Program-made: the position numbers and the translations under genes
Origin: Fibrobacter sp.
GTDB lineage: Bacteria > Fibrobacterota > Chitinivibrionia > Chitinivibrionales > Chitinispirillaceae
Assembly (NCBI GenBank): GCA_012513915.1
Contig: JAAZBG010000152.1
Location: forward strand, 1 to 64,000
Direction: 5' to 3'
Length of the DNA: 64,000 nucleotides
The notes under the pieces: model-generated
Database searches by the model: none
Told to the model about the DNA's origin: nothing
What the model saw: only the letters and a program-made list of their open reading frames with translations
Part shown: positions 1 to 64,000 of the stretch, piece after piece
Layout of the letters: every line of letters starts with the position of its first letter
Position numbering within the stretch: position 1 is the stretch's first letter

Positions 1-1
1 T

Positions 2-64
2 GCAGAAACAATCGTCGTTGAAGGTAAAAGTTACCGAATGAAAGATCAAATCGAAGCTGATTAA
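2..64 (+). CDS. C-terminal tail of a probable IS21-family helper ATPase (IstB-like), cut by the window start
   Basis: An open frame enters from the left edge and stops at TAA 62-64, giving a 20-residue tail that contains GKSYRMKD. A G-x-S-Y-R-[LM]-K ending is typical of IstB/DnaC-like helper proteins of IS21-family transposons. The two direct repeats that follow fit the same reading. Only the tail is visible, so it cannot be said whether the element is intact. The call rests on a short motif remembered from the family. Confidence 0.42.
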   Translation, partial: AETIVVEGKSYRMKDQIEAD

Positions 65-80
65 TACTATATTGTCAATA

Positions 81-120
81 CATTTTCAAACCGGTCGAAA
101 TGAGACATTTTCAGACCGGT
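81..120. repeat. Two tandem 15-bp repeats, probable IS21-type terminal repeats
   Basis: CATTTTCAAACCGGT (81-95) and CATTTTCAGACCGGT (106-120) differ at one base and start 25 bp apart. They lie directly after the IstB-like stop codon. IS21-family ends carry multiple short repeats that bind transposase, and an ACCGGT core is common in them. The outer boundary probably lies just beyond 120, but no target duplication can be assigned because the other end is outside the window. Confidence 0.45.
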
Positions 121-388
121 GCTCGCAATTCTCCATTCAGTGAAATTTGGGAAAAGAGTTCATTGATTCATTTTTCAAATAATTGGATATATAAGATTGG
201 TTTGCCATTAACGTGGCTATGCACCTATAGTTTACGTCTAGGGAACCGCCTTTTTATTATTCTCCGCAATAAATAACATTAAATCTAAATATTTTCTCTT
301 TGTTAAGTACGTTTTTACTATATCAGCAGTAACTGCAATATGTATTGTAAGATAATTTAAACAAAGGCGGATCCTTTTTGAGTATATT

Positions 389-424
389 TTAGAATTCTTC
401 GAATTCAATAACAGGCTGGGTCAT
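389..424 (-). CDS. Eleven-codon minus-strand frame behind a strong Shine-Dalgarno
   Basis: On the minus strand GGAGGT (430-435) sits five bases before an ATG at 424. The frame reads MTQPVIEFEEF and stops at 389. A ribosome binding site this good in otherwise gene-free DNA is unexpected. It may be the surviving start of a deleted gene (the opening resembles N-termini of ABC ATPases), a leader peptide, or chance. There is no downstream minus-strand gene in the window for it to regulate. Confidence 0.2.
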   Translation of the reverse strand: MTQPVIEFEEF

Positions 425-657
425 AATAGACCTCCAAAATGGTTATAAAAAGGTAAACCTCGCCGTTTTTGATAGAGCATTTTTATTAACAGTAAAATTA
501 TCTACAGAAAATAGCAATATCTCACCAGGTTTTTTAATTCACAATCAAAACGAAATGAAAAACAAATAAGGAAAACAAGCTATGCAATAAAAATAAAAAT
601 TTTAATTTAACTGATGAAAACCCGTGCTTTGATTTTCTATTAAGAATATTTCTTAAC

Positions 658-1953
658 TCAGCCAATTGACTTACTCAATTGGTTCATTTTTTTCCTGACT
701 ACAAGAATCTTTAAACCTATTACAGCGATTACCTGAATTACAAATGAAATTATTAATCCCTCTGTTTTAAAGTGATACCCAAGATAGAAAGCCGAAATGA
801 AAAAAAGAGCATTTGCTAAAAATGTAATAACTAATGATTCTTTAATTCCTCCAAGCACATACAATAGTGTGTGAATAGCATTGAAACCATTAATGAAAAT
901 GTAAATCAAAATAATCATCAAAATCAGATGTTTTTCGACATTGACGTTAATAAATAAACGTGGAACCCATAATGATTCTGATAAAATTAAACCTATAGCA
1001 AGTATTATTGAAACACTCGAAAATAGAACTATACTTTTCTTAAATAATTGCAACACACCTTTAACATTATTTGAATTAAAACGTTCTGAAAATTCATGAA
1101 AAAATGATGTAGCAAAAGGAATCACTACCATTGCCATCATTGTCCCAATTCGTCTCAAAATATGATATGTCCCCACATACATTGGTTGGACAAAAATTGA
1201 AAGTATTAATTTGTCAAACTGCTTTACAGGAAGATCACACCACTCCTGAACTGTTATAGTCAAAGAAAATTTAATCATTTGCTTGAATTGTGTTGGTTTA
1301 TTCCACTTCTGAGATATTAGGTTGTTTGGAATAAGAAAAATAAGTGCAACTATTCGTAGTAACTCCGGCACAATTAAAGCTATTATTAACGTATTCCCTT
1401 GAGAAGTTGCTATTTTTGGCAAAAGTAATAATAATACAAATCTCAGTAATTGACAAAAAGCACTCCAGATTGCAACATACTGAAATTTATCAACTATGCG
1501 TAAAACAGTTGATATAGTTTGTCCTGAACTTATTGATGTAGTCATTACAACAATAATTGGCAAAATAGTATTTATATCAATTAAGTTATGATATGTTTTA
1601 TTTACAACGCCGTAAAATATTAAAAATCCTGTAACAACTAATAATAGGGATATTACTTCATTTATTATACCTAACTTCATCATTACACTGGTTTTATTTA
1701 TGCTATCGGAAGCATTTGGTGAAAACTTAAGTATTCCTTGATAAAACTGTATTTGAGTAAATGCAGAAAATGTAAAGACAATTGTTTGAATTATTACAAA
1801 CTCTCCAAAACCATTACCTCCCATCAATTTTAAAAATAACGGTAATTGGAAAAAACTAATTATTGCACCTATAGTATTTAATACAAACTGGAATAAAGAA
1901 TCTCTGGCAAGTCGCGATGAGTTAAGTTTTTTAAATGTATTTATCAGATTCAA
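658..1953 (-). CDS. Wzx-type polysaccharide flippase (MOP superfamily)
   Basis: A 431-residue polytopic membrane protein with hydrophobic segments along its whole length, consistent with the 12-14 helices of oligosaccharide flippases. The N-terminal stretch (roughly residues 18-75), with a PLFLKLMGG segment followed by further helices, is typical of polysaccharide biosynthesis proteins of the MOP/MATE superfamily. The inferred job is to flip lipid-linked repeat units across the inner membrane. It is the last gene of a minus-strand unit with a ligase/polymerase, a Wzz and an export protein, which supports the role. Such proteins diverge strongly, so the substrate cannot be named. Composition is very AT-rich, as usual for surface-sugar islands. 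Confidence 0.8.
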   Translation of the reverse strand: MNLINTFKKLNSSRLARDSLFQFVLNTIGAIISFFQLPLFLKLMGGNGFGEFVIIQTIVFTFSAFTQIQFYQGILKFSPNASDSINKTSVMMKLGIINEVISLLLVVTGFLIFYGVVNKTYHNLIDINTILPIIVVMTTSISSGQTISTVLRIVDKFQYVAIWSAFCQLLRFVLLLLLPKIATSQGNTLIIALIVPELLRIVALIFLIPNNLISQKWNKPTQFKQMIKFSLTITVQEWCDLPVKQFDKLILSIFVQPMYVGTYHILRRIGTMMAMVVIPFATSFFHEFSERFNSNNVKGVLQLFKKSIVLFSSVSIILAIGLILSESLWVPRLFINVNVEKHLILMIILIYIFINGFNAIHTLLYVLGGIKESLVITFLANALFFISAFYLGYHFKTEGLIISFVIQVIAVIGLKILVVRKKMNQLSKSIG

Positions 1954-1979
1954 TGTACATTTACCTTGCCTGAAATTAA

Positions 1980-3221
1980 TTACTTTACAACTAATCCATT
2001 TTTTGAATTTCTAATTGAGAGTATATTTACTGCAATAATTATCCAGTAAACACCTTCATAATCAAATGAATGATACACAACGCCCTGAATCATAAACATT
2101 AGAAGTGAGATAAAACAAATCAAATTTATATTGCTTTCAGGCTTACGCTCCTTCCAAATTATTTTGTACTGCTTATATAACAAACCTCCATTTAATAATA
2201 AAAATATTATTAACCCGATAATACCCTGTTCAGCACATACATTTACATAACAATTGTGTATTGCAGTTATACCCTCTAATCCTGGTAATCCTTTGACCAT
2301 ATATTGTTTATACTTTTCTTGTGCTTGTCCATACCCAACTCCGATTACAGGATGTGCTGCAATCATTTTTATTCCTGCATGCAGAAGGTTAATTCGATGA
2401 AGATCTGAATAATCCGCAACCGCCATCTTCTCATTTGCCATACGTTTTGCAACCATAACTGAGAAAACACCAAGTAATAAAACTGTCGTTACTATGAATA
2501 GTCGCTTTAATCTAACACTTTTCAGCTTTATTATTATTATAAATATTGTAACAATAAATAAAATGTAACCACTTCGTGAAATCAAATATATCAGTTGAAT
2601 AGGAACTAGTGTAACAACAAATAATTCCCACCGCCAAATTTTAAACCTCTCAGAATCAAAAAAATATCTTACGGCAGCAAATGCAAAGATTATACATAAG
2701 AAACGTGCATAGAGATTCTTATCTGCAAAAATTACTGAGTGATCAATCTGTAAATTAAATCCACTTAATATAAAAGAACTAAATGATAATATTGAGTTAA
2801 AAGCACCGAAAATTATAAATGAGATAAAAATATTCTCAATAAATTTATTATCAGCTGTTTGAATTAATAAAAGAGTAATTACTGCAGGATACAGCATCAA
2901 TTGAAAAGCATAAAAACCAGTGAACGTTGAAATGTTTACAATTATAGAAAGCAATGCAGATAGAATATAAAGTAATATCAGTATAATGTACTTATCGTAA
3001 TAGAGAATTACTTTATTTTGTTTAAGAAGATATACAGGAAAAATGAAGGTTATTAAAACAAATAATAGCCTATACAAATAGTAAAAGAAGAAATTTAAGG
3101 AAGTATAATCATCAGTACTGGTAAACAAAGAATTACAAACAGCAACTGTTATAAATGCCCATACAAAATAAGCATATTTGTATTTAATTTTACTACATAT
3201 ATGCAGAATGTAAAAAAACAT
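1980..3221 (-). CDS. O-antigen ligase / Wzy-type polymerase family membrane protein
   Basis: A 413-residue multi-spanning inner-membrane protein. Features of the O-antigen ligase/polymerase family are visible: SRSG at about 215-218 inside a membrane region, then a periplasmic loop with HPVIGVG (290-296) and HNCYV...EQG (322-333) before the last helices. The HN..Y....E.G pattern is the family hallmark. It would either polymerise lipid-linked repeat units (Wzy) or transfer polymer to an acceptor (WaaL); sequence alone does not decide. It lies 26 bp upstream of the flippase gene and 8 bp downstream of the Wzz gene, so the set is probably co-transcribed. Confidence 0.75.
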   Translation of the reverse strand: MFFYILHICSKIKYKYAYFVWAFITVAVCNSLFTSTDDYTSLNFFFYYLYRLLFVLITFIFPVYLLKQNKVILYYDKYIILILLYILSALLSIIVNISTFTGFYAFQLMLYPAVITLLLIQTADNKFIENIFISFIIFGAFNSILSFSSFILSGFNLQIDHSVIFADKNLYARFLCIIFAFAAVRYFFDSERFKIWRWELFVVTLVPIQLIYLISRSGYILFIVTIFIIIIKLKSVRLKRLFIVTTVLLLGVFSVMVAKRMANEKMAVADYSDLHRINLLHAGIKMIAAHPVIGVGYGQAQEKYKQYMVKGLPGLEGITAIHNCYVNVCAEQGIIGLIIFLLLNGGLLYKQYKIIWKERKPESNINLICFISLLMFMIQGVVYHSFDYEGVYWIIIAVNILSIRNSKNGLVVK

Positions 3222-3229
3222 TATTTGAT

Positions 3230-4465
3230 TTACTTTTTATTTTTAAACAATGCAGATTGTAATTGACCCTTATAAAGCAAATACTTTTCCGGGTATTGTT
3301 CTTTAAATGTTTTGTAAGAGCCTCGAAAAAATAGAAAAATCAGGCAAAATACCATATATGCACTGACAATTCCTACCATTACGAAAGCTCTTTTGGGTTT
3401 TATTTTCCATTCAGGAGGTCGCGCCGAATCCACTAAAAATAATTCTGTATAGTTCTTTTGTACCTTAATTTTTATGATTTCAATTTGTTGAATCAACAAT
3501 TGATTAATTTGCGAGTATGTTTCAACCTTCTTCATTAATTCATAATATTGATTTGATAAATCTAAAGAGTTTTTTAAACCCGGTATAAGAGCAACATTTT
3601 TATTTTCTTCAAGTGCAATTAGTTTATTTTTCAAAATTGCGATTTTTTGGTTAATTGATTTTAACTCGATATTATTACTATAATTATTTGATTCTAAATA
3701 TGCTTTTTGTGTATTTAACATATTTAATTCTGCCTGATAGCTTCCAATTACTTGCATAGTCATGGTAATCTGACTGGAAATATCATACAACTTGTATTTA
3801 ATTTTAAAAGCTTTTAGCTCATTTTTCCACTTATCAAACAATGAATCATTCAGAACGTTTTGAGATAAGAGGAAATTTAACATTTGTTGGTTTTCCCCAT
3901 TATGAAGCTCTAAAACCTTTTTTTCCATCAGACTATAAGCATAATTTGCAATATCAGCTGCTCTTTGGGGACAGTTATCAACAACTTTTATTTCTATAGA
4001 AACTATATCAGTGATACCTAAACCACCTTCTTCTTCTGCTAATATTTGCATTCTTTTATCTAATATTTTTAACGATCTGTCTAGTGCATTTGGTAATTCT
4101 TTCTGTTTATATACCGAAATTAAATCAAACTTTTTAATTATTTCTTCTCGCAATTCCCGGGATTGCAGAAGTGTAATATATTGACGCTTTGAAAACTTTG
4201 ATGCGCCGAGAATATCTCCAGAGTAGCTTGATCCAAACATTGCTAACAGATTATTTCCTGTTGGCCCTTGTGGAATAAATCTGACAGTTGATTCATAGTA
4301 TTTAGTGAGGGAAAAAGCAATTACTGCTGATACAATACTAATTATTATAAAATTTAGTAATAATGCTTTAATGTTTTTTAGTATAAAAAGAACTATGTGT
4401 AAAAGATTTAGCTCTTTCTCATTTGAGTTCTTTTCATTGTAATTATTTATTAAATTTGATGTCAT
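3230..4465 (-). CDS. Wzz-type chain-length determinant (polysaccharide co-polymerase)
   Basis: A 411-residue protein with the PCP layout: an N-terminal transmembrane helix (about 33-53), a long periplasmic domain with coiled-coil stretches, a proline-containing segment PPEWKIKPKRAF (about 350-361), and a C-terminal helix (about 361-381). It ends in a short cytoplasmic tail and has no BY-kinase domain, so any kinase partner would be encoded elsewhere. Known family members set the length of the polymer made by Wzy and contact the export channel. The gene starts 3 bp after the stop of the SLBB export gene, a normal spacing in Wza-Wzz operons. Confidence 0.8.
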   Translation of the reverse strand: MTSNLINNYNEKNSNEKELNLLHIVLFILKNIKALLLNFIIISIVSAVIAFSLTKYYESTVRFIPQGPTGNNLLAMFGSSYSGDILGASKFSKRQYITLLQSRELREEIIKKFDLISVYKQKELPNALDRSLKILDKRMQILAEEEGGLGITDIVSIEIKVVDNCPQRAADIANYAYSLMEKKVLELHNGENQQMLNFLLSQNVLNDSLFDKWKNELKAFKIKYKLYDISSQITMTMQVIGSYQAELNMLNTQKAYLESNNYSNNIELKSINQKIAILKNKLIALEENKNVALIPGLKNSLDLSNQYYELMKKVETYSQINQLLIQQIEIIKIKVQKNYTELFLVDSARPPEWKIKPKRAFVMVGIVSAYMVFCLIFLFFRGSYKTFKEQYPEKYLLYKGQLQSALFKNKK

Positions 4466-4468
4466 CTT

Positions 4469-6178
4469 TTATTCGTTTTTAATAGCATCTCTGATTGTGA
4501 ATACTGAAACTATTGTTGTTGCAATCGCCCCAATAAATAATACTACTTCTTTGGTGATCTTTACTTTATCATAATAGATTTTTTCTGGAATCCAAATTGC
4601 ATCCCCAGGTTCGATGATCGCGTCGTCAGGGGAAACCATTTTTTCTGTGTGATTTTTAATAATTCTAATATTTTTGCTATCTGCTCGTTTATCCAGACCT
4701 CCAGCCATTTTAATATAGTACATATATTTCTTATCAGATTCAAAAGGATAAATTCCTTGATTAGTTATAGCACCAAACAATTTAATTGAATTGGGTTTTT
4801 TAGGAATAAAAACGGTGTCTTGATTTTCGAGGATTATTTTTAAGCTTGAACTATCTAGTAACTCCTGACTATTTACATTTACATTAGTAACGTTTTCCTG
4901 ATCAAGCGATTTGGATAATAGATATTTTTTATCTTTGCTTGATTGATAATCCGGATTTAATTTTTGCACCCGATTGTATTCTCTTTCCCCAGGAAACACT
5001 TCATTCGCTCGTATTATTTTACACTGTGAAAGATCTGCTCTATTTGTTAATCCCCCGGCTTTTTCAATAATATCTGCTAAGGTTGATTTATTATACATTA
5101 TTGAATAGTTACCAGGAAATTGTACCTCTCCAGTTATAGTTACACTGAAAAAAGGTCGATAGTCATTTTTAATGTATACTACAACCTTATCGTCAGGCAT
5201 TAATACAAACGTATCCAGTTCTTGATATGATAAGACTTTAATAGAAATTGAATCAAAATCATTCATATATCTTATAATGCTTACATTGTTTGAATCTGCA
5301 CCTCTTGTAAACCCTCCTGCAATTTTTATCAATCCTTTTATTGTATCTCTTTCTTTATAATCAAATTTGCCAGGATAAGCAACAGCTCCTTCAAGAATTA
5401 CATATTCGTTTCGTTTTAAAACATGTATCTGGTCACCAATTCGAAGATATGGATTATTATTTATATCATGAAGTTTTTGAGCTTTTAAAAGATCTACTTC
5501 TAACGTATCATGTAAAACTTGATTTATTATTACTATTCTTCTTTTATTTGATTGATCGGTTAATCCAGATTCAGCAATCAGTTCTGTTAGCCTTGTGACC
5601 CCATTAACAATAAAGCTCCCATTCTTTATTGTTTCCCCACTTACCATCACTTTGAATTTTTTTAATTGGTGAAGATTAACACTTAGTGAAAAATTTTTAT
5701 ACACTTCTGAAAATTTTACTCTGACCATTTCCTTTACTTCAATCAAATTTTTATTGTTTACGGGTAATTGGCCAACCCCAGGAATAGTAATCATCCCTTC
5801 AAAATCTACCTCAAATATTAAACTTTTTTTCTCTAATCCCCATATATGTACAACAAAAACATCACCAGGTCCAACAAAATATTTTGCTGAGTCAATTACC
5901 TGATCTAACAAAATTGGTACTTTCGTTAAACTTGATGAATTATTTCCATCTGAGTTTTGATTATAATTCTGCATTCCAGATGAAAGTACTACTCGTGACT
6001 CATCATTTTTGAATCTGTTTATTTGTGATGTCTCATTCTCGAATTTAACAATTTGTGAATTACAAATTGTAATAATTATAGTTATAATAATGACAATTTT
6101 TAATGTGATCTTAGTATGCTTTTCCAAACTTTTTTCTTTCTTTTTAGCATAAAATAGTAAATTGCCTGTTACATTCAC
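4469..6178 (-). CDS. SLBB-domain polysaccharide export protein (Wza-like)
   Basis: A 569-residue protein with a polysaccharide-export domain starting near YFVGPGDVF (about 100-108), then SLBB-type repeats near 175-245, 258-330, 345-400 and 465-520, each with a G(A/E)V..PG.(F/Y) turn and an AGG segment. A hydrophobic C-terminal helix (about 543-562) fits the membrane-spanning helix of Wza-type channels. There is no lipobox cysteine after the N-terminal hydrophobic stretch (28-39), unlike classical Wza. The called start is GTG. An in-frame TTG 17 codons later would give a more compact signal sequence, so the start is uncertain. It is the first gene of the unit. Confidence 0.82.
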   Translation of the reverse strand: MNVTGNLLFYAKKKEKSLEKHTKITLKIVIIITIIITICNSQIVKFENETSQINRFKNDESRVVLSSGMQNYNQNSDGNNSSSLTKVPILLDQVIDSAKYFVGPGDVFVVHIWGLEKKSLIFEVDFEGMITIPGVGQLPVNNKNLIEVKEMVRVKFSEVYKNFSLSVNLHQLKKFKVMVSGETIKNGSFIVNGVTRLTELIAESGLTDQSNKRRIVIINQVLHDTLEVDLLKAQKLHDINNNPYLRIGDQIHVLKRNEYVILEGAVAYPGKFDYKERDTIKGLIKIAGGFTRGADSNNVSIIRYMNDFDSISIKVLSYQELDTFVLMPDDKVVVYIKNDYRPFFSVTITGEVQFPGNYSIMYNKSTLADIIEKAGGLTNRADLSQCKIIRANEVFPGEREYNRVQKLNPDYQSSKDKKYLLSKSLDQENVTNVNVNSQELLDSSSLKIILENQDTVFIPKKPNSIKLFGAITNQGIYPFESDKKYMYYIKMAGGLDKRADSKNIRIIKNHTEKMVSPDDAIIEPGDAIWIPEKIYYDKVKITKEVVLFIGAIATTIVSVFTIRDAIKNE

Positions 6179-6396
6179 AAACTAAAATATCTAACCAAAT
6201 ACAATTATACCTAATTTATTTTTTATAATAAATATAGATTTTTTACCATTTGAAAAAATACTTTTTATTTTCTTTAATCCTTTGATTAATGTGATTAATA
6301 CGAATATTAAACTTATATATTTACATTATCTACCAATAATGCAGTTTTCATTTATCTAAACAAGTGTTACTTTACTTATAATAGCAGAACCTTATT

Positions 6397-7965
6397 ATGT
6401 ATTTAATTAACATGTTAGTACTACTAATAGTGTTTCTTTATAGTGTCTCCTACAGCAACTGGAAACAAGAATTTTTTATTATCGCAAGTGGCTCTAGTCC
6501 GGCTCAATTTTTTAACGCAATAAAAACGAAATCTGAAATTCCTGATTCTATTGAAGCTAACGATCTAAAAATTCTCAAGATATACAAAGATGCTAACTTT
6601 AACATTCTATTAAGCGATTGTACTACTCCTGGAGATGCATTTCCTACCAATGAGTATATTTTAAAAGTTATCAATCAAATACCTGATCTGTATCTTTTAG
6701 TTAGTGATTGGCGATTGATTGGAAGTCAAAGACCTTATTGGATTGATTCTAATAAAAAAATCAACTATTTAAATGATACTACAATTCAGGATGTTGTAAA
6801 TCAATACAAGAAACTCCCTGCAAAGTTAAGAAACTACATTTATGGATATTATATTGCAGACGAACCAAATTATGCAGATCTTGAACCTAATACTGGAACT
6901 TATTTAATTACAAGAATTGCTATTATGCAAAAAAATCAATTACTTGGAGATCCTAATAAAATCTCTTATGTAAATTTATTTTCTAATAGAGTTGCGCCTT
7001 TTTTCTATAATATTACAGATGGTACATACGATATAGATCGATACAATAAGTATGTTGATCTTCTTTGTGAAACAGGAGTAAAGGTTATATCTTTTGATAA
7101 TTATTCATTTATTAAAAGTGGAAAAAAAAGATACTTACGAGATAAATTTTTCTTAAATCATGAACTAATTGCTAAAAAAGCAATTGAAAAAAAAGTTAAT
7201 TTCTGGGAATGGATTTTATCAAATGAACATGTAAATTATACTAAAACCGGAAGTATAAAAATGGAACATGATGGTCCTGCTGATTACCGCACCTCGATTG
7301 ATGAACCGCAGTTACGTTTCCAAGCTTTTGTACCAATCCTATATGGTGCCAAAGGTCTACTATGGTATCTTTACGGTCCAGGATCTCCTAATAGTGAAAA
7401 TGCTTCTTTTGTCAATGTTCCAGGTTGGACTTATAATAACAAAGCGATTGTCGATTTAAACGGATATCCGAATCTTGACACAGCCAGACCTTTATACACA
7501 TGGGTAAAACAGATCAATGGTGAAATTACTAATCTTGGACCAATTTTAATTAATCTAAATTGGTGTGGAACGTTCCATGGATCAGCGATTAACAACTGGA
7601 GTTCTATTCAAGCAATAAAAAACAAAAAACCAACTATTAAATATAGCACTTATTTCGAAAACAATTTACCAACTTTTAGTGACGCAAGAAATACAACAAT
7701 TGCCAGCGTTTCAACACCTGATAATAGTGTTGGTACAATTGCAATTGGTGTTTTCTCTTTGAATAATACTGATTATTTAGCATTGCTCAACAAAGACTTA
7801 GATATGGCTCATACATATACAATAACACTTAAAAAAAGTGGGTTTTCAATCTGGAAGAAAAGTAAAACGGATTCTAGTTGGTCTCAATATTGTAAGACTG
7901 GAAATTCATTCACTACAACATTAAGTTCTGGAAATATGGATCTTTTCATGTTAGGAAATCCTTAA
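6397..7965 (+). CDS. Secreted glycoside-hydrolase-like protein, specificity unknown
   Basis: A 522-residue protein with an N-terminal hydrophobic segment (about 3-18) that looks like a signal peptide. The body resembles TIM-barrel glycosidases: an acidic strand end YGYYIADEP (about 149-157), a DNY strand in the middle, WEW followed by NEH, and a later RFQAFVPILYGAKG then WYLYGPGSP segment (about 305-330). In clan-A-like enzymes a Glu in a 'DEP' motif often acts as catalytic acid, but I cannot assign a GH family. The C-terminal 100 residues look like a beta-sandwich. It is divergent from the polysaccharide operon across a 218-bp gap, so a role in processing that polymer is possible but unproven. 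Confidence 0.5.
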   Translation: MYLINMLVLLIVFLYSVSYSNWKQEFFIIASGSSPAQFFNAIKTKSEIPDSIEANDLKILKIYKDANFNILLSDCTTPGDAFPTNEYILKVINQIPDLYLLVSDWRLIGSQRPYWIDSNKKINYLNDTTIQDVVNQYKKLPAKLRNYIYGYYIADEPNYADLEPNTGTYLITRIAIMQKNQLLGDPNKISYVNLFSNRVAPFFYNITDGTYDIDRYNKYVDLLCETGVKVISFDNYSFIKSGKKRYLRDKFFLNHELIAKKAIEKKVNFWEWILSNEHVNYTKTGSIKMEHDGPADYRTSIDEPQLRFQAFVPILYGAKGLLWYLYGPGSPNSENASFVNVPGWTYNNKAIVDLNGYPNLDTARPLYTWVKQINGEITNLGPILINLNWCGTFHGSAINNWSSIQAIKNKKPTIKYSTYFENNLPTFSDARNTTIASVSTPDNSVGTIAIGVFSLNNTDYLALLNKDLDMAHTYTITLKKSGFSIWKKSKTDSSWSQYCKTGNSFTTTLSSGNMDLFMLGNP

Positions 7966-7998
7966 AATCTGAATGTAATATAAAATGCTTTTAGCCTT

Positions 7999-8163
7999 AC
8001 TTCTTAGTGAGAATTCAGATCGTTTTGGATGTGTTATTGAAAGATCTGGTTTACAACAAATTGCATAAAGGCCCAACATCTGCATAAAATGCCGTGCTTT
8101 ACATCGACCGACATTCACATCTCGCTTTCTCCTACGAAAAACGATATATGTTGCCACAAAAGT
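7999..8163 (-). mobile_element. Degraded IS3-family transposase (OrfB) fragment
   Basis: The minus-strand translation contains a stretch with DVNVGRCKARHFMQMLGLYA followed by CCKPDLS..HP. This matches the segment of IS3-family OrfB where a helix-turn-helix-like region reads roughly VNRKRVRRLMR.MGL.AIYPKP.LS. The catalytic DDE residues are absent and nothing else of the element is visible. Just upstream, a frame-shifted FCGN looks like the remains of the FYGSRR motif, so the fragment has also decayed. It is fused in frame to a HepT remnant. Confidence 0.6.
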
Positions 8164-8343
8164 AATTGGGCGAGTTTCGTTTGATAACGCAATCATTGCA
8201 ATATCAATACACTGTTGAACCGCGCGTTCAAGATTTAGTGTAATAATATCCTGAATGTCAAAATCAATCATTAACTGCTCAATACCTAATGGCTTTTTTT
8301 GTTCAATTCTACTCACACATCTTGATAGAAATTCCACGTTTAA
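8164..8343 (-). pseudogene. HepT/DUF86 toxin remnant, truncated at both ends
   Basis: The translation includes RCVSRIEQKKP and then DFDIQDIITLNLERAVQQC, a clear match to the first helices of HepT-like (DUF86) RNase/AMPylation-target toxins, where (Y/F)DLQDI...N..RA(V/I)Q.C.D.A is conserved. The usual first dozen residues are missing: an upstream in-frame stop lies only 6 bp away, in the stop codon of the neighbouring gene. The C-terminal half with the catalytic R-x4-6-H is replaced by IS3 transposase sequence. No MNT antitoxin gene is next to it. It is almost certainly non-functional. Confidence 0.65.
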
Positions 8344-9036
8344 TCACATACTCCCAAAAGCATTAACAATAGACCTGTTTAAAGCCCTTAAAAGCGGGGG
8401 GGCGTACTTTTTCTTTGAGTTTTCTACAATGTTGGCATCAAAATTTTTCTTGCGTGCATACTTATAAAATAGAGGCTTCCCAAATGATGCACTCCCTTTT
8501 GAACTACTTAAAAGAACGCCATCCTTTTGAAAAAATGCAATGCTAAACTCTGAAAAAGCCCGAACTGAAACGGGCCGCTCATAACTGCTACCCCCCCGGC
8601 CATTACGCCAGTTATTCCGATGCATCTGTTTGTAGGTCATCAGGCAATACTGCGGCATTACGATATTATCTGCTTTGTATTTCGTTGACAATTCTGTACA
8701 GATTTTTGTAAATTCTGCTGTTGCTGTCACTTTGGTACTGTCTTTATTCAATTGAATTGTTTCATATAATTTTCGGATATCCGTGGTATCAGTCAACAAC
8801 TCTATGTTTTGAAACCGTTTCGATAACTCCTTAAAAACAATCTGATCTGCAACTTGTGCATAATACTGGTCACTGTACTCCATTACGGGTACTACTGTTG
8901 AATTATCTTTATAGGATGTTTCAATAAATTTTAGCGGCACAACTAACTGTTTTTTAAATACTGTTAAAACAGATGTTCCCCGGGACATCACACTAACAGC
9001 GTAAATCACTATTAGTAACAAACTCTTTATTCTCAT
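8344..9036 (-). CDS. Secreted protein of unknown function
   Basis: A 230-residue protein that I do not recognise. An N-terminal hydrophobic segment (about 4-18) preceded by MRIK looks like a Sec signal peptide without a lipobox, so a periplasmic or outer-membrane-associated location is likely. The middle has an alternating pattern around DNIVMPQYC (about 121-129), a Gly/Arg/Asn-rich loop (about 139-150) and strands (RAFSEFSIAFFQKDG), and the C-terminus is basic. The fold could be of the small surface-lipoprotein type that binds other envelope parts, but this is a guess. It is transcribed toward the HepT remnant and has its own upstream region shared with the divergent DUF218 gene. Confidence 0.45.
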   Translation of the reverse strand: MRIKSLLLIVIYAVSVMSRGTSVLTVFKKQLVVPLKFIETSYKDNSTVVPVMEYSDQYYAQVADQIVFKELSKRFQNIELLTDTTDIRKLYETIQLNKDSTKVTATAEFTKICTELSTKYKADNIVMPQYCLMTYKQMHRNNWRNGRGGSSYERPVSVRAFSEFSIAFFQKDGVLLSSSKGSASFGKPLFYKYARKKNFDANIVENSKKKYAPPLLRALNRSIVNAFGSM

Positions 9037-9208
9037 GTAGTACTCACTTATAGATTTTTTTGAATATTACCAAATTCTATATTCATTGCATTGCTTTGAT
9101 CAATAAGAATATATATCACATTACATATTTACATAGTAGAATTTCTGAGTATTTGATATAGTAACTTACCAAAATAGTGCAATAAATGCTGATGGATACA
9201 TAAAACTT

Positions 9209-9850
9209 ATGATTACTTTGTTTAAAAAACAATCCTTTTTCTTTCCGACAATCTGGGGATTTATTCTAATTTTTCTTTTTGTGATTGTTATTAATACATT
9301 CTTTTTTCTAACAATTCATCCTTTTCTGGCACAAACAACTACAGTCAAGACCAGCTGTCTTATCGTTGAAGGGTGGGTTCCTGACTACTGTCTTAAAAAA
9401 GTTGATTCACTTTATAACACAGGTACAATCAAACACATTTTTGTTACCGGCGGACCAATTGAACGCGGTTCATACCTTCTTCAATACACCACCTTTGCAA
9501 ATCTTGGCGCGCTTTCACTACAAAAAGCAGGTATTCCTGATTCCGTTATTTCGGTAGTTCCTGCACCTCTTGTGATAAAAGACCGGACATTTACATCAGC
9601 GGTATCACTTCGTACCTGGTTTCTGAGTAACAAAATTACCCTCACCGATGCAAACATTGTCACTCTTGGAGTTCATTCACGCAGATCATTGATGGTTTTC
9701 AAGAAGGTTTTTCCTGAGTGCAATCTTGGTGTACTATCGGTCGCTAATGACAGTTACGATTCACGTCGCTGGTTTTTATCCAGTGAGGGAGCAAAAACAG
9801 TAATCACTGAATCAATCAGCTTTCTTTATTCGTTAGTATCATATCAGTAG
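9209..9850 (+). CDS. DUF218 (YdcF/ElyC/SanA-like) membrane-anchored protein
   Basis: A 213-residue protein with one N-terminal transmembrane helix (about 16-38) and a soluble domain beginning at LIVEGWVPDY. The order LIVEGW, then IFVTGGP (about 75), a segment with DRTFTSAVSLRTW and finally VTLGVHSRRS follows the DUF218 pattern, in which a nucleotide-like pocket is built from GG and a late HxxRs motif. Family members act in envelope homeostasis (ElyC, SanA) in Proteobacteria; the molecular activity is unknown. It is a single gene reading toward recF, 59 bp away. Confidence 0.6.
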   Translation: MITLFKKQSFFFPTIWGFILIFLFVIVINTFFFLTIHPFLAQTTTVKTSCLIVEGWVPDYCLKKVDSLYNTGTIKHIFVTGGPIERGSYLLQYTTFANLGALSLQKAGIPDSVISVVPAPLVIKDRTFTSAVSLRTWFLSNKITLTDANIVTLGVHSRRSLMVFKKVFPECNLGVLSVANDSYDSRRWFLSSEGAKTVITESISFLYSLVSYQ

Positions 9851-9909
9851 ATAAATACTGCCGATGAATTATTGATAAAATCTCCAATCACATATAGTAT
9901 TTTTAATCA

Positions 9910-11004
9910 ATGGTACTCAGAAACCTTCATTGCAGCTTTTTTCGAAATATTACTGATCTCAACCTTGATTTTAGTCCTGATGGTGCAATTTTTGAAGGCT
10001 CCAACGGAGCTGGGAAAACCAACATTCTTGAGGCTGTTTTTCTACTATGCACCGGTAAATCCCAGCGTAATGCCAAAAAACTCTCGATGATCAATACTCA
10101 ATCTGCGTTTTCATTCATTGAAGGAAACTTTATTGCGGATAACAAAGAACCTATCAGGGCTTCCTACGGATTTGATCGTCAGAAAAAAACATCTATGCAG
10201 ATCAATAATATCCCAATACTTTCGGTAACTGAATGGTTTGGAAAACGTCCGATCGTCTCTTTTAGCGTTGATGATCTCGAGCTTGTCTATGGTACTCCTG
10301 ATCATCGTAGAAAATTTCTTGATATTACCTGCTCTCAACTCTATCCTGAGTACTTTGATGCTTTACTGAAATATACATTTTTCTTGAAAAATCGAAATAC
10401 TCTTCTGACACAAACATTTGAGCCCGATCAATGTGATATTTATGATTCATACCTCGCTCAATACGGTGCTGTTGTAATGACACTGCGAGACATTTTTATC
10501 AGGGAATCAGAATATGATTTCAATAGATTTTACAATGAGATTTGTAATGGAAAAGAAACGGTAAAAATCATCTATAAACCATCTATTTTCGCCGATTGTA
10601 GTAGTAAAGAAGAGTGTAAAAATGTATTTTATAGAACACTACAGGAGCAGCGAAAAAAAGACCTTGATGCTCACTTTACAACTGCAGGTATTCATCGGGA
10701 TAATCTTGAATTTTATCTTAATGACATGCCGGTTAAGCAGTTTGGATCTCAGGGTCAGTGCAGGTCAATTGTACTGGCACTTAAACTCAGTTCTGTTACA
10801 TGTATGGAATTACACCGAAAAGAGAAAATGATCTTTCTAATTGATGATGCAGTTGCGGAGCTTGATCCTCTTAGAATATCAAAGGTTATTCCACTTATTG
10901 AAAAAAGAGGACAGCTATTTATTGCAACACCAGTGTTTTCATCACCACTTACAAAACCTATACCGCGATATACAGTTGCTGACGGATCGGTATATCAACA
11001 ATGA
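9910..11004 (+). CDS. recF: DNA replication and repair protein RecF
   Basis: A 364-residue SMC-like ATPase. Walker A is EGSNGAGKT (29-37), the ABC-type signature region is FGSQGQCRS (about 278-286), and Walker B is IFLIDD (about 308-313) followed by AELD. The length is normal for RecF. RecF loads RecA at gapped DNA together with RecO and RecR. It overlaps the next gene by 4 bp (ATGA). In many bacteria recF follows dnaN; here dnaN-dnaA lie about 23 kb away, so the classical dnaA-dnaN-recF-gyrB cluster is split. Confidence 0.95.
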   Translation: MVLRNLHCSFFRNITDLNLDFSPDGAIFEGSNGAGKTNILEAVFLLCTGKSQRNAKKLSMINTQSAFSFIEGNFIADNKEPIRASYGFDRQKKTSMQINNIPILSVTEWFGKRPIVSFSVDDLELVYGTPDHRRKFLDITCSQLYPEYFDALLKYTFFLKNRNTLLTQTFEPDQCDIYDSYLAQYGAVVMTLRDIFIRESEYDFNRFYNEICNGKETVKIIYKPSIFADCSSKEECKNVFYRTLQEQRKKDLDAHFTTAGIHRDNLEFYLNDMPVKQFGSQGQCRSIVLALKLSSVTCMELHRKEKMIFLIDDAVAELDPLRISKVIPLIEKRGQLFIATPVFSSPLTKPIPRYTVADGSVYQQ

Positions 11005-11300
11005 AACTAAAGAAAAAAAAACAACCTGAACTTATCGGTAACCTGATTGATTCCATCTTACAGGAGCGCGGCTATTTTTCTATATGTAAAGAATGGGATG
11101 TTGTCGCAAAGTGGCCGGTAATTGTTGGTGAGAAAATTGCTTCTGTTACAGAATGCACCAGAATGGAAGATGGACGACTGTATGTAAAAGTTTCGTCATC
11201 CAGCTGGAGAAATGAAATTGTTTTTCTCAAAGATGAGATTATTAAAAAAATTAGAAAAGAAACTGATTGTTCAACACTATACGATATCGTTTTTTATTGA
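11001..11300 (+). CDS. DUF721 protein, DciA-like helicase-loading factor candidate
   Basis: A 99-residue basic protein with the DUF721 pattern: W..V.A.WP.IVGEKIA..T (W-x5-KWPVIVGEKIASVT) followed by a strand with LYVKVSSSSWRNEI. DUF721 includes DciA, the ancestral loader/operator of the replicative helicase DnaB. The recF-DUF721-gyrB order is widespread. The protein is short, with no clear N-terminal extension. The start ATG overlaps the recF stop codon, so translation is probably coupled. Confidence 0.72.
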   Translation: MKLKKKKQPELIGNLIDSILQERGYFSICKEWDVVAKWPVIVGEKIASVTECTRMEDGRLYVKVSSSSWRNEIVFLKDEIIKKIRKETDCSTLYDIVFY

Positions 11301-11308
11301 TAGTCTGA

Positions 11309-13261
<1,953 letters not shown>

Positions 13262-13263
13262 AC

Positions 13264-14070
13264 ATGAATAAAAAACTTACTGTGCTCCTTACTAACGATG
13301 ATGGTTTTCATGCAGATGGTATAAAAATCCTTTATACGGAATTAATAAAAAAATTCAATGTAATTGTTGCTGCTCCGGAACATGAAAAAAGTGGTGTGGG
13401 ACATGCGTTTACATTTAATAATCCGTTGCATTATCAAAAAACCCAGGAAATCAATAGCTATCAGGGATACATTGTTAGCGGAACTCCTGCTGATTGTGTA
13501 AAGTTCGCTATCGGTCATCTTCTTTCTAAAAAACCTGATATTGTTGTATCTGGAATTAACAATGGAGAAAATTCCGGTTTATCTGCATTTTATTCCGGAA
13601 CTGTTGCTGCAGCACGTGAAGGCGCTTTTTGGAATATTCCCAGTTTTGCTTTCTCTGTTTGTTCCGAAGCATTTTCTCATGTAAAAGAGTATGCTGCAAT
13701 TGTTCCATCTATAATCGAAACTATTCTAAAAACTGACAATTTAAGTCTGGCGCCTCGAGTTTACTATAATGTAAATTTTCCAGCATGTCCGCTTTCAAAA
13801 GTTAAGGCAACAAAAGTTACCTGGCAGAGTCTTGCCTTTTTTGATGATCGTTACAAACGAATTGAATCAAAAACTCATTCCTCCGGTGAAGGATTTGTCG
13901 TTTTTGGTGAAAAGAAGGACATAGAAAACTCTGATGCATTCGATTCAAAAGCATTATCTGAGAATATAATTACTATTACTCCTCTAACCTTTGATTCAAC
14001 AGCGCACCAAGCTATACCTCATCTTCTCAAACTTGAGAAAGAGGATTTTCTGAGAGGTGATTTAAAATGA
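13264..14070 (+). CDS. surE: 5'/3'-nucleotidase SurE
   Basis: A 268-residue nucleoside monophosphate phosphatase. The metal site is visible as TNDDG (10-14, Asp12/Asp13), a serine in [11 protein letters not shown] (about 41-51) and an asparagine in [10 protein letters not shown] (about 96-105), followed by [11 protein letters not shown]. SurE acts in the cytoplasm on nucleotides and short polyphosphate, usually in stress survival. It is placed exactly between gyrB (2 bp gap) and gyrA (4 bp overlap), so it is co-transcribed with gyrase. That position is not the common pcm-surE context. Confidence 0.93.
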
Positions 14071-16634
14071 GTGATAATTCAAGAATTTATCCCGTCTTTA
14101 TTGAAAATGAGATGCAGAAATCGTATCTCGATTATTCAATGAGTGTTATTGTGTCAAGAGCTCTCCCGGACGTAAGAGATGGTTTGAAACCTGTTCATCG
14201 TCGGGTTCTTTTCGGAATGGAAAACCTGAATCTGGTCCATAATAAACCACCAAAAAAATCTGCTCGCGTGGTTGGTGACGTAATCGGAAAATACCATCCT
14301 CATGGTGATTCAGCCGTTTATGATTCACTTGTCCGTATGGCACAGGATTTTTCCATGCGATACACAATGGTTAACGGACAAGGAAACTTCGGTTCTATTG
14401 ATGGCGATCCGCCTGCTGCAATGCGTTATACAGAGTGTCGCATGACTCCCCTTGCAGAAGAGATGCTACAGGATCTTGAAAAAGAAACTGTTGATTTCGT
14501 TCCAAACTATGATGATTCAATGAAAGAACCATCAGTGTTACCATCAAAAGTTCCTTTTCTTCTTGTTAATGGATCAACTGGCATTGCCGTTGGTATGGCA
14601 ACAAACATGGCACCGCACAATCTTAGTGAAGTTGTCAATGCAATTGTTGCTGTAATTGACAACCCGGAACTATCAATTGATGATATTTTTAAAATTCTCC
14701 CTGGTCCCGATTTTCCAACTGGTGGAGTTATTCACGGACGAGGTGGAATACTTGAAGCATATCGGACCGGTAGGGGAAAGGTTATCGTTCGCGCTAAAGC
14801 TGAAATTGAAAAATCCGAAAATGACAGGGAAGAAATAATAATTTCTGAAATTCCTTATATGGTTAACAAGAGTACTCTGCTTGAAAAAATGGCAGATCTT
14901 GTTCGTCAAAAAACCATAGAGGGTATCTCTTTTATACGTGATGAATCCGATCGCTCAGGTATGCGTATTGTTGTTGGTATTAAAAAAGATGCATTTGGTG
15001 AGATAATTCTTAATCAGCTTTACAAGTTCACAATGCTTCAGACCACATTCGGTATAATAAACCTCGCACTTGTTGATCTACAACCGCGGGTTCTAACCAT
15101 TAAAGAACTAATCACTTATTTTGTAGATCATCGACATGATGTTATTGTAAAGAGAACTAATTTTGAGCTTAAAAAAGCACTTGATCGGGCACACATTCTT
15201 GAAGCACTCAGAATTGCGCTTGACCACATTGATGAAATAATCGCTTTAATTAAGAGTTCAGATTCACCAGAAACTGCAATGACTCAGCTTCAGGCCAGAT
15301 TCAACTTTACAGAAATACAGGCAAAAGCTATTCTTGACATGAGACTGCAACGTCTCACTGGACTCGAACGGGATAAAATCGAAGAAGAATATAGAACTTT
15401 GATGCTGCTTATAAAGGATCTTCAGGATATTCTTGCGAACTACTCAAGAAGAATGCAGATTGTAAAAGATGAACTTATCGATCTAAAAAACCGTTATGGG
15501 GATCCCCGCAGAACCGAAATTGTTGATGCATCCAGTGATTTTGAAATTGAAGATATGATCGCTGATGAAGATATGGTTATTACCATGACTCATGAAGGAT
15601 ACATTAAACGTACTTCTGTAAATACCTATCGTTCTCAGGGACGCGGCGGTAGAGGTGTAAAAGGAATGGAGTCAAAAGAAAATGACTACATAACAACAAT
15701 GTTTGTCGCTTCGACTCATACTTATATTCTTTTCTTTACAAATACCGGAAGGTGTTACTGGCTGAAAGTTTATAAAATACCTGAGGCCGCACGTGCATCA
15801 CGAGGTAAACCGATTATTAATTTGATCGATCTTAAACCCGGAGAAAAAATTGCATCTTTTGTACCGGTCAGAGTGTTTGATAACGATCATTTTATTGTCG
15901 CTGCAACAAAGAATGGTGTTATCAACAAACAGCCACTAAGTGCTTATTCAAATGTTCGTCGTGATGGTATCAATGCAATCAATCTTGATGAAAACGACGA
16001 TGTTATTGAATGTAAACTTACCAATGGTGACAGCAATATTATTCTCGGAACACTTAATGGCCAGGCTGTACGATTCCATGAAAGTGCAGTTCGTGAACTT
16101 GGGCGAAATACTCGGGGTGTTAAGGGAATTACCTTAAAGGAAAATGATAAAGTAGTCAGTTTAATTATTGTTAATGACAATGATACAATACTCACCGTTA
16201 CCGAAAAAGGCTATGGTAAAAAGACTCCTGTTGAAGATTATCGAAAAACTAATAGGGGAGGATCAGGTATCATTAATATTAAAGTAACAGAGAAAAACGG
16301 AAATGTTGTTGCTTTAAAAGGAATCAATAGTGATATTGACGTAATGTTAATAACACGTAATGGAATTATTATCCGCGTAGATGTTAATAAAATTTCAACA
16401 ATTGGTCGTAATACTCAGGGTATAAGGCTCATTAGTCTAGACCAGGATGATCATGTAATTGACTTATCACTTTGTGATAAAGATGATGAGTCAATTGCTG
16501 ATAATGAAAATGTTCAGATTCAGGATGCAGTTCTGGAACAGGCTCCTGCCGATGATGAACAGAATAGCTTTAATATTCCTGGTGAGGAAAATAGTGAGGA
16601 ATCTTCATCTGATGATTATCCAGATGGAAAATAA
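14067..16634 (+). CDS. gyrA: DNA gyrase subunit A
   Basis: An 855-residue subunit. The catalytic tyrosine is Tyr121 in [10 protein letters not shown]. The quinolone-resistance region reads [10 protein letters not shown] (77-86) with Ser82 and Asp86, the wild-type residues at positions matching E. coli 83 and 87. The C-terminal beta-pinwheel carries the GyrA-box [10 protein letters not shown] that allows negative supercoiling, and repeats of it such as RGVKGI. The last 45 residues are strongly acidic ([11 protein letters not shown]), as often seen in GyrA tails. The gene ends 25 bp before a strong terminator. Confidence 0.97.
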
Positions 16635-16658
16635 TTTATTTATATTGTTTCTATTATA

Positions 16659-16686
16659 AAAAAGGCCGATCTCTTCGGCCTTTTTT
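16659..16686 (+). terminator. Rho-independent terminator after gyrA
   Basis: AAAAAGGCCGA (16659-16669) pairs with TCGGCCTTTTT (16675-16685) around a 5-base loop and runs into a T tract. It lies 25 bp after the gyrA stop. Its symmetric A/T flanks mean it can also stop the converging minus-strand SLBB gene that ends at 16749. Confidence 0.9.
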
Positions 16687-16748
16687 ATTACTCTCTATTC
16701 CTATAGAGTTGACACTACAGTACAAATTGAACGTGTTATTTTGTAAAA

Positions 16749-19229
16749 TCATTCGTCCTTTTTAATTGCCTGAACAGTAACTACAAGAGTAATAATTGTA
16801 GCCAATAAAGTAGCAATTTTAAATACCGAATCAACTGTTTCAACGAATATCTTGTGTCCATTTGTATATTTTAATTTTTGTGGAACAACAACTGCATCTC
16901 CAGGTTCAAGTACTGCACTCATTATTTTCACAGTTTTATTTGTAGTTATTGATCCGTTTGCTTTAATAACATAAATATGTTTTTTATCTGCATTCTCTTT
17001 TATCCCGCCTGCTGCTTCAATATAGGAAGCTACTGACGCATTCCTGATATCATATTTAAATGTTGATGGATTATAAACTTCACCAAGTACAGATACAGTA
17101 TTTAAATTTCTCGGTATTTCAAGAGTATCGCCATCTTCAAGAGCAAAATCATCATAGTTCTTTTCATTTCGTAAATCAATAACAACTCTTCCTGTTGCCG
17201 AGCTCATTTTTAACTTTTCTTTCAGTGCCATCTGTTGTTTTAAAAGTTCCTGAGCCTCAGCGGAATTATCCTTGGCTGCGATCTCTGCTGATAATTTCAT
17301 AATATCTGTTTCAAGCTGTTTACTATATTCTTCCATTCGTTTATTTTCAAACTCCTTAACTGAACGCCGGGTAAACATTGCAGCTGCAAGGTAGGCATCA
17401 TCTTTAATTCCACCAGCCCTTTTAATAAGATCTCCAAGAGTTTCACCTTCGTAAAGAATATATTCTCCAGGATATACAATTTGACCTTTTAGAAATACTT
17501 TTCTTTCCTCTTCCCAGCCCATTTTACTTCTAATAAAAATGTGATCTAATCTTTTTAGTAAAATATTGTCTTTCGAACTGTCTGACATGGCACATTCAAC
17601 ACAAAAGTCCTGCTTTTCGGTTTGAATCTTTTCCATATTCAAACTCGTTCTTCTGTAAAGCTCTCCACGTATCGGGCTTGCCTCATCTTTCAATCCCCCG
17701 GAGAGAAGAACAAGATCACGGATCTTCATGTTATCAAGTAATTTATATCGTCCGGGTTTAGTTACGGCTCCATCAATAAATACATATCTGTCAGGTTCAA
17801 AAAAATCACGGTTATAAATGAAAATCTCATCTTTTGGTTTTAGAACAAGATTATCATATGATGTTTCATTTTCAAGTGCATTCTTTAAATTAAATGGGAT
17901 AATATTATTACGATATTCTGGTGGTTCCATTCTGTAAATAACAGCATAATTAAAGTAGGTCTCAGGCAGAATTGAACTATACGTTGTTAAAATATCCCTG
18001 ATTCTCATATTGTCTTTATATTCATATTTACCCGGACGAAGAACATTACCATTTAAATAAACGGTATTGCTCTCTTTATCCAGTACTGGAAAAATTTTGA
18101 CAATATCTCCATCCATTATTTCAAAATCAGGTAGTCTTTCTCCGCTGGAATCCAGATCCAGAATAACTCTTTGCTCATTATTCTTGAAACGCTCTATCTG
18201 AATTTTATGTGTCCATGCTGATGGTGTAAGTCCGCCTGCAATTGAAATTAACTTCTCAAGTGATGTTTTTCCACTTAATTCATATATTGCATTCCGCCGC
18301 ACATTACCTGCTACTGCCGCCATTGATTGTACTATTGGTACAACAATTACATCACCTGATTGTAAACGATAACCGGTTTTATCCTGCCCCGACATGAGAA
18401 AATCATAAAAATCAAAACTTGTTACTTTATTACCACTACGTTTCAATTGCACATTTCTCAAAGATCCGCTTTTTGTAGGTCCACCTGCAGCAAAAAGAGC
18501 ATTTGTAACATTTGACAATGCACTTACTGTATAATACCCCGGACTTTCAACCTCACCAACAATGTAAACACCAATTGACCTTAGTGAACCCAAAGATACC
18601 GTTACGTTAACACCTTCAATCTTTCCAACTCTATCATTAATATTTCTTTTTGCTGCATCAAATGATAAACCTGCCACTGGGATTGGACCAAGTCTTGGAA
18701 TATTAATTGTCCCATCACGTCCGACCTTTAATTTATACTCCTCATTAATTCTACCCCACAACATGATGTTTATTTCATCTTCTGCATTAACCGGATAATC
18801 ACCTGGAACTGCTACATTATTGTTTGGCGCAAATGTTGATGGACGCGAATTTTTAAAAACTTCATAACCATAAATCGGTAAATTTTCAAGAAGACTATCG
18901 GGATCCAGATTTTTTCCCAATATTAATTGTTCATACACAGATAAAATTTTCTTCTCATCGTTTTCTTTATCGTTTTCTTTATCGTTCTCTTTATCGTTCT
19001 CTTTATCGTTTTTATTATTCTCTTCTTCCAGACGATCCCTCTTTGTCAACGAATCAGAAAGATATTTTGAAAATTGCGACGAGTTTGATTGATACTCGGA
19101 CTTATAGGTATTCTGTAATTGCTTAATCATCTCAGGACTAACCTGCTGTGATGAAATAGTACCTGCGGAAAGAATCTGACCTGCAGCAAGTATACTTGTC
19201 AATAGATTACTAACAAGGAAGTAACTCAT
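16749..19229 (-). CDS. Large SLBB-domain capsule/polysaccharide export protein
   Basis: An 826-residue protein with an N-terminal hydrophobic segment (about 5-22), a low-complexity charged linker (about 72-93), a polysaccharide-export domain starting near PGDYPVNAEDEINIMLWG (about 132-149), and at least five SLBB-type repeats recognisable by G.V..PG.Y...... and AGG (for example near 215, 313, 389, 488, 588 and 715). A charged helical insertion (about 625-685) lies between two repeats. The C-terminus is a hydrophobic helix (about 795-820). No lipobox is seen. It is larger than Wza and more like the multi-SLBB exporters of FCB-group bacteria. It is a second exporter besides the one at 4469-6178, followed upstream by a sugar epimerase gene. 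Confidence 0.8.
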   Translation of the reverse strand: MSYFLVSNLLTSILAAGQILSAGTISSQQVSPEMIKQLQNTYKSEYQSNSSQFSKYLSDSLTKRDRLEEENNKNDKENDKENDKENDKENDEKKILSVYEQLILGKNLDPDSLLENLPIYGYEVFKNSRPSTFAPNNNVAVPGDYPVNAEDEINIMLWGRINEEYKLKVGRDGTINIPRLGPIPVAGLSFDAAKRNINDRVGKIEGVNVTVSLGSLRSIGVYIVGEVESPGYYTVSALSNVTNALFAAGGPTKSGSLRNVQLKRSGNKVTSFDFYDFLMSGQDKTGYRLQSGDVIVVPIVQSMAAVAGNVRRNAIYELSGKTSLEKLISIAGGLTPSAWTHKIQIERFKNNEQRVILDLDSSGERLPDFEIMDGDIVKIFPVLDKESNTVYLNGNVLRPGKYEYKDNMRIRDILTTYSSILPETYFNYAVIYRMEPPEYRNNIIPFNLKNALENETSYDNLVLKPKDEIFIYNRDFFEPDRYVFIDGAVTKPGRYKLLDNMKIRDLVLLSGGLKDEASPIRGELYRRTSLNMEKIQTEKQDFCVECAMSDSSKDNILLKRLDHIFIRSKMGWEEERKVFLKGQIVYPGEYILYEGETLGDLIKRAGGIKDDAYLAAAMFTRRSVKEFENKRMEEYSKQLETDIMKLSAEIAAKDNSAEAQELLKQQMALKEKLKMSSATGRVVIDLRNEKNYDDFALEDGDTLEIPRNLNTVSVLGEVYNPSTFKYDIRNASVASYIEAAGGIKENADKKHIYVIKANGSITTNKTVKIMSAVLEPGDAVVVPQKLKYTNGHKIFVETVDSVFKIATLLATIITLVVTVQAIKKDE
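18958..19005. repeat. Four copies of a 12-bp tandem repeat inside an SLBB gene
   Basis: Units TCGTTTTCTTTA (two copies) and TCGTTCTCTTTA (two copies) follow one another, then a degenerate fifth unit. On the coding strand each unit encodes Asn-Asp-Lys-Glu, giving a zwitterionic NDKE run. The unit length is a multiple of three, so gain or loss of copies keeps the frame and only changes linker length. Confidence 0.9.
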
Positions 19230-19273
19230 TATCTCTATTACCTTTTCTTATCTTGTAATGTTAAAACACTTTT

Positions 19274-20221
19274 TTAAACCTTGTAATATTCCTTGTACCA
19301 TGAAATAAAATTACTGATACCCTGTTGAATATCTGTTTTTGGTTCATATCCTAATTTACTTATTTTACTAATATCTGCAACAGTTGCAACAACATCACCG
19401 GGTTGCATCGGAAGGAATTCTTTTATGGCTGTTTTACTGGTATTCTTTTCTATTTCATTTATGAAATCCATTAGTTTTTCAGCTTTATTATTTCCGATAT
19501 TATATATCTCATATTTCTTTGGTGTATTTAATACCCTGATTACACCATTTACAATATCATCAATGTAAGTGAAATTTCTTTGCATATTTCCTTGATTGTA
19601 AATCTGTATTGGTTTTCCTTCAAAAATTGCTTTTGTAAAAATAAACAATGCCATATCAGGACGCCCCCATGGACCATATACTGTAAAAAATCTTAATCCT
19701 GAACATGGAAGGCCAAACAAATGACTATAAGTATGCGCAATTAGTTCGTTTGATCTCTTTGTCGCCGCATACAAAGATATCGGTGTATCAACCGGATCTG
19801 TTTCTGTAAATGGCAGTTTCGTATTAGCTCCATAAACAGACGATGACGACGCATAAACAAAGTTTTCGACCTTATGATTTTTCGATAATTCAAGAATATT
19901 CATAAAGCCTTCCATATTTGACTTTTGATAAACAAACGGATGTGTAATTGAGTATCTGACACCAGCCTGTGCAGCAAGATGACATACTTTTGATGGAGTA
20001 TATTTTTTAAAAATATCCGTTAACTTTTCATACTCACACAAGTCCATTTTTTCAAAAATAAACTTTTTCTCTTTTTTAAGATTCTCAAGCCGGTGTTGTT
20101 TCAAGGTTACATCATAGTACTCATTCACACTGTCAATGCCAATAATTTCATGACCTTGTGCCATCAGTTCCTTTGACACATGATAACCAATAAATCCGGC
20201 AGCTCCTGTAACAAGAATCAA
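19274..20221 (-). CDS. UDP-glucuronate 4-epimerase-like NAD-dependent epimerase
   Basis: A 315-residue extended SDR. The NAD-binding motif is GAAGFIG (6-12). The active site has SSS (126-128) and YAATK (Tyr151, Lys155). Segments such as SVNEYYD (31-37), AAQAGVRYS (83-91) and GLRFFTVYGPWGRPDMA are characteristic of the UDP-glucuronate 4-epimerase (LspL/CapI) group that makes UDP-galacturonate for capsules and LPS, although related UDP-sugar epimerases share them. It sits 45 bp upstream of the large SLBB exporter, consistent with a polysaccharide role. Its start overlaps the stop of the FtsE gene by 4 bp. Confidence 0.85.
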   Translation of the reverse strand: MILVTGAAGFIGYHVSKELMAQGHEIIGIDSVNEYYDVTLKQHRLENLKKEKKFIFEKMDLCEYEKLTDIFKKYTPSKVCHLAAQAGVRYSITHPFVYQKSNMEGFMNILELSKNHKVENFVYASSSSVYGANTKLPFTETDPVDTPISLYAATKRSNELIAHTYSHLFGLPCSGLRFFTVYGPWGRPDMALFIFTKAIFEGKPIQIYNQGNMQRNFTYIDDIVNGVIRVLNTPKKYEIYNIGNNKAEKLMDFINEIEKNTSKTAIKEFLPMQPGDVVATVADISKISKLGYEPKTDIQQGISNFISWYKEYYKV

Positions 20222-20922
20222 TTTCGTCCTCCAAATACTTTTGGCTTAAGTGTTGAATCAGCACCTTTAATGAGAACCCCCTGATGAAGTTCTATGGTTC
20301 TGTAATGATACGGTTTGATTAATTGTAAATCATGAGTTGACATTATTATAGTTGTTCCCCATGAATTGATTTTTTGAAGTAACATAAATATTTCATTTGA
20401 TACATTCATATCAAGATTACCAGTTGGCTCATCAGCTAACAGCACCCAGGGGTCATTAATTATAGCTCTTGCTATACATACACGCTGTTGCTCACCACCT
20501 GATAATTGATTTGGATAATTAAAACATTTATGACTTAAACCGGTTAGTGCAAGAACTTCAAAAACTTTACGTTTGATTTCTTTCTCTTTATGTCCGGTTA
20601 CTCTTAAGACAAATGCAACATTATCAAATACATTTCGATCATTAAGTAATTTAAAATCCTGAAATACTATCCCGAGTTTTCTTCGTAGTTCTGAAACTGC
20701 ATTTTTCTTTTGATGAACTATTTTAGCATCATAGCCGCAAACAAACACCTGCCCATTTGATGAAAACTCATCCATATAGATGTGTTTAAGCAGGGTAGTT
20801 TTTCCTGCGCCGCTTTCTCCTGTTAAAAAAACAAATTCTCCCTTATCTACAAAAAATGAAATATCATGTAATGCTTTATAGGAATTATCATATATCTTTG
20901 AAACATGAGAAAATTGAATCAT
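20218..20922 (-). CDS. ftsE: Cell-division ABC ATPase FtsE
   Basis: A 234-residue ABC ATPase with Walker A GESGAGKTT (35-43), a Q-loop in VFQDFKLL, signature LSGGEQQRV (about 140-148) and Walker [13 protein letters not shown]. The opening MIQFSHVSKIYDN...AL.DISF..DKGEFVFLTG is the typical FtsE start. FtsE works with the membrane protein FtsX to control septal peptidoglycan hydrolases. No ftsX gene is adjacent: the neighbours are an epimerase and a methyltransferase. Assignment to FtsE over LolD or MacB ATPases rests on the N-terminal pattern and length. Confidence 0.8.
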   Translation of the reverse strand: MIQFSHVSKIYDNSYKALHDISFFVDKGEFVFLTGESGAGKTTLLKHIYMDEFSSNGQVFVCGYDAKIVHQKKNAVSELRRKLGIVFQDFKLLNDRNVFDNVAFVLRVTGHKEKEIKRKVFEVLALTGLSHKCFNYPNQLSGGEQQRVCIARAIINDPWVLLADEPTGNLDMNVSNEIFMLLQKINSWGTTIIMSTHDLQLIKPYHYRTIELHQGVLIKGADSTLKPKVFGGRN

Positions 20923-20928
20923 GTTGCA

Positions 20929-21660
20929 TTATTTTCTTTTTAGACAAAAATGAATTCTTTCAGATCTGGAAGAGTATTTTTTCATTCTGAACTCATCCCA
21001 GATTCCGACTGTTTCAAATGTTTTAACAGGTATCGCCTCTTCAATATGCTGTGCAGGGAATACTTTTTGTATATGTTTATCTGTAAATTTGTCATATTTC
21101 TTTGTTTTTGGATCGAAACTAAAAATCGTAAAATCATTGTGCTGTAGTGATGTCAATTCGTCATAGTAGCTATGACGAACTACTGAACAATCTGAAAATT
21201 CCTCAAAGTCAAGAAAATCATAAAAATGTTCCATCGAATTGTACTCTGTAGTAATATCAAACAGGAATATTCCCCCTCTGTTTAAACATTCTGAAACTTC
21301 AGAAAATACTTTTTTATATTCCTGTATTGTTTGAAGATAATTAATCCCGTCGTAAAGAAATAATACTACATCAAATTGTCTCCTAACCGGTAATAATCTT
21401 GCATCAGCACAAAAATAAGGGATACTTTTTTTTCCGGCTTCCCGTGACATATACAAACTTAAGTCTGAACCGGTATATGCATATCCAAGTCCTTTCAGAT
21501 GTTCACCAAGGACTCCGGTTCCACCACCTATTTCAAAAATTGAAATAGTATCCTTATTAATATATTTTTTCACTATTTTATCAATTAGCACTATCCATTC
21601 TTCATATTCAACATGACACATTATTCTGTCATATATTGGTGCAAGTGCATTGTAACTCAA
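20929..21660 (-). CDS. Class I SAM-dependent methyltransferase
   Basis: A 243-residue Rossmann-type methyltransferase. Motif I is FEIGGGTG (about 41-48), the acidic residue of motif II is in TGSDLS, and DVVLFLYDGINYL (about 97-109) is typical of the family branch that contains a DGINY segment, followed by a GG.FLFDI.T strand. Substrate is unknown; the branch includes small-molecule and protein methyltransferases. It overlaps the upstream SurA-like gene by 4 bp and lies 6 bp from ftsE, so it is part of the same transcript. Confidence 0.78.
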   Translation of the reverse strand: MSYNALAPIYDRIMCHVEYEEWIVLIDKIVKKYINKDTISIFEIGGGTGVLGEHLKGLGYAYTGSDLSLYMSREAGKKSIPYFCADARLLPVRRQFDVVLFLYDGINYLQTIQEYKKVFSEVSECLNRGGIFLFDITTEYNSMEHFYDFLDFEEFSDCSVVRHSYYDELTSLQHNDFTIFSFDPKTKKYDKFTDKHIQKVFPAQHIEEAIPVKTFETVGIWDEFRMKKYSSRSERIHFCLKRK

Positions 21661-22955
21661 AGAAAATTCCTAACCTGTATATATATTTCATTACGCCATT
21701 TTTCTAACATTTCAATTAACTTTTTTTGAGCCATGATATCTTTCGTTTTTTCTTCAAGAAATGGGTAGTCATCTTCTAATGTCAACTTACGACTACTAAC
21801 TCTGGCATTAATTCTATAAATGGTAATTTGCTTATCTTCATTGATTGGCTTCGTAATAAACCCCGCAGGGAATGTGTCAATCTCCGATTGAACAAATTTA
21901 GGCAACTCAAGTATGGATTTCCAACCCATAGAACCATTTTTTATTTTTGTAGTGTTATCATCACTTAATTCATTCACTTTTTTTACAAATTCATTCTGAG
22001 TTTTACATTCTGTTCTGATAGAGTCAAGTTTCGCCTTTATCAAGTCGATTTGATTATCAGCCGGCGCAACCTTTACAAAAATCTGCCGTATATGGATTTT
22101 CTGATCCCTTTTCTCAACTGCCTTGATTACATGAAAACCGATTCGTGTTTCAAAAATATCACTAATCTTACCTTCTGCAAGAGCAAATGCCTTTTCCTCA
22201 AAAACAATTTCTCCTAATGATCCTTTAGAAATAAAACCAAGATCACCACCATCTGCAGCGTCCGGACTTTCAGAGTACTTCTTGGCAAGTTCTATAAAAT
22301 CCTCACCCTGATCAAGCTTTTGTTTAACGTTTCTGATTTTATCATAAGCTGCCTGACGAGCATTACCGGATGTTTTTATTTTTATTGATAATTTTGAAAG
22401 TAAAACACTCTCTCCCGCCTCAGGTAGGCTATCTTTATATTTAGAATAAAAATCCTCAACATCTTTACGGGTAACCTTTATTGATGTAAACAGCATTTGT
22501 TGAATTCTCTGTTTGTACATTTGCTCTTTGATAGCTCTTCTTGACTCTGTCTTAAATCTACCCAATGTCATTCCCTGATACTTTATCAGCACACTCTCAA
22601 AACTGTCAATTGGAATATTATTTTGCTGACAAATGCTTGTAATATGATTTTTTACAGCATTTTCGACTTCCATATTGGAAATCTGAATTGTTGAATCCTC
22701 TTTTGCATGTGCCAATAATATTTTTCCATCAACCAGTTCTTTAATGAAAGATTTTTTGTATTCATCAATTTTTGAATTATCCGGTTTTTCTTCCATTGCA
22801 CTAAGTCGCATAGTCGTATATGCATCAAGTTCAGATTGCATGATTATTTCATCACCTACAACAGCAATTACTGCATCAAGTTTTTCATTTGATGCATATG
22901 ATAAGGTGGTGAATGCAATCAGTGAACAAATGAGTGTTGTTATTTTTCTTATCAA
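21657..22955 (-). CDS. SurA-like periplasmic peptidyl-prolyl isomerase
   Basis: A 432-residue protein with a signal peptide (about 1-21, ending near SYA), a SurA_N-type helical chaperone domain beginning LDAVIAVVGDEIIMQSELD, and two parvulin domains. The first (about 175-275) shows AKKYSESPDAADGGDLGFISKG and FETRIGFHVIKA. The second (about 283-385) is more diverged. SurA chaperones outer-membrane proteins through the periplasm. The domain order matches SurA. It sits next to a second parvulin gene, and the two probably share the task of folding the beta-barrel proteins encoded nearby. Confidence 0.85.
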   Translation of the reverse strand: MIRKITTLICSLIAFTTLSYASNEKLDAVIAVVGDEIIMQSELDAYTTMRLSAMEEKPDNSKIDEYKKSFIKELVDGKILLAHAKEDSTIQISNMEVENAVKNHITSICQQNNIPIDSFESVLIKYQGMTLGRFKTESRRAIKEQMYKQRIQQMLFTSIKVTRKDVEDFYSKYKDSLPEAGESVLLSKLSIKIKTSGNARQAAYDKIRNVKQKLDQGEDFIELAKKYSESPDAADGGDLGFISKGSLGEIVFEEKAFALAEGKISDIFETRIGFHVIKAVEKRDQKIHIRQIFVKVAPADNQIDLIKAKLDSIRTECKTQNEFVKKVNELSDDNTTKIKNGSMGWKSILELPKFVQSEIDTFPAGFITKPINEDKQITIYRINARVSSRKLTLEDDYPFLEEKTKDIMAQKKLIEMLEKWRNEIYIQVRNFL

Positions 22956-22985
22956 TGTATTTTTCTCCTCAAATTACAAATCTAT

Positions 22986-23846
22986 TTACTTTACAATCAA
23001 ATCAGATAAAAGTTCTTTGTTGTATTCAACATTTGATTTTATTCTTAAATCTGCCAATAGCTGATCTATTAGATTTTTCTGTTTTTCATTTACTATTTGA
23101 TCAAGTATTTCCTTTTTTACTTCCTGTAAAGTACAAATATCACCTTTTTTTAATTTGTCTATATAAAACAAAATGTGATATCCGTTTGATGTTCTTACCG
23201 GTGATGAAACTGAATTCAGGGAAAGGTTACTCAATGCCTGACGAATTTCAGGCTGCATGGCATCAAGTGGTGTGAATGGAATATTTGTAGAATCAAATGT
23301 TGGAGTCTTGGAATATTGAGCAGCAACAGAAATAAAATTGTTTTTGTTTGTTGTCCTGTATATTTCCCAGGCTTTACCAGATTCATCAACAGCAATATCC
23401 AGATATTTTACATAATCTTTCTGACGAATATAATTATTCCTGTTTAGATTATAAAAATTTTCAATATCACTTTCTTTAATACTATCAGGATGGATTCTCT
23501 GAGAAAACCGGTTTAACATTTCTGCAGATAGTAAATCTATTTTCATTTTCCTGATACGTTCTTTTATTGCAATCTCTTTGTCAATTTTCTGATTAATTGC
23601 TTCCTGACAAAGCAATTCGTTGTTGATCCACTGAATAACAAACTTATTATACTGATCCGGGGTTATCTGATCACTGTACTCTGTCGGAATAGTACGTTTA
23701 AGATCATCCAGGGTTAATGTTGATTTTCCAACTTTCGCAATAACATTGATCTCTTTACTCTGATTACACTGAACAGAAATCAACATCGAGACTACGGATG
23801 TAATCATTATATATTTTCTGATTCCGATCATTATGCAACCTTTCAA
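22986..23846 (-). CDS. PpiC/PrsA-like parvulin peptidyl-prolyl isomerase
   Basis: A 286-residue exported protein. After an N-terminal hydrophobic segment there is ISVQC; this could be a lipoprotein site, but Gln before the cysteine is unusual, so a plain signal peptide is equally possible. A SurA_N-like segment (VIAKVGKSTLTLDDLKRTIP) is followed by a single parvulin domain (about 135-235) ending in VRTSNGYHILFYIDK. It is smaller than SurA and resembles the second foldase gene often paired with surA in FCB-group bacteria. It lies 30 bp upstream of the surA-like gene. Confidence 0.78.
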   Translation of the reverse strand: MKGCIMIGIRKYIMITSVVSMLISVQCNQSKEINVIAKVGKSTLTLDDLKRTIPTEYSDQITPDQYNKFVIQWINNELLCQEAINQKIDKEIAIKERIRKMKIDLLSAEMLNRFSQRIHPDSIKESDIENFYNLNRNNYIRQKDYVKYLDIAVDESGKAWEIYRTTNKNNFISVAAQYSKTPTFDSTNIPFTPLDAMQPEIRQALSNLSLNSVSSPVRTSNGYHILFYIDKLKKGDICTLQEVKKEILDQIVNEKQKNLIDQLLADLRIKSNVEYNKELLSDLIVK

Positions 23847-23982
23847 TTATTGCTACTGGTTCTATGGTATATCATTAAAATTAAGATTTTAATAATCTTT
23901 AAATATTTGATATATATATCAGTAAAAGATATATAATTCCTACGTTAAAAATCCATTTTTATCGATTTTTAGTAGTGAAATA

Positions 23983-26900
23983 TCAGTCATTCTTCTCTTT
24001 ATCTACTACTGTCGAAATTTCTGAAAGAATACCGAGTACTTCCAATACCTGATCTTCAGATTTTTTAGTTGCTAATAGAGTCTTAATACTTATAGGAGTC
24101 TCATAGGCAACTTCAAATTCTCTCTCACTATTACCAAATATTTGCTTTATAGAATCTTTAAAACTACCTTGTTCGTTATCAAAATATAAAACAAGTTTGT
24201 CCTCCCTGGAGATTGCTACCCGTATACAACCTAGTAAACCTGCAAAGATTTTTATTCTCATTAGCAGTAATAGTGAGTTTACACTTTTTGGAAGCGGCCC
24301 AAACCTGTCACTGATACTTTTTTCGATCTCACTAACAGATTCTATTGTTCTGACTGAAGAAAGTTCCTGATACGTTGAAATTCTTGTAGCTCCATCATTT
24401 ATATACTCTAACGGAATATATGCCTCTATAGGAATCTCAATCTTTACATCATTTAGATTTCGTACTGGTTTTTCCCCTTTTATCTCCTTTAATGCATCTT
24501 CAAGTAACCTGCAGTATAGTTCAAAACCAACTGCTGCTATAAAACCATGCTGGCTTGTACCAAGAATATTTCCGGCTCCCCGAATTTCAAGATCTCTCAT
24601 TGCAATTTGAAATCCGGAACCAAGATCAGTATATTGCTCCAATGCCCTGAGTCTTTTAAGTGATACCTCAGATATAGCGCCGTTTTTTGGTGTTAGAAAA
24701 TATGCGAAAGCCTGCTCTGATGATCGTCCAACCCGGCCGCGTAACTGATATAACTGTGATAATCCAAGTGCATCTGCCCTATTGATAATGATTGTATTTA
24801 CATTTGGAATATCAAGTCCATTTTCTATGATAACCGTTGATATCATTACATCAAATCTTCCTGCAATAAATTCCTTCATTATCATTTCAAGTTCTTTTTC
24901 ATCCATCTGACCATGAGCAGTAATTACACGGGCTCTTGGCACAAGCTGTTCAATCTTATCTCTAAGTTGCTCAAGATTACTTATTCTATTGTTTACAAAA
25001 AAGACTTGTCCTCCTCTGTCAATTTCATTATCTATTGCATTTCGAACAATTTCATCGTGATACTCTGCCACTTTTGTTTCAACCGGCAATCTGTTTCTTG
25101 GAGGAGTATTAATAATTGATAAATCGCGAGTTCCAATTAATGACATATGCAGTGTTCTTGGTATCGGAGTAGCGGTCATTGATAGCACATCTACTGAAAA
25201 TCGTAATTGTTTTAATCGCTCTTTGTGATTTACTCCAAACCGCTGCTCTTCATCAACAATTAATAAACCAAGATTCTTGAACGTTACATCTTCAGAAAGT
25301 ATTCTATGTGTACCGATAAGAATATCACATTTCGAATTTGCCACTTTTTCAAGTACAACTTTCTGTTCTTTATTTTTTAAAAATCTACTAATAACTTCAA
25401 TTTTAACCGGAAAATCAGACATTCGCTCAGTAAATGTTGTATAATGCTGTGCTGCGAGAATTGTTGTCGGTGCTAAAATCGCTACCTGATATCCGCTCAT
25501 CACAGCTTTAAAAGCAGCACGCATTGCTACCTCAGTTTTTCCAAAACCAACATCACCACATATCAAACGATCCATTGGTTTTGATGATTCCATATCTTCT
25601 TTAATTTCTTTTACAGCTTTTAACTGATCCTGTGTTGCATCATAAATAAAAGAATCTTCAAATTCCTTTTGCCATAAATTATCCGGTTGAAAACGAATAC
25701 CCTCAAGATATTCTCTCTTCGCATAAAGATCTATCAGTTCCTGAGCCATCTCTTTAAGAGATTCGCGTGTTTTTGTTTTTAATTTTTCCCATGCCTGCGA
25801 ACCGATTTTTGACAGGGATGGTTCACCAGTATCTTTACCTACATATTTTTGAACTTTATGAAAATCTTCAACCGGAACGTATACTTTGGCATTATCTGCA
25901 TACAACAGAACCATACAATCCTGTTCAAGAGACGATGTCTTAATTCTCTCGATTCCGATAAATTTTGCAATACCATGATCTTCATGTACAACATAATCCT
26001 GTGGTGTCAATGAATCAAAATTTGATAAGGGAATTCCATGTTTCTGCTTTTTTATTTTTATCGGCTTAACAATACGATTAAAAATCTGTGATTCAGAATA
26101 CAGAAGAATTTTATTATCAAAATCAATAAATCCTTTTCCAAGAAAACCAATGTAAATTTCTATATATGAACAGACATCACCAAGCAACTCCTGTATTCGT
26201 TCTGCGTGACCAATATTTGGACACAGGAGCATACAATGAAAACCATTATCGTGATGTCGCTTAAAATCTTCACTTAATGCGTCAAGCTGATGCGGTAATT
26301 GAGGTTGTTCAGAAAAATGTACTTTGTAAATAATACTGCTTTCAGGAACATCTGTCGTATCAATAAATACTGTTTTGTAAAAATCAATTGAAGATCTGGT
26401 ATCGTTATCATTAAATAATAACTTTTCAGGTGGAGAAAGTACCGGCAGAAAAAGTGATGGTGCTCGCTCAAGGTGACGATTATAATTGTTTTTTGATTCG
26501 TCAAGACGACGTTCTATAGTTAGTACATCATTCCAAACAAGGATACTATCTGATCCCAAGTAATCAAGTATTGATGAAGCAGGCAGATCAAACCAATGAA
26601 GAAACCATTCAATTCCTTCGTAATCACCGGAACTCTTCCATTGATGTTCAAGTTTATGTACCACCATTTCATCAATTTTTGATTCAGAACAAAAAGAATG
26701 CATTTTTTCAATTGCATTCTCAATCATTTCGTCATTAAATAAAAACTCACGCATGGGAAAAATTTCAACATTTTTTACTGATTCCTGCGATTTTTGAGTA
26801 AATACATCAAATTGACGAATTGATTCAACATAATCACCCCAGAATTCTATTCTGACAGGATTTTCTGTTAAAAAAGGATAAATATCAAGTATACCACCAC

Positions 26901-27432
26901 GAACGCTGAACGTACCAAGATCCGCAACCTGATTCTCACGCCTGAAACCATTTTCTACAAGCCAGGACGACAGCTCAGTAATTGTAATCTGATCTCCAAC
27001 CTGTATCCTTATAATTTTTTTAAATAAATTCCCTCTCGTCATTATCTTTTGTGAAAGCGTTGTATAGGGAGTAATTATTATTGATAAATTTCCATTAAGT
27101 AAAGATGACAGGACTTTATACCGCATCTCGGTGGTGGGACCAAATGGAGATTTTAAATTGTAAGGAACAGCATCACGGGAAGGAAACATCAATACAGATT
27201 CATCATCAATAAATGTCCTGCATTCATCAACAAGATTCTCTGCTTTTTTACTGCTTTCAACAAATACAATAATTGATTTTTTGGTGGTTCTGAAAAGATC
27301 GCTTATTAAGAAAGCATCACTTGAGCCTGATATTCCCGAAAATAACGCATTTTGCGGATTATCTTCTATCCATTTGTTAAGTTGACAAAAATGAAATTTA
27401 TTCCAGGCTTGTGAAAATTGTGTAATTCCCAT
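23983..27432 (-). CDS. mfd: Transcription-repair coupling factor Mfd
   Basis: A 1149-residue SF2 translocase of normal Mfd length. The N-terminal UvrB-like region has SGSSDAFLI and RGGILDIYPF. The RNA-polymerase interaction domain follows L.PQDYVVHEDHGIAKF. The helicase core has Walker A GFGKTE (about 629-634), DEEQ (about 727-730), SMTATPIPRTL and GRVGRS. The TRCF C-terminal domain is present. Mfd removes RNA polymerase stalled at lesions and recruits UvrA. It is the first protein gene of the minus-strand unit with the two parvulins, 136 bp upstream of the ppiC-like gene. Confidence 0.97.
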   Translation of the reverse strand: MGITQFSQAWNKFHFCQLNKWIEDNPQNALFSGISGSSDAFLISDLFRTTKKSIIVFVESSKKAENLVDECRTFIDDESVLMFPSRDAVPYNLKSPFGPTTEMRYKVLSSLLNGNLSIIITPYTTLSQKIMTRGNLFKKIIRIQVGDQITITELSSWLVENGFRRENQVADLGTFSVRGGILDIYPFLTENPVRIEFWGDYVESIRQFDVFTQKSQESVKNVEIFPMREFLFNDEMIENAIEKMHSFCSESKIDEMVVHKLEHQWKSSGDYEGIEWFLHWFDLPASSILDYLGSDSILVWNDVLTIERRLDESKNNYNRHLERAPSLFLPVLSPPEKLLFNDNDTRSSIDFYKTVFIDTTDVPESSIIYKVHFSEQPQLPHQLDALSEDFKRHHDNGFHCMLLCPNIGHAERIQELLGDVCSYIEIYIGFLGKGFIDFDNKILLYSESQIFNRIVKPIKIKKQKHGIPLSNFDSLTPQDYVVHEDHGIAKFIGIERIKTSSLEQDCMVLLYADNAKVYVPVEDFHKVQKYVGKDTGEPSLSKIGSQAWEKLKTKTRESLKEMAQELIDLYAKREYLEGIRFQPDNLWQKEFEDSFIYDATQDQLKAVKEIKEDMESSKPMDRLICGDVGFGKTEVAMRAAFKAVMSGYQVAILAPTTILAAQHYTTFTERMSDFPVKIEVISRFLKNKEQKVVLEKVANSKCDILIGTHRILSEDVTFKNLGLLIVDEEQRFGVNHKERLKQLRFSVDVLSMTATPIPRTLHMSLIGTRDLSIINTPPRNRLPVETKVAEYHDEIVRNAIDNEIDRGGQVFFVNNRISNLEQLRDKIEQLVPRARVITAHGQMDEKELEMIMKEFIAGRFDVMISTVIIENGLDIPNVNTIIINRADALGLSQLYQLRGRVGRSSEQAFAYFLTPKNGAISEVSLKRLRALEQYTDLGSGFQIAMRDLEIRGAGNILGTSQHGFIAAVGFELYCRLLEDALKEIKGEKPVRNLNDVKIEIPIEAYIPLEYINDGATRISTYQELSSVRTIESVSEIEKSISDRFGPLPKSVNSLLLLMRIKIFAGLLGCIRVAISREDKLVLYFDNEQGSFKDSIKQIFGNSEREFEVAYETPISIKTLLATKKSEDQVLEVLGILSEISTVVDKEKND

Positions 27433-27484
27433 TTATTACTCGTAAGTGCTTTTTTAATCAGAAGGAGTGCAGAGCGTGAAGAAA

Positions 27485-27556
27485 TGAGCTAGGAAGGATT
27501 CGAACCTTCGACTCTCGCCTTAAAAGGGCGATACTCTACCGCTGAGTTACTAGCCC
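27485..27556 (-). tRNA. tRNA-Lys (anticodon UUU)
   Basis: The minus strand folds as a full cloverleaf: acceptor GGGCTAG/CTAGCTC with one G-U pair, D arm with ACTC/GAGT, anticodon stem TCGCC/GGCGA with loop CTTTTAA (anticodon TTT), and T arm GAAGG-TTCGAAT-CCTTC. The discriminator is A. The 3' CCA is not encoded, so it must be added by nucleotidyltransferase. The gene lies 53 bp upstream of mfd on the same strand. Confidence 0.95.
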
Positions 27557-27699
27557 AACATTTTGTCATCTCTAACAAAAGTTTAAAGAAAATAATAAAC
27601 GGTAATATGTGAGTCAACAATAATTTTATGTTTTCTTAAATTTAATATAAATTATTTGATTTTATACATGTCTAACGATGTTGTATTACCATTTTACTA

Positions 27700-30600
27700 T
27701 TAAAATAGTAACTTTGCTTCTACATTTAATGCCTGAATATACCGTTTATTGTTATAAATGTTATCCAATGAATATTCAAATCGATAATAACCACTTAATA
27801 ATAGATTTTTTCCTGCATTAATGTTTGAATTCAAAGAAATAATATGTGACTTCCCGGCTCTATAACCACTGGCGATTCTGTAATCTTCAATAGTATTAAA
27901 TCGTACATCTGAAAATGTATATAAAAATTCTACGTTTCCTGTCTTTTCTATATTCCATACTACTCCAGGTGATAACTGATAGTAAATTTTACTTTTTCCA
28001 AACTTCATTCTATTTGTAATATTTTTATCCTGTAATACATCTCCAATTGTTTGTTTCCCGATTATTGATAAGGAATTTTTAATTCTTACTTTCTCTTGTA
28101 TTGACAAATTAATATCAGTAAATTTCATATCCTGATATGTCACGCTATCATCATGAATAACATTTAACAGTGCAGCATCATTTTCTAAAAGTAGTCTGTT
28201 TTTTTTGATTGTAAGATTAAGACCAGTACCGATAATACGTTCATAATAGGATCTTAAAAATTTTATTGATGGATTTATGTAGTACTTGCCATATACATTG
28301 GCATTCCAATCTGGTTTCCATGAAATATCCTGCTTGTATGAAAATTCAGCATTTTTCAGGTTTTTGTTATATGTTTTATTTTTATAATTACTAATTGTCA
28401 TAAAACCTGGAACCCATGTGATTCCCCTGGTTTCATTGTCATCAATATCTTCCTTTATTGATAAAAATCCGTTCCATTCTAAATCTGATAAAATTCCCTT
28501 TATTTTCTTCGGCTTTTTTAGATCTATCTGCATTGAAAATTCTGTTTTTCTAATTCGTGAAAACTCATCTGTATTTGAAATCTCCTTATTTTGCATAAAC
28601 CAATCACCAGGAATATGAGCAATAAACTCTTTTTTTATTGAATCATATGAATGAGTACCTAATCCTTTGCCTGCATATACAGGTATTTGAATTAACGATG
28701 ATGATTTTTCGAAACTTGTAGAATACGATTGATTTATTTCTGCATTATTAAAATCTAAATTATTATTTGCTTTTATAAGTAATGTCTTACTCTTTTTATT
28801 CATCTCTTTATCTAATTCATAAGAATAAATGGAACTTGTAAATAAGTTCCAAATACTAAGTGGTTTAAATTTTATACTCTGTTCCCAATTTAAACCAAAT
28901 CCTGTATCTTTTGAATCTAATATTGATATTCCTTTTCTGTAATTTCTAAACTCAACAAACTCTTTCCAATTTACTTTATCATAAATGGAAGATATACTTC
29001 CTAATATCTGTCCATTACCTGATCCGTTATTTAATTTATTCCATGTTTCAGTTATGTTTAAATTAACCTTGTTTTCCAATAACTCAAATTTGGAATTTAG
29101 AGTATTTACATTCTTAAATTTATATTCGGATTTTTTGTGCGTGTAATGTGAAAAAGTGTAATTGAATAATGAATAATAAATGTCAATTTCACCATTCATT
29201 TTGGTATTATACAATTCATGATCAAGAAATCGCTGTCCTATACCGATATTCAAAAAACTGTTTTCATTTAATCGCAATCCAATATCTGATGTATAATATT
29301 GTTTATTTTTTTCACTGAAATAATCAGTTGTATCATTCCATATTTTGTAAAGTGTATATTTTTCAGTATGTATGTCTTTAAAAAAATAGGTATTGTACCA
29401 GTATTCACTATTTACCCATAAAAAACTGCTTTTTTTTTCTCCGAAATTTACTATTGTATTTATTGCTGCACTATTATTATTATCATTATCAATTTTTGAA
29501 AATGTATTGTTGTCATTATTTTCCCCTGCGACTCTTGTCAAAAGTGTAAAGGGTTTTTTAATCAATTCAACTTGAATTTCTCCAGTAATATTTCTTTTCG
29601 GCGAATCAATTTCATTTATTGGAAGATATGAACCCTGATTTTTTCCTTTATAAAAATAGGTGTACATTATTACTCCATTATGAATAACAGTGTCTTTTTC
29701 ATAATCTCCTTTTTCATCACCGAAATAATTAAACCAAACCTGATAATACCCGCTATTATCTGAAGAATACAATGGATCAAATTGTTTATAAATAAAAATA
29801 GTATCATTCCCGGATAATCCCTTTATATATAATGGATATATTTGACTCAGAGCAGCTACATCGCGTTGATCCACTTCTGTCTGAGAGGAAATTGATATAG
29901 TTGAATCACCTTTACTTTTAATTTTTTGTATATCATTTTCTGTCAATACTAAATCAATAGGATTATTTTTATTATCAGATGTTACAAATAAGGAACCCGA
30001 TACTCTGATAGACGTATCTTTGCTTGAAACTGATGTTTGTATACCATACATTAATTTTTGATAGTCAAATAACTTATATTCATAATTGACAGATATTAAA
30101 TCTCCTTTTTTCAACATTGTAGTAGTATTAAATGTTAGTGTGCCTAATTCATAGTCTACTGAAAATTCATCCTTCTCTGATAGAATTTTTCCATTAATTA
30201 TAACCTCAACTGTACCATTTACAGGTTGAATATATCCTTCTTCTCCATTACCAGTTAAAAAATAAGGTCCCTGTATTCCTTCAATATATGAAATATTCTG
30301 TTTTGTAAACATTCCTCCTGCCAATGCACCGAATGTTTTTACAAATAGTGAATTTTTTTTAAAGGAACCTGAAATTCCTTTTACTTTTTTATTAGAATTA
30401 TAAATCCAGTTTTTTCGCCCGATATATTGGTCGCCAATAACAATATCATACTTTGGGTTTTTTAATTGTAAATATATAAAATCAAAATCACTAATTTCTT
30501 TCGTTGTATTTTCCAGTGAAGATCCCTTATCAGATAAATGACCACTAAGTACAGTTTCGCTATTTATGTTGCCTTTAAGCTGTATATCCAGTCCCTGGTC

Positions 30601-31059
30601 AAAAAATAAAGCTCCGTTGTTGTCAACTGATAAAGAAAAACTTTTATATCCAAATATTGATAATTCCTCATTCTTTTTTTGAAGCGAATAATTAAAACTA
30701 TTGTTTTGAAATATGGAATCTATGGATGTCAGATGTTGTTTTGGAAAAAGCGATACTTTTTTAGGATAATGAAGGAAATTTTCGTAATAGTGTATCTTTA
30801 GAGGTTCTCCAATGCGCGGTATACTATCAAGAATTAATCTTTTGTTTTTTTTGTCATATGACCAATTTAAAAATTCTAACGAATCTTCAGTTATTATTCT
30901 AAACGATGATGAGTCTATATAATCAGAATTGAAATTTACTATTTCAACATTATTAGTAACAATAATCGTTGTGTCATTTGCAAATGCACTTTTAATAAAT
31001 AAAAAAATTATACATATAATTTTTATTCTTGCATTACTTCCAGAATGAGACACAAACAA
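27700..31059 (-). CDS. Large outer-membrane beta-barrel protein of unknown function
   Basis: An 1119-residue protein with a signal peptide (about 11-27, ending SAFA). Residues 30-110 look like a small beta domain. After it come GNINSETVLSGHLSDKG, an IGDQYIG segment and EGIQGPYFLTGNGEEGYIQP, then VNG-type DG-turn strands with SVDYELGTLTF. These resemble a family in FCB-group genomes with a repeated 'tethered plug/strand' region ahead of a long barrel. The remaining 600 residues are alternating strands rich in Tyr, Asn and Trp, and the last residue is Phe, typical of BAM-inserted barrels. No ATG lies near the N-terminus: TTG at 31059 or GTG at 31053 are the candidates. Function unknown. Confidence 0.6.
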   Translation of the reverse strand: MFVSHSGSNARIKIICIIFLFIKSAFANDTTIIVTNNVEIVNFNSDYIDSSSFRIITEDSLEFLNWSYDKKNKRLILDSIPRIGEPLKIHYYENFLHYPKKVSLFPKQHLTSIDSIFQNNSFNYSLQKKNEELSIFGYKSFSLSVDNNGALFFDQGLDIQLKGNINSETVLSGHLSDKGSSLENTTKEISDFDFIYLQLKNPKYDIVIGDQYIGRKNWIYNSNKKVKGISGSFKKNSLFVKTFGALAGGMFTKQNISYIEGIQGPYFLTGNGEEGYIQPVNGTVEVIINGKILSEKDEFSVDYELGTLTFNTTTMLKKGDLISVNYEYKLFDYQKLMYGIQTSVSSKDTSIRVSGSLFVTSDNKNNPIDLVLTENDIQKIKSKGDSTISISSQTEVDQRDVAALSQIYPLYIKGLSGNDTIFIYKQFDPLYSSDNSGYYQVWFNYFGDEKGDYEKDTVIHNGVIMYTYFYKGKNQGSYLPINEIDSPKRNITGEIQVELIKKPFTLLTRVAGENNDNNTFSKIDNDNNNSAAINTIVNFGEKKSSFLWVNSEYWYNTYFFKDIHTEKYTLYKIWNDTTDYFSEKNKQYYTSDIGLRLNENSFLNIGIGQRFLDHELYNTKMNGEIDIYYSLFNYTFSHYTHKKSEYKFKNVNTLNSKFELLENKVNLNITETWNKLNNGSGNGQILGSISSIYDKVNWKEFVEFRNYRKGISILDSKDTGFGLNWEQSIKFKPLSIWNLFTSSIYSYELDKEMNKKSKTLLIKANNNLDFNNAEINQSYSTSFEKSSSLIQIPVYAGKGLGTHSYDSIKKEFIAHIPGDWFMQNKEISNTDEFSRIRKTEFSMQIDLKKPKKIKGILSDLEWNGFLSIKEDIDDNETRGITWVPGFMTISNYKNKTYNKNLKNAEFSYKQDISWKPDWNANVYGKYYINPSIKFLRSYYERIIGTGLNLTIKKNRLLLENDAALLNVIHDDSVTYQDMKFTDINLSIQEKVRIKNSLSIIGKQTIGDVLQDKNITNRMKFGKSKIYYQLSPGVVWNIEKTGNVEFLYTFSDVRFNTIEDYRIASGYRAGKSHIISLNSNINAGKNLLLSGYYRFEYSLDNIYNNKRYIQALNVEAKLLF

Positions 31060-31081
31060 TCCGATCGATTATAGTAGAATT

Positions 31082-32149
31082 TCAATATAAGGAATACGAT
31101 TTAATACCATATTTTTTTTCTATAAAAATACTTTCATCACTGGTTGGACAGATACATATCATTTTTTCAATTGGAATTAAATTCAGGTCTAAATCGCTAA
31201 ATAAACGATACTCATTTTCCTCTGACCAGTTTGTTTTTTTCCCTGATGAATGATACCTTTTCTTTTCATCATCAGATAATTTATCAAATTCTTCTGGATG
31301 ACAATAAAGAACTTTTTGAAATCCAATAGTAGTTGCTTCTTCCTTATCGATACCTATACCATATGGTTCAAATGACATTTCATTATACTTTTTTCTCCAT
31401 TTCATTAAACCGAAAAATTGACCAATTGAAACTCCGGTAAAAGAAACAATTTTACATTTTTTTATGGCGTGTCGTGAACTTGAGCAAATTACTTTTTTAT
31501 CAAAAATATTACACAACGTGTCAAATGCAGTTCTCGACGTTCCTTCTTTCTTTAAAATTGACATGTAATAATCAAACTGGCTTTCATCAGGCCAGTTTTC
31601 TTTTGGCATCCTCGTCCAATGAAAAAGATAGTTATCCAACTTTTCAGTTTTATTTTCGTCAATGGGTTTATAACTTTTCTTTCGTTTTTCACAGGAATGC
31701 ACTATATAATCAATTTGAAAAGTGGTATCTATATTTTTCTTATTTTTTAAACTATTGTAGAAAAATCCATCTTTTCTTATTGATATAGGAAAAATCAAAT
31801 CTGCATTATCAACGATATACTGATCTCTTCGATAATTATTTTTGAACACTGAATTACTTGCTAAAAAAACAAATTCTACTTTTTTGTCATCCAGATGAAA
31901 CTGATTTTTATAATGTCTGCAATTTTTTTTAAACTCTTCCTGATCAATTGATGGTACAACAACTCTCATCCTAAGTTTCAAAAGAGATCCGCAAAATAGT
32001 TGAAAATTCCAGGTTTTCTGTCCTATTGATGTAAGTAAAAGACTATCGTTTTCATAAATTTTTTTACATGCAGATAACGTTTGCTGTATCCATGGTGTAA
32101 AAGCACAAACAGATAACGATTGTCGTGAAATCAGGATTGAAATCAACAT
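31082..32149 (-). CDS. Cytoplasmic protein of unknown function with a DUF2971-like C-terminus
   Basis: A 355-residue soluble protein with no signal peptide. Residues about 1-135 look like a Rossmann-like alpha/beta unit (ILISRQSLSV, RVVVPSIDQEEF, VEFVFLASNS, VDNADLIFPISIRKDG). The C-terminal part (about 240-355) has KWRKKYNEMSFEPYGIGI, GFQKVLYCHPEEF and NWSEENEYRLFSDLDL, a pattern resembling DUF2971-type domains (GI.....V.Y, then W..E.E.R). The biochemical role is unknown. It lies between two probable outer-membrane protein genes, about 20 bp from each, and is probably co-transcribed with them although it is cytoplasmic. Confidence 0.45.
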   Translation of the reverse strand: MLISILISRQSLSVCAFTPWIQQTLSACKKIYENDSLLLTSIGQKTWNFQLFCGSLLKLRMRVVVPSIDQEEFKKNCRHYKNQFHLDDKKVEFVFLASNSVFKNNYRRDQYIVDNADLIFPISIRKDGFFYNSLKNKKNIDTTFQIDYIVHSCEKRKKSYKPIDENKTEKLDNYLFHWTRMPKENWPDESQFDYYMSILKKEGTSRTAFDTLCNIFDKKVICSSSRHAIKKCKIVSFTGVSIGQFFGLMKWRKKYNEMSFEPYGIGIDKEEATTIGFQKVLYCHPEEFDKLSDDEKKRYHSSGKKTNWSEENEYRLFSDLDLNLIPIEKMICICPTSDESIFIEKKYGIKSYSLY

Positions 32150-32172
32150 AGTATATCCAAAAAAAATTTATA

Positions 32173-33273
32173 TCAGTTTTTATAACACGGATCAATTAAA
32201 ATAATTGGGGAAACAGCGTGTTTGTTATTTATATCTAACACTAACAATTGTGCTTTAAGTGTCTTTTTTATATTTGCGATTCCAAAACTATCTTTTAAAT
32301 CCCATACTATAACTTTAGGAGGAATATTTCCTCCAGAAAACGATTTTATCAATTTTTTATTGTTTTCATATTCTGTAATTATTAATGACCAATTTTTGAT
32401 TTTTTCTACGTTATCAACATTTTCTATGTTAATAATTAACTCATTATCCACATTTTGTGAACAACTGCAGGAGATTATAAACATTGGAGGTTTTTGATTT
32501 TGATTAAATAAAGGGTTTATCAATATATTGTTAACAAGTTTTCCGTTTGATCTGTTAATTTCATGTTGATAACCTGTTGATATCCCATTTTTAAAATTCC
32601 CAGCCTTGAAATTAAACCCTAAAAAAAGGCCAATTTCTGTTATTATTTCATTTTCTCTGTTTTTATATATGGAATTTTCCAACGCAGTGTAGAAATTTCT
32701 GTTTTTAAAAAACTCATAACTTATTGATATTTTAAGAGCATTTAATGGTTTAAATTTACTATAGTCAAAAAAAACACCGCTGTAACCTAATTCAAAATTT
32801 ATGGCGTTTATAGTACCGTGGATATATGTTGATAACTCCGGATATAAAATTTCTGATCTGTAAAGAGTTAGAATATTTTGTATAATTATATTATATGATA
32901 AGTCAATATTAGGAAGTAATTTTTTTAGATTTCTTTCAATTTTTAATGCCGCTCCAAATAAAGATATCAATATCGACCGGGAAAAACCTGTTGATAATAT
33001 ATTGATATCTTTATCAATATGTTTATAACCAATAGCTACTGCGTTATTTTCAAATGAATATGATAATCCTCCACTAACAGAAACACCTTTAAAATCGAAA
33101 TAGTCTGATAGTATCTCTATTCCGATTGGTAAGCCTTGTTGTTTTGAAAGTAAGGCTGGATGATTTAGAATCAGTAGGGGTGATGAGTAGATATTTTCAC
33201 GTGCATAAGTATTATTTAAAAAAAAATTACTGATCACTATAGTTAGACTAATAATTATCAGTAATTTTTTCAT
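32173..33273 (-). CDS. Probable outer-membrane barrel with a C-terminal Ig/FlgD-like domain
   Basis: A 366-residue protein from the ATG at 33273 (an in-frame GTG at 33285 would add four residues). The signal peptide (about 1-24) ends near NTYA. Residues 30-265 alternate in strands as in PorV/FadL-like 14-strand barrels found in FCB bacteria, including NPALLSKQQG near the N-terminus, a typical PorV-family opening. The last 90 residues (WSLIITEYENNKKLIKSFSG then PPKVIVWDLKD) match the Ig-like FlgD/'CHU'-type module with a W.L.I.....G...W.G.D pattern. The inferred role is surface protein or export-associated; substrate unknown. Confidence 0.5.
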   Translation of the reverse strand: MKKLLIIISLTIVISNFFLNNTYARENIYSSPLLILNHPALLSKQQGLPIGIEILSDYFDFKGVSVSGGLSYSFENNAVAIGYKHIDKDINILSTGFSRSILISLFGAALKIERNLKKLLPNIDLSYNIIIQNILTLYRSEILYPELSTYIHGTINAINFELGYSGVFFDYSKFKPLNALKISISYEFFKNRNFYTALENSIYKNRENEIITEIGLFLGFNFKAGNFKNGISTGYQHEINRSNGKLVNNILINPLFNQNQKPPMFIISCSCSQNVDNELIINIENVDNVEKIKNWSLIITEYENNKKLIKSFSGGNIPPKVIVWDLKDSFGIANIKKTLKAQLLVLDINNKHAVSPIILIDPCYKN

Positions 33274-33308
33274 AGCATACTTCACTTTAATTGTGAAGAA
33301 TGAACTAT

Positions 33309-34448
33309 TTACAATTCTTCAACAATTCTTAAAGGCATGATTAAAAATTGATCATCACTAATTATTTCAGTACCCGGTTCATATACAGGAAAAAGCAAAC
33401 AAGCACTTATTTGAGTATTCATCTCTAATCTTATTTTAGGAGTCTTTATAATGTCAAGTATTTCAGCAAAATACTGTCCATTAAATCCTATTGAATGGTC
33501 ATCCATATCATAATCAATTTGAATCTGCTCTCTTGCTTCACCACCAATTTCTCTGTTCAAAACAACAATCTCAAGAGACCCTTTTGTAAAAGAAAACTTT
33601 ACTAAATGACTTTTTGTATTGGATAACACAGATACACGCCGTACCGCACTTTGTAATGTCACTCTATCAATAATCACATTTCGAGGATTATTTTTTGGAA
33701 TAACTTTCGTATAATCAGGATATGGCCCATCAATCAGCTTTGAACACATATAGAGATTCTGATTATAAAAAGCTATGTATTTGTCACCAAGCTGAACATT
33801 AATTTTTTCATCAGGGGATTTTGAATCAACAACTCTTATTAGATTTACTAAACTTTTTGGAGATAATATACCATTTACCGGGGAAGACACAGGAAAAGAA
33901 GCATTTATAAAAGAACTCCCAAGCCTATGTCCATCAGTAGCTACCATACCAGTTCTATTTTCTGTAATATCCCAATATACTCCACAAAGACATGCTCTGG
34001 TTTCTTCCTTCGAAACTGCGAAAGAACTTTTTACGATCATATCTTTTAAATGTGAAACATTTACTTCAAATTCACTTTTTGGTTGAACATCAGGAAATCC
34101 TGGAAAATCACGTGAGTCAGCTCCTGCTATTTTACAGGAGAATCCTTTTTCGCTCTGAACAAGTAACACTGTTTCATCAATATCAAGAGTAACATTACCT
34201 TCCGGTAATTCTCTGACAATATCAAAAACTTTTCTTGCATTAACAGTGATGTCAAACAGACTGTTACCTGATGCCGGACAAGTAACTTTCATCGAATGAT
34301 CAAGATCTGTTGCTGAAATTTCAAATTGATTATCTGAATATGATAATCTGAAATTTGAAAGTATTTGAAGAGAAGATTTAGAAGGAATAATTGGAAAAGC
34401 TTTCTGCATTAAATCGAATAGATCTTTTTTCAAAATTGTGATCGACAT
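33309..34448 (-). CDS. dnaN: DNA polymerase III beta subunit (sliding clamp)
   Basis: A 379-residue clamp of normal length with three similar beta/alpha domains. The N-terminus has LQKAFPIIPSKSSLQILSNFRL. The middle domain contains ATDGHRL (about 170-176), the best conserved DnaN motif. The C-terminus ends DDQFLIMPLRIVEEL, matching the usual (Y)L(I)MPMRL ending. The clamp tethers polymerase III and other factors. It is 247 bp downstream of dnaA on the same strand, and the gap is the probable origin. Confidence 0.96.
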   Translation of the reverse strand: MSITILKKDLFDLMQKAFPIIPSKSSLQILSNFRLSYSDNQFEISATDLDHSMKVTCPASGNSLFDITVNARKVFDIVRELPEGNVTLDIDETVLLVQSEKGFSCKIAGADSRDFPGFPDVQPKSEFEVNVSHLKDMIVKSSFAVSKEETRACLCGVYWDITENRTGMVATDGHRLGSSFINASFPVSSPVNGILSPKSLVNLIRVVDSKSPDEKINVQLGDKYIAFYNQNLYMCSKLIDGPYPDYTKVIPKNNPRNVIIDRVTLQSAVRRVSVLSNTKSHLVKFSFTKGSLEIVVLNREIGGEAREQIQIDYDMDDHSIGFNGQYFAEILDIIKTPKIRLEMNTQISACLLFPVYEPGTEIISDDQFLIMPLRIVEEL

Positions 34449-34694
34449 AAATCCCTCTACGATTAAAAGTTATTAATATTCACATATGTATACTAATATA
34501 AATAATATATAAATACAGTAATAGAAGATAGAGATGTGAATAAGTTGTAATAAGTATCTAAGTTATTGAAATATAAATATAATTGTATGTTGATAATTAT
34601 ATTAAAATATATGTTGATAAGTTTTAAAAAATATTAATAAGTGATATATAACACATTATCCACAATTTAAGAACACTGAGATAGATTGATAAGT
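34449..34694. other. Probable replication origin (oriC) between dnaA and dnaN
   Basis: A very AT-rich 246-bp gap. Two consensus DnaA boxes (TTATNCACA) lie at 34535-34543 (TGTGAATAA on the plus strand) and 34656-34664 (TTATCCACA). Two further single-mismatch boxes (TGTTGATAA on the plus strand) lie at 34588-34596 and 34612-34620, 24 bp apart. A dnaA-dnaN location, the run of AT around 34500-34640 and the local switch of gene direction at dnaA/rpmH all support an origin. It also carries the dnaN promoter. The gap between dnaA and rpmH (36057-36198) is also AT-rich but has only a weak box. Confidence 0.72.
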
Positions 34695-36056
34695 TTAAAG
34701 GTTCAAAGAACTAATAATTTCCTGAATATCTTTTGATATATAGCTATCTGAAGTTTTTAAAGATTCTATTTGTTGAATAGCATGAATAACTGTACTATGA
34801 TCTCTTCCACCAAAATTCAGTCCAATAGTTTTCAGGGAATTATTGGTTACTTCTTTTGAAATGTACATTGCTATTTGTCTGCATAAAGCAACTTCTTTCC
34901 TACGATTTTTTTCTCTGATGTTATTAACAGGAACTTTGTAATAATCCGCAACTTTTTCTATAATTTTATCTATAGAAACACGAACCTTTTCAACTTTTGT
35001 TGTTCCTTTTAGTACATTTTTAATTAAGTCAATAGTGATATCTGATTTTGTAATTGACGCAAAAGCAAGAAGACGAATAACCACACCTTCAAGTTCCCTG
35101 ATATTTGATGATACATTTTCTGCAATGTAATACAAAATATCCTGAGGAATACTAAGATTGTCTTCTTCTGCTTTTTTCTTTAATATTGCAACCCGAATTT
35201 CTAAGTCTGGTGGTTGAATATCAACAGCAAGTCCCCACTGAAATCTCGAGATTAATCTGTCTTGCAACCCTTTTAAAGAATTTGGTGGAAGATCTGATGT
35301 TAAAACTATTTGTTTACCATTTTGATAAAGGGTATTAAAAATGTAGAAAAATTCTTCCTGAGTACTTTCTTTGCCTGCAAAAAACTGGACATCATCCATA
35401 AGTAATAAATCTGATGACCTGAAACGGGCAGTAAATTCTTTTGTATTATTATTTTTTATTGCATCAATAAAATTCAGGTAAAATTCTTCTGATGTTATAT
35501 AGGTTACTTTCTTATCGGGATGGCATGCAAGGCAATTATTTCCAATAGATTGGAGAAGGTGTGTTTTTCCCAGGCCAACACCACCATAAATTAATAAAGG
35601 GTTGAATTTTGTTTTTCCAGGAGATTCAGAAACTGCCAGAGCTGCACTTCTTGCAAATTGATTATTTGGACCTACGACAAAAGAGGAAAGAGTAAATCTT
35701 TTGTTCAATTGAGGATAGGAAGAAATAGTTAATTCTGAAGGATTGTGTAAAACAGTAGTGATAGGTTTATTTTGTGATATATCATCAGTTTCTATGAAAA
35801 ACTGATTTTTTAATGTGTTAACAGTAAATTCAATTGATGTTATATCAGATGAAAATGATTGAGCATGAGAAAGAATTAAATTTTTATAGTGTTGATCTAA
35901 AAAATCAGCTATGAATTGGTTAGGGACATAAAGTGAAATTGTGTCAGGCTTTGAAGTGTTATTTAAAACAAGTGGCCTGAACCATGTTTCAAATCTATGA
36001 GCATCTATTTCCTGTGAAATTGAAGATAAAATATTCTGCCAAATTGATGTATGCAT
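34695..36056 (-). CDS. dnaA: Chromosomal replication initiator DnaA
   Basis: A 453-residue AAA+ initiator with all four domains. Domain I is near the N-terminus (IWQNILSSISQEID.HRFETWFRPL). Walker A is GGVGLGKT (158-165), Walker B is LLLMDDVQFF, and sensor elements follow. Domain IV ends with the box-binding signature GGRDHSTVIHAIQQIE (about 417-432). DnaA binds DnaA boxes and opens the origin. It is transcribed away from rpmH, the common arrangement at bacterial origins. The start is ATG; the upstream gap to rpmH is only 142 bp, so both promoters lie there. Confidence 0.97.
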   Translation of the reverse strand: MHTSIWQNILSSISQEIDAHRFETWFRPLVLNNTSKPDTISLYVPNQFIADFLDQHYKNLILSHAQSFSSDITSIEFTVNTLKNQFFIETDDISQNKPITTVLHNPSELTISSYPQLNKRFTLSSFVVGPNNQFARSAALAVSESPGKTKFNPLLIYGGVGLGKTHLLQSIGNNCLACHPDKKVTYITSEEFYLNFIDAIKNNNTKEFTARFRSSDLLLMDDVQFFAGKESTQEEFFYIFNTLYQNGKQIVLTSDLPPNSLKGLQDRLISRFQWGLAVDIQPPDLEIRVAILKKKAEEDNLSIPQDILYYIAENVSSNIRELEGVVIRLLAFASITKSDITIDLIKNVLKGTTKVEKVRVSIDKIIEKVADYYKVPVNNIREKNRRKEVALCRQIAMYISKEVTNNSLKTIGLNFGGRDHSTVIHAIQQIESLKTSDSYISKDIQEIISSLNL

Positions 36057-36198
36057 GGTTAATAAAATAAAAAATAAAAAGAAATAAAATGTTAATAAGT
36101 TGTTAATATAGTTTAAAACTATTCATAAATGAAAAAAGTTATTGACTTAAAACAAAAAAAATAGCATTTTTCGTAGATTATTTAAAAAGGAGATTTTA

Positions 36199-36345
36199 AT
36201 GAAAAGAACATTTCAACCGTCAAAGAGAAAAAGAGCGAATAAGCATGGTTTTAGAGCAAGAATGGCTACTGCTAATGGCAGAAAAGTTCTTGCCAGTAGA
36301 AGAGCAAAAGGAAGAAAGAGACTTACAGTTTCTGATTCTTTGTAA
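36199..36345 (+). CDS. rpmH: Ribosomal protein bL34
   Basis: A 48-residue basic protein, [19 protein letters not shown] at the start and an RRAKGRKRL segment near the end, the invariant bL34 pattern. An AAGGAG site sits just before the ATG. bL34 is part of the large ribosomal subunit near the exit tunnel. The gene opens the rpmH-rnpA-yidD-yidC-mnmE series and is divergent from dnaA, a highly conserved arrangement next to the origin. Confidence 0.97.
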
Positions 36346-36380
36346 AATGAGCACCTCGAAATAAAGAGGTGCAATTTAGA

Positions 36381-36722
36381 ATGCAAAAACTTACTAAAAA
36401 GCAAAAAATAAAAAGTAAAAAAGATATTTTATTTTTATTAAAAACGTGTAAGAAGGTAAGTTATAGTTCTTTTAATATTTTCTATAAAGTAAATAATTTT
36501 AATAAAGATCGATTGGCTGTATTAGTTTCACGCAAAATTGGTAATGCAGTTAAAAGAAATAAAATAAAAAGAATAACAAGAGAAGTTTTTAGAAAAGAAA
36601 TTAAAAGAAACCCGCCATTTATTGATATCCTCATCCAGATCCGGCCTGGAATTAAAATTTATAATAAGAATGAATATGAAATTTGTTTGAGAGAATGGAT
36701 AAAAGAATCAAAAACAAATTAG
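36381..36722 (+). CDS. rnpA: Ribonuclease P protein component
   Basis: A 113-residue basic protein. The RNP motif RLAVLVSRKIGNAVKRNKIKR is reduced here to key residues: a valine-serine-arginine-lysine strand, then GNAVKRN-x-IKR, the hallmark of the RnpA RNA-binding cleft. It assists the RNase P RNA in 5' maturation of tRNAs. I prefer ATG 36381, because an AGAGGTG ribosome site (36366-36371) stands about 10 bp before it; the in-frame GTG at 36369 lies inside that site. The 3' end overlaps yidD. Confidence 0.93.
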   Translation: MQKLTKKQKIKSKKDILFLLKTCKKVSYSSFNIFYKVNNFNKDRLAVLVSRKIGNAVKRNKIKRITREVFRKEIKRNPPFIDILIQIRPGIKIYNKNEYEICLREWIKESKTN

Positions 36723-36943
36723 CAGATATCTTATTGGTACTCTATAAAATTATAAAGAATATATTTTTTATTAGAGAGGGTTCTTGTAAATTTATTCCGA
36801 GTTGCTCACAATATGCAAAAGAGGCAATCATTATTTTGCCTTTGCATACAGCATTGATAAAAATTGTTATAAGAATTATAAAATGTAATCCGTTTTCAAG
36901 AGGTGGATATGATCCAGTGATTGTAAACGAAGAAAGGAAATGA
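36695..36943 (+). CDS. yidD: Membrane protein insertion efficiency factor YidD
   Basis: An 82-residue protein from ATG 36695 (a TTG four codons earlier is the alternative). The core CKFIPSCSQYAKEAI and the C-terminal NPFSRGGYDPV match the YidD signature (C.F.PSCS.Y...A...C.PF..GG.DPV). YidD helps YidC-mediated insertion of membrane proteins. It overlaps the rnpA 3' end by 28 bp and precedes yidC by 1 bp, which suggests coupled translation. Confidence 0.92.
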   Translation: MDKRIKNKLADILLVLYKIIKNIFFIREGSCKFIPSCSQYAKEAIIILPLHTALIKIVIRIIKCNPFSRGGYDPVIVNEERK

Positions 36944-36944
36944 A

Positions 36945-38711
36945 GTGAATAGAAATACGCTACTTGCAATTTTTTTAATATTAGTTGTAGTAACTTTATT
37001 CAGCAGTGAGACGTATAATAAGTTTTTTTATGAAAATATATATCCAAAAAAACCTTACATCACTCATAATAAACAGTATAGCAAAAATACACAAAAACAA
37101 GATGTTACAATAGATTCAACAGAAACGGTTAAAAGTGATACTGCTCCTGTTGTAACAGAAACGAATGTTAGTGAAAAAGCAGATGTTACTATTAAGGCAG
37201 ATTCTGTTTTTGTTGAAACCGATGATATGATTGTTTGTATTGATGAAATAGGGGCATCAATAGTGTCAATCAAAATGAAAAAATTCAAATATAACGAAGA
37301 CAAAAATAAAAATAGAAAAAAGGGTGACTTAATAGATATAATTCCTAATAATTCAGGAAAAGGAATGAATTTCAGTATTAATAAAAGTGATTATTCAAAC
37401 AAAGTTTTTAAAATTAATAGTGTTAATAAGAATTTTAAAATTGAAAATAGTGATGAGAAAATAATTTCGTTTGAGACAGATGATAATGGGCAGAAAGTAA
37501 TAAAACAATATGTTTTTAAGAATGGAACATATAAGATAGGTTGTAATGTTATAAGAAACGATCTTTCAGGTAAAAATATTGAAATGCGTTGGGATTGTGG
37601 TGTTGAGGAGAGCGAGAAAAACAAACCAATGCAACCAGAGATACGAACTGCTCATTACTCAGACGGAAAATATTCACAACACTTGCAATTCACAAAAGAA
37701 GATAAAGAAAGTTCTTCCGGTTCATACAAATGGGCAGGAGTTACATCTAAATACTTTTTTGTTGCAATCGTTAATGAAAGTAACAAAGATGCAGACATTG
37801 CTATAAATTCCTTTAAAGATGAAAAAGAAGTAGTAGATAAAAAGAATTCCACAATAAACTATAAATTTTCTTATGCGACAATTGCAGAAAATCAAAAAGA
37901 AAGTTTCTGGATTTATGCTGGTCCTAATGATTATGAAGAATTAAGAAAGTATAATCTTGCTTTTGATAATAATTTATTTCCGGTATTATCCTGGGCAAAA
38001 TGGTTATTTTTCTCTGATAAGTGGTTTCCAGCACTTGCGGAGGGAGTTTTGTGGTTATTGATCCATCTCTATAAAATTGTAAAAGATTATGGTGTTACAA
38101 TATTTTTACTTACATTGCTTGTTAAATTAGTAACGTATCCTATGACATACAGTAGTATGAAATCAATGAGCAGGATGAGAGATTTACAGCCAAAAATCAC
38201 GCAATTAAGAGAAAAACATAAAAATAATCCAAGGAAAATGAATGAAGAGATGATGGCACTCTATAAAAAAGAGGGTATTAATCCCCTTAATCCTGGATGT
38301 TTACCTATGTTTTTACAAATGCCAATTTTTATTTCACTCTTTGTAGTATTAAGGAAAGCTATAGAATTAAGAGGAGCTGAAACAGTTATTATACCATGGA
38401 TAAATGATTTATCAAAACCAGAGATGATTTTTCAATTACCGTTTTCAATACCATTATACGGAGATAATTTTGCAATACTGCCAATTATTATGGCAGTTTT
38501 AACATACTTCCAGAATAAAATGACTATTAAAGATCCGAATCAAAAAGCTATGATATATTTCATGCCTCCATTTATGTTGGTTTTGTTTAATAGTTTTTCA
38601 GCAGGTTTAGTACTTTACTGGACATTATCAAGTGTATTTGCAATTATTCAGCAGGTATTATTGGATAAGCAATTAAAGAAAAATGAAGTAATAAAAAATG
38701 CAAAAAAGTAA
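36945..38711 (+). CDS. yidC: Membrane protein insertase YidC
   Basis: A 588-residue insertase of the Gram-negative type. It has an N-terminal helix (about 6-22), a charged linker, a large periplasmic P1 domain (about 75-330), and the conserved C-terminal insertase core with VKLVTYPMTYSSMKSM, a cytoplasmic hairpin rich in Lys/Met, and the GCLPMFLQMPIFISLF helix. The conserved groove arginine/lysine region is in TYPMTYSSMKSMSRM. The start is GTG with GAAAGGA 6 bp upstream. YidC works alone or with SecYEG. The 3' end overlaps mnmE by 14 bp. Confidence 0.95.
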   Translation: MNRNTLLAIFLILVVVTLFSSETYNKFFYENIYPKKPYITHNKQYSKNTQKQDVTIDSTETVKSDTAPVVTETNVSEKADVTIKADSVFVETDDMIVCIDEIGASIVSIKMKKFKYNEDKNKNRKKGDLIDIIPNNSGKGMNFSINKSDYSNKVFKINSVNKNFKIENSDEKIISFETDDNGQKVIKQYVFKNGTYKIGCNVIRNDLSGKNIEMRWDCGVEESEKNKPMQPEIRTAHYSDGKYSQHLQFTKEDKESSSGSYKWAGVTSKYFFVAIVNESNKDADIAINSFKDEKEVVDKKNSTINYKFSYATIAENQKESFWIYAGPNDYEELRKYNLAFDNNLFPVLSWAKWLFFSDKWFPALAEGVLWLLIHLYKIVKDYGVTIFLLTLLVKLVTYPMTYSSMKSMSRMRDLQPKITQLREKHKNNPRKMNEEMMALYKKEGINPLNPGCLPMFLQMPIFISLFVVLRKAIELRGAETVIIPWINDLSKPEMIFQLPFSIPLYGDNFAILPIIMAVLTYFQNKMTIKDPNQKAMIYFMPPFMLVLFNSFSAGLVLYWTLSSVFAIIQQVLLDKQLKKNEVIKNAKK

Positions 38712-40053
38712 ATCAACAATAACTGCTATAGCAACGCCCGAAGGAAGGGGTGCTTTAGCAGTTATAAGAATATCGGGATATGAAGCACACGATATTTTTT
38801 CTAAATGTATTAAAGAAAAAGAAAAGTTTAAAAAGGCTAAGGAAAAATGTATAGAACTTTATACATTTTTAAATGATCAGGAAATTATTGATGAAATAAC
38901 TGCAATCAGATATAAATCACCAAAATCATTCACTGGTGAAGATATGATAGAGATTATAGCTCACGGCGGTAAAATTACAGTGAATGAAATTATACATACT
39001 TTAATAAAAAATGGATGTACAATAGCGCAACGAGGTGAATTTACCAGGAGAGCTTTTAATAATGGAAAGATGGATTTATTAAAGGCTGAATCAATTCAAT
39101 CAATAATTGATAGTAATAGTTTAATTCAGAATAAAAATGCATTAAATGTATACTACGGATCGGGTGTTAAGAAGGTAGGAAAACTAAAGAATAGTTTAGT
39201 AGAGATCCTTCGTGATATTGAATCAGAAATTGAATTTGCTGAAGAAGATGATATAAAGAATAAAGATAATCAAAATATAACAATAAAAAAATTAATAGAA
39301 GATTTAGAAAAAGAACAACGAAAACGGAAAAAGATAAGAGAAATTGAAAAGGGAATAAAGGTCGTTATAGCAGGACCACCCAATGCAGGGAAATCTACCT
39401 TATATAATAAAATATTAGGATATGATAGATCTATTGTACATGAGAAAGCCGGTACTACACGAGATATTATTACAGAAAAAGTTTCTATAAAAAAAGCAAA
39501 TGTAACGATTATAGATTCTGCTGGAATAAGAATTACAAATGACGAAATAGAAAAAGAGGGAATTAATCGTAGTGAGAATGCTATAGAAGAGTCATCAGTA
39601 ATTGTCTGGGTTACATCGGCAAATGAAGCAATGAAAAATGAAGAAAACGAAAAAATCGATATACTGAAAAATAAAAACACTTTATTTATTGTTAATAAAA
39701 GTGACACAGGAATAACAATTAAACAAGAAGCATTAAAGAATAAAGATGTCGATTTTGTAGTGACAAGTTTTAAAAAAAATAATGCAGATGATGTTGAAGC
39801 AGAAATAATTAAAAGAATAGAAAATATTACTAGTGAAATTGAAATAAATGAACTGATAATTAACGAAAGACAGGAATTAATTATTGGTAATATTAAAAAA
39901 GCATTAGTATCAGCGATCTCATCATGGAATCAAAAAGAAATAGCATCTATATATATTAATGAAGCGCTGAAAGAAGTAGAGAATCTTACGGGAAAAGTAG
40001 GATCAGAAGAGATTGTTAATTCTATATTTGATAAATTTTGTATTGGTAAGTAA
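38698..40053 (+). CDS. mnmE: tRNA modification GTPase MnmE
   Basis: A 451-residue dimeric GTPase. The N-terminal folate-binding domain starts TITAIATPEGRGALAVIRISG. The central helical domain includes the RGEFTRRAFNNGKMDL region. The G domain has GPPNAGKST (226-234), a DSAG G3 motif and NKSD for G4. The C-terminal FCIGK (447-451) is the invariant MnmE ending. With MnmG it makes the 5-carboxymethylaminomethyl group at U34 of tRNAs, including the tRNA-Lys(UUU) type found in this window. A parS site follows the stop codon immediately. Confidence 0.96.
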   Translation: MQKSKSTITAIATPEGRGALAVIRISGYEAHDIFSKCIKEKEKFKKAKEKCIELYTFLNDQEIIDEITAIRYKSPKSFTGEDMIEIIAHGGKITVNEIIHTLIKNGCTIAQRGEFTRRAFNNGKMDLLKAESIQSIIDSNSLIQNKNALNVYYGSGVKKVGKLKNSLVEILRDIESEIEFAEEDDIKNKDNQNITIKKLIEDLEKEQRKRKKIREIEKGIKVVIAGPPNAGKSTLYNKILGYDRSIVHEKAGTTRDIITEKVSIKKANVTIIDSAGIRITNDEIEKEGINRSENAIEESSVIVWVTSANEAMKNEENEKIDILKNKNTLFIVNKSDTGITIKQEALKNKDVDFVVTSFKKNNADDVEAEIIKRIENITSEIEINELIINERQELIIGNIKKALVSAISSWNQKEIASIYINEALKEVENLTGKVGSEEIVNSIFDKFCIGK

Positions 40054-40069
40054 TGTTTCACGTGAAACA
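40054..40069. promoter_or_regulatory. parS centromere site (perfect)
   Basis: TGTTTCACGTGAAACA is a perfect 16-bp palindrome and an exact match to the chromosomal parS consensus bound by ParB. It lies 1 bp after the mnmE stop and about 10 bp before the mnmG start, 2.6 kb from parA and near the origin. Confidence 0.97.
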
Positions 40070-40077
40070 AAAAAACT

Positions 40078-41931
40078 ATGAACTATGATATAATTGTTGT
40101 AGGTGGTGGTCATGCTGGAATTGAAGCAGCTAATATACCTACAAAAAGAAAATTAAAAGTGCTGTTAATTACATCACATTTAGATCTTATAGGTCAAATG
40201 TCATGCAATCCATCAATTGGAGGTATTGCCAAAGGTAATATTGTAAGAGAAATTAATGCAATGGGTGGATTGATGGCACAAATTACGGATAAAGCCGGTA
40301 TTCATTTTCGGATGCTTAATAAAAGTAAAGGCACAGCAGTTTGGGGAAATAGAGCACAAGCAGATAAAGTACTATACAGATCCATAAGTAAGAAAATTAT
40401 CGAAGAGAACCAATATATAGATATACTACAGGCGTTTGTATACCACATAATGAATGATGGAAAAAAATGTATCGGGGTAATTATAGATTCGGGGAAAAAA
40501 ATCTATGCAAAAGCTGTAGTTTTATGCATGGGTACATTTTTAAACGGTGTTGCGCATATCGGACTTAATGAGTTTCCATCAGGTAGAACAGGGGAACCTC
40601 CATCAATAAAGTTAACAGATTCAATAAATGAATATGGAATAAAATCGGGAAGGTTAAAAACAGGAACGAGTCCAAGAATTGATGGAAGAACAGTTGATTA
40701 TTCAAAATGGGAAATACAGGGAGGTGATGATAACCCCTGGCCATTTTCTTTTTTTACAAAAGAAAAAATTGTCAATAGAGTAACATGTTGGACAAGCAGA
40801 ACAAATAATGAAACACATTCAATAATTAAAGAAAATCTTAGTAGATCTCCTCTTTATTCAGGAAAAATAAAAAGTATTGGTCCAAGATATTGCCCATCAA
40901 TTGAAGATAAGATAGTTAAATTTGGAGATAGGGAAGGACATTCATTATTTTTAGAGCCAGAGAGTCTTTCAAACAGTGAACTGTATTTAAATGGACTGTC
41001 TACATCATTGCCATACGATGTACAAGAAAAGATGGTTCATAGTATTGATGGGTTGGAATATGCAAAAATATTGCGTCCAGGATATGGTATAGAATATGAC
41101 TATTTTCCACCTACACAGTTGAAAAGTACTTTAGAATCAAAAGTAGTAGAAAATTTGTACTTTGCAGGTCAAATAAATGGGACATCAGGCTATGAAGAAG
41201 CTGCATGTCAGGGTTTAATAGCTGGAGTAAATGCATCACAGAAGATACTTAATGAAAATGAAATTATATTAAAAAGAGATAGTTCCTATGCTGCGGTTCT
41301 TATTGATGATTTAGTTACTAAGGGAACTGAAGAGCCTTATAGAATGTTTACGTCACGGGCAGAATATAGAATTCTATTACGACAGGATAATTCTGATGAA
41401 CGTTTAATGCCTCTTTTTTATAAATGTGGATATATCGACAAAGAAAAATATGAACTTCGTGAAAACGAATGGCATAAGAGAAAAACTATTACTGAAGTAA
41501 TGAAAAGTAGATTATTTTACATAAATGAAATATGTAATAATAAGGAAGAATCTACACAAAAATATAAAATGAGTGAGCTTTTAAAAAGGCCGGAGATTTC
41601 ACTTACTGATTTTAAAAACCATGTGGATTTTATTGATTTTAGTGATGAAATGTTAGTTGTATCAATTGAATCTGATATTAAGTATGAAGGTTTTATTTCC
41701 AAACAAAAAGATGAAATTGAAAGAAATGAAAAACTTGAAAGTACAGTTATACCAGATGAATTTGATTATGATAGTGTTAAAGGATTACTTAACGAATCAA
41801 GAATAAAAATGCAGAATATCAGACCATATACCCTTGGACAAGCATCAAGAATACCTGGTGTTACACCTGCGGATATATCAATTTTAACTATGCATTTAAT
41901 AAAGTTTCGTCATTTAAAAAGTTTCACGTGA
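40078..41931 (+). CDS. mnmG: tRNA uridine modification enzyme MnmG (GidA)
   Basis: A 617-residue FAD-dependent enzyme. The dinucleotide-binding motif is GGGHAGIEA (8-16). Further family segments are SCNPSIGGIAKGN, LKTGTSPRIDGRT, and FAGQINGTSGYEEAACQGL, followed by the C-terminal MnmE-binding domain ending GVTPADISILTMHL. It acts with MnmE on tRNA wobble uridines. It is tandem to mnmE with only a parS site between. The stop TGA is itself inside the second parS palindrome, so coding end and centromere overlap. Confidence 0.96.
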   Translation: MNYDIIVVGGGHAGIEAANIPTKRKLKVLLITSHLDLIGQMSCNPSIGGIAKGNIVREINAMGGLMAQITDKAGIHFRMLNKSKGTAVWGNRAQADKVLYRSISKKIIEENQYIDILQAFVYHIMNDGKKCIGVIIDSGKKIYAKAVVLCMGTFLNGVAHIGLNEFPSGRTGEPPSIKLTDSINEYGIKSGRLKTGTSPRIDGRTVDYSKWEIQGGDDNPWPFSFFTKEKIVNRVTCWTSRTNNETHSIIKENLSRSPLYSGKIKSIGPRYCPSIEDKIVKFGDREGHSLFLEPESLSNSELYLNGLSTSLPYDVQEKMVHSIDGLEYAKILRPGYGIEYDYFPPTQLKSTLESKVVENLYFAGQINGTSGYEEAACQGLIAGVNASQKILNENEIILKRDSSYAAVLIDDLVTKGTEEPYRMFTSRAEYRILLRQDNSDERLMPLFYKCGYIDKEKYELRENEWHKRKTITEVMKSRLFYINEICNNKEESTQKYKMSELLKRPEISLTDFKNHVDFIDFSDEMLVVSIESDIKYEGFISKQKDEIERNEKLESTVIPDEFDYDSVKGLLNESRIKMQNIRPYTLGQASRIPGVTPADISILTMHLIKFRHLKSFT

Positions 41932-41935
41932 AACA
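41920..41935. promoter_or_regulatory. parS centromere site overlapping the mnmG stop codon
   Basis: AGTTTCACGTGAAACA matches the parS consensus at 15 of 16 positions. Its centre contains the last mnmG codons TTC-ACG and the TGA stop (41929-41931). It is 1.87 kb from the first site and 750 bp upstream of parA. Confidence 0.95.
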
Positions 41936-41949
41936 ACGGGAAGTGGCGT

Positions 41950-42630
41950 ATGAACAATGATTTACTGCCTTATCTTGAAAAAGCTAAGGAATGTTATGAG
42001 TTGAAGGAACTGGAACGTCTTGGATTGACACCGGATATGGATCAACGGGAGTTAATACTGACATTTACTTGCATGATTCTAAAATGGAATGAAGCAGTTG
42101 GGGTTATTTCGAAAGCGGATGAAGACAATCTGTTTTTGCGTCATTTTTGTGATTCTTTACAACCATTACTATTGTTTGGTTTCAAAAAGAATGCACATGT
42201 GCTTGATATTGGTGCAGGTGGCGGATTTCCTTCCATTCCAATAAGAATATTCAGACCGGATCTTACATTTGTTCTTGTTGAATCATCAAAAAAGAAAACT
42301 GCTTTTCTTAAAGATGTTCTTACTGAATTAAAAATGGAAAATGTATCTATTTATAGCGGAAAAGTTGAAAATATGGTTCCTGAGAGAAAATATGATTATG
42401 TGATGAGTAGAGGTGTTGGTACACTTCAAAAATTTTCTCAGTTAGCAAAACCATTGCTGAATGATGATGGGCATATGTATACTTTTAAAACAAAACAATT
42501 TGTTACAGAGTTAGAATCGATTACAACAAATAAAGACAAAGAAGGCGTACGTATAAGCGAAATTGCAGAATATGATCTTGGAAATCAAATTTCGGGTCTG
42601 AATCTTGTTTCTCTTGAGTTAACGAAGTAA
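41950..42630 (+). CDS. rsmG: 16S rRNA (guanine527-N7)-methyltransferase RsmG
   Basis: A 226-residue SAM methyltransferase with the RsmG layout: an N-terminal helical segment (LTFTCMILKWNEAVG), FCDSLQPLL, motif I VLDIGAGGGFPSIPI (about 75-89) and VESSKKKTAFL. A later SRGVG segment is the conserved SR(A/G) of the active site. It methylates G527 of 16S rRNA; loss in other bacteria gives low-level streptomycin resistance. The mnmG-rsmG-parA-parB order is common at origins. Confidence 0.94.
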   Translation: MNNDLLPYLEKAKECYELKELERLGLTPDMDQRELILTFTCMILKWNEAVGVISKADEDNLFLRHFCDSLQPLLLFGFKKNAHVLDIGAGGGFPSIPIRIFRPDLTFVLVESSKKKTAFLKDVLTELKMENVSIYSGKVENMVPERKYDYVMSRGVGTLQKFSQLAKPLLNDDGHMYTFKTKQFVTELESITTNKDKEGVRISEIAEYDLGNQISGLNLVSLELTK

Positions 42631-42681
42631 CGTAGTTTTTGTTTTTTCAAAAACAGCATTTTCGCCAAAGAGGAGCGTATC

Positions 42682-43494
42682 TTGGCAAAAGTAATAGCAG
42701 TATGTAATCAAAAGGGTGGTGTTGGTAAAACAACGACATCTATTAATCTGTCAGCTTGTTTGAGTGCCGCGGAAAGAAGAACGTTGATTATTGATATGGA
42801 TCCGCAATCTAACGCAACGACAGGTTTGGGGTTCGATAAAAGTAAAATTGATTTTTCAATATATGATGTACTCACTGACAGATCTGAAGATTCTGAACGA
42901 ATTACTATTGATAAAATTAAACTGAAGTGTGATTCAATCAAGTATCTGGATCTTGCACCAGCAACCCCTGATCTTGCCGGGGCTGAAATAGAACTCGTAA
43001 ATGCAATTGCCAGAGAAAAAAAATTGTGCGATGCAATTAATGCTGTCAGAGATCAGTACGATTATATAATTATTGACTCACCTCCATCACTTGGACTTCT
43101 GACAGTAAATGTGCTTACTGCTGCAGATGCGGTATTAATTCCAATTCAATGTGAATATTACGCACTCGAAGGTCTTGCTGAACTATTAAATACCATTCGT
43201 CTTGTACAAAAAAACCTAAATTCAAAACTTGTTATTGAAGGCGCGTTGATGACAATGTATGATGGAAGATTAAACCTTTCAAGGCAAGTTGCTGAAGATG
43301 TACGAAGTTGCTTTCAGGGAAGAGTTTTCGAGGTGGTAATTACAAGAAATGTTAAATTAAGTGAAGCACCTTCGTTTGGAAAACCAATAATACTATATGA
43401 TATTATGTCATCGGGTGCTGAAAATTATCTGACTCTTGCTAAGGAAATTATGCAAAATGAACAAACAAAACCAACACAGGAAAGCATTGGGTAG
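42682..43494 (+). CDS. parA: Chromosome partitioning ATPase ParA (Soj)
   Basis: A 270-residue deviant Walker ATPase. The P-loop is KGGVGKTTT (11-19) with the signature lysine, then DMDPQSNATTGLG and IIDSPPSLGLLTVN for switch regions. ParA dimers on the nucleoid move ParB-parS complexes. The start is TTG at 42682 with a GAGGAG ribosome site about 7 bp before it, giving M-A-K-V-I-A. No N-terminal DNA-binding extension is present, so it is the chromosomal (type Ia-short/Soj) form. It overlaps parB. Confidence 0.95.
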   Translation: MAKVIAVCNQKGGVGKTTTSINLSACLSAAERRTLIIDMDPQSNATTGLGFDKSKIDFSIYDVLTDRSEDSERITIDKIKLKCDSIKYLDLAPATPDLAGAEIELVNAIAREKKLCDAINAVRDQYDYIIIDSPPSLGLLTVNVLTAADAVLIPIQCEYYALEGLAELLNTIRLVQKNLNSKLVIEGALMTMYDGRLNLSRQVAEDVRSCFQGRVFEVVITRNVKLSEAPSFGKPIILYDIMSSGAENYLTLAKEIMQNEQTKPTQESIG

Positions 43495-44329
43495 GGGCCT
43501 TTCAAACCTAATTCCTACACAGGTTGAATCTTCTGGTACTAATGAAGAAATTCATCTTATAGATATAAATGCTATTCGGACAAATCCGTTTCAGCCGCGA
43601 ACGGATTTTGATGAAGATGAGATACAGGGTCTCGCTGATAGTATTTCTAATCAAGGTTTACTTCAGCCGGTAGTTGTCAGACAAAAAGACAATTATTATG
43701 AAATAATCTCCGGTGAAAGAAGAACCAGAGCCTTTAAGCTATTAAAAAAAGATAAAGTACCTTGTATTATAAAAAACAAAGTTACTGACAGAGAGATGTT
43801 GGAACTTGCCCTTGTTGAAAATATTCAACGAGAAGAGTTGAATGAAATTGAAAAAGCAAGTGCCTATCAGAAACTTTTACTTGAATGCAATTATACTCAT
43901 GATGAACTTTCTAAGCAGGTAGGGAAAAGCAGAACTGTAATTACTAATAGTTTACGGTTACTCAATCTGCCCGATGATGTTCAACAAATGGTTCGGAAGA
44001 ATCAAATTTCAATGGGTCATGCACGTGCCCTTCTTGCACTGCAGGATTCTAAGCAAATGCTTGATTTGGCAAATAGAATTATAAGTGAAAATTTGTCAGT
44101 TAGAGATATTGAAAAAGAGACTCAGGAATTTAAAGGTAATAAAAAGATAAAAGTTCTGCCGGCTGAGCCTCTTATGGATCCTGACCTCGCAAATGTTGTC
44201 GAACGGTTACAGTATAAATTTGGTACGTCAGTTTCAATTAAACAATCAACAAAAGAAAAAGGTAAATTGGAGTTTGAGTATTTTAATCAACAAGATTTAA
44301 CTCGTATTGTAGATATTCTTCTTGCATGA
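43457..44329 (+). CDS. parB: Chromosome partitioning protein ParB (Spo0J)
   Basis: A 290-residue CTP-dependent clamp. The N-terminal ParA-contact stretch (KALGRGLSNLIP) is followed by RTNPFQPRTDFDE, the CTP motif region GERRTRAF, ENIQREELNEIEKA, a helix-turn-helix (DELSKQVGKSRTVITNSLRL) and MGHARALL. The ATG at 43457 has AAGGAAA 9 bp before it; a TTG at 43436 is less likely. It overlaps parA by 38 bp. Its targets are the two parS sites flanking mnmG. Confidence 0.94.
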   Translation: MNKQNQHRKALGRGLSNLIPTQVESSGTNEEIHLIDINAIRTNPFQPRTDFDEDEIQGLADSISNQGLLQPVVVRQKDNYYEIISGERRTRAFKLLKKDKVPCIIKNKVTDREMLELALVENIQREELNEIEKASAYQKLLLECNYTHDELSKQVGKSRTVITNSLRLLNLPDDVQQMVRKNQISMGHARALLALQDSKQMLDLANRIISENLSVRDIEKETQEFKGNKKIKVLPAEPLMDPDLANVVERLQYKFGTSVSIKQSTKEKGKLEFEYFNQQDLTRIVDILLA

Positions 44330-45135
44330 ATAAAAAAACTAATCATTATACACTAATGTTTTTCCCGGAAGATAACGGGAAACCATTTACACTGAGAGTA
44401 CATAAAAATATAGTTCGCTCTCTTATTTTGTTTTTGTTTGTTTTTATATGCTTTTTAATAATGCTTTTATTCAAATCCGGAGAAATTGCCGGCAAACTTC
44501 AAATGCTTTATATTGTTAAACTTGAAAAAGAGAAATTGGAAACTGAAAATAAACAGCTGCGGGAAATCACTACAAAGTTTAATAAAATTGAAGAGTTATA
44601 TACCTATCTTGATAAATTGGCAAATCCTCCAATTTCATCTGTTTCAAAAGTAATAATTGATACCAATAAAAGTTCTGATGCTTCAATGCATTCTGTTAAT
44701 ATACTGAATTTTACGCAAAGTGCATCGTCATCAATTGTTAAAGAAAATTCAAATCAGGTACCCAACATATTGCCTGTTGATGGATGGATTACGCGCTCAT
44801 TTTCGTATGGTGTTGATTCATCAAATCATACGGGTATAGATTTTGCGGCAACACTTGGTTCATCAATAAAAGCTACTGCTCCTGGATTTGTAGAAGAAAT
44901 AATTAATGATCCATATCTCGGATTGATTATAACGATTAATCATGAAAATGGATTTAAGACGAAGTATGGGCACTGTTCTCAGGTTTTAATTAACGAACAT
45001 AATTATGTAAAAAGAGGTCAAACTATTGCTCTCGTAGGAAATACTGGAAGGTCAACGGCACCTCATTTACATTATGAATTAATTAAAGATGGTGTAAATG
45101 TTGATCCAATGAAATTATTGCTTATCTCTAAATAA
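44326..45135 (+). CDS. M23 (LytM) family peptidoglycan endopeptidase
   Basis: A 269-residue membrane-anchored protein. A transmembrane helix (about 29-49) is followed by a short coiled coil (about 60-90), a linker, and a C-terminal LytM domain (about 155-269). The zinc ligands are visible: HTGIDFA (His and Asp) and HLHYEL (the HxH). A further His is in YGHCSQV. All active-site residues are present, so it should be an active endopeptidase that cuts stem-peptide bridges. It overlaps parB by 4 bp and is followed by a bactofilin gene, a pairing known from shape control in other bacteria. Confidence 0.88.
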   Translation: MNKKTNHYTLMFFPEDNGKPFTLRVHKNIVRSLILFLFVFICFLIMLLFKSGEIAGKLQMLYIVKLEKEKLETENKQLREITTKFNKIEELYTYLDKLANPPISSVSKVIIDTNKSSDASMHSVNILNFTQSASSSIVKENSNQVPNILPVDGWITRSFSYGVDSSNHTGIDFAATLGSSIKATAPGFVEEIINDPYLGLIITINHENGFKTKYGHCSQVLINEHNYVKRGQTIALVGNTGRSTAPHLHYELIKDGVNVDPMKLLLISK

Positions 45136-45147
45136 AAGGAATTGATC

Positions 45148-45498
45148 ATGGATAAATCATCAAAAGGACTTTACACGATTATTGGTGAAGGCTCATCATT
45201 TGAAGGAAAAGTATCTGTTCCGCATAGCATTCGTATTGATGGTTCTTTTAAAGGGGAAATTGAAGTTGAAGATGTTTTAACTATTGGCAGTAATGCTGTT
45301 GTCGAAGCAAATGTAATCGCACGAAGTATTGTTGTCGGAGGTACATTTGTTGGAAATATGATTGCAACGGAACGAATTGAAATGAATGCGAATTCTTCTG
45401 TTACCGGAGATTTAACAACAAAAGATTTAATAATCGATGATGGTGCATATTTTGAAGGAAGAAGTTTAAAAAGCAATAAAAAGCAGGATATTATTTGA
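45148..45498 (+). CDS. Bactofilin (polymer-forming cytoskeletal protein)
   Basis: A 116-residue protein almost wholly made of a bactofilin beta-helix: TIIGEGSSFEGKVSVPHSIRIDG..KGEIEVED and repeats with hydrophobic residues every other position (VVVGGTFVGNM, ERIEMNANSSVTGDL). Bactofilins polymerise without nucleotide and position cell-wall enzymes. The ATG at 45148 has AAAGGA 7 bp upstream; a TTG two codons earlier is the alternative. It is 12 bp after the M23 gene, so the two are likely one functional module. Confidence 0.93.
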   Translation: MDKSSKGLYTIIGEGSSFEGKVSVPHSIRIDGSFKGEIEVEDVLTIGSNAVVEANVIARSIVVGGTFVGNMIATERIEMNANSSVTGDLTTKDLIIDDGAYFEGRSLKSNKKQDII

Positions 45499-45653
45499 TG
45501 AAATATACAAATGATAAAAATCAGAAAAATCTCCATAATAATATGATATAAAAGCTATTACATTATATTTTGTTAACAATTAACAGTTTTCTTATAAATT
45601 ATCAGTATTATTCTCCGAAGATTAGTAAAATAGAGAATCTGCAACATCTTAAA

Positions 45654-46130
45654 TTAAACATCCAGGTGTAGCAGCATTGCTGTTTCACCATCAGAATAAA
45701 AGTTTTTTCTCTCTCCGTCTTCAACAAAATTAAATTTATCATACAACGCTTTTGCAGGAAAATTAGATTTCCTTACCTCTAAAAAAATTGATTTAATATT
45801 CAGGATTCTGGTATCATGGAGAAGATTTTCGAGCAGAAAGGATGCCAGCTTTTTTTTAAGGAAATTCGGATGAATGCAAATATTTGTTATGTAAAGATCC
45901 GATAAGATCAAATAGCCAAAAATATATCCAACTAATCCTGATGTAGTTGAAGGAAAAAAAGTCGTATCAATACTTATTGCTCTATTGTAACCGTTTGTAT
46001 TGTTAATTTGGTCAACAATTGATTGCATCGACCATGGATATACATAGGAAGCTGTTTCGATTTGGAAAATTTCAGATACATCTTCAATTTTCACTTCGGT
46101 AATTCGACAGTGTTGTTTATCAATGTGCAT
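45654..46130 (-). CDS. GNAT acetyltransferase, RimI-like
   Basis: A 158-residue GNAT protein. An N-terminal VSEIFQIETASYVYPWS matches RimI (the conserved E..SF..PWS), and NFLKKKLASFLLENLL is a weak version of the acetyl-CoA loop (Q/RxxGxG/A: here HPNFLKKKLAS lacks both glycines). The C-terminus has the usual LEVRKSNFPAKALYDKFNFV...R..FYSDGE.A. RimI acetylates the N-terminal alanine of ribosomal protein bS18. The altered acetyl-CoA loop is unusual for the family and might lower activity. It is a single gene convergent with the bactofilin unit. Confidence 0.82.
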   Translation of the reverse strand: MHIDKQHCRITEVKIEDVSEIFQIETASYVYPWSMQSIVDQINNTNGYNRAISIDTTFFPSTTSGLVGYIFGYLILSDLYITNICIHPNFLKKKLASFLLENLLHDTRILNIKSIFLEVRKSNFPAKALYDKFNFVEDGERKNFYSDGETAMLLHLDV

Positions 46131-46300
46131 TTATATAACCAGAGAAGAAAAAAGTTCCTTTGTATTCAGAAATAATTGCCTATGAAGAGTGATAAATTTT
46201 AACCAATGTAATTAGATATAAAATATAAAATTTGATTCTAACATAGTAATAATAATGAATTAGGAAATACTTTAACTTTTTAATCATACGATAAAAGTTA

Positions 46301-46316
46301 TGGTACGTAAATTGCA
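46301..46316 (+). promoter_or_regulatory. Candidate sigma-54 (RpoN) promoter
   Basis: TGGTACGTAAATTGCA fits the sigma-54 consensus TGGCACG-N4-TTGCA with one mismatch. The GG and GC dinucleotides have the required 10-bp gap. The expected start is near 46326, 25 bp before the ATG of the small gene at 46351. A weak sigma-70 alternative cannot be excluded. Confidence 0.6.
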
Positions 46317-46350
46317 TTTAAAAGGTGATATGATTTAAGTGAGGTAATCT

Positions 46351-46527
46351 ATGAATAAAATGAAAACGGACTTAATTTCTGAAGCAAGAGATCATTATTC
46401 TGTAATTTTCCCATGTGGTGATAAGGTATCTTTTGATGAATGTTTCACGAGTAACGGTGATCAGCTTTTATTTTGGTTTAACACTGAGGATCAAAGTACG
46501 CATGTAATGACGAAAACACTTTCCTGA
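46351..46527 (+). CDS. Small 58-residue protein of unknown function
   Basis: A short frame with a clear ribosome site (GAGGTAA, 7 bp before the ATG). It encodes 58 residues beginning MNKMKTDLISEARDHYSVIF, followed by a cysteine and a GDKVSF segment, an FTSNGDQLLFWFNTEDQS stretch and a basic end. The pattern of short strands (YSVIF, KVSF, QLLFWFN) suggests a small beta domain. I recognise no family. The sigma-54 type promoter just upstream and an EIIA-CBS gene just downstream suggest regulation by nitrogen or phosphotransfer signalling. Probably real, because of the ribosome site and coding-like composition. Confidence 0.55.
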   Translation: MNKMKTDLISEARDHYSVIFPCGDKVSFDECFTSNGDQLLFWFNTEDQSTHVMTKTLS

Positions 46528-46609
46528 TATTCTTCAATTGAAATATAAAATTAATTATATTATACTTATGCAATAAATCTCAATTGGTCAATTTTCCGGA
46601 GATAATAAT

Positions 46610-47536
46610 ATGCAATTAAGTAGTATAATTAACCCTCGCTTTGTTTATCTTGATCATCAATTCAATACGTATCAGGAAATTATTTCTTTTGTTGCCGAGA
46701 AATTTTCCAACGCTGTAAATATCAATTCTGAGGATATTAAGGATGCTCTTAACAAAAGAGAAAATCTTGGTACAACATTTCTTGGTCATTATTTAGCCCT
46801 TCCACATGGATATTTGGACAAAATCAACGATATCTATGTAATTTTCATTCGATTATCACATCAGATGTCGGTATCGTATAATAATCGTGATAATAAGATT
46901 AAGTATATTTTTGCTGTTTTGACATCAACTAAAAAAGCTCAGATATATTTAAAAGTACTAAGTGCAATTGCACATTTAGTAACAACTGATTCACATTTAC
47001 TTGACAACGCAAAAACGGGTAAAGAACTTATAGAGTTAATAGAAAAAAAGCAATTGAAGGTGGATGAAGGGCTTGTTGCATCCAACCTGATATTCACTAA
47101 TGTGTCAATTGACAATAATAAAACTATTGCTGAAGCGGTTGATGTCATGAAAAATAATAATATAACATTTCTTCCTGTTGTGGATTCTTCAGAGCAACTA
47201 CTTGGAATAATAGATCTTGCAGATATTTTTGCAGCGACATTCAAGGGCGAAAGTATCTCTGCAACAAGTCTGAGTGTAATTCATGATTTACGTTCAGCAA
47301 AAGAATTACTCTTTGAACCGATCCAGCTATTTTGGGAAAATGAGCATAAGCTTCTTGTCGGTGATATCATGCGAAATGCAGATACGTATACAATAAGAAC
47401 AGATGGGTCGTACTCTGAAATTGTTTTTGCCATGACAAAAAATCATCACAGATATCTCGTTGTTGTTGATAAAGATAATAAAGTTGCAGGCCTTGTTGAT
47501 ACCGATGACATTGTTCACAAGATGATAAGAGTTTAA
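46610..47536 (+). CDS. PTS EIIA (PtsN-like) domain fused to two CBS domains
   Basis: A 308-residue cytoplasmic protein. Residues about 1-150 are an EIIA of the fructose/nitrogen class, with the phosphorylated His66 in LALPHG and a VRLSHQMS-like strand. Residues about 165-225 and 250-305 are CBS domains (ITFLPVVDSSEQLLGIIDLADIF and HHRYLVVVDKDNKVAGLVDTDDI), which normally sense adenine nucleotides. There is no EIIB or EIIC, so transport is unlikely; regulation by phosphorylation and nucleotide is the natural inference. A ribosome site (CCGGAG) precedes the ATG. It is 82 bp after the small gene and shares its likely promoter. Confidence 0.8.
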   Translation: MQLSSIINPRFVYLDHQFNTYQEIISFVAEKFSNAVNINSEDIKDALNKRENLGTTFLGHYLALPHGYLDKINDIYVIFIRLSHQMSVSYNNRDNKIKYIFAVLTSTKKAQIYLKVLSAIAHLVTTDSHLLDNAKTGKELIELIEKKQLKVDEGLVASNLIFTNVSIDNNKTIAEAVDVMKNNNITFLPVVDSSEQLLGIIDLADIFAATFKGESISATSLSVIHDLRSAKELLFEPIQLFWENEHKLLVGDIMRNADTYTIRTDGSYSEIVFAMTKNHHRYLVVVDKDNKVAGLVDTDDIVHKMIRV

Positions 47537-48035
47537 AAGGCATGACCGGTAACGCGTAACAGGGCACGAGCGGGTTTTAAGCTACAACTGTTCAGAAGTA
47601 AATCCTACAGATAAAAAGCATAAATTGTTGCAAGTTGTTAATTGAAAAGTTTCAATAACTGCTGGTGTATCCTGTAATAACAGATAACAATACTGCTAAT
47701 CTGAAATTGTCAAAGATTTTCATGAAACAAGATCTGTTTTTGCAAGAATTAGTACCTCATTGGGTGAAAACTTTTTAATTTTAGGATCATGTACATTTCA
47801 AATAGTTACTGACAACAGTTTAACAAAAACGTAAATAAGCTGATACGTATTTCGTAATAATGCAGGACGTAAAAAAGAACAGTTCAGTAATGTTACTCTC
47901 ATATTTAACGTATGATAATTATTATGCGTAAATTGTAAATTTACAATAAAGGCATTTTTGTGGTAATAAACACATCTGCTTTATGTGCACAATAGTATTT
48001 TTTTTAATATAATCTTGAAATAAAATAAGGATCAA
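47537..48035. other. Long intergenic region with a perfect 16-bp palindrome, before the export operon
   Basis: About 500 bp without a credible gene; the few short frames lack ribosome sites. At 47932-47947 there is a perfect 16-bp palindrome ATTGTAAATTTACAAT, 88 bp before the first gene of the export operon. Its position makes an operator for a dimeric repressor possible. The rest shows nothing I can assign. Confidence 0.5.
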
Positions 48036-49442
48036 ATGAACTTTAAAATCAATGTAATTGTACTATTCATTCTGAGTATCGTTTTGTGTAAAAATTCATT
48101 TTCTTTATCATGTTCTGAACGTGATTTTATTATCATTGCGTTACAAAATAATCACACAATTAAGCTAACAAACACTATACGCGCCTACGATTCACTTTCT
48201 CTACAATTGATTAAGTGCGGATGGCTTCCGGAAATTAAATTGACAGCTGATCCATCAGTGTTAAATACCAATAATGACAAAATAATTTCACTAAGTATGT
48301 CTGCCGGGATTGAACAAAAAATTCCCGGGGGCGCTGAAATCCATGCAGGTATTACTCATACAGATTCAAAGTTGGTGAAGGATAATAGTTCCTTTCAATC
48401 GGATGATATTACTATTGGAATTACACAACCATTTTTAAAAAATGCGGGCAAATACAATGATATACATTATACGATTCAACTTGGCTTACTTGATAATAAA
48501 AATTTGACACTTGACAAAATAAAAACTATTAATGAAACATTATCTCAAATTCGTCATCAGTATTGGGATTATTGTTCTCAACAATTACTTGATTCAACGT
48601 ATAAACAAGTCATGCACAGAAATGAAGAAATGTTGAATTCTTCCCGTGCGCAATTTTTTGTTGGGGAGATTGCTGAACTTGATACCTTGTCGTCATCGTT
48701 GTCATACTATCAATCGCTTCAACAGTGTTTTGAAAGTGAATTGCTGCTTAAACAGGCAAAAAATAAACTTGCGCGATCAATTAATGTTTCACATGATACA
48801 ATGATCGTCATTATTCAGAGACCTGATTCCATAGCAGATCTCCCTGATGTATCAACACTTTTGAATGTTATACAACGCTTTGATCCATCAATTAAGCAAT
48901 TCGTTAATCTTCAGGAGAAGTTCAGGGTAATGCATAAGAAACAAAAGAATTCTCTGTTTCCATCACTTGACGGATATATAACACATACTTTTTCAAGAGT
49001 TGATCAATCGATGTTTTCAGAAAATAAATCTAACAATAATACAGTACTTGGCCTGTTGTTGTCATACTCAATACCGGTTACGAAACAGAAAATTGCATTG
49101 GAGCAAGTATCGTTACAGCAGCGTATATCAAACAGTAATTATGATAATTATACCGATGAATTAAAAGTAAAAATCAATGAATTGCATGATTCATGGATTC
49201 AGGAAAAGAAGAGAATTGAACTTGCGAAAAAAAGTAATGCTATTGCATTACTGCAATATGATGCTGCGATAAAGGCGTTTTCTATCGGAACGATTGACCG
49301 ACAATCGCTTCTTAAAATGCAGAATGATCTTCTTGAAAGTAATGTTGCCTATATTCGATTAATGATTACAATGAAAAAAATAGAGATCATCTTTGATGAG
49401 TTGACAGGCACTGTTTTTGATCGATTCGGAATTACTTATTGA
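48036..49442 (+). CDS. TolC-like outer-membrane efflux channel
   Basis: A 468-residue protein with a signal peptide (about 1-24). It has two long helical/coiled halves separated by beta strands, the pattern of TolC-family channels: an N-terminal segment with ALQNNHTIKL, later ITQPFLKNAG..., SSSLSYYQSLQQCFESEL, and a second half with QQRISNSNYDNY and AIKAFSIGTIDRQSLLKMQNDLL. The ITQPFLKNA segment is near-invariant in the TolC family. It starts an operon with an adaptor, an ATPase and two permeases. Substrate unknown. Confidence 0.87.
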   Translation: MNFKINVIVLFILSIVLCKNSFSLSCSERDFIIIALQNNHTIKLTNTIRAYDSLSLQLIKCGWLPEIKLTADPSVLNTNNDKIISLSMSAGIEQKIPGGAEIHAGITHTDSKLVKDNSSFQSDDITIGITQPFLKNAGKYNDIHYTIQLGLLDNKNLTLDKIKTINETLSQIRHQYWDYCSQQLLDSTYKQVMHRNEEMLNSSRAQFFVGEIAELDTLSSSLSYYQSLQQCFESELLLKQAKNKLARSINVSHDTMIVIIQRPDSIADLPDVSTLLNVIQRFDPSIKQFVNLQEKFRVMHKKQKNSLFPSLDGYITHTFSRVDQSMFSENKSNNNTVLGLLLSYSIPVTKQKIALEQVSLQQRISNSNYDNYTDELKVKINELHDSWIQEKKRIELAKKSNAIALLQYDAAIKAFSIGTIDRQSLLKMQNDLLESNVAYIRLMITMKKIEIIFDELTGTVFDRFGITY

Positions 49443-49474
49443 ATTTACTGTATACTAAATATCCGGGGAATAGC

Positions 49475-50560
49475 ATGAACACTTTTTACATAAGACCTTG
49501 CGTCATTGTACTTTTAGTACTGTTTTTTATGTATTGTCAAAAAAAAGATACTAAATCGATTGATTTGTCAGAAACATACATTGTTAAAAAAGAGAATCTC
49601 CGCGATATCATTACTCAGACAGGAGTAGTATCTCCAATTGTAAAAATAGAATTAAAATCGGAAGCAAGCGGGAAGATTGAAAAAATATTTGTGAAGGAAG
49701 GGCAGGAGGTATCAAAAGGAGATACGATACTAATTATTGATCCTTATCGATTAACAACACAAAAAGAGAAACTTGAGCTTTCTATTCGTAAATCTGAACT
49801 TTTATATAAAGCTGCTGATCGTGATTTAAAAAATGCGCTGGAACTTGTTGCAACCGGTTCTATTGCATCAAAAAAAATTCAGGATCTTGAAATGTCCCGT
49901 GACCTTCAGGAGATTGATCTTAAACAGCAGAAACTTGAACTTGATGACATTATAGATCAATTAGGTAAAACAATAATCAGATCACCAATACATGGTGTGT
50001 TGACATCCCTACTTGTCAAAGAGGGAGAAATTGCAGTCAGTGCAACAGGAGGACTGTCCGCAGGCACATCGATAGGTACCATTGCAGATATCAGGAAGCT
50101 TGAAGTAATTACCAATATTGGAGAGATTGATTATGTTCATTTGAGTAAAGGACAAAGTGTTGTTATTAAACCTGAAGCAATAGAAGGTAGTGAAACAAAT
50201 GGAACTATTGATTTTATAGCATTAAGTGCCAAAAAAGATGGTAATAGCGAATTATCACGATTTGAGGTACGAGTGTTGATAGATTCCATAATTAAGGGTA
50301 TTGCACCGGGAATTAATGTATCGGTTGATTTTGTCACTCTTGATAAAAAAAATATTATTTCAGTTCCTTATCATTTTGTAAAACGTATCGGTAGAGAATC
50401 GTTTGTAACAAAAAAGAATGGTGAAAAACAACTACAGGTAAAAATCGTAACCGGATTAACGGATTATAAATTTTTCGAAGTAATTTCCGGAATACATGAA
50501 GGTGAAGAGATTATGTTTATTCCCGAACAGCTTCCCCCAGTATCACGGGGTAAAAAATGA
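49475..50560 (+). CDS. MacA-like periplasmic adaptor (membrane fusion lipoprotein)
   Basis: A 361-residue protein from ATG 49475. An upstream in-frame TTG at 49439 would overlap the tolC stop and add a hydrophilic leader. The ATG start gives a lipoprotein signal ending LFFMYC with Cys21. The barrel-sandwich part has EASGKIEKIFVKEGQEVSKGDTI, a helical hairpin (about 95-150) and IRSPIHGVLTSLLVKEGE, the usual RND/MacA order. The C-terminus (TKKNGEKQLQVKIVTG) is the membrane-proximal domain. It should link TolC to the ABC permeases. There is no sign of the MacA gating loop details. Confidence 0.85.
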   Translation: MNTFYIRPCVIVLLVLFFMYCQKKDTKSIDLSETYIVKKENLRDIITQTGVVSPIVKIELKSEASGKIEKIFVKEGQEVSKGDTILIIDPYRLTTQKEKLELSIRKSELLYKAADRDLKNALELVATGSIASKKIQDLEMSRDLQEIDLKQQKLELDDIIDQLGKTIIRSPIHGVLTSLLVKEGEIAVSATGGLSAGTSIGTIADIRKLEVITNIGEIDYVHLSKGQSVVIKPEAIEGSETNGTIDFIALSAKKDGNSELSRFEVRVLIDSIIKGIAPGINVSVDFVTLDKKNIISVPYHFVKRIGRESFVTKKNGEKQLQVKIVTGLTDYKFFEVISGIHEGEEIMFIPEQLPPVSRGKK

Positions 50561-51237
50561 CGCATCCTGCGATTCTGAAAACTGAGAACATTTGTAAATA
50601 TTATTCACTCGGAAAAGAAAAAATTCCAGTGTTGCATAACATCTCACTTTCTGTTGAAAAAGGATCGTATGCGGCGATTATGGGGCAAAGTGGAGCAGGA
50701 AAGTCAACATTACTAAATATTTTAGGTTGTCTCGATAAGGCATCATCAGGACAGTATTATATAAACAATACCGATGTTTCACGTTTAACTGATGCAAAAC
50801 TTGCTAAAATTAGAAATGAAGAGATCGGATTTGTATTCCAGAACTTCAATCTATTGCCAAAACTGACGGTTGCAGCAAATATTGAACTTCCATTGATCTA
50901 TGCGAATGTTAAGCGTAAAGAGCGAAAAGTTCGTGTTGAATCTGTTATGCAGAAACTTGGTATTTACGAAAGAAGACATCACAAGCCAAATGAAATTTCC
51001 GGTGGGCAAAAACAACGGGTAGCTATTGCTCGAGCTCTTGTAAAGAATCCGGCTCTGCTGCTTGCGGATGAACCGACGGGAAACCTTGATTCACATACAA
51101 CTGAAGAAATATTGGCGTTATTTCAGAAATTAAACGATGAGGGTAATACAATCGTTATGATAACGCATGAACATGATGTTGCTGCGAGAGCGAAAAAAAT
51201 AATACGGCTTGTTGATGGTTCGATTGTGAATAATTGA
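50557..51237 (+). CDS. MacB/LolD-type ABC transporter ATPase
   Basis: A 226-residue ATPase. Walker A is GQSGAGKST (38-46), the Q-loop is in [12 protein letters not shown], the signature is ISGGQKQRV (about 140-148) and Walker B is [11 protein letters not shown]. The family [18 protein letters not shown] is typical of the MacB/LolD/FtsE-related 3.A.1.122/125 group. Here the ATPase is a stand-alone protein while E. coli MacB fuses it to its permease. It overlaps the adaptor by 4 bp; the permeases follow after a 275-bp gap. Confidence 0.93.
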
Positions 51238-51308
51238 CATAACATTTTTTTGTCCTGATTATGATTTTTGAGGACAATTTGTCCTTTAAGTTTAAAGAAA
51301 AGAAATTT

Positions 51309-51338
51309 AACCACAGAGGACACAGAGGACACAAAGGT
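51309..51338. repeat. CCACAGAGGACACAGAGG-type interspersed repeat in the 51238-51512 gap
   Basis: The gap between the ATPase and the first permease contains CCACAGAGGACACAGAGG and then ACACAAAGG, a short direct-repeat motif (period 9, GGACACAGA). Sequences of this CACAGAGGACACAGAGG kind are scattered in many environmental bacterial genomes as intergenic repeats. Nothing else in the gap is recognisable. The function of such repeats is unknown. Confidence 0.6.
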
Positions 51339-51512
51339 TAATAAAATAAAAATTTCTGTTGTTAACGTATTAATAGTAATAAAAACAACATAAAAATTAA
51401 CAATTCCCTCCACTGTACTACCTGTTATATCGGTAATTAAAAATAGTGTGTGTATAAAAATGTAAAGTTCATAACAGAAAAGATTTAAAAGTAAATAGTA
51501 GAAAGCACTTGT

Positions 51513-52733
51513 ATGTATCGATTTGTACAGCAGTTTAAAGTAAGTATAACATTGTGTCTATTGGAACTCTGGTCCAATAGGATGCGTACGGTTATTACTT
51601 CTTTTGGGATATTTCTCGGAGCTGTATCCTATCTTGTAAATGTAGCATTTTTACGTGATATTGATGACGAAATGAAAAGAAATATGGAAGAGATCGGCGG
51701 ACTGTCAATACTGACAATTAAGAAAAAAGCTGCTTCGACTGAAGAAGAAAAAATAACATTTTCGGCATCCCAGGGTATACAACTCAGTGAGATTGACACT
51801 ATTGCAAAAAAGCTCACATATATTGAAAGTACTCTTCCTAAAATAGATCTGCAATGGGAGATGGTAAAAGCAAACGGGAAATATACTTATACAAAACCGA
51901 TTGCTGCAAGTAGTGAATATCTGGATGCTTTTAATTACAAAGTAGAAAAAGGAAGAACGTTTACAAGTAATGATTTTAGTAGTTCAATAAACATTTGTTT
52001 GATAGGGAAGAAGATTGTTGAAACGCTGTTTGGTGATGACAGCAATTGTATAGGAAAAAAAGTTACTATTTTTAGTAAGGAATTTACAATTGTAGGAATC
52101 ATAGAAACGGAGGACATCAATTCTTGGAAATCAATTCGATTTGTTTTTCCCTATTCGTTATACATATATCGCTTTGGTCAAAAAAATAAAGAAATTGATG
52201 AAGTTTCGGTTAAACTGGTATCAAGTGATTTTGCTGAAAAAGCAATAAATGACATTACAAGAATGTTAAAGCAGATGCATCGTGGAATTATGGATTTTGA
52301 GATTGAAGCGAACCTTACAAAACTTGATGAACTACGCGCAGCATCATCCGGAATAAAAATTTTATTGTCGGTAATTTCGATAATAACGTTATGTATTGGA
52401 GGAATAAGTATTATGAACATAATGTTTGCTGCGCTTGGTGATCGAATCAGAGAAATTGGCATTCGTAAAGCAATGGGTGCGCATCGGGTTGATCTCTTTT
52501 TGCAATTTATAATAGAAGCAATTATTGTTTCTTTAGTTGGCGGTGTTCCAGGAATACTATTAGGAAGTAGTATTCTTTTTTTTCCAAAAGGAATTTTTCC
52601 TTATATACCAATATTGACTGCACAGGATTTTGTCGTGGCACTCTGCTTTACCATGATCTGCGGCATAGTTGCTGGATTTACACCTGCTCTTCGTGCTGCA
52701 AATATGCAACCGGTAGAGGCACTGAGATATTAA
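51513..52733 (+). CDS. MacB-like ABC transporter permease (first)
   Basis: A 406-residue membrane protein with the MacB/FtsX layout: transmembrane helix 1 (about 23-43), a large periplasmic domain (about 50-270) and three C-terminal helices. Before them lies the ISIMNIMFAALGDRIREIGIRKAMGA coupling region, reduced to GDRIREIGIRKAMGA here, the family hallmark that contacts the ATPase. The C-terminus ends ALRAANMQPVEALRY, the usual P-A-A-P-EALR tail. The stop codon overlaps the next permease ATG by one base (TAATG). It probably pairs with the second permease. Confidence 0.88.
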   Translation: MYRFVQQFKVSITLCLLELWSNRMRTVITSFGIFLGAVSYLVNVAFLRDIDDEMKRNMEEIGGLSILTIKKKAASTEEEKITFSASQGIQLSEIDTIAKKLTYIESTLPKIDLQWEMVKANGKYTYTKPIAASSEYLDAFNYKVEKGRTFTSNDFSSSINICLIGKKIVETLFGDDSNCIGKKVTIFSKEFTIVGIIETEDINSWKSIRFVFPYSLYIYRFGQKNKEIDEVSVKLVSSDFAEKAINDITRMLKQMHRGIMDFEIEANLTKLDELRAASSGIKILLSVISIITLCIGGISIMNIMFAALGDRIREIGIRKAMGAHRVDLFLQFIIEAIIVSLVGGVPGILLGSSILFFPKGIFPYIPILTAQDFVVALCFTMICGIVAGFTPALRAANMQPVEALRY

Positions 52734-54001
52734 TGAAACAATCAATTATTGGAATACTCTTTCAGGCTGTTTATGTTGGAATTGTCATGTCGTTTATTGA
52801 GATGCGGTCGCATATTATGCGTTCTGTTTTGTCAATACTCGGGGTGATGCTCGGGGTAGCATCACTGGTAGCGATGCTTACTTTGGTTGGCGGAATTGAT
52901 GTTTTTATAAATGAACGGATGGATAAATGGACCGGTTCTGTCTGGTTCTGGAAAAAATATAGTACAAATGACAAGGAGCGAATTCAATGGTCAAAATCAC
53001 CGGGGCTAAAGTTTTCAGATGGAGAGCATTTAAGCAATAATCAATATGTGAAAGTTGTTCCACGCTCCATACAAAAAAGTATTCAGGCAGTGTTTGGAAA
53101 TCAAACGATATACTGCAGAGTTAGCGGAGTCGATAGTATATCACTGGAAAGTGAAAAAGAACAAATTACGATTGTTTACGGAAGCTGGTTTACAAATAAT
53201 GATTATCAATCCGGTAAAAAACATTGCATATTATCGGTTTTTCTGGCAGAAAAATATATGAAGGCATATAAGCTTACAGAAACTGCATCACTAATTAATA
53301 AAAATATACAAATTGGAGATAATGAATTTATTATCCGTGGAATTGTTGCACCTAAAAAACGATATGAGTCATCACGACACTTTGAAAAAATGATTCTTAT
53401 TCCACTATTGTCAATGCAAAAACATATCAGTGGTTTTAATCCTGATCCGGGAAGTATGGAGGTTCAGGTGAGCGATGCGAAAAACGTGAAACAATTATCG
53501 AAATTAATAGCATCAGCACTTGCAGCACATCATCGTGGTGTTGAAGATTTTGAATACCGCACTGCTGACTGGATCGACAAGGTGACATCAATGTTAAACA
53601 ATGTAAGTATTCTTATGACGATTATTTCGGTAATGACACTTACAATCGGCGGGCTGAGTATCATGAATGTTATGTTGTCAAGTATAGCAGAGCGAATCCG
53701 GGAGATTGGTATACGTAAAGCGCTTGGGGTGACGAACATTCAAATTTTTATACAATTTATTGCCGAGACAACAACGCTCAGTCTGACCGGCGGAATTGCC
53801 GGTTTTGTGTTAGGGCTTGCACCGCTGCTTTTTAAGAGTGCGATTCTGCAATCGACACAGGGGTCAATTGAACCGACCATTTTACCGCTTCATATTTTAT
53901 TTACTTTTGCACTGGTAACGGGGCTTGGGATTTTATTTGGATTATATCCCGCGATAAAGGCATCGAGAATGGATCCGGTTGATGCGCTCCGGTATGAGTG
54001 A
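52733..54001 (+). CDS. MacB-like ABC transporter permease (second)
   Basis: A 422-residue paralogue of the preceding permease with the same layout: an N-terminal helix, periplasmic domain, ERIREIGIRKALGVTN coupling region and three C-terminal helices ending IKASRMDPVDALRYE. The periplasmic parts of the two permeases have diverged, while the coupling regions and C-terminal tails are alike. The tandem pair with one ATPase suggests a heterodimeric MacB-type transporter working with the adaptor and TolC-like channel. Substrate unknown; antibiotic, lipopeptide or signal export are possible. Confidence 0.87.
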   Translation: MKQSIIGILFQAVYVGIVMSFIEMRSHIMRSVLSILGVMLGVASLVAMLTLVGGIDVFINERMDKWTGSVWFWKKYSTNDKERIQWSKSPGLKFSDGEHLSNNQYVKVVPRSIQKSIQAVFGNQTIYCRVSGVDSISLESEKEQITIVYGSWFTNNDYQSGKKHCILSVFLAEKYMKAYKLTETASLINKNIQIGDNEFIIRGIVAPKKRYESSRHFEKMILIPLLSMQKHISGFNPDPGSMEVQVSDAKNVKQLSKLIASALAAHHRGVEDFEYRTADWIDKVTSMLNNVSILMTIISVMTLTIGGLSIMNVMLSSIAERIREIGIRKALGVTNIQIFIQFIAETTTLSLTGGIAGFVLGLAPLLFKSAILQSTQGSIEPTILPLHILFTFALVTGLGILFGLYPAIKASRMDPVDALRYE

Positions 54002-54128
54002 TCATTGTTTTTTGGGGAAAGCCTTTTTAAGGTATATATTATGTAGTTATTTCAATGTTCTAATAAGAAAAGTACAAATGTTGACAATTACATTTGTTCT
54101 TTAATTTTATGAGATAGAATTTTCTTAT

Positions 54129-55340
54129 TTAAGAATTAACCCTGAACATCTCAACCTTCTGTCGCTTTTCAAAAACGGCAACCACCTTTTCAAGTTCGGA
54201 TGGAATATTTATCTGTTGGGGGCATTTAGGGATGCATTTATTGCATTTTACACATAGCGTTGCACGGCCGTTGTTGTTTTTTACAGCATCGGATTTACTT
54301 TTAGAAAGTTTTGTATAATTACGCAGAAAGAGGGATTGGATAAGGCGGCTCATCAATTTGCCTTCATTGCTAAATGATTTATTATTTAATAAAGCAAAAT
54401 TTTGCGAAATATTGACACCTGCAGGACAGGGCATGCAGTATTGACACGCTGTACATGGTACGATAATCTTCTTTTTGCTGATATCGGTAAGCTGATCAAT
54501 AATGTTGAGTTCATGTGATGTAAGCGAACCTATTCCCGATTTGTCAGCACTCATGCAGTTTTCTTCAACCATTTTCATTGATCCCATACCGCTTAACACC
54601 GTAGCAATTTCAGGACGATTCCAGAGAAATTGAAGGGCCCAGTCAACCGGGGATCTTTTAACATCAGATTTGTTAATAACGTCGATTGCTTCTTTTGGTG
54701 GATTTGCAAGTTGCCCGCCTTTGAGTGGTTCCATGATTACAACAGCAATTCCTTTTTTATGTGCATATTGTAACCCTTCCGTTGTTGCCTGAATATTGGT
54801 GTCAAGATAGTTATACTGAATTTGCGCCATCTCCCAGGGATAGAAATCAATAATTTTTTTGAACACCGGTAAGGTATCGTGAAATGAGAACCCAATATGT
54901 TTTATTTTGCCTGCATCGCGAGCTTTTTCCATTTTACTGATGAGATTCATCTGTTTCATTTTCTCAAAGTTTGTTTCGTTGAGCATGTGAAACAAATACA
55001 TATCAAGATAGTCTGATTGAAGGCGCTCAAGTTGCTGATTAAGAAAACGGTCGAAATCCTCCTCTTTTTTCATAAAGATCATCGGAAGCTTTGTTACTAG
55101 TTTAACTTTTTGACGATACCCGTCCTGTAAGGCTTTGCCGAGAACTTTCTCGCTGTTACCCATATGATACATCCAGGCAGTATCGACATAATTGATACCA
55201 AGATCGATTCCTTTACGGATAATGGAGATTGACTGACGTTCATCAACGCGGTGAAGAATCGGGGTGGTTGGCAGACGCATACATCCAAAACCAAGTGCAG
55301 ACACTTCCCAGGGCAGTGAACCCATTTTCCTGTATTTCAT
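54129..55340 (-). CDS. Aldo/keto reductase with C-terminal 4Fe-4S ferredoxin domain
   Basis: A 403-residue protein. The AKR barrel has the tetrad Asp53, Tyr58, Lys84 and His118 (YVDTAWMYHMGNSE, LVTKLP, YLFHML). Two C-terminal cysteine clusters follow: CTACQYCMPCPAGV (about 297-310) and CVKCNKCIPKCPQQI (about 362-376), consistent with two iron-sulfur clusters. This fusion is common in anaerobes and implies a redox reaction with ferredoxin-like electron transfer besides or in place of NADPH. Substrate unknown. It is a single gene with no co-directional close neighbour. Confidence 0.85.
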   Translation of the reverse strand: MKYRKMGSLPWEVSALGFGCMRLPTTPILHRVDERQSISIIRKGIDLGINYVDTAWMYHMGNSEKVLGKALQDGYRQKVKLVTKLPMIFMKKEEDFDRFLNQQLERLQSDYLDMYLFHMLNETNFEKMKQMNLISKMEKARDAGKIKHIGFSFHDTLPVFKKIIDFYPWEMAQIQYNYLDTNIQATTEGLQYAHKKGIAVVIMEPLKGGQLANPPKEAIDVINKSDVKRSPVDWALQFLWNRPEIATVLSGMGSMKMVEENCMSADKSGIGSLTSHELNIIDQLTDISKKKIIVPCTACQYCMPCPAGVNISQNFALLNNKSFSNEGKLMSRLIQSLFLRNYTKLSKSKSDAVKNNNGRATLCVKCNKCIPKCPQQINIPSELEKVVAVFEKRQKVEMFRVNS

Positions 55341-55477
55341 AAATGATCTCCTGTTTTAATAAGTAACGTTAGTTGATAGGGTATTATGGTACGTTTTTGT
55401 TAATTTTTATAAAGGTTGTATCAGAAATAGCAGTTTTTACTGTAATAATAATCATGACAGATTTATGAATTCATTTG

Positions 55478-55493
55478 TGTTTCACGTGAATTT
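55478..55493. promoter_or_regulatory. Degenerate parS-like half site
   Basis: TGTTTCACGTGAATTT matches the parS consensus for the first 13 bases, and the last three differ. It lies about 15 kb from the perfect sites, in the gap upstream of the aldo/keto reductase gene. ParB could bind it weakly. Confidence 0.3.
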
Positions 55494-55520
55494 ATAGGGA
55501 AAATATATATCCTGAGAGTG

Positions 55521-55551
55521 TAAAAAAGAAAGGGTGCATTAAGCACCCTTT
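55521..55551 (-). terminator. Rho-independent terminator after glgP
   Basis: AAAGGGTGC (55529-55537) and GCACCCTTT (55543-55551) form a 9-bp stem with a 5-base loop. Read on the minus strand it is followed by a T-rich run. It lies just downstream of the glgP stop at 55580. Confidence 0.85.
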
Positions 55552-55579
55552 TATGAATTGTCAATTACATTAAGAGAAA

Positions 55580-58111
55580 TCAGGATCCCAATTTGATATC
55601 AATCGGCTTTACATTCCAGATTTCATCAGCGTATTCCTGAATTGCCCTGTCAGACGAGAACTTTCCCACATTTGCAACGTTGAGAATTGACATTTTTGTC
55701 CAGTGGTCAACATCATTATGGTAGATTTCTTCGAGTTTGTTTTGACAGGTAATATAGGATTCAAAGTCTGCCATGAGCATATACCGATCACCGTGCTGAA
55801 GCAGGCTGTCAAAAATAGGCATAAACAGATGCGGTTCTTCAGGGCTGAAAAATCCAGATTGAATAAGGTCTATTACCCGTTTAAGGCTTTGATTCTTATT
55901 GTAATAATCCCACGGATTGTACCCACGCGCTTTCAGTTCATCAACCTCTTTAGCCACAAGTCCGAATATGAAAATATTATCTCTTCCGACTTCTTCACAA
56001 ATCTCTATATTGGCACCATCCATTGTTCCAACGGTCAGTGCACCATTGAGTGCAAACTTCATATTACCGGTACCGGATGCTTCTGTTCCGGCGGTAGAAA
56101 TCTGTTCGGAAAGATCGGTTGCAGGAATAATGTATTCTGCCAGAGACACACGATAGTTAGGGAGGAAATACATCTCAAGCAGTCCTTTGGTATCGGGGTC
56201 ACTATTAATAACATTTGCAACGCTATTGATAAATTTAATGATGAGCTTTGCCATATAGTAACCAGGAGCAGCTTTTCCGCCGATCATAACAGTACGTGGA
56301 ACAAAACGGTCTTTTTTACCGCTCTTTATTTCTTCGTAAAGATGGATACAGTGAAGCACTTTTAAAAGCTGGCGTTTATATTCATGAATACGTTTAATCT
56401 GGACATCAAACATAGTATCAGGATTGATACGAAGCCCATCCCATTTTTCAATTTTTTCAACAAAATGCTGTTTTGCCTCGTACTTGACATTTCGCCATTC
56501 TTTCTGAAATGATTTGTCATCAGCATATTTTTCAAGTTTTTTCAGATCCTTAAGATTCTTGATCCATGAATCACCGATTTTGCCGGTAATAAGATTCCGT
56601 AAAGCAGGATTTGCTTTATAAAGCCATCTGCGTTGTGTAACACCATTGGTTTTATTATTAAACTTTGATGGCCACATATCATAGAAGTCTTTTACAAGGC
56701 CATTTGAAAGAAGTTCTGTATGTAATGCGGAAACACCATTTACAGAATGAGAACCAACTATCGCAAGATAGGCCATCCGTACCTGGGGTTCACCGCTTTC
56801 CTCAATGAGTGACATATTGCGAAGTTTTTCAATGTCTCCCGGATATTTAAATGAAACCTGACGAAGGAAACGTGCATTGATTTCGTAAATGATTTCCATA
56901 TGACGCGGCAGGAGATGTTTCATGAGACTAACGGGCCATTTTTCAAGTGCTTCGGGCATTAGTGTATGGTTCGTATAAGCAAATGTACGGGTTACGATAT
57001 CCCATGCCTCATTCCATCCGAGCATGTGCTCATCAAGCAGGAGGCGCATAAGTTCTGCAATTGATATTGACGGATGCGTATCATTAAGCTGAATTGCCAC
57101 TTTGTCAGGGAATGCAGTAAAATCGCTATTTGCCTGAAGGTAGCGGCGAATAATATCCTGTAATGATGCCGATGAGAAAAAGAACTGTTGTTTCAGACGC
57201 AGTTCACGTCCACTGACATTATTGTCATTAGGGTAAAGAACCTTTGATATATTCTCACTGCTGATTTTGTCTTCACAGGCCCTGATATAGTCTCCGTTAT
57301 TAAAAAATTGAAGATTGAATTCTTCGGCAGCACGTGCAGACCAAAGGCGCAGTGTGTTGATATTGTTGACACCGTATCCCGGAACCGGTATATCATATGG
57401 TAAAGCAATGACATCATCGGTATCGATCCAGGCAACATGCTGATGTCCGGTGTGATCGGTGTATTGCATTGTTTTGCCAAAATATTTGATCGTTACTTTA
57501 TATTCAGGGCGCTCAACTTCCCAGGGATTTCTGTATTGAAGCCAGAACTCTGGTGTTTCATGCTGGTTGCCATTGATGATCTTCTGATTGAAAATACCAA
57601 AATCATACCGTATGCCATAACCGACAGCAGGAAGCTGCAGTGCTGCCATTGAGTCAAGATAACAGGCTGCAAGGCGTCCAAGACCTCCATTTCCAAGGCC
57701 GGCATCATGCTCCTGATCAATCATTTCCTCGAGGCTTAATCCAAGTTCCTGTGATGCTTCATCGCATTCGTTATTAAGTTTCAGACTCATGATATTGTCG
57801 GCAAGAAGTCTGCCAAGAAGAAATTCCATTGACAAATAGTAAACGCGTTTTACATTATTCGAATGGTATTGCTGACGGCTTGCAATCCATCGCTCGATAA
57901 TACGCTCTCTGATTGTATAGGATATACTTAGAAACAGATCATAGCTTGTAAGCGAATATTTATCTTTTGCGAGATTATATTCAAGATTATTAAGAAAACC
58001 TTTTCTGATATCTTCAGCAGACATCCCTTTGTGATTAACATGCCATTTTTCAAGCGTTGAATTATCAATGCGTGATGATACCTTCTTCTTATTGTTATCA
58101 CTCATAATCAC
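55580..58111 (-). CDS. glgP: Glycogen/starch phosphorylase
   Basis: An 843-residue GT35 enzyme. The N-terminal part has YYLSMEFLLGRLL and GLGNGGLGRLAACYLDS, the phosphorylase core. The PLP-binding region EASGTGNMKFALNGAL (lysine at about residue 685) is intact, and VQIKRIHEYKRQLL (about 580-594) is the conserved phosphate/substrate site. It releases glucose-1-phosphate from storage glucan. Length is normal for bacterial GlgP. It is a single gene with its own terminator, divergent from the ATP synthase operon over 633 bp. No other glycogen gene is present in the window. Confidence 0.96.
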   Translation of the reverse strand: MIMSDNNKKKVSSRIDNSTLEKWHVNHKGMSAEDIRKGFLNNLEYNLAKDKYSLTSYDLFLSISYTIRERIIERWIASRQQYHSNNVKRVYYLSMEFLLGRLLADNIMSLKLNNECDEASQELGLSLEEMIDQEHDAGLGNGGLGRLAACYLDSMAALQLPAVGYGIRYDFGIFNQKIINGNQHETPEFWLQYRNPWEVERPEYKVTIKYFGKTMQYTDHTGHQHVAWIDTDDVIALPYDIPVPGYGVNNINTLRLWSARAAEEFNLQFFNNGDYIRACEDKISSENISKVLYPNDNNVSGRELRLKQQFFFSSASLQDIIRRYLQANSDFTAFPDKVAIQLNDTHPSISIAELMRLLLDEHMLGWNEAWDIVTRTFAYTNHTLMPEALEKWPVSLMKHLLPRHMEIIYEINARFLRQVSFKYPGDIEKLRNMSLIEESGEPQVRMAYLAIVGSHSVNGVSALHTELLSNGLVKDFYDMWPSKFNNKTNGVTQRRWLYKANPALRNLITGKIGDSWIKNLKDLKKLEKYADDKSFQKEWRNVKYEAKQHFVEKIEKWDGLRINPDTMFDVQIKRIHEYKRQLLKVLHCIHLYEEIKSGKKDRFVPRTVMIGGKAAPGYYMAKLIIKFINSVANVINSDPDTKGLLEMYFLPNYRVSLAEYIIPATDLSEQISTAGTEASGTGNMKFALNGALTVGTMDGANIEICEEVGRDNIFIFGLVAKEVDELKARGYNPWDYYNKNQSLKRVIDLIQSGFFSPEEPHLFMPIFDSLLQHGDRYMLMADFESYITCQNKLEEIYHNDVDHWTKMSILNVANVGKFSSDRAIQEYADEIWNVKPIDIKLGS

Positions 58112-58744
58112 TCCTTATTAGTATGGTTAACAGATAGCTATTTTTGATACAGACAGTAGTTTAAGATGTACGATTATCCTGATTCTAAAATTGTAAATTA
58201 TTCAATGATCATGAATTCAAAATTCTGTTTTCACTACTATACTATTGAAAAAGAATTCGAAATAAACATAGTACATAACAGTTCTAAATACATAATTGAC
58301 ACTATATAGTCAAGAATGCCGGAAAGTAAATAGCAAGGTCAAGAATGTATGTTAGAAAACGCTGCATATCACAAAGAGAATCATTCCTGAATAATTAATG
58401 TAAAAAGTAATGTTCCAATGAATGCACTGCATTTTCAATACAAATAACAAACTTTAGATTAATGAGATTAAAATCACATTAATATGATGTGCCAATGTTT
58501 TCAAACAGAATATAACACATATAAAATAAGTATACGCAAATGTTGTTCCATAAAAACCTTTTGAAGATCTCATCTTTTATGCAATTAAAATCACAAAATA
58601 TCGTGGGAATTTTTTTGTAAAAAATTATATTAGATACCAAAAGGTCTTTTTTTTTGCATTTGAAAATACTGAACTTTATAATTGAAAAATTTTTTTTTGT
58701 TCCGTAGAATAGTAGAGAATACTGTACGAATCTGAAATAAAAAA
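58112..58744. other. Long divergent promoter region between glgP and the ATP synthase operon
   Basis: A 633-bp AT-rich gap with no convincing frame or structured RNA. It must contain the glgP promoter (toward 58111) and holds a good sigma-70 type promoter for the atp genes at 58682-58710. Nothing else can be assigned from sequence; the length is large for a simple promoter pair. Confidence 0.5.
58682..58710 (+). promoter_or_regulatory. Sigma-70 type promoter of the ATP synthase operon
   Basis: TTGAAA (58682-58687) and TAGAAT (58705-58710) have an exact 17-bp spacer that contains a long T run. The expected start is near 58717, 28 bp before the first ATG. Each hexamer has one or two mismatches to consensus. 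Confidence 0.65.
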
Positions 58745-58984
58745 ATGCTATTCAGAAAAACAGATAATAAAAATAAAAGACAATATGGTGATTATCTTTC
58801 TGTATCAAGTATTGGTATTCATCTTGTGATAACCAGTATTGTGGGATGCATTGCAGGTATCTATATTGATAAGTGGCTTAACACAGCGCCAGTATTTACA
58901 ATTATCTTGTTTTTAGCCGGACTTGTTTCCGGGTTCAGGCAGATCTTCAAGGAAGTAAAGCGAATTGGTCAAGATAAGAAATAG
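58745..58984 (+). CDS. AtpZ-type small membrane protein of the ATP synthase operon
   Basis: A 79-residue protein with two helices (about 22-42 and 48-66) joined by GIYIDKWLNTAPVFTIILF and GFRQIFKE. This D-W/L-L-T-P-TII-L pattern and the double helix are the AtpZ (AtpI-related, DUF) signature. AtpZ and AtpI are reported to help assemble the c-ring and form a magnesium/calcium channel in some bacteria. It overlaps the next gene and leads the operon. Confidence 0.75.
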   Translation: MLFRKTDNKNKRQYGDYLSVSSIGIHLVITSIVGCIAGIYIDKWLNTAPVFTIILFLAGLVSGFRQIFKEVKRIGQDKK

Positions 58985-59336
58985 AAAAGATATCATTGCA
59001 TTATACTTTTTTGTAGTAGTTGTTACAATTATGGTGCATCTTTTCATAAAAGAGAGTAAGTTTATAAGTGGTCTTCTTTGGGGGTTCACGCTATCGTATA
59101 GTGGCCTGCTGCTTTTTCTTTTTTTGCCAAATCATAAATCCAGCCAGGATGTTCAAGCGTTATCTATGATTAATTATCTTTTCAGATCAGTTATAAGGAT
59201 GAGCACAATACTTGGGCTTTTTATGTTGATGGTTTTTGTGCTGAAGGTACATGCACTTGGTTTGTTGGGTGGTGCGTTTGCTGGAATGATGATACTGAGT
59301 TTTTTATTTCTATTTAAAATGAAACCGGCACAATAA
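58965..59336 (+). CDS. AtpI-like small membrane protein
   Basis: A 123-residue protein with four hydrophobic segments and charged ends, in the position of the atpI/atp1 gene between atpZ and atpB. Sequence similarity to AtpI is weak, so the name rests on topology and context. The start is TTG (58965), inside the last codons of atpZ; an ATG is not available close by. A role in c-ring assembly is the inference. Confidence 0.6.
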   Translation: MVKIRNRKDIIALYFFVVVVTIMVHLFIKESKFISGLLWGFTLSYSGLLLFLFLPNHKSSQDVQALSMINYLFRSVIRMSTILGLFMLMVFVLKVHALGLLGGAFAGMMILSFLFLFKMKPAQ

Positions 59337-59352
59337 GGAAAATGAAAGTATT

Positions 59353-60099
59353 ATGAGTAGCGGTCATGAGAGTCTGGTTCCTGAAAGTGTAATAATAAAA
59401 ATTGGAAATATTCCTGACACTTTGATTTTTGCATGGGCAGTCTGGATCTTTATTGCGGTAATTTCGATAGCTATAGCCCGCAAACCATCCCTGGTTCCAT
59501 CAAAGGTGCAGGCAGTATATGAGATGTTGCTTCAGTACATTACTGGTCTTGCGGATGAGTTGATCGGGCCGGAAGCGTATAAATTTTATCCGCTGTTTAT
59601 TGGTCTTTTCATCTTTATTCTTATCAGTAATCTACTTGGTCTTGTTCCTGGGCTCAAGTCGCCTACCAGTGATTTAAATCTGACGTTTGGCTTAGCCGGG
59701 ATGGTTTTTCTGTACTTTGTCGTTTTGGGTTTCAGGTACAATGGAATACATTACTTAAAGCAGTTTGCCGGTCCAAAGTTGCCGTGGTTTCTCTTTCCTA
59801 TATCGCTTTTGATAATGATAACCGAGGTGATATCATTTTTAACACGGCCTTTATCACTTGGTTTACGTCTATTCTGCAATATTTTTTCAAAAGAGCTGTT
59901 TTTAACAATTCTTGCAAGTTTGACACTTACCTTCCTTTTCAGTCACGAATTGAAAGATAATATCTTTACGTTAATGCCGCTTTTGTTACGGCCGTTTATT
60001 CTGATACTTGGATTAATAATTGGTTTTATTCAGGCGCTTGTTTTTATGGTACTTGCGATGTCATACATTGCCGGTGCAGTAAGAATGGAAGAACATTGA
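59353..60099 (+). CDS. atpB: ATP synthase Fo subunit a
   Basis: A 248-residue polytopic protein. The essential arginine is Arg172 in LSLGLRLFCNI. The C-terminal segment LILGLIIGFIQALVFMVLAMSYIAGAV with the conserved Gln in IQALVF completes the proton half-channels. Subunit a forms the static proton path against the c-ring. Start ATG 59353 has AAGGAA upstream. Confidence 0.94.
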   Translation: MSSGHESLVPESVIIKIGNIPDTLIFAWAVWIFIAVISIAIARKPSLVPSKVQAVYEMLLQYITGLADELIGPEAYKFYPLFIGLFIFILISNLLGLVPGLKSPTSDLNLTFGLAGMVFLYFVVLGFRYNGIHYLKQFAGPKLPWFLFPISLLIMITEVISFLTRPLSLGLRLFCNIFSKELFLTILASLTLTFLFSHELKDNIFTLMPLLLRPFILILGLIIGFIQALVFMVLAMSYIAGAVRMEEH

Positions 60100-60136
60100 T
60101 TGTAAAAAGTTTTATGCATAAATTTCATGGAGGCAT

Positions 60137-60490
60137 ATGATGCAAAAAAAAGGTGTTTTAGGTTCATTGTTTGTTCTTTTTGGGGTAGCACTGGCTTGTG
60201 CAGGTGAGGCTGTTGCAAATGGAAGTGGAAATACTGCTGCTGCGGTGTACTTTGGACAGACACTTATGGCATCGGGTATCGGTGTTGGTATTGCTGCAGG
60301 TGGTTGTGGTATTGGTATGGGACTTGTTATTGCCAGTTCGCTGCAGGGTATTGCCCGTCAACCGGAACTTCAATCGAAGCTTCAGATGAATATGCTTATC
60401 GGCTTTGCACTTATTGAAGCACAGGTGCTGTATGCATTGTTTCTTGCAATTATCTTTTTGTTTGCAAATCCGTTTATGGGAAAAATCTAA
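60137..60490 (+). CDS. atpE: ATP synthase Fo subunit c with N-terminal extension
   Basis: A 117-residue protein, longer than the usual 70-90. The hairpin starts with QTLMASGIGVGIAAGGCGIGMG and ends FALIEAQVLYALF with the proton-carrying Glu94. The loop ARQPE is conserved. The position taken by Gln in Na+-dependent c subunits (GIGQG) is Met61, and no ES/ET follows the Glu, so H+ coupling is likely. The extra 40 N-terminal residues contain a hydrophobic run (LFVLFGVALACA) that resembles a signal peptide or extra helix, as described in some c subunits. GGAGG precedes the start. Confidence 0.92.
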   Translation: MMQKKGVLGSLFVLFGVALACAGEAVANGSGNTAAAVYFGQTLMASGIGVGIAAGGCGIGMGLVIASSLQGIARQPELQSKLQMNMLIGFALIEAQVLYALFLAIIFLFANPFMGKI

Positions 60491-60505
60491 ACTGGAGTAT
60501 CTGGT

Positions 60506-61009
60506 ATGCTGGAAATAAATCCACCGCTTCTAATCTCTCAGACGGTAACATTTGCTGTGATGGCGGGAGTTGTCTGGAAGTTATCATGGAAGCCCTTACT
60601 TAAGTTTATTAAAGATCGTCAGGACTCAATTCATCAAAGCATAGAAAATGCTGAGAAAATGCGTCTTGCAGCAAGTCAACTTGAGGAAAATTATCAGCAG
60701 CGTATTTTGCAGGTCGAACAGCAGACTAAAGATCTTATTGCACTTGCCAGACTTGAGGGTAACCGTGCAAAAGAAGAGGTTATTGCAGCGACTCAGAAAG
60801 AAATTGCTGAAATGAGAAAACGGGCGCAGGAACATCTTGATCTGGAGCGCGATCAGATTATCAGGGAACTTCGGGAGAGAATCGTTACATTGTCAATGGA
60901 GCTGACAACAAAAATTGTTGAGAGTTCATCTCTTGAGGGTATATCTGAACAGCGTTTTAAAGCGATGCTTGATGAATTAGAGAAGAAGGAGCCTGCACGT
61001 GCAAATTAA
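60506..61009 (+). CDS. atpF: ATP synthase Fo subunit b
   Basis: A 167-residue stator protein. One N-terminal transmembrane helix (about 6-24) is followed by a long charged helix (about 30-150) with heptad patterning, as expected for the dimeric b subunit that links a to delta/alpha. FIKDRQDSIHQSIENAEKMR is the typical start of the soluble helix. It overlaps atpH by 11 bp. Confidence 0.92.
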   Translation: MLEINPPLLISQTVTFAVMAGVVWKLSWKPLLKFIKDRQDSIHQSIENAEKMRLAASQLEENYQQRILQVEQQTKDLIALARLEGNRAKEEVIAATQKEIAEMRKRAQEHLDLERDQIIRELRERIVTLSMELTTKIVESSSLEGISEQRFKAMLDELEKKEPARAN

Positions 61010-61541
61010 TCAGATAGCTCGCGAGTATGCAAGGGCGATCATGCAGTTTGCGCCGGATAAATACTTTGAGATAAAGGATTATTTCGCGAAAATTACTGAT
61101 TGCATTACTTCATCGGTTACATTTTCAAATCTGCTTGACCATCCTGTAATTTTATCACAGGAAAAGTACGCAGCTGTTCTTTCACTGAGTGATGGATCAA
61201 TGCCTCAGGTTATTGAAAAAGTAATATATGATCTTGTTATAAAACGCGGTGTTTTTCTGGTTGCAACTATCAGTAATGAGATGGATAAGATTTACAAAAA
61301 GAAAAATCAGATTATTGATGCATCAGTGCAGAGTTCCAAAGCGCTTAGTGATGTTGAAAAAAGCGAAATTACTGCCGCAATTCAGAAGAAAACCGGCAGT
61401 AGAGCAGTGGTGTCGTTTTCTGTTGATGCAAAACTGCTTGCTGGCTATAAAGTAAAAATCGGTGATAATGTTTATGACAACACCGTTCGCAGACAACTCC
61501 AGATGGCTGGGGATATACTCTCTTTTACAAATCGGGTATAA
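60999..61541 (+). CDS. atpH: ATP synthase F1 subunit delta
   Basis: A 180-residue protein with an N-terminal helical bundle (IAREYARAIMQFA) and a C-terminal beta part (AKLLAGYKVKIGDNVYDNTVRRQLQ), where the GG/AGYKV..GD...D.S....L pattern is the OSCP/delta signature. It caps the alpha/beta hexamer and binds subunit b. The start is GTG with AAGGAG 8 bp upstream, inside the atpF end. Confidence 0.93.
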   Translation: MQINQIAREYARAIMQFAPDKYFEIKDYFAKITDCITSSVTFSNLLDHPVILSQEKYAAVLSLSDGSMPQVIEKVIYDLVIKRGVFLVATISNEMDKIYKKKNQIIDASVQSSKALSDVEKSEITAAIQKKTGSRAVVSFSVDAKLLAGYKVKIGDNVYDNTVRRQLQMAGDILSFTNRV

Positions 61542-61553
61542 GGATATTAATGT

Positions 61554-63062
61554 ATGAATATTGACAGATCAAAAGTTACCGGAGTTATTGAGGAAACCAT
61601 TCGCAAGTATGAAAACAAGCTTGATCTGCGGGAGATCGGCTATGTTCTTCAGATTGGTGATGGTATTGCCCGTATCTTTGGACTGGAAAAATGTGTATAT
61701 GGTGAATTGGTCCGTTTTTCACAGGACACCTTCGGAATGGTACTTAACCTTGAAGCCGATAGTGTCGGCTGTATTATCCTTGGTGATGCATCAAAGATTA
61801 AAGAGGGTGATGAAGTAAGCCGGACGGGAACTGTTATGTCGGTTCCTGTTGGTGATGAACTTCTGGGGCGTGTTGTTAACCCGCTTGGGGAGCCTCTTGA
61901 TGGAAAAGGGCCGATTAAGGCAAAATCAACACGGCCAATCGAAATTATTGCACCGGGAGTAATGGAGCGTCAGACGGTTAAAGAACCGCTTCAGACGGGT
62001 ATCAAATCTATCGATGCCATGATTCCGATTGGAAGAGGTCAGCGCGAACTTATCATTGGTGACCGTCAGATTGGAAAAACCGCAATTGCAATTGATGCAA
62101 TAATCAATCAGAAAAATCAGGAACGCCGTCCGATATGTATTTATGTGGCAGTCGGGCAAAAGCAGTCGACTGTTGCAAATATTGTAAAAACACTGGAACA
62201 ATTTGGAGCTCTGGAGTATACAATAGTTGTATCGGCAACCGCTTCAGATCCTGCTCCGCTTCAGTATATTGCGCCGTATGCCGGATGCGCGATCGGCGAA
62301 GAGTTTATGTGGAAAGGCAAAGATGTTCTGATCATATATGATGATCTGACCCGCCATGCTCAGGCGTATCGTCAATTGTCACTTCTTCTCAGAAGACCAC
62401 CGGGGCGTGAGGCGTATCCTGGAGATGTTTTTTATCTGCATTCACGTTTACTTGAACGTGCATGTAAGCTTTCTGATAAGAATGGCGGTGGTTCATTAAC
62501 AGCGCTTCCGATTATCGAAACACAGGCTGGTGATATTTCGGCATATATTCCAACAAATGTTATTTCTATTACGGATGGGCAGATTTACCTTGAGGGTGGA
62601 CTTTTCTTTTCGGGAGTTCGTCCGGCTGTTAACGTCGGTCTTTCGGTAAGCCGTGTTGGGGGAACAGCTCAAACAAAAGCGATGCGTCAGGTTGCAGGCC
62701 GACTTCGTCTTGATCTTGCTCAATACAATGATTTGGCAGCATTTGCACAGTTTGCATCAGAACTTGATGCGCATTCACGTGCTCAGCTTGCCCGGGGTGA
62801 GCGTTTAATAGAAATTCTTAATCAGGATCAGTATGAACCGATGCCTGTTGAGGATCAGGTTGTTGTTATCTTTGCGGCAGTAAACGGGTTTGTTGATGAC
62901 ATATCAACTGATCAGCTAAAGAATTGGGAGAAGGCATATCTTAAATTTTTAAAAGAAAAATATGCTTCAATTTTGAAAGAGATAAAGGCAAACGGGAAAA
63001 TTGAAGATTCTATAAAAGCTAATCTTGAAAATGCTATTAAAGAATTCAAAGCAAAGAAATAA
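61554..63062 (+). CDS. atpA: ATP synthase F1 subunit alpha
   Basis: A 502-residue subunit with a beta-barrel N-domain ([18 protein letters not shown]), a P-loop GDRQIGKTA (about 169-177), and [18 protein letters not shown] with the arginine finger region. Length and motifs are typical. Non-catalytic nucleotide sites lie here; catalysis is in beta, whose gene starts at 63935. Confidence 0.97.
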
Positions 63063-63065
63063 ACA

Positions 63066-63935
63066 ATGGCATCAATAAGTGAACTTAGAAAACAGATTAA
63101 GGGTATTAAATCTACGAGTAAAATTACCCGTGCGATGAAGATGGTTGCCGGAGCGCGTTTTAACAAGGCTCAGATTGCAATGCAAAATTCACGGACATTT
63201 TACAATGAGGTGTTTTCAACTTTTTCACAACTTGTTGTTTCTGCGCAGCCATCGCAGAAAGTATTCCGTCATATTACCTTTGATACCAAGCCGTTTCCTC
63301 TTCCAAAGGTAGGGCTTGTTATTATTACCGGTGATAAGGGGTTATGTGGAGATTTCAATTCATCGGTAATTCGTGAAGCTGAGAAAATACTGAAAAATCC
63401 GGACAGCCACATCTCGTGCGTATTTACTATTGGGAGAAAGGGATGTGATTATTTCAGAAAAAGTATCAATTTACAGATTATTGAATACCCTAATGTTTTT
63501 AATAATCTCGAATACGCTTTTTCAGATAAACTCGGGACGGAGATTTTGAAAAAATTCGATGATGAGCATTTAACCTCTGTAGTTGTTGTAAGTGCACATT
63601 TTAAGTCAATGATAAAGAAAGAGGTATTAAAAACCACACTGCTCCCTCTGTTTATTGATAAGTCAATAAAATCGACTGGCTGTATGTACGAACCGGAGGA
63701 CGAGGATGAGTTGTTGGTATCTACCTTGCCATTTGTTGTTAACGCATCGATATACAAACTAATGCGTGAATCGTATGTAGCAGAGATTGCTCAGCGTATG
63801 AGAGCAATGGACAACGCAACTACTAATGCAGGTACACTTATTGAGAAAATTACTCTTGAAATGAATAAAGTTCGTCAGGGGAACATAACAAGGGAACTTG
63901 CTGAAATTATCGGTACAAACGAGGTGATAAAATAA
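63066..63935 (+). CDS. atpG: ATP synthase F1 subunit gamma
   Basis: A 289-residue rotor subunit. The N-terminal helix is preceded by LRKQIKGIKSTSKITRAMKMVAGAR, reduced here to KQIKGIKSTSKITRAM, the conserved start. ITGDKGLCGDFN (about 93-104) and the C-terminal AMDNATTNAGTLI (about 248-260) complete the pattern. It transmits c-ring rotation to the alpha/beta hexamer. The TAA stop shares its last base with the atpD start. Confidence 0.96.
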   Translation: MASISELRKQIKGIKSTSKITRAMKMVAGARFNKAQIAMQNSRTFYNEVFSTFSQLVVSAQPSQKVFRHITFDTKPFPLPKVGLVIITGDKGLCGDFNSSVIREAEKILKNPDSHISCVFTIGRKGCDYFRKSINLQIIEYPNVFNNLEYAFSDKLGTEILKKFDDEHLTSVVVVSAHFKSMIKKEVLKTTLLPLFIDKSIKSTGCMYEPEDEDELLVSTLPFVVNASIYKLMRESYVAEIAQRMRAMDNATTNAGTLIEKITLEMNKVRQGNITRELAEIIGTNEVIK

Positions 63936-64000
63936 TGCAGACTGGTAAAATTACACAAATTATGGGTCAGGTTGTTGATGTTGAATTTGAACCTGGAAAA
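63935..64000 (+). CDS. atpD: ATP synthase F1 subunit beta, N-terminal fragment cut by the window end
   Basis: The visible 22 codons read MQTGKITQIMGQVVDVEFEP and two more residues, the usual AtpD opening (G.I.QI.G.VVDV.F). The ATG overlaps the atpG stop codon (TAATG). The catalytic P-loop lies outside the window. The order a-c-b-delta-alpha-gamma-beta makes the call secure. Confidence 0.93.
   Translation, partial: MQTGKITQIMGQVVDVEFEPGK

Follow-up and report, generated by a model that had tools for sequence, protein, structure and literature searches.

Organization of the Locus

The locus was studied in a 64-kb stretch of genomic DNA from a Fibrobacter sp., referred to in its entirety as the window. 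A sigma-54-type (−24/−12) promoter, TGGTACGTAAATTGCA, was read from the forward strand at positions 46301–46316, with an expected start site at ~46326, and is followed on the same strand by a Shine-Dalgarno-like GAGGT (46341–46345), also read directly, and by a small gene that encodes a 58-aa protein (46351–46527). The ATG of this gene lies 34 bp past the −12 box and ~25 nt past the expected start site. Farther downstream, a forward-strand gene (46610–47536) encodes a protein composed of an EIIA domain (PTS_EIIA_2, His66) and two CBS domains, as assigned by a profile match and by reading of the sequence. On the opposite side, a RimI-like N-acetyltransferase gene on the reverse strand (45654–46130), assigned by profile match and synteny, is a conserved neighbour of this putatively sigma-54-driven copy, and a bactofilin gene on the forward strand (45142–45498) ends an mnmE-mnmG-rsmG-parA-parB-M23-bactofilin block that is common to the syntenic copies.

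The promoter reads TGGTACG-TAAA-TTGCA, with its GG and GC elements spaced by 10 bp as in TGGCAC-N5-TTGCW, and is the only zero-mismatch match to TGGYRYRN4TTGCW in the 64-kb window. Genome-wide, TGGYAYN5TTGCW returned 56 matches versus 20 for a reversed control pattern, and the latter figure corresponds to ~0.2 chance matches per 64 kb. An earlier note, made from the window sequence alone, had proposed a sigma-54-type promoter at this position; the exact spacing, the uniqueness of the match and similar sites in three syntenic relatives uphold that proposal, and a check of the genome found rpoN together with ~18 activators (18 strong sigma-54-activator domains). Upstream of the promoter in the window, no clear inverted repeat stood out as a binding site for an activator, and comparison of the regions upstream of the sigma-54-type sites in the same genome revealed no common activator palindrome.

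The EIIA-CBS Neighbour

The architecture given for the downstream gene in the earlier note stands. The EIIA domain (PF00359, residues 6–146) scores 69 bits against a cut-off of 27, His66 is located in an LPHG motif, and the gene is neither fused to a transporter gene nor directly flanked by one. The protein shares this domain and its LPHG histidine with PtsN and other EIIA proteins but differs from PtsN in its fusion to two CBS domains, and an identification as PtsN (EIIA-Ntr) was rejected, as the scores for TIGR01419 (47.3 vs 138.7 bits) and NF008145 (48.2 vs 221 bits) fall below the cut-offs. HPr genes are present in the genome, one of them in the neighbourhood of rpoN, which makes phosphorylation of the EIIA-CBS protein plausible. 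A separate plain EIIA is encoded on contig C300. Searching the available literature for sigma-54 in these bacteria or for fusions of EIIA with CBS domains yielded nothing relevant.

The earlier note had further suggested a circuit in which the sigma-54-type promoter drives the small protein and EIIA-CBS as one operon, with the small protein as a partner or target of a phosphotransfer and energy sensor. The two genes lie on the same strand with an 83-bp gap, no terminator was found between them, and a sigma-70-like site in the gap is at chance level. In other bacteria, sigma-54 is connected with PTS-Ntr, and the HPr gene near rpoN is in keeping with such a link. Against this, the pairing is not conserved. 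Three full-length close orthologues of EIIA-CBS were found (in G005, G010 and G016), none of which has the small gene beside it; conversely, the three small genes in syntenic position (in G008, G010 and G016) all lack an adjacent EIIA-CBS, where the G016 contig ends ~370 bp after the small gene and its EIIA-CBS sits on another contig. In G010 and G016, EIIA-CBS adjoins the atp operon as well as an antiporter-like gene; in G005 it is near rimI, and the small gene is not there. The small family also occurs in many genomes that have no close EIIA-CBS relative. With the pairing kept at none of six informative relative loci, the two-gene circuit is unsupported and highly improbable, and EIIA-CBS appears to stand beside the small gene by chance. 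In G010, a 730-aa protein with an EIIA-like stretch (L207, 5681–7873) is encoded divergently from the small gene.

A Family of Small Proteins in Fibrobacterota

The 58-aa frame is a real gene that belongs to an undescribed, multi-copy family. When the 58-aa protein was used as query against its own genome and those of 60 relatives, 36 of these 61 yielded matches (a few only marginally); identities were mostly ~30–58%, and a genome often held several matches. With a profile, 35 of 168 Fibrobacterota genomes were positive; 33 of these belong to the order of the window, one to another family (G158), and one is marginal. The small frame is strongly conserved, and neither of two refuting conditions named in the earlier note, a genome lacking rpoN and an unconserved small frame, applies. 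Positive genomes carry 1–8 copies. A pattern scan of 84,980 species recovered 54 loci, nearly all labelled Fibrobacterota, with one Pseudomonadota locus (L088) and a few other bins. Searches of phages and plasmids gave no convincing homologues. Nothing in Pfam, NCBIfam, PHROGs or the PDB sequences matches the window protein meaningfully, one or two single members of the family show scattered weak profile matches (best E 0.004–0.09), and no functional homologue of the small protein was found.

The AlphaFold model obtained with a 58-row family alignment is confident, with a pLDDT of 95.2, and replaced a single-sequence model with a pLDDT of 62. The predicted structure is one small domain that consists of an N-terminal helix (residues 3–16) and four short strands (residues 19–21, 32–35, 38–45 and 50–56). 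No known fold stands out for the model (Foldseek best E 0.32; VIA-align Z ≤4.1), and the weak rows returned by the two programs comprise glyoxalase, sliding clamp and kinase lobes. A role of the protein in binding zinc or another metal was considered and rejected, as each of the residues C22, C31 and H51 gives way to another in some members. A conserved hairpin, F-W-F-N-T-x-D-x-S-T, is near-invariant across paralogues located at different genomic addresses.

Genomic Addresses of the Copies

Clustering of the copies by their neighbours revealed three recurrent places. The first is directly after ftsZ, in 14 loci that include a second copy in the genome of the window; the identity of FtsZ was checked. 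ZapA and SepF are small FtsZ-associated proteins, which the copies at this address resemble in size and in being encoded beside ftsZ, a likeness of position only, whereas the small family lacks any Pfam or NCBIfam match.

The second address holds about ten copies with sigma-28-type sites beside pdxA, csrA, fliW, flagellin and flgK (gene families checked in one of these loci). This subgroup is comparable to FlgM and to CsrA-FliW in that it comprises very small soluble proteins with sigma-28-type promoters in the same neighbourhood, but the family has no sequence match to them and is also found at sigma-54 and ftsZ addresses.

The third address is that of the window, after mnmG-rsmG-parA-parB-M23-bactofilin and near rimI, and is common to G008, G010 and G016. 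The copies in these three genomes have a −24/−12-like site 20–23 bp before the start, two of which begin with CGG instead of TGG and are weaker. Stand-alone sigma-54 copies have mixed neighbours, such as mutS-like and purB-like genes (identified by eye), that provide no functional clue.

Promoter Types and Sigma Factors

Promoter types, as inferred from sequence, were assigned to the 71 distinct copies. A sigma-54-type site is found in 20 copies, 20–63 bp before the start, and a −10 element CCGATA in 18, located 7–10 nt before the ATG and at exactly 8 nt in 14 of them; one copy has both. In most of the latter group a TAAA-like box lies 16–18 bp upstream of CCGATA, which together correspond to the sigma-28/FliA pattern. 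Neither site is seen in 34 of the 71 copies, ~20 of which are not after ftsZ. In a control with other ORFs of the same loci, a sigma-54-type site lies before 10 of 53 family copies as against 3 of 744 other ORFs (p ~2e-10), and a sigma-28-type site before 13 of 53 as against 0 of 744 (p ~1e-16); these p-values are optimistic because the motif thresholds were fixed while viewing the same sequences and because related copies do not count as independent samples, although the contrast is still very large. No Shine-Dalgarno sequence was seen before the sigma-28-type copies, and with the start site placed at about the ATG their mRNAs are probably leaderless. Labels of promoter and address cluster on the family tree (14 changes vs 32.4 when shuffled), a tree that the shortness of the protein leaves poorly resolved. 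Two loci, L063 and L082, carry tandem copies, the upstream one with a sigma-54 site and the downstream one with a sigma-28 site.

Sigma-54 and sigma-28 promoter types often drive motility and stress genes. In the genome of the window, FliA scores over its cut-off, and the FlgM gene is preceded by the same sigma-28-type site as the family copies. Sigma-54-type sites are also present before a flagellin gene, hcp, and nifB-like and gltB-like genes, the latter two identified by eye. Six further −24/−12 sites (L154, L165, L172, L164, L186 and L190) lie 38–150 bp upstream of genes for DnaK, ClpB, an M48 peptidase (HtpX-like), two thioredoxins and Hsp20, and may mark a heat-shock regulon under sigma-54 control in this group.

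These chaperone-associated sites are the argument for regarding the sigma-54 copy as a stress or proteostasis helper that groups functionally with the chaperone genes. Such a role would leave the sigma-28 and ftsZ paralogues unaccounted for, and the sites have no common upstream activator motif that could be seen; we regard it as improbable. Alternatively, the family might belong primarily to the late flagellar programme, with the sigma-54 copy serving the same role under another flagellar sigma factor. This reading gains from the sigma-28 copies amid csrA-fliW-flagellin and from the flagellin with a sigma-54-type site, and it could also draw on the near-complete absence of the family outside the order of the window, as flagella were lost in Fibrobacteraceae (PMC4704652). 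However, flagella are reported in Fibromonadaceae (PMC4704652), so that the absence of the family outside the order is not simply the absence of flagella. In addition, copies linked to ftsZ occur about as often and for the most part have no such promoter, and sigma-54-type sites of the genome also precede the chaperone, nifB-like, gltB-like and hcp genes listed above. We consider a flagellar-stage protein unlikely. Because the sites precede such varied genes, a sigma-54 promoter does not by itself fix a function.

Proposed Role of the Small Protein

The reading that we tentatively prefer, while holding it at a little under an even chance, is that the small gene stands alone as a sigma-54-type member of a lineage-specific paralogous family of small timing or adaptor proteins with a common partner, and that EIIA-CBS is an independent regulator located downstream by coincidence. 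The paralogues, each predicted to be one small folded domain, would bind one partner or ligand by way of the invariant hairpin, while their differing promoters would set when each is made: with the sigma-54 regulon, at a late flagellar stage, or at division. A single partner is suggested by the near-invariance of the hairpin across paralogues of different addresses, and we consider it conceivable, if somewhat short of probable. A more far-reaching version, in which the duplicated domain supplies interchangeable small regulators from sigma-54, sigma-28 and ftsZ-operon copies, the sigma-28 ones as leaderless mRNAs, so that motility, stress and division converge on one target, seems unlikely.

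This strongly conserved orphan family stands out for its unusual regulation, in which paralogues of one tiny domain are found under two alternative sigma-factor promoter types and recurrently after ftsZ. If the paralogues share a target, they would represent a simple bacterial coupling of motility, stress and division. The putatively leaderless sigma-28 copies also offer a testable prediction on translation in an almost unstudied phylum.

Outlying Members of the Family

A diverged subgroup, mostly with a longer C-terminal tail, is present in the genome of the window (contig C183) and in G001, G002, G004, G007, G011, G014 and G017. The distant loci L214–L221, of which L220 is the C183 copy, display the pattern MIDKEKTI...ECFF...FLFRTKDKKxHTMRA. 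The L088 copy, from a metagenome-assembled genome labelled Pseudomonadota, has a neighbour cluster in common with a Fibrobacterota locus, and its label may be wrong. Two IMG/VR viral contigs (L116 and L117) carry relatives of the small protein, and a further relative (L209, in G005:C10) has an integrase-like gene nearby.
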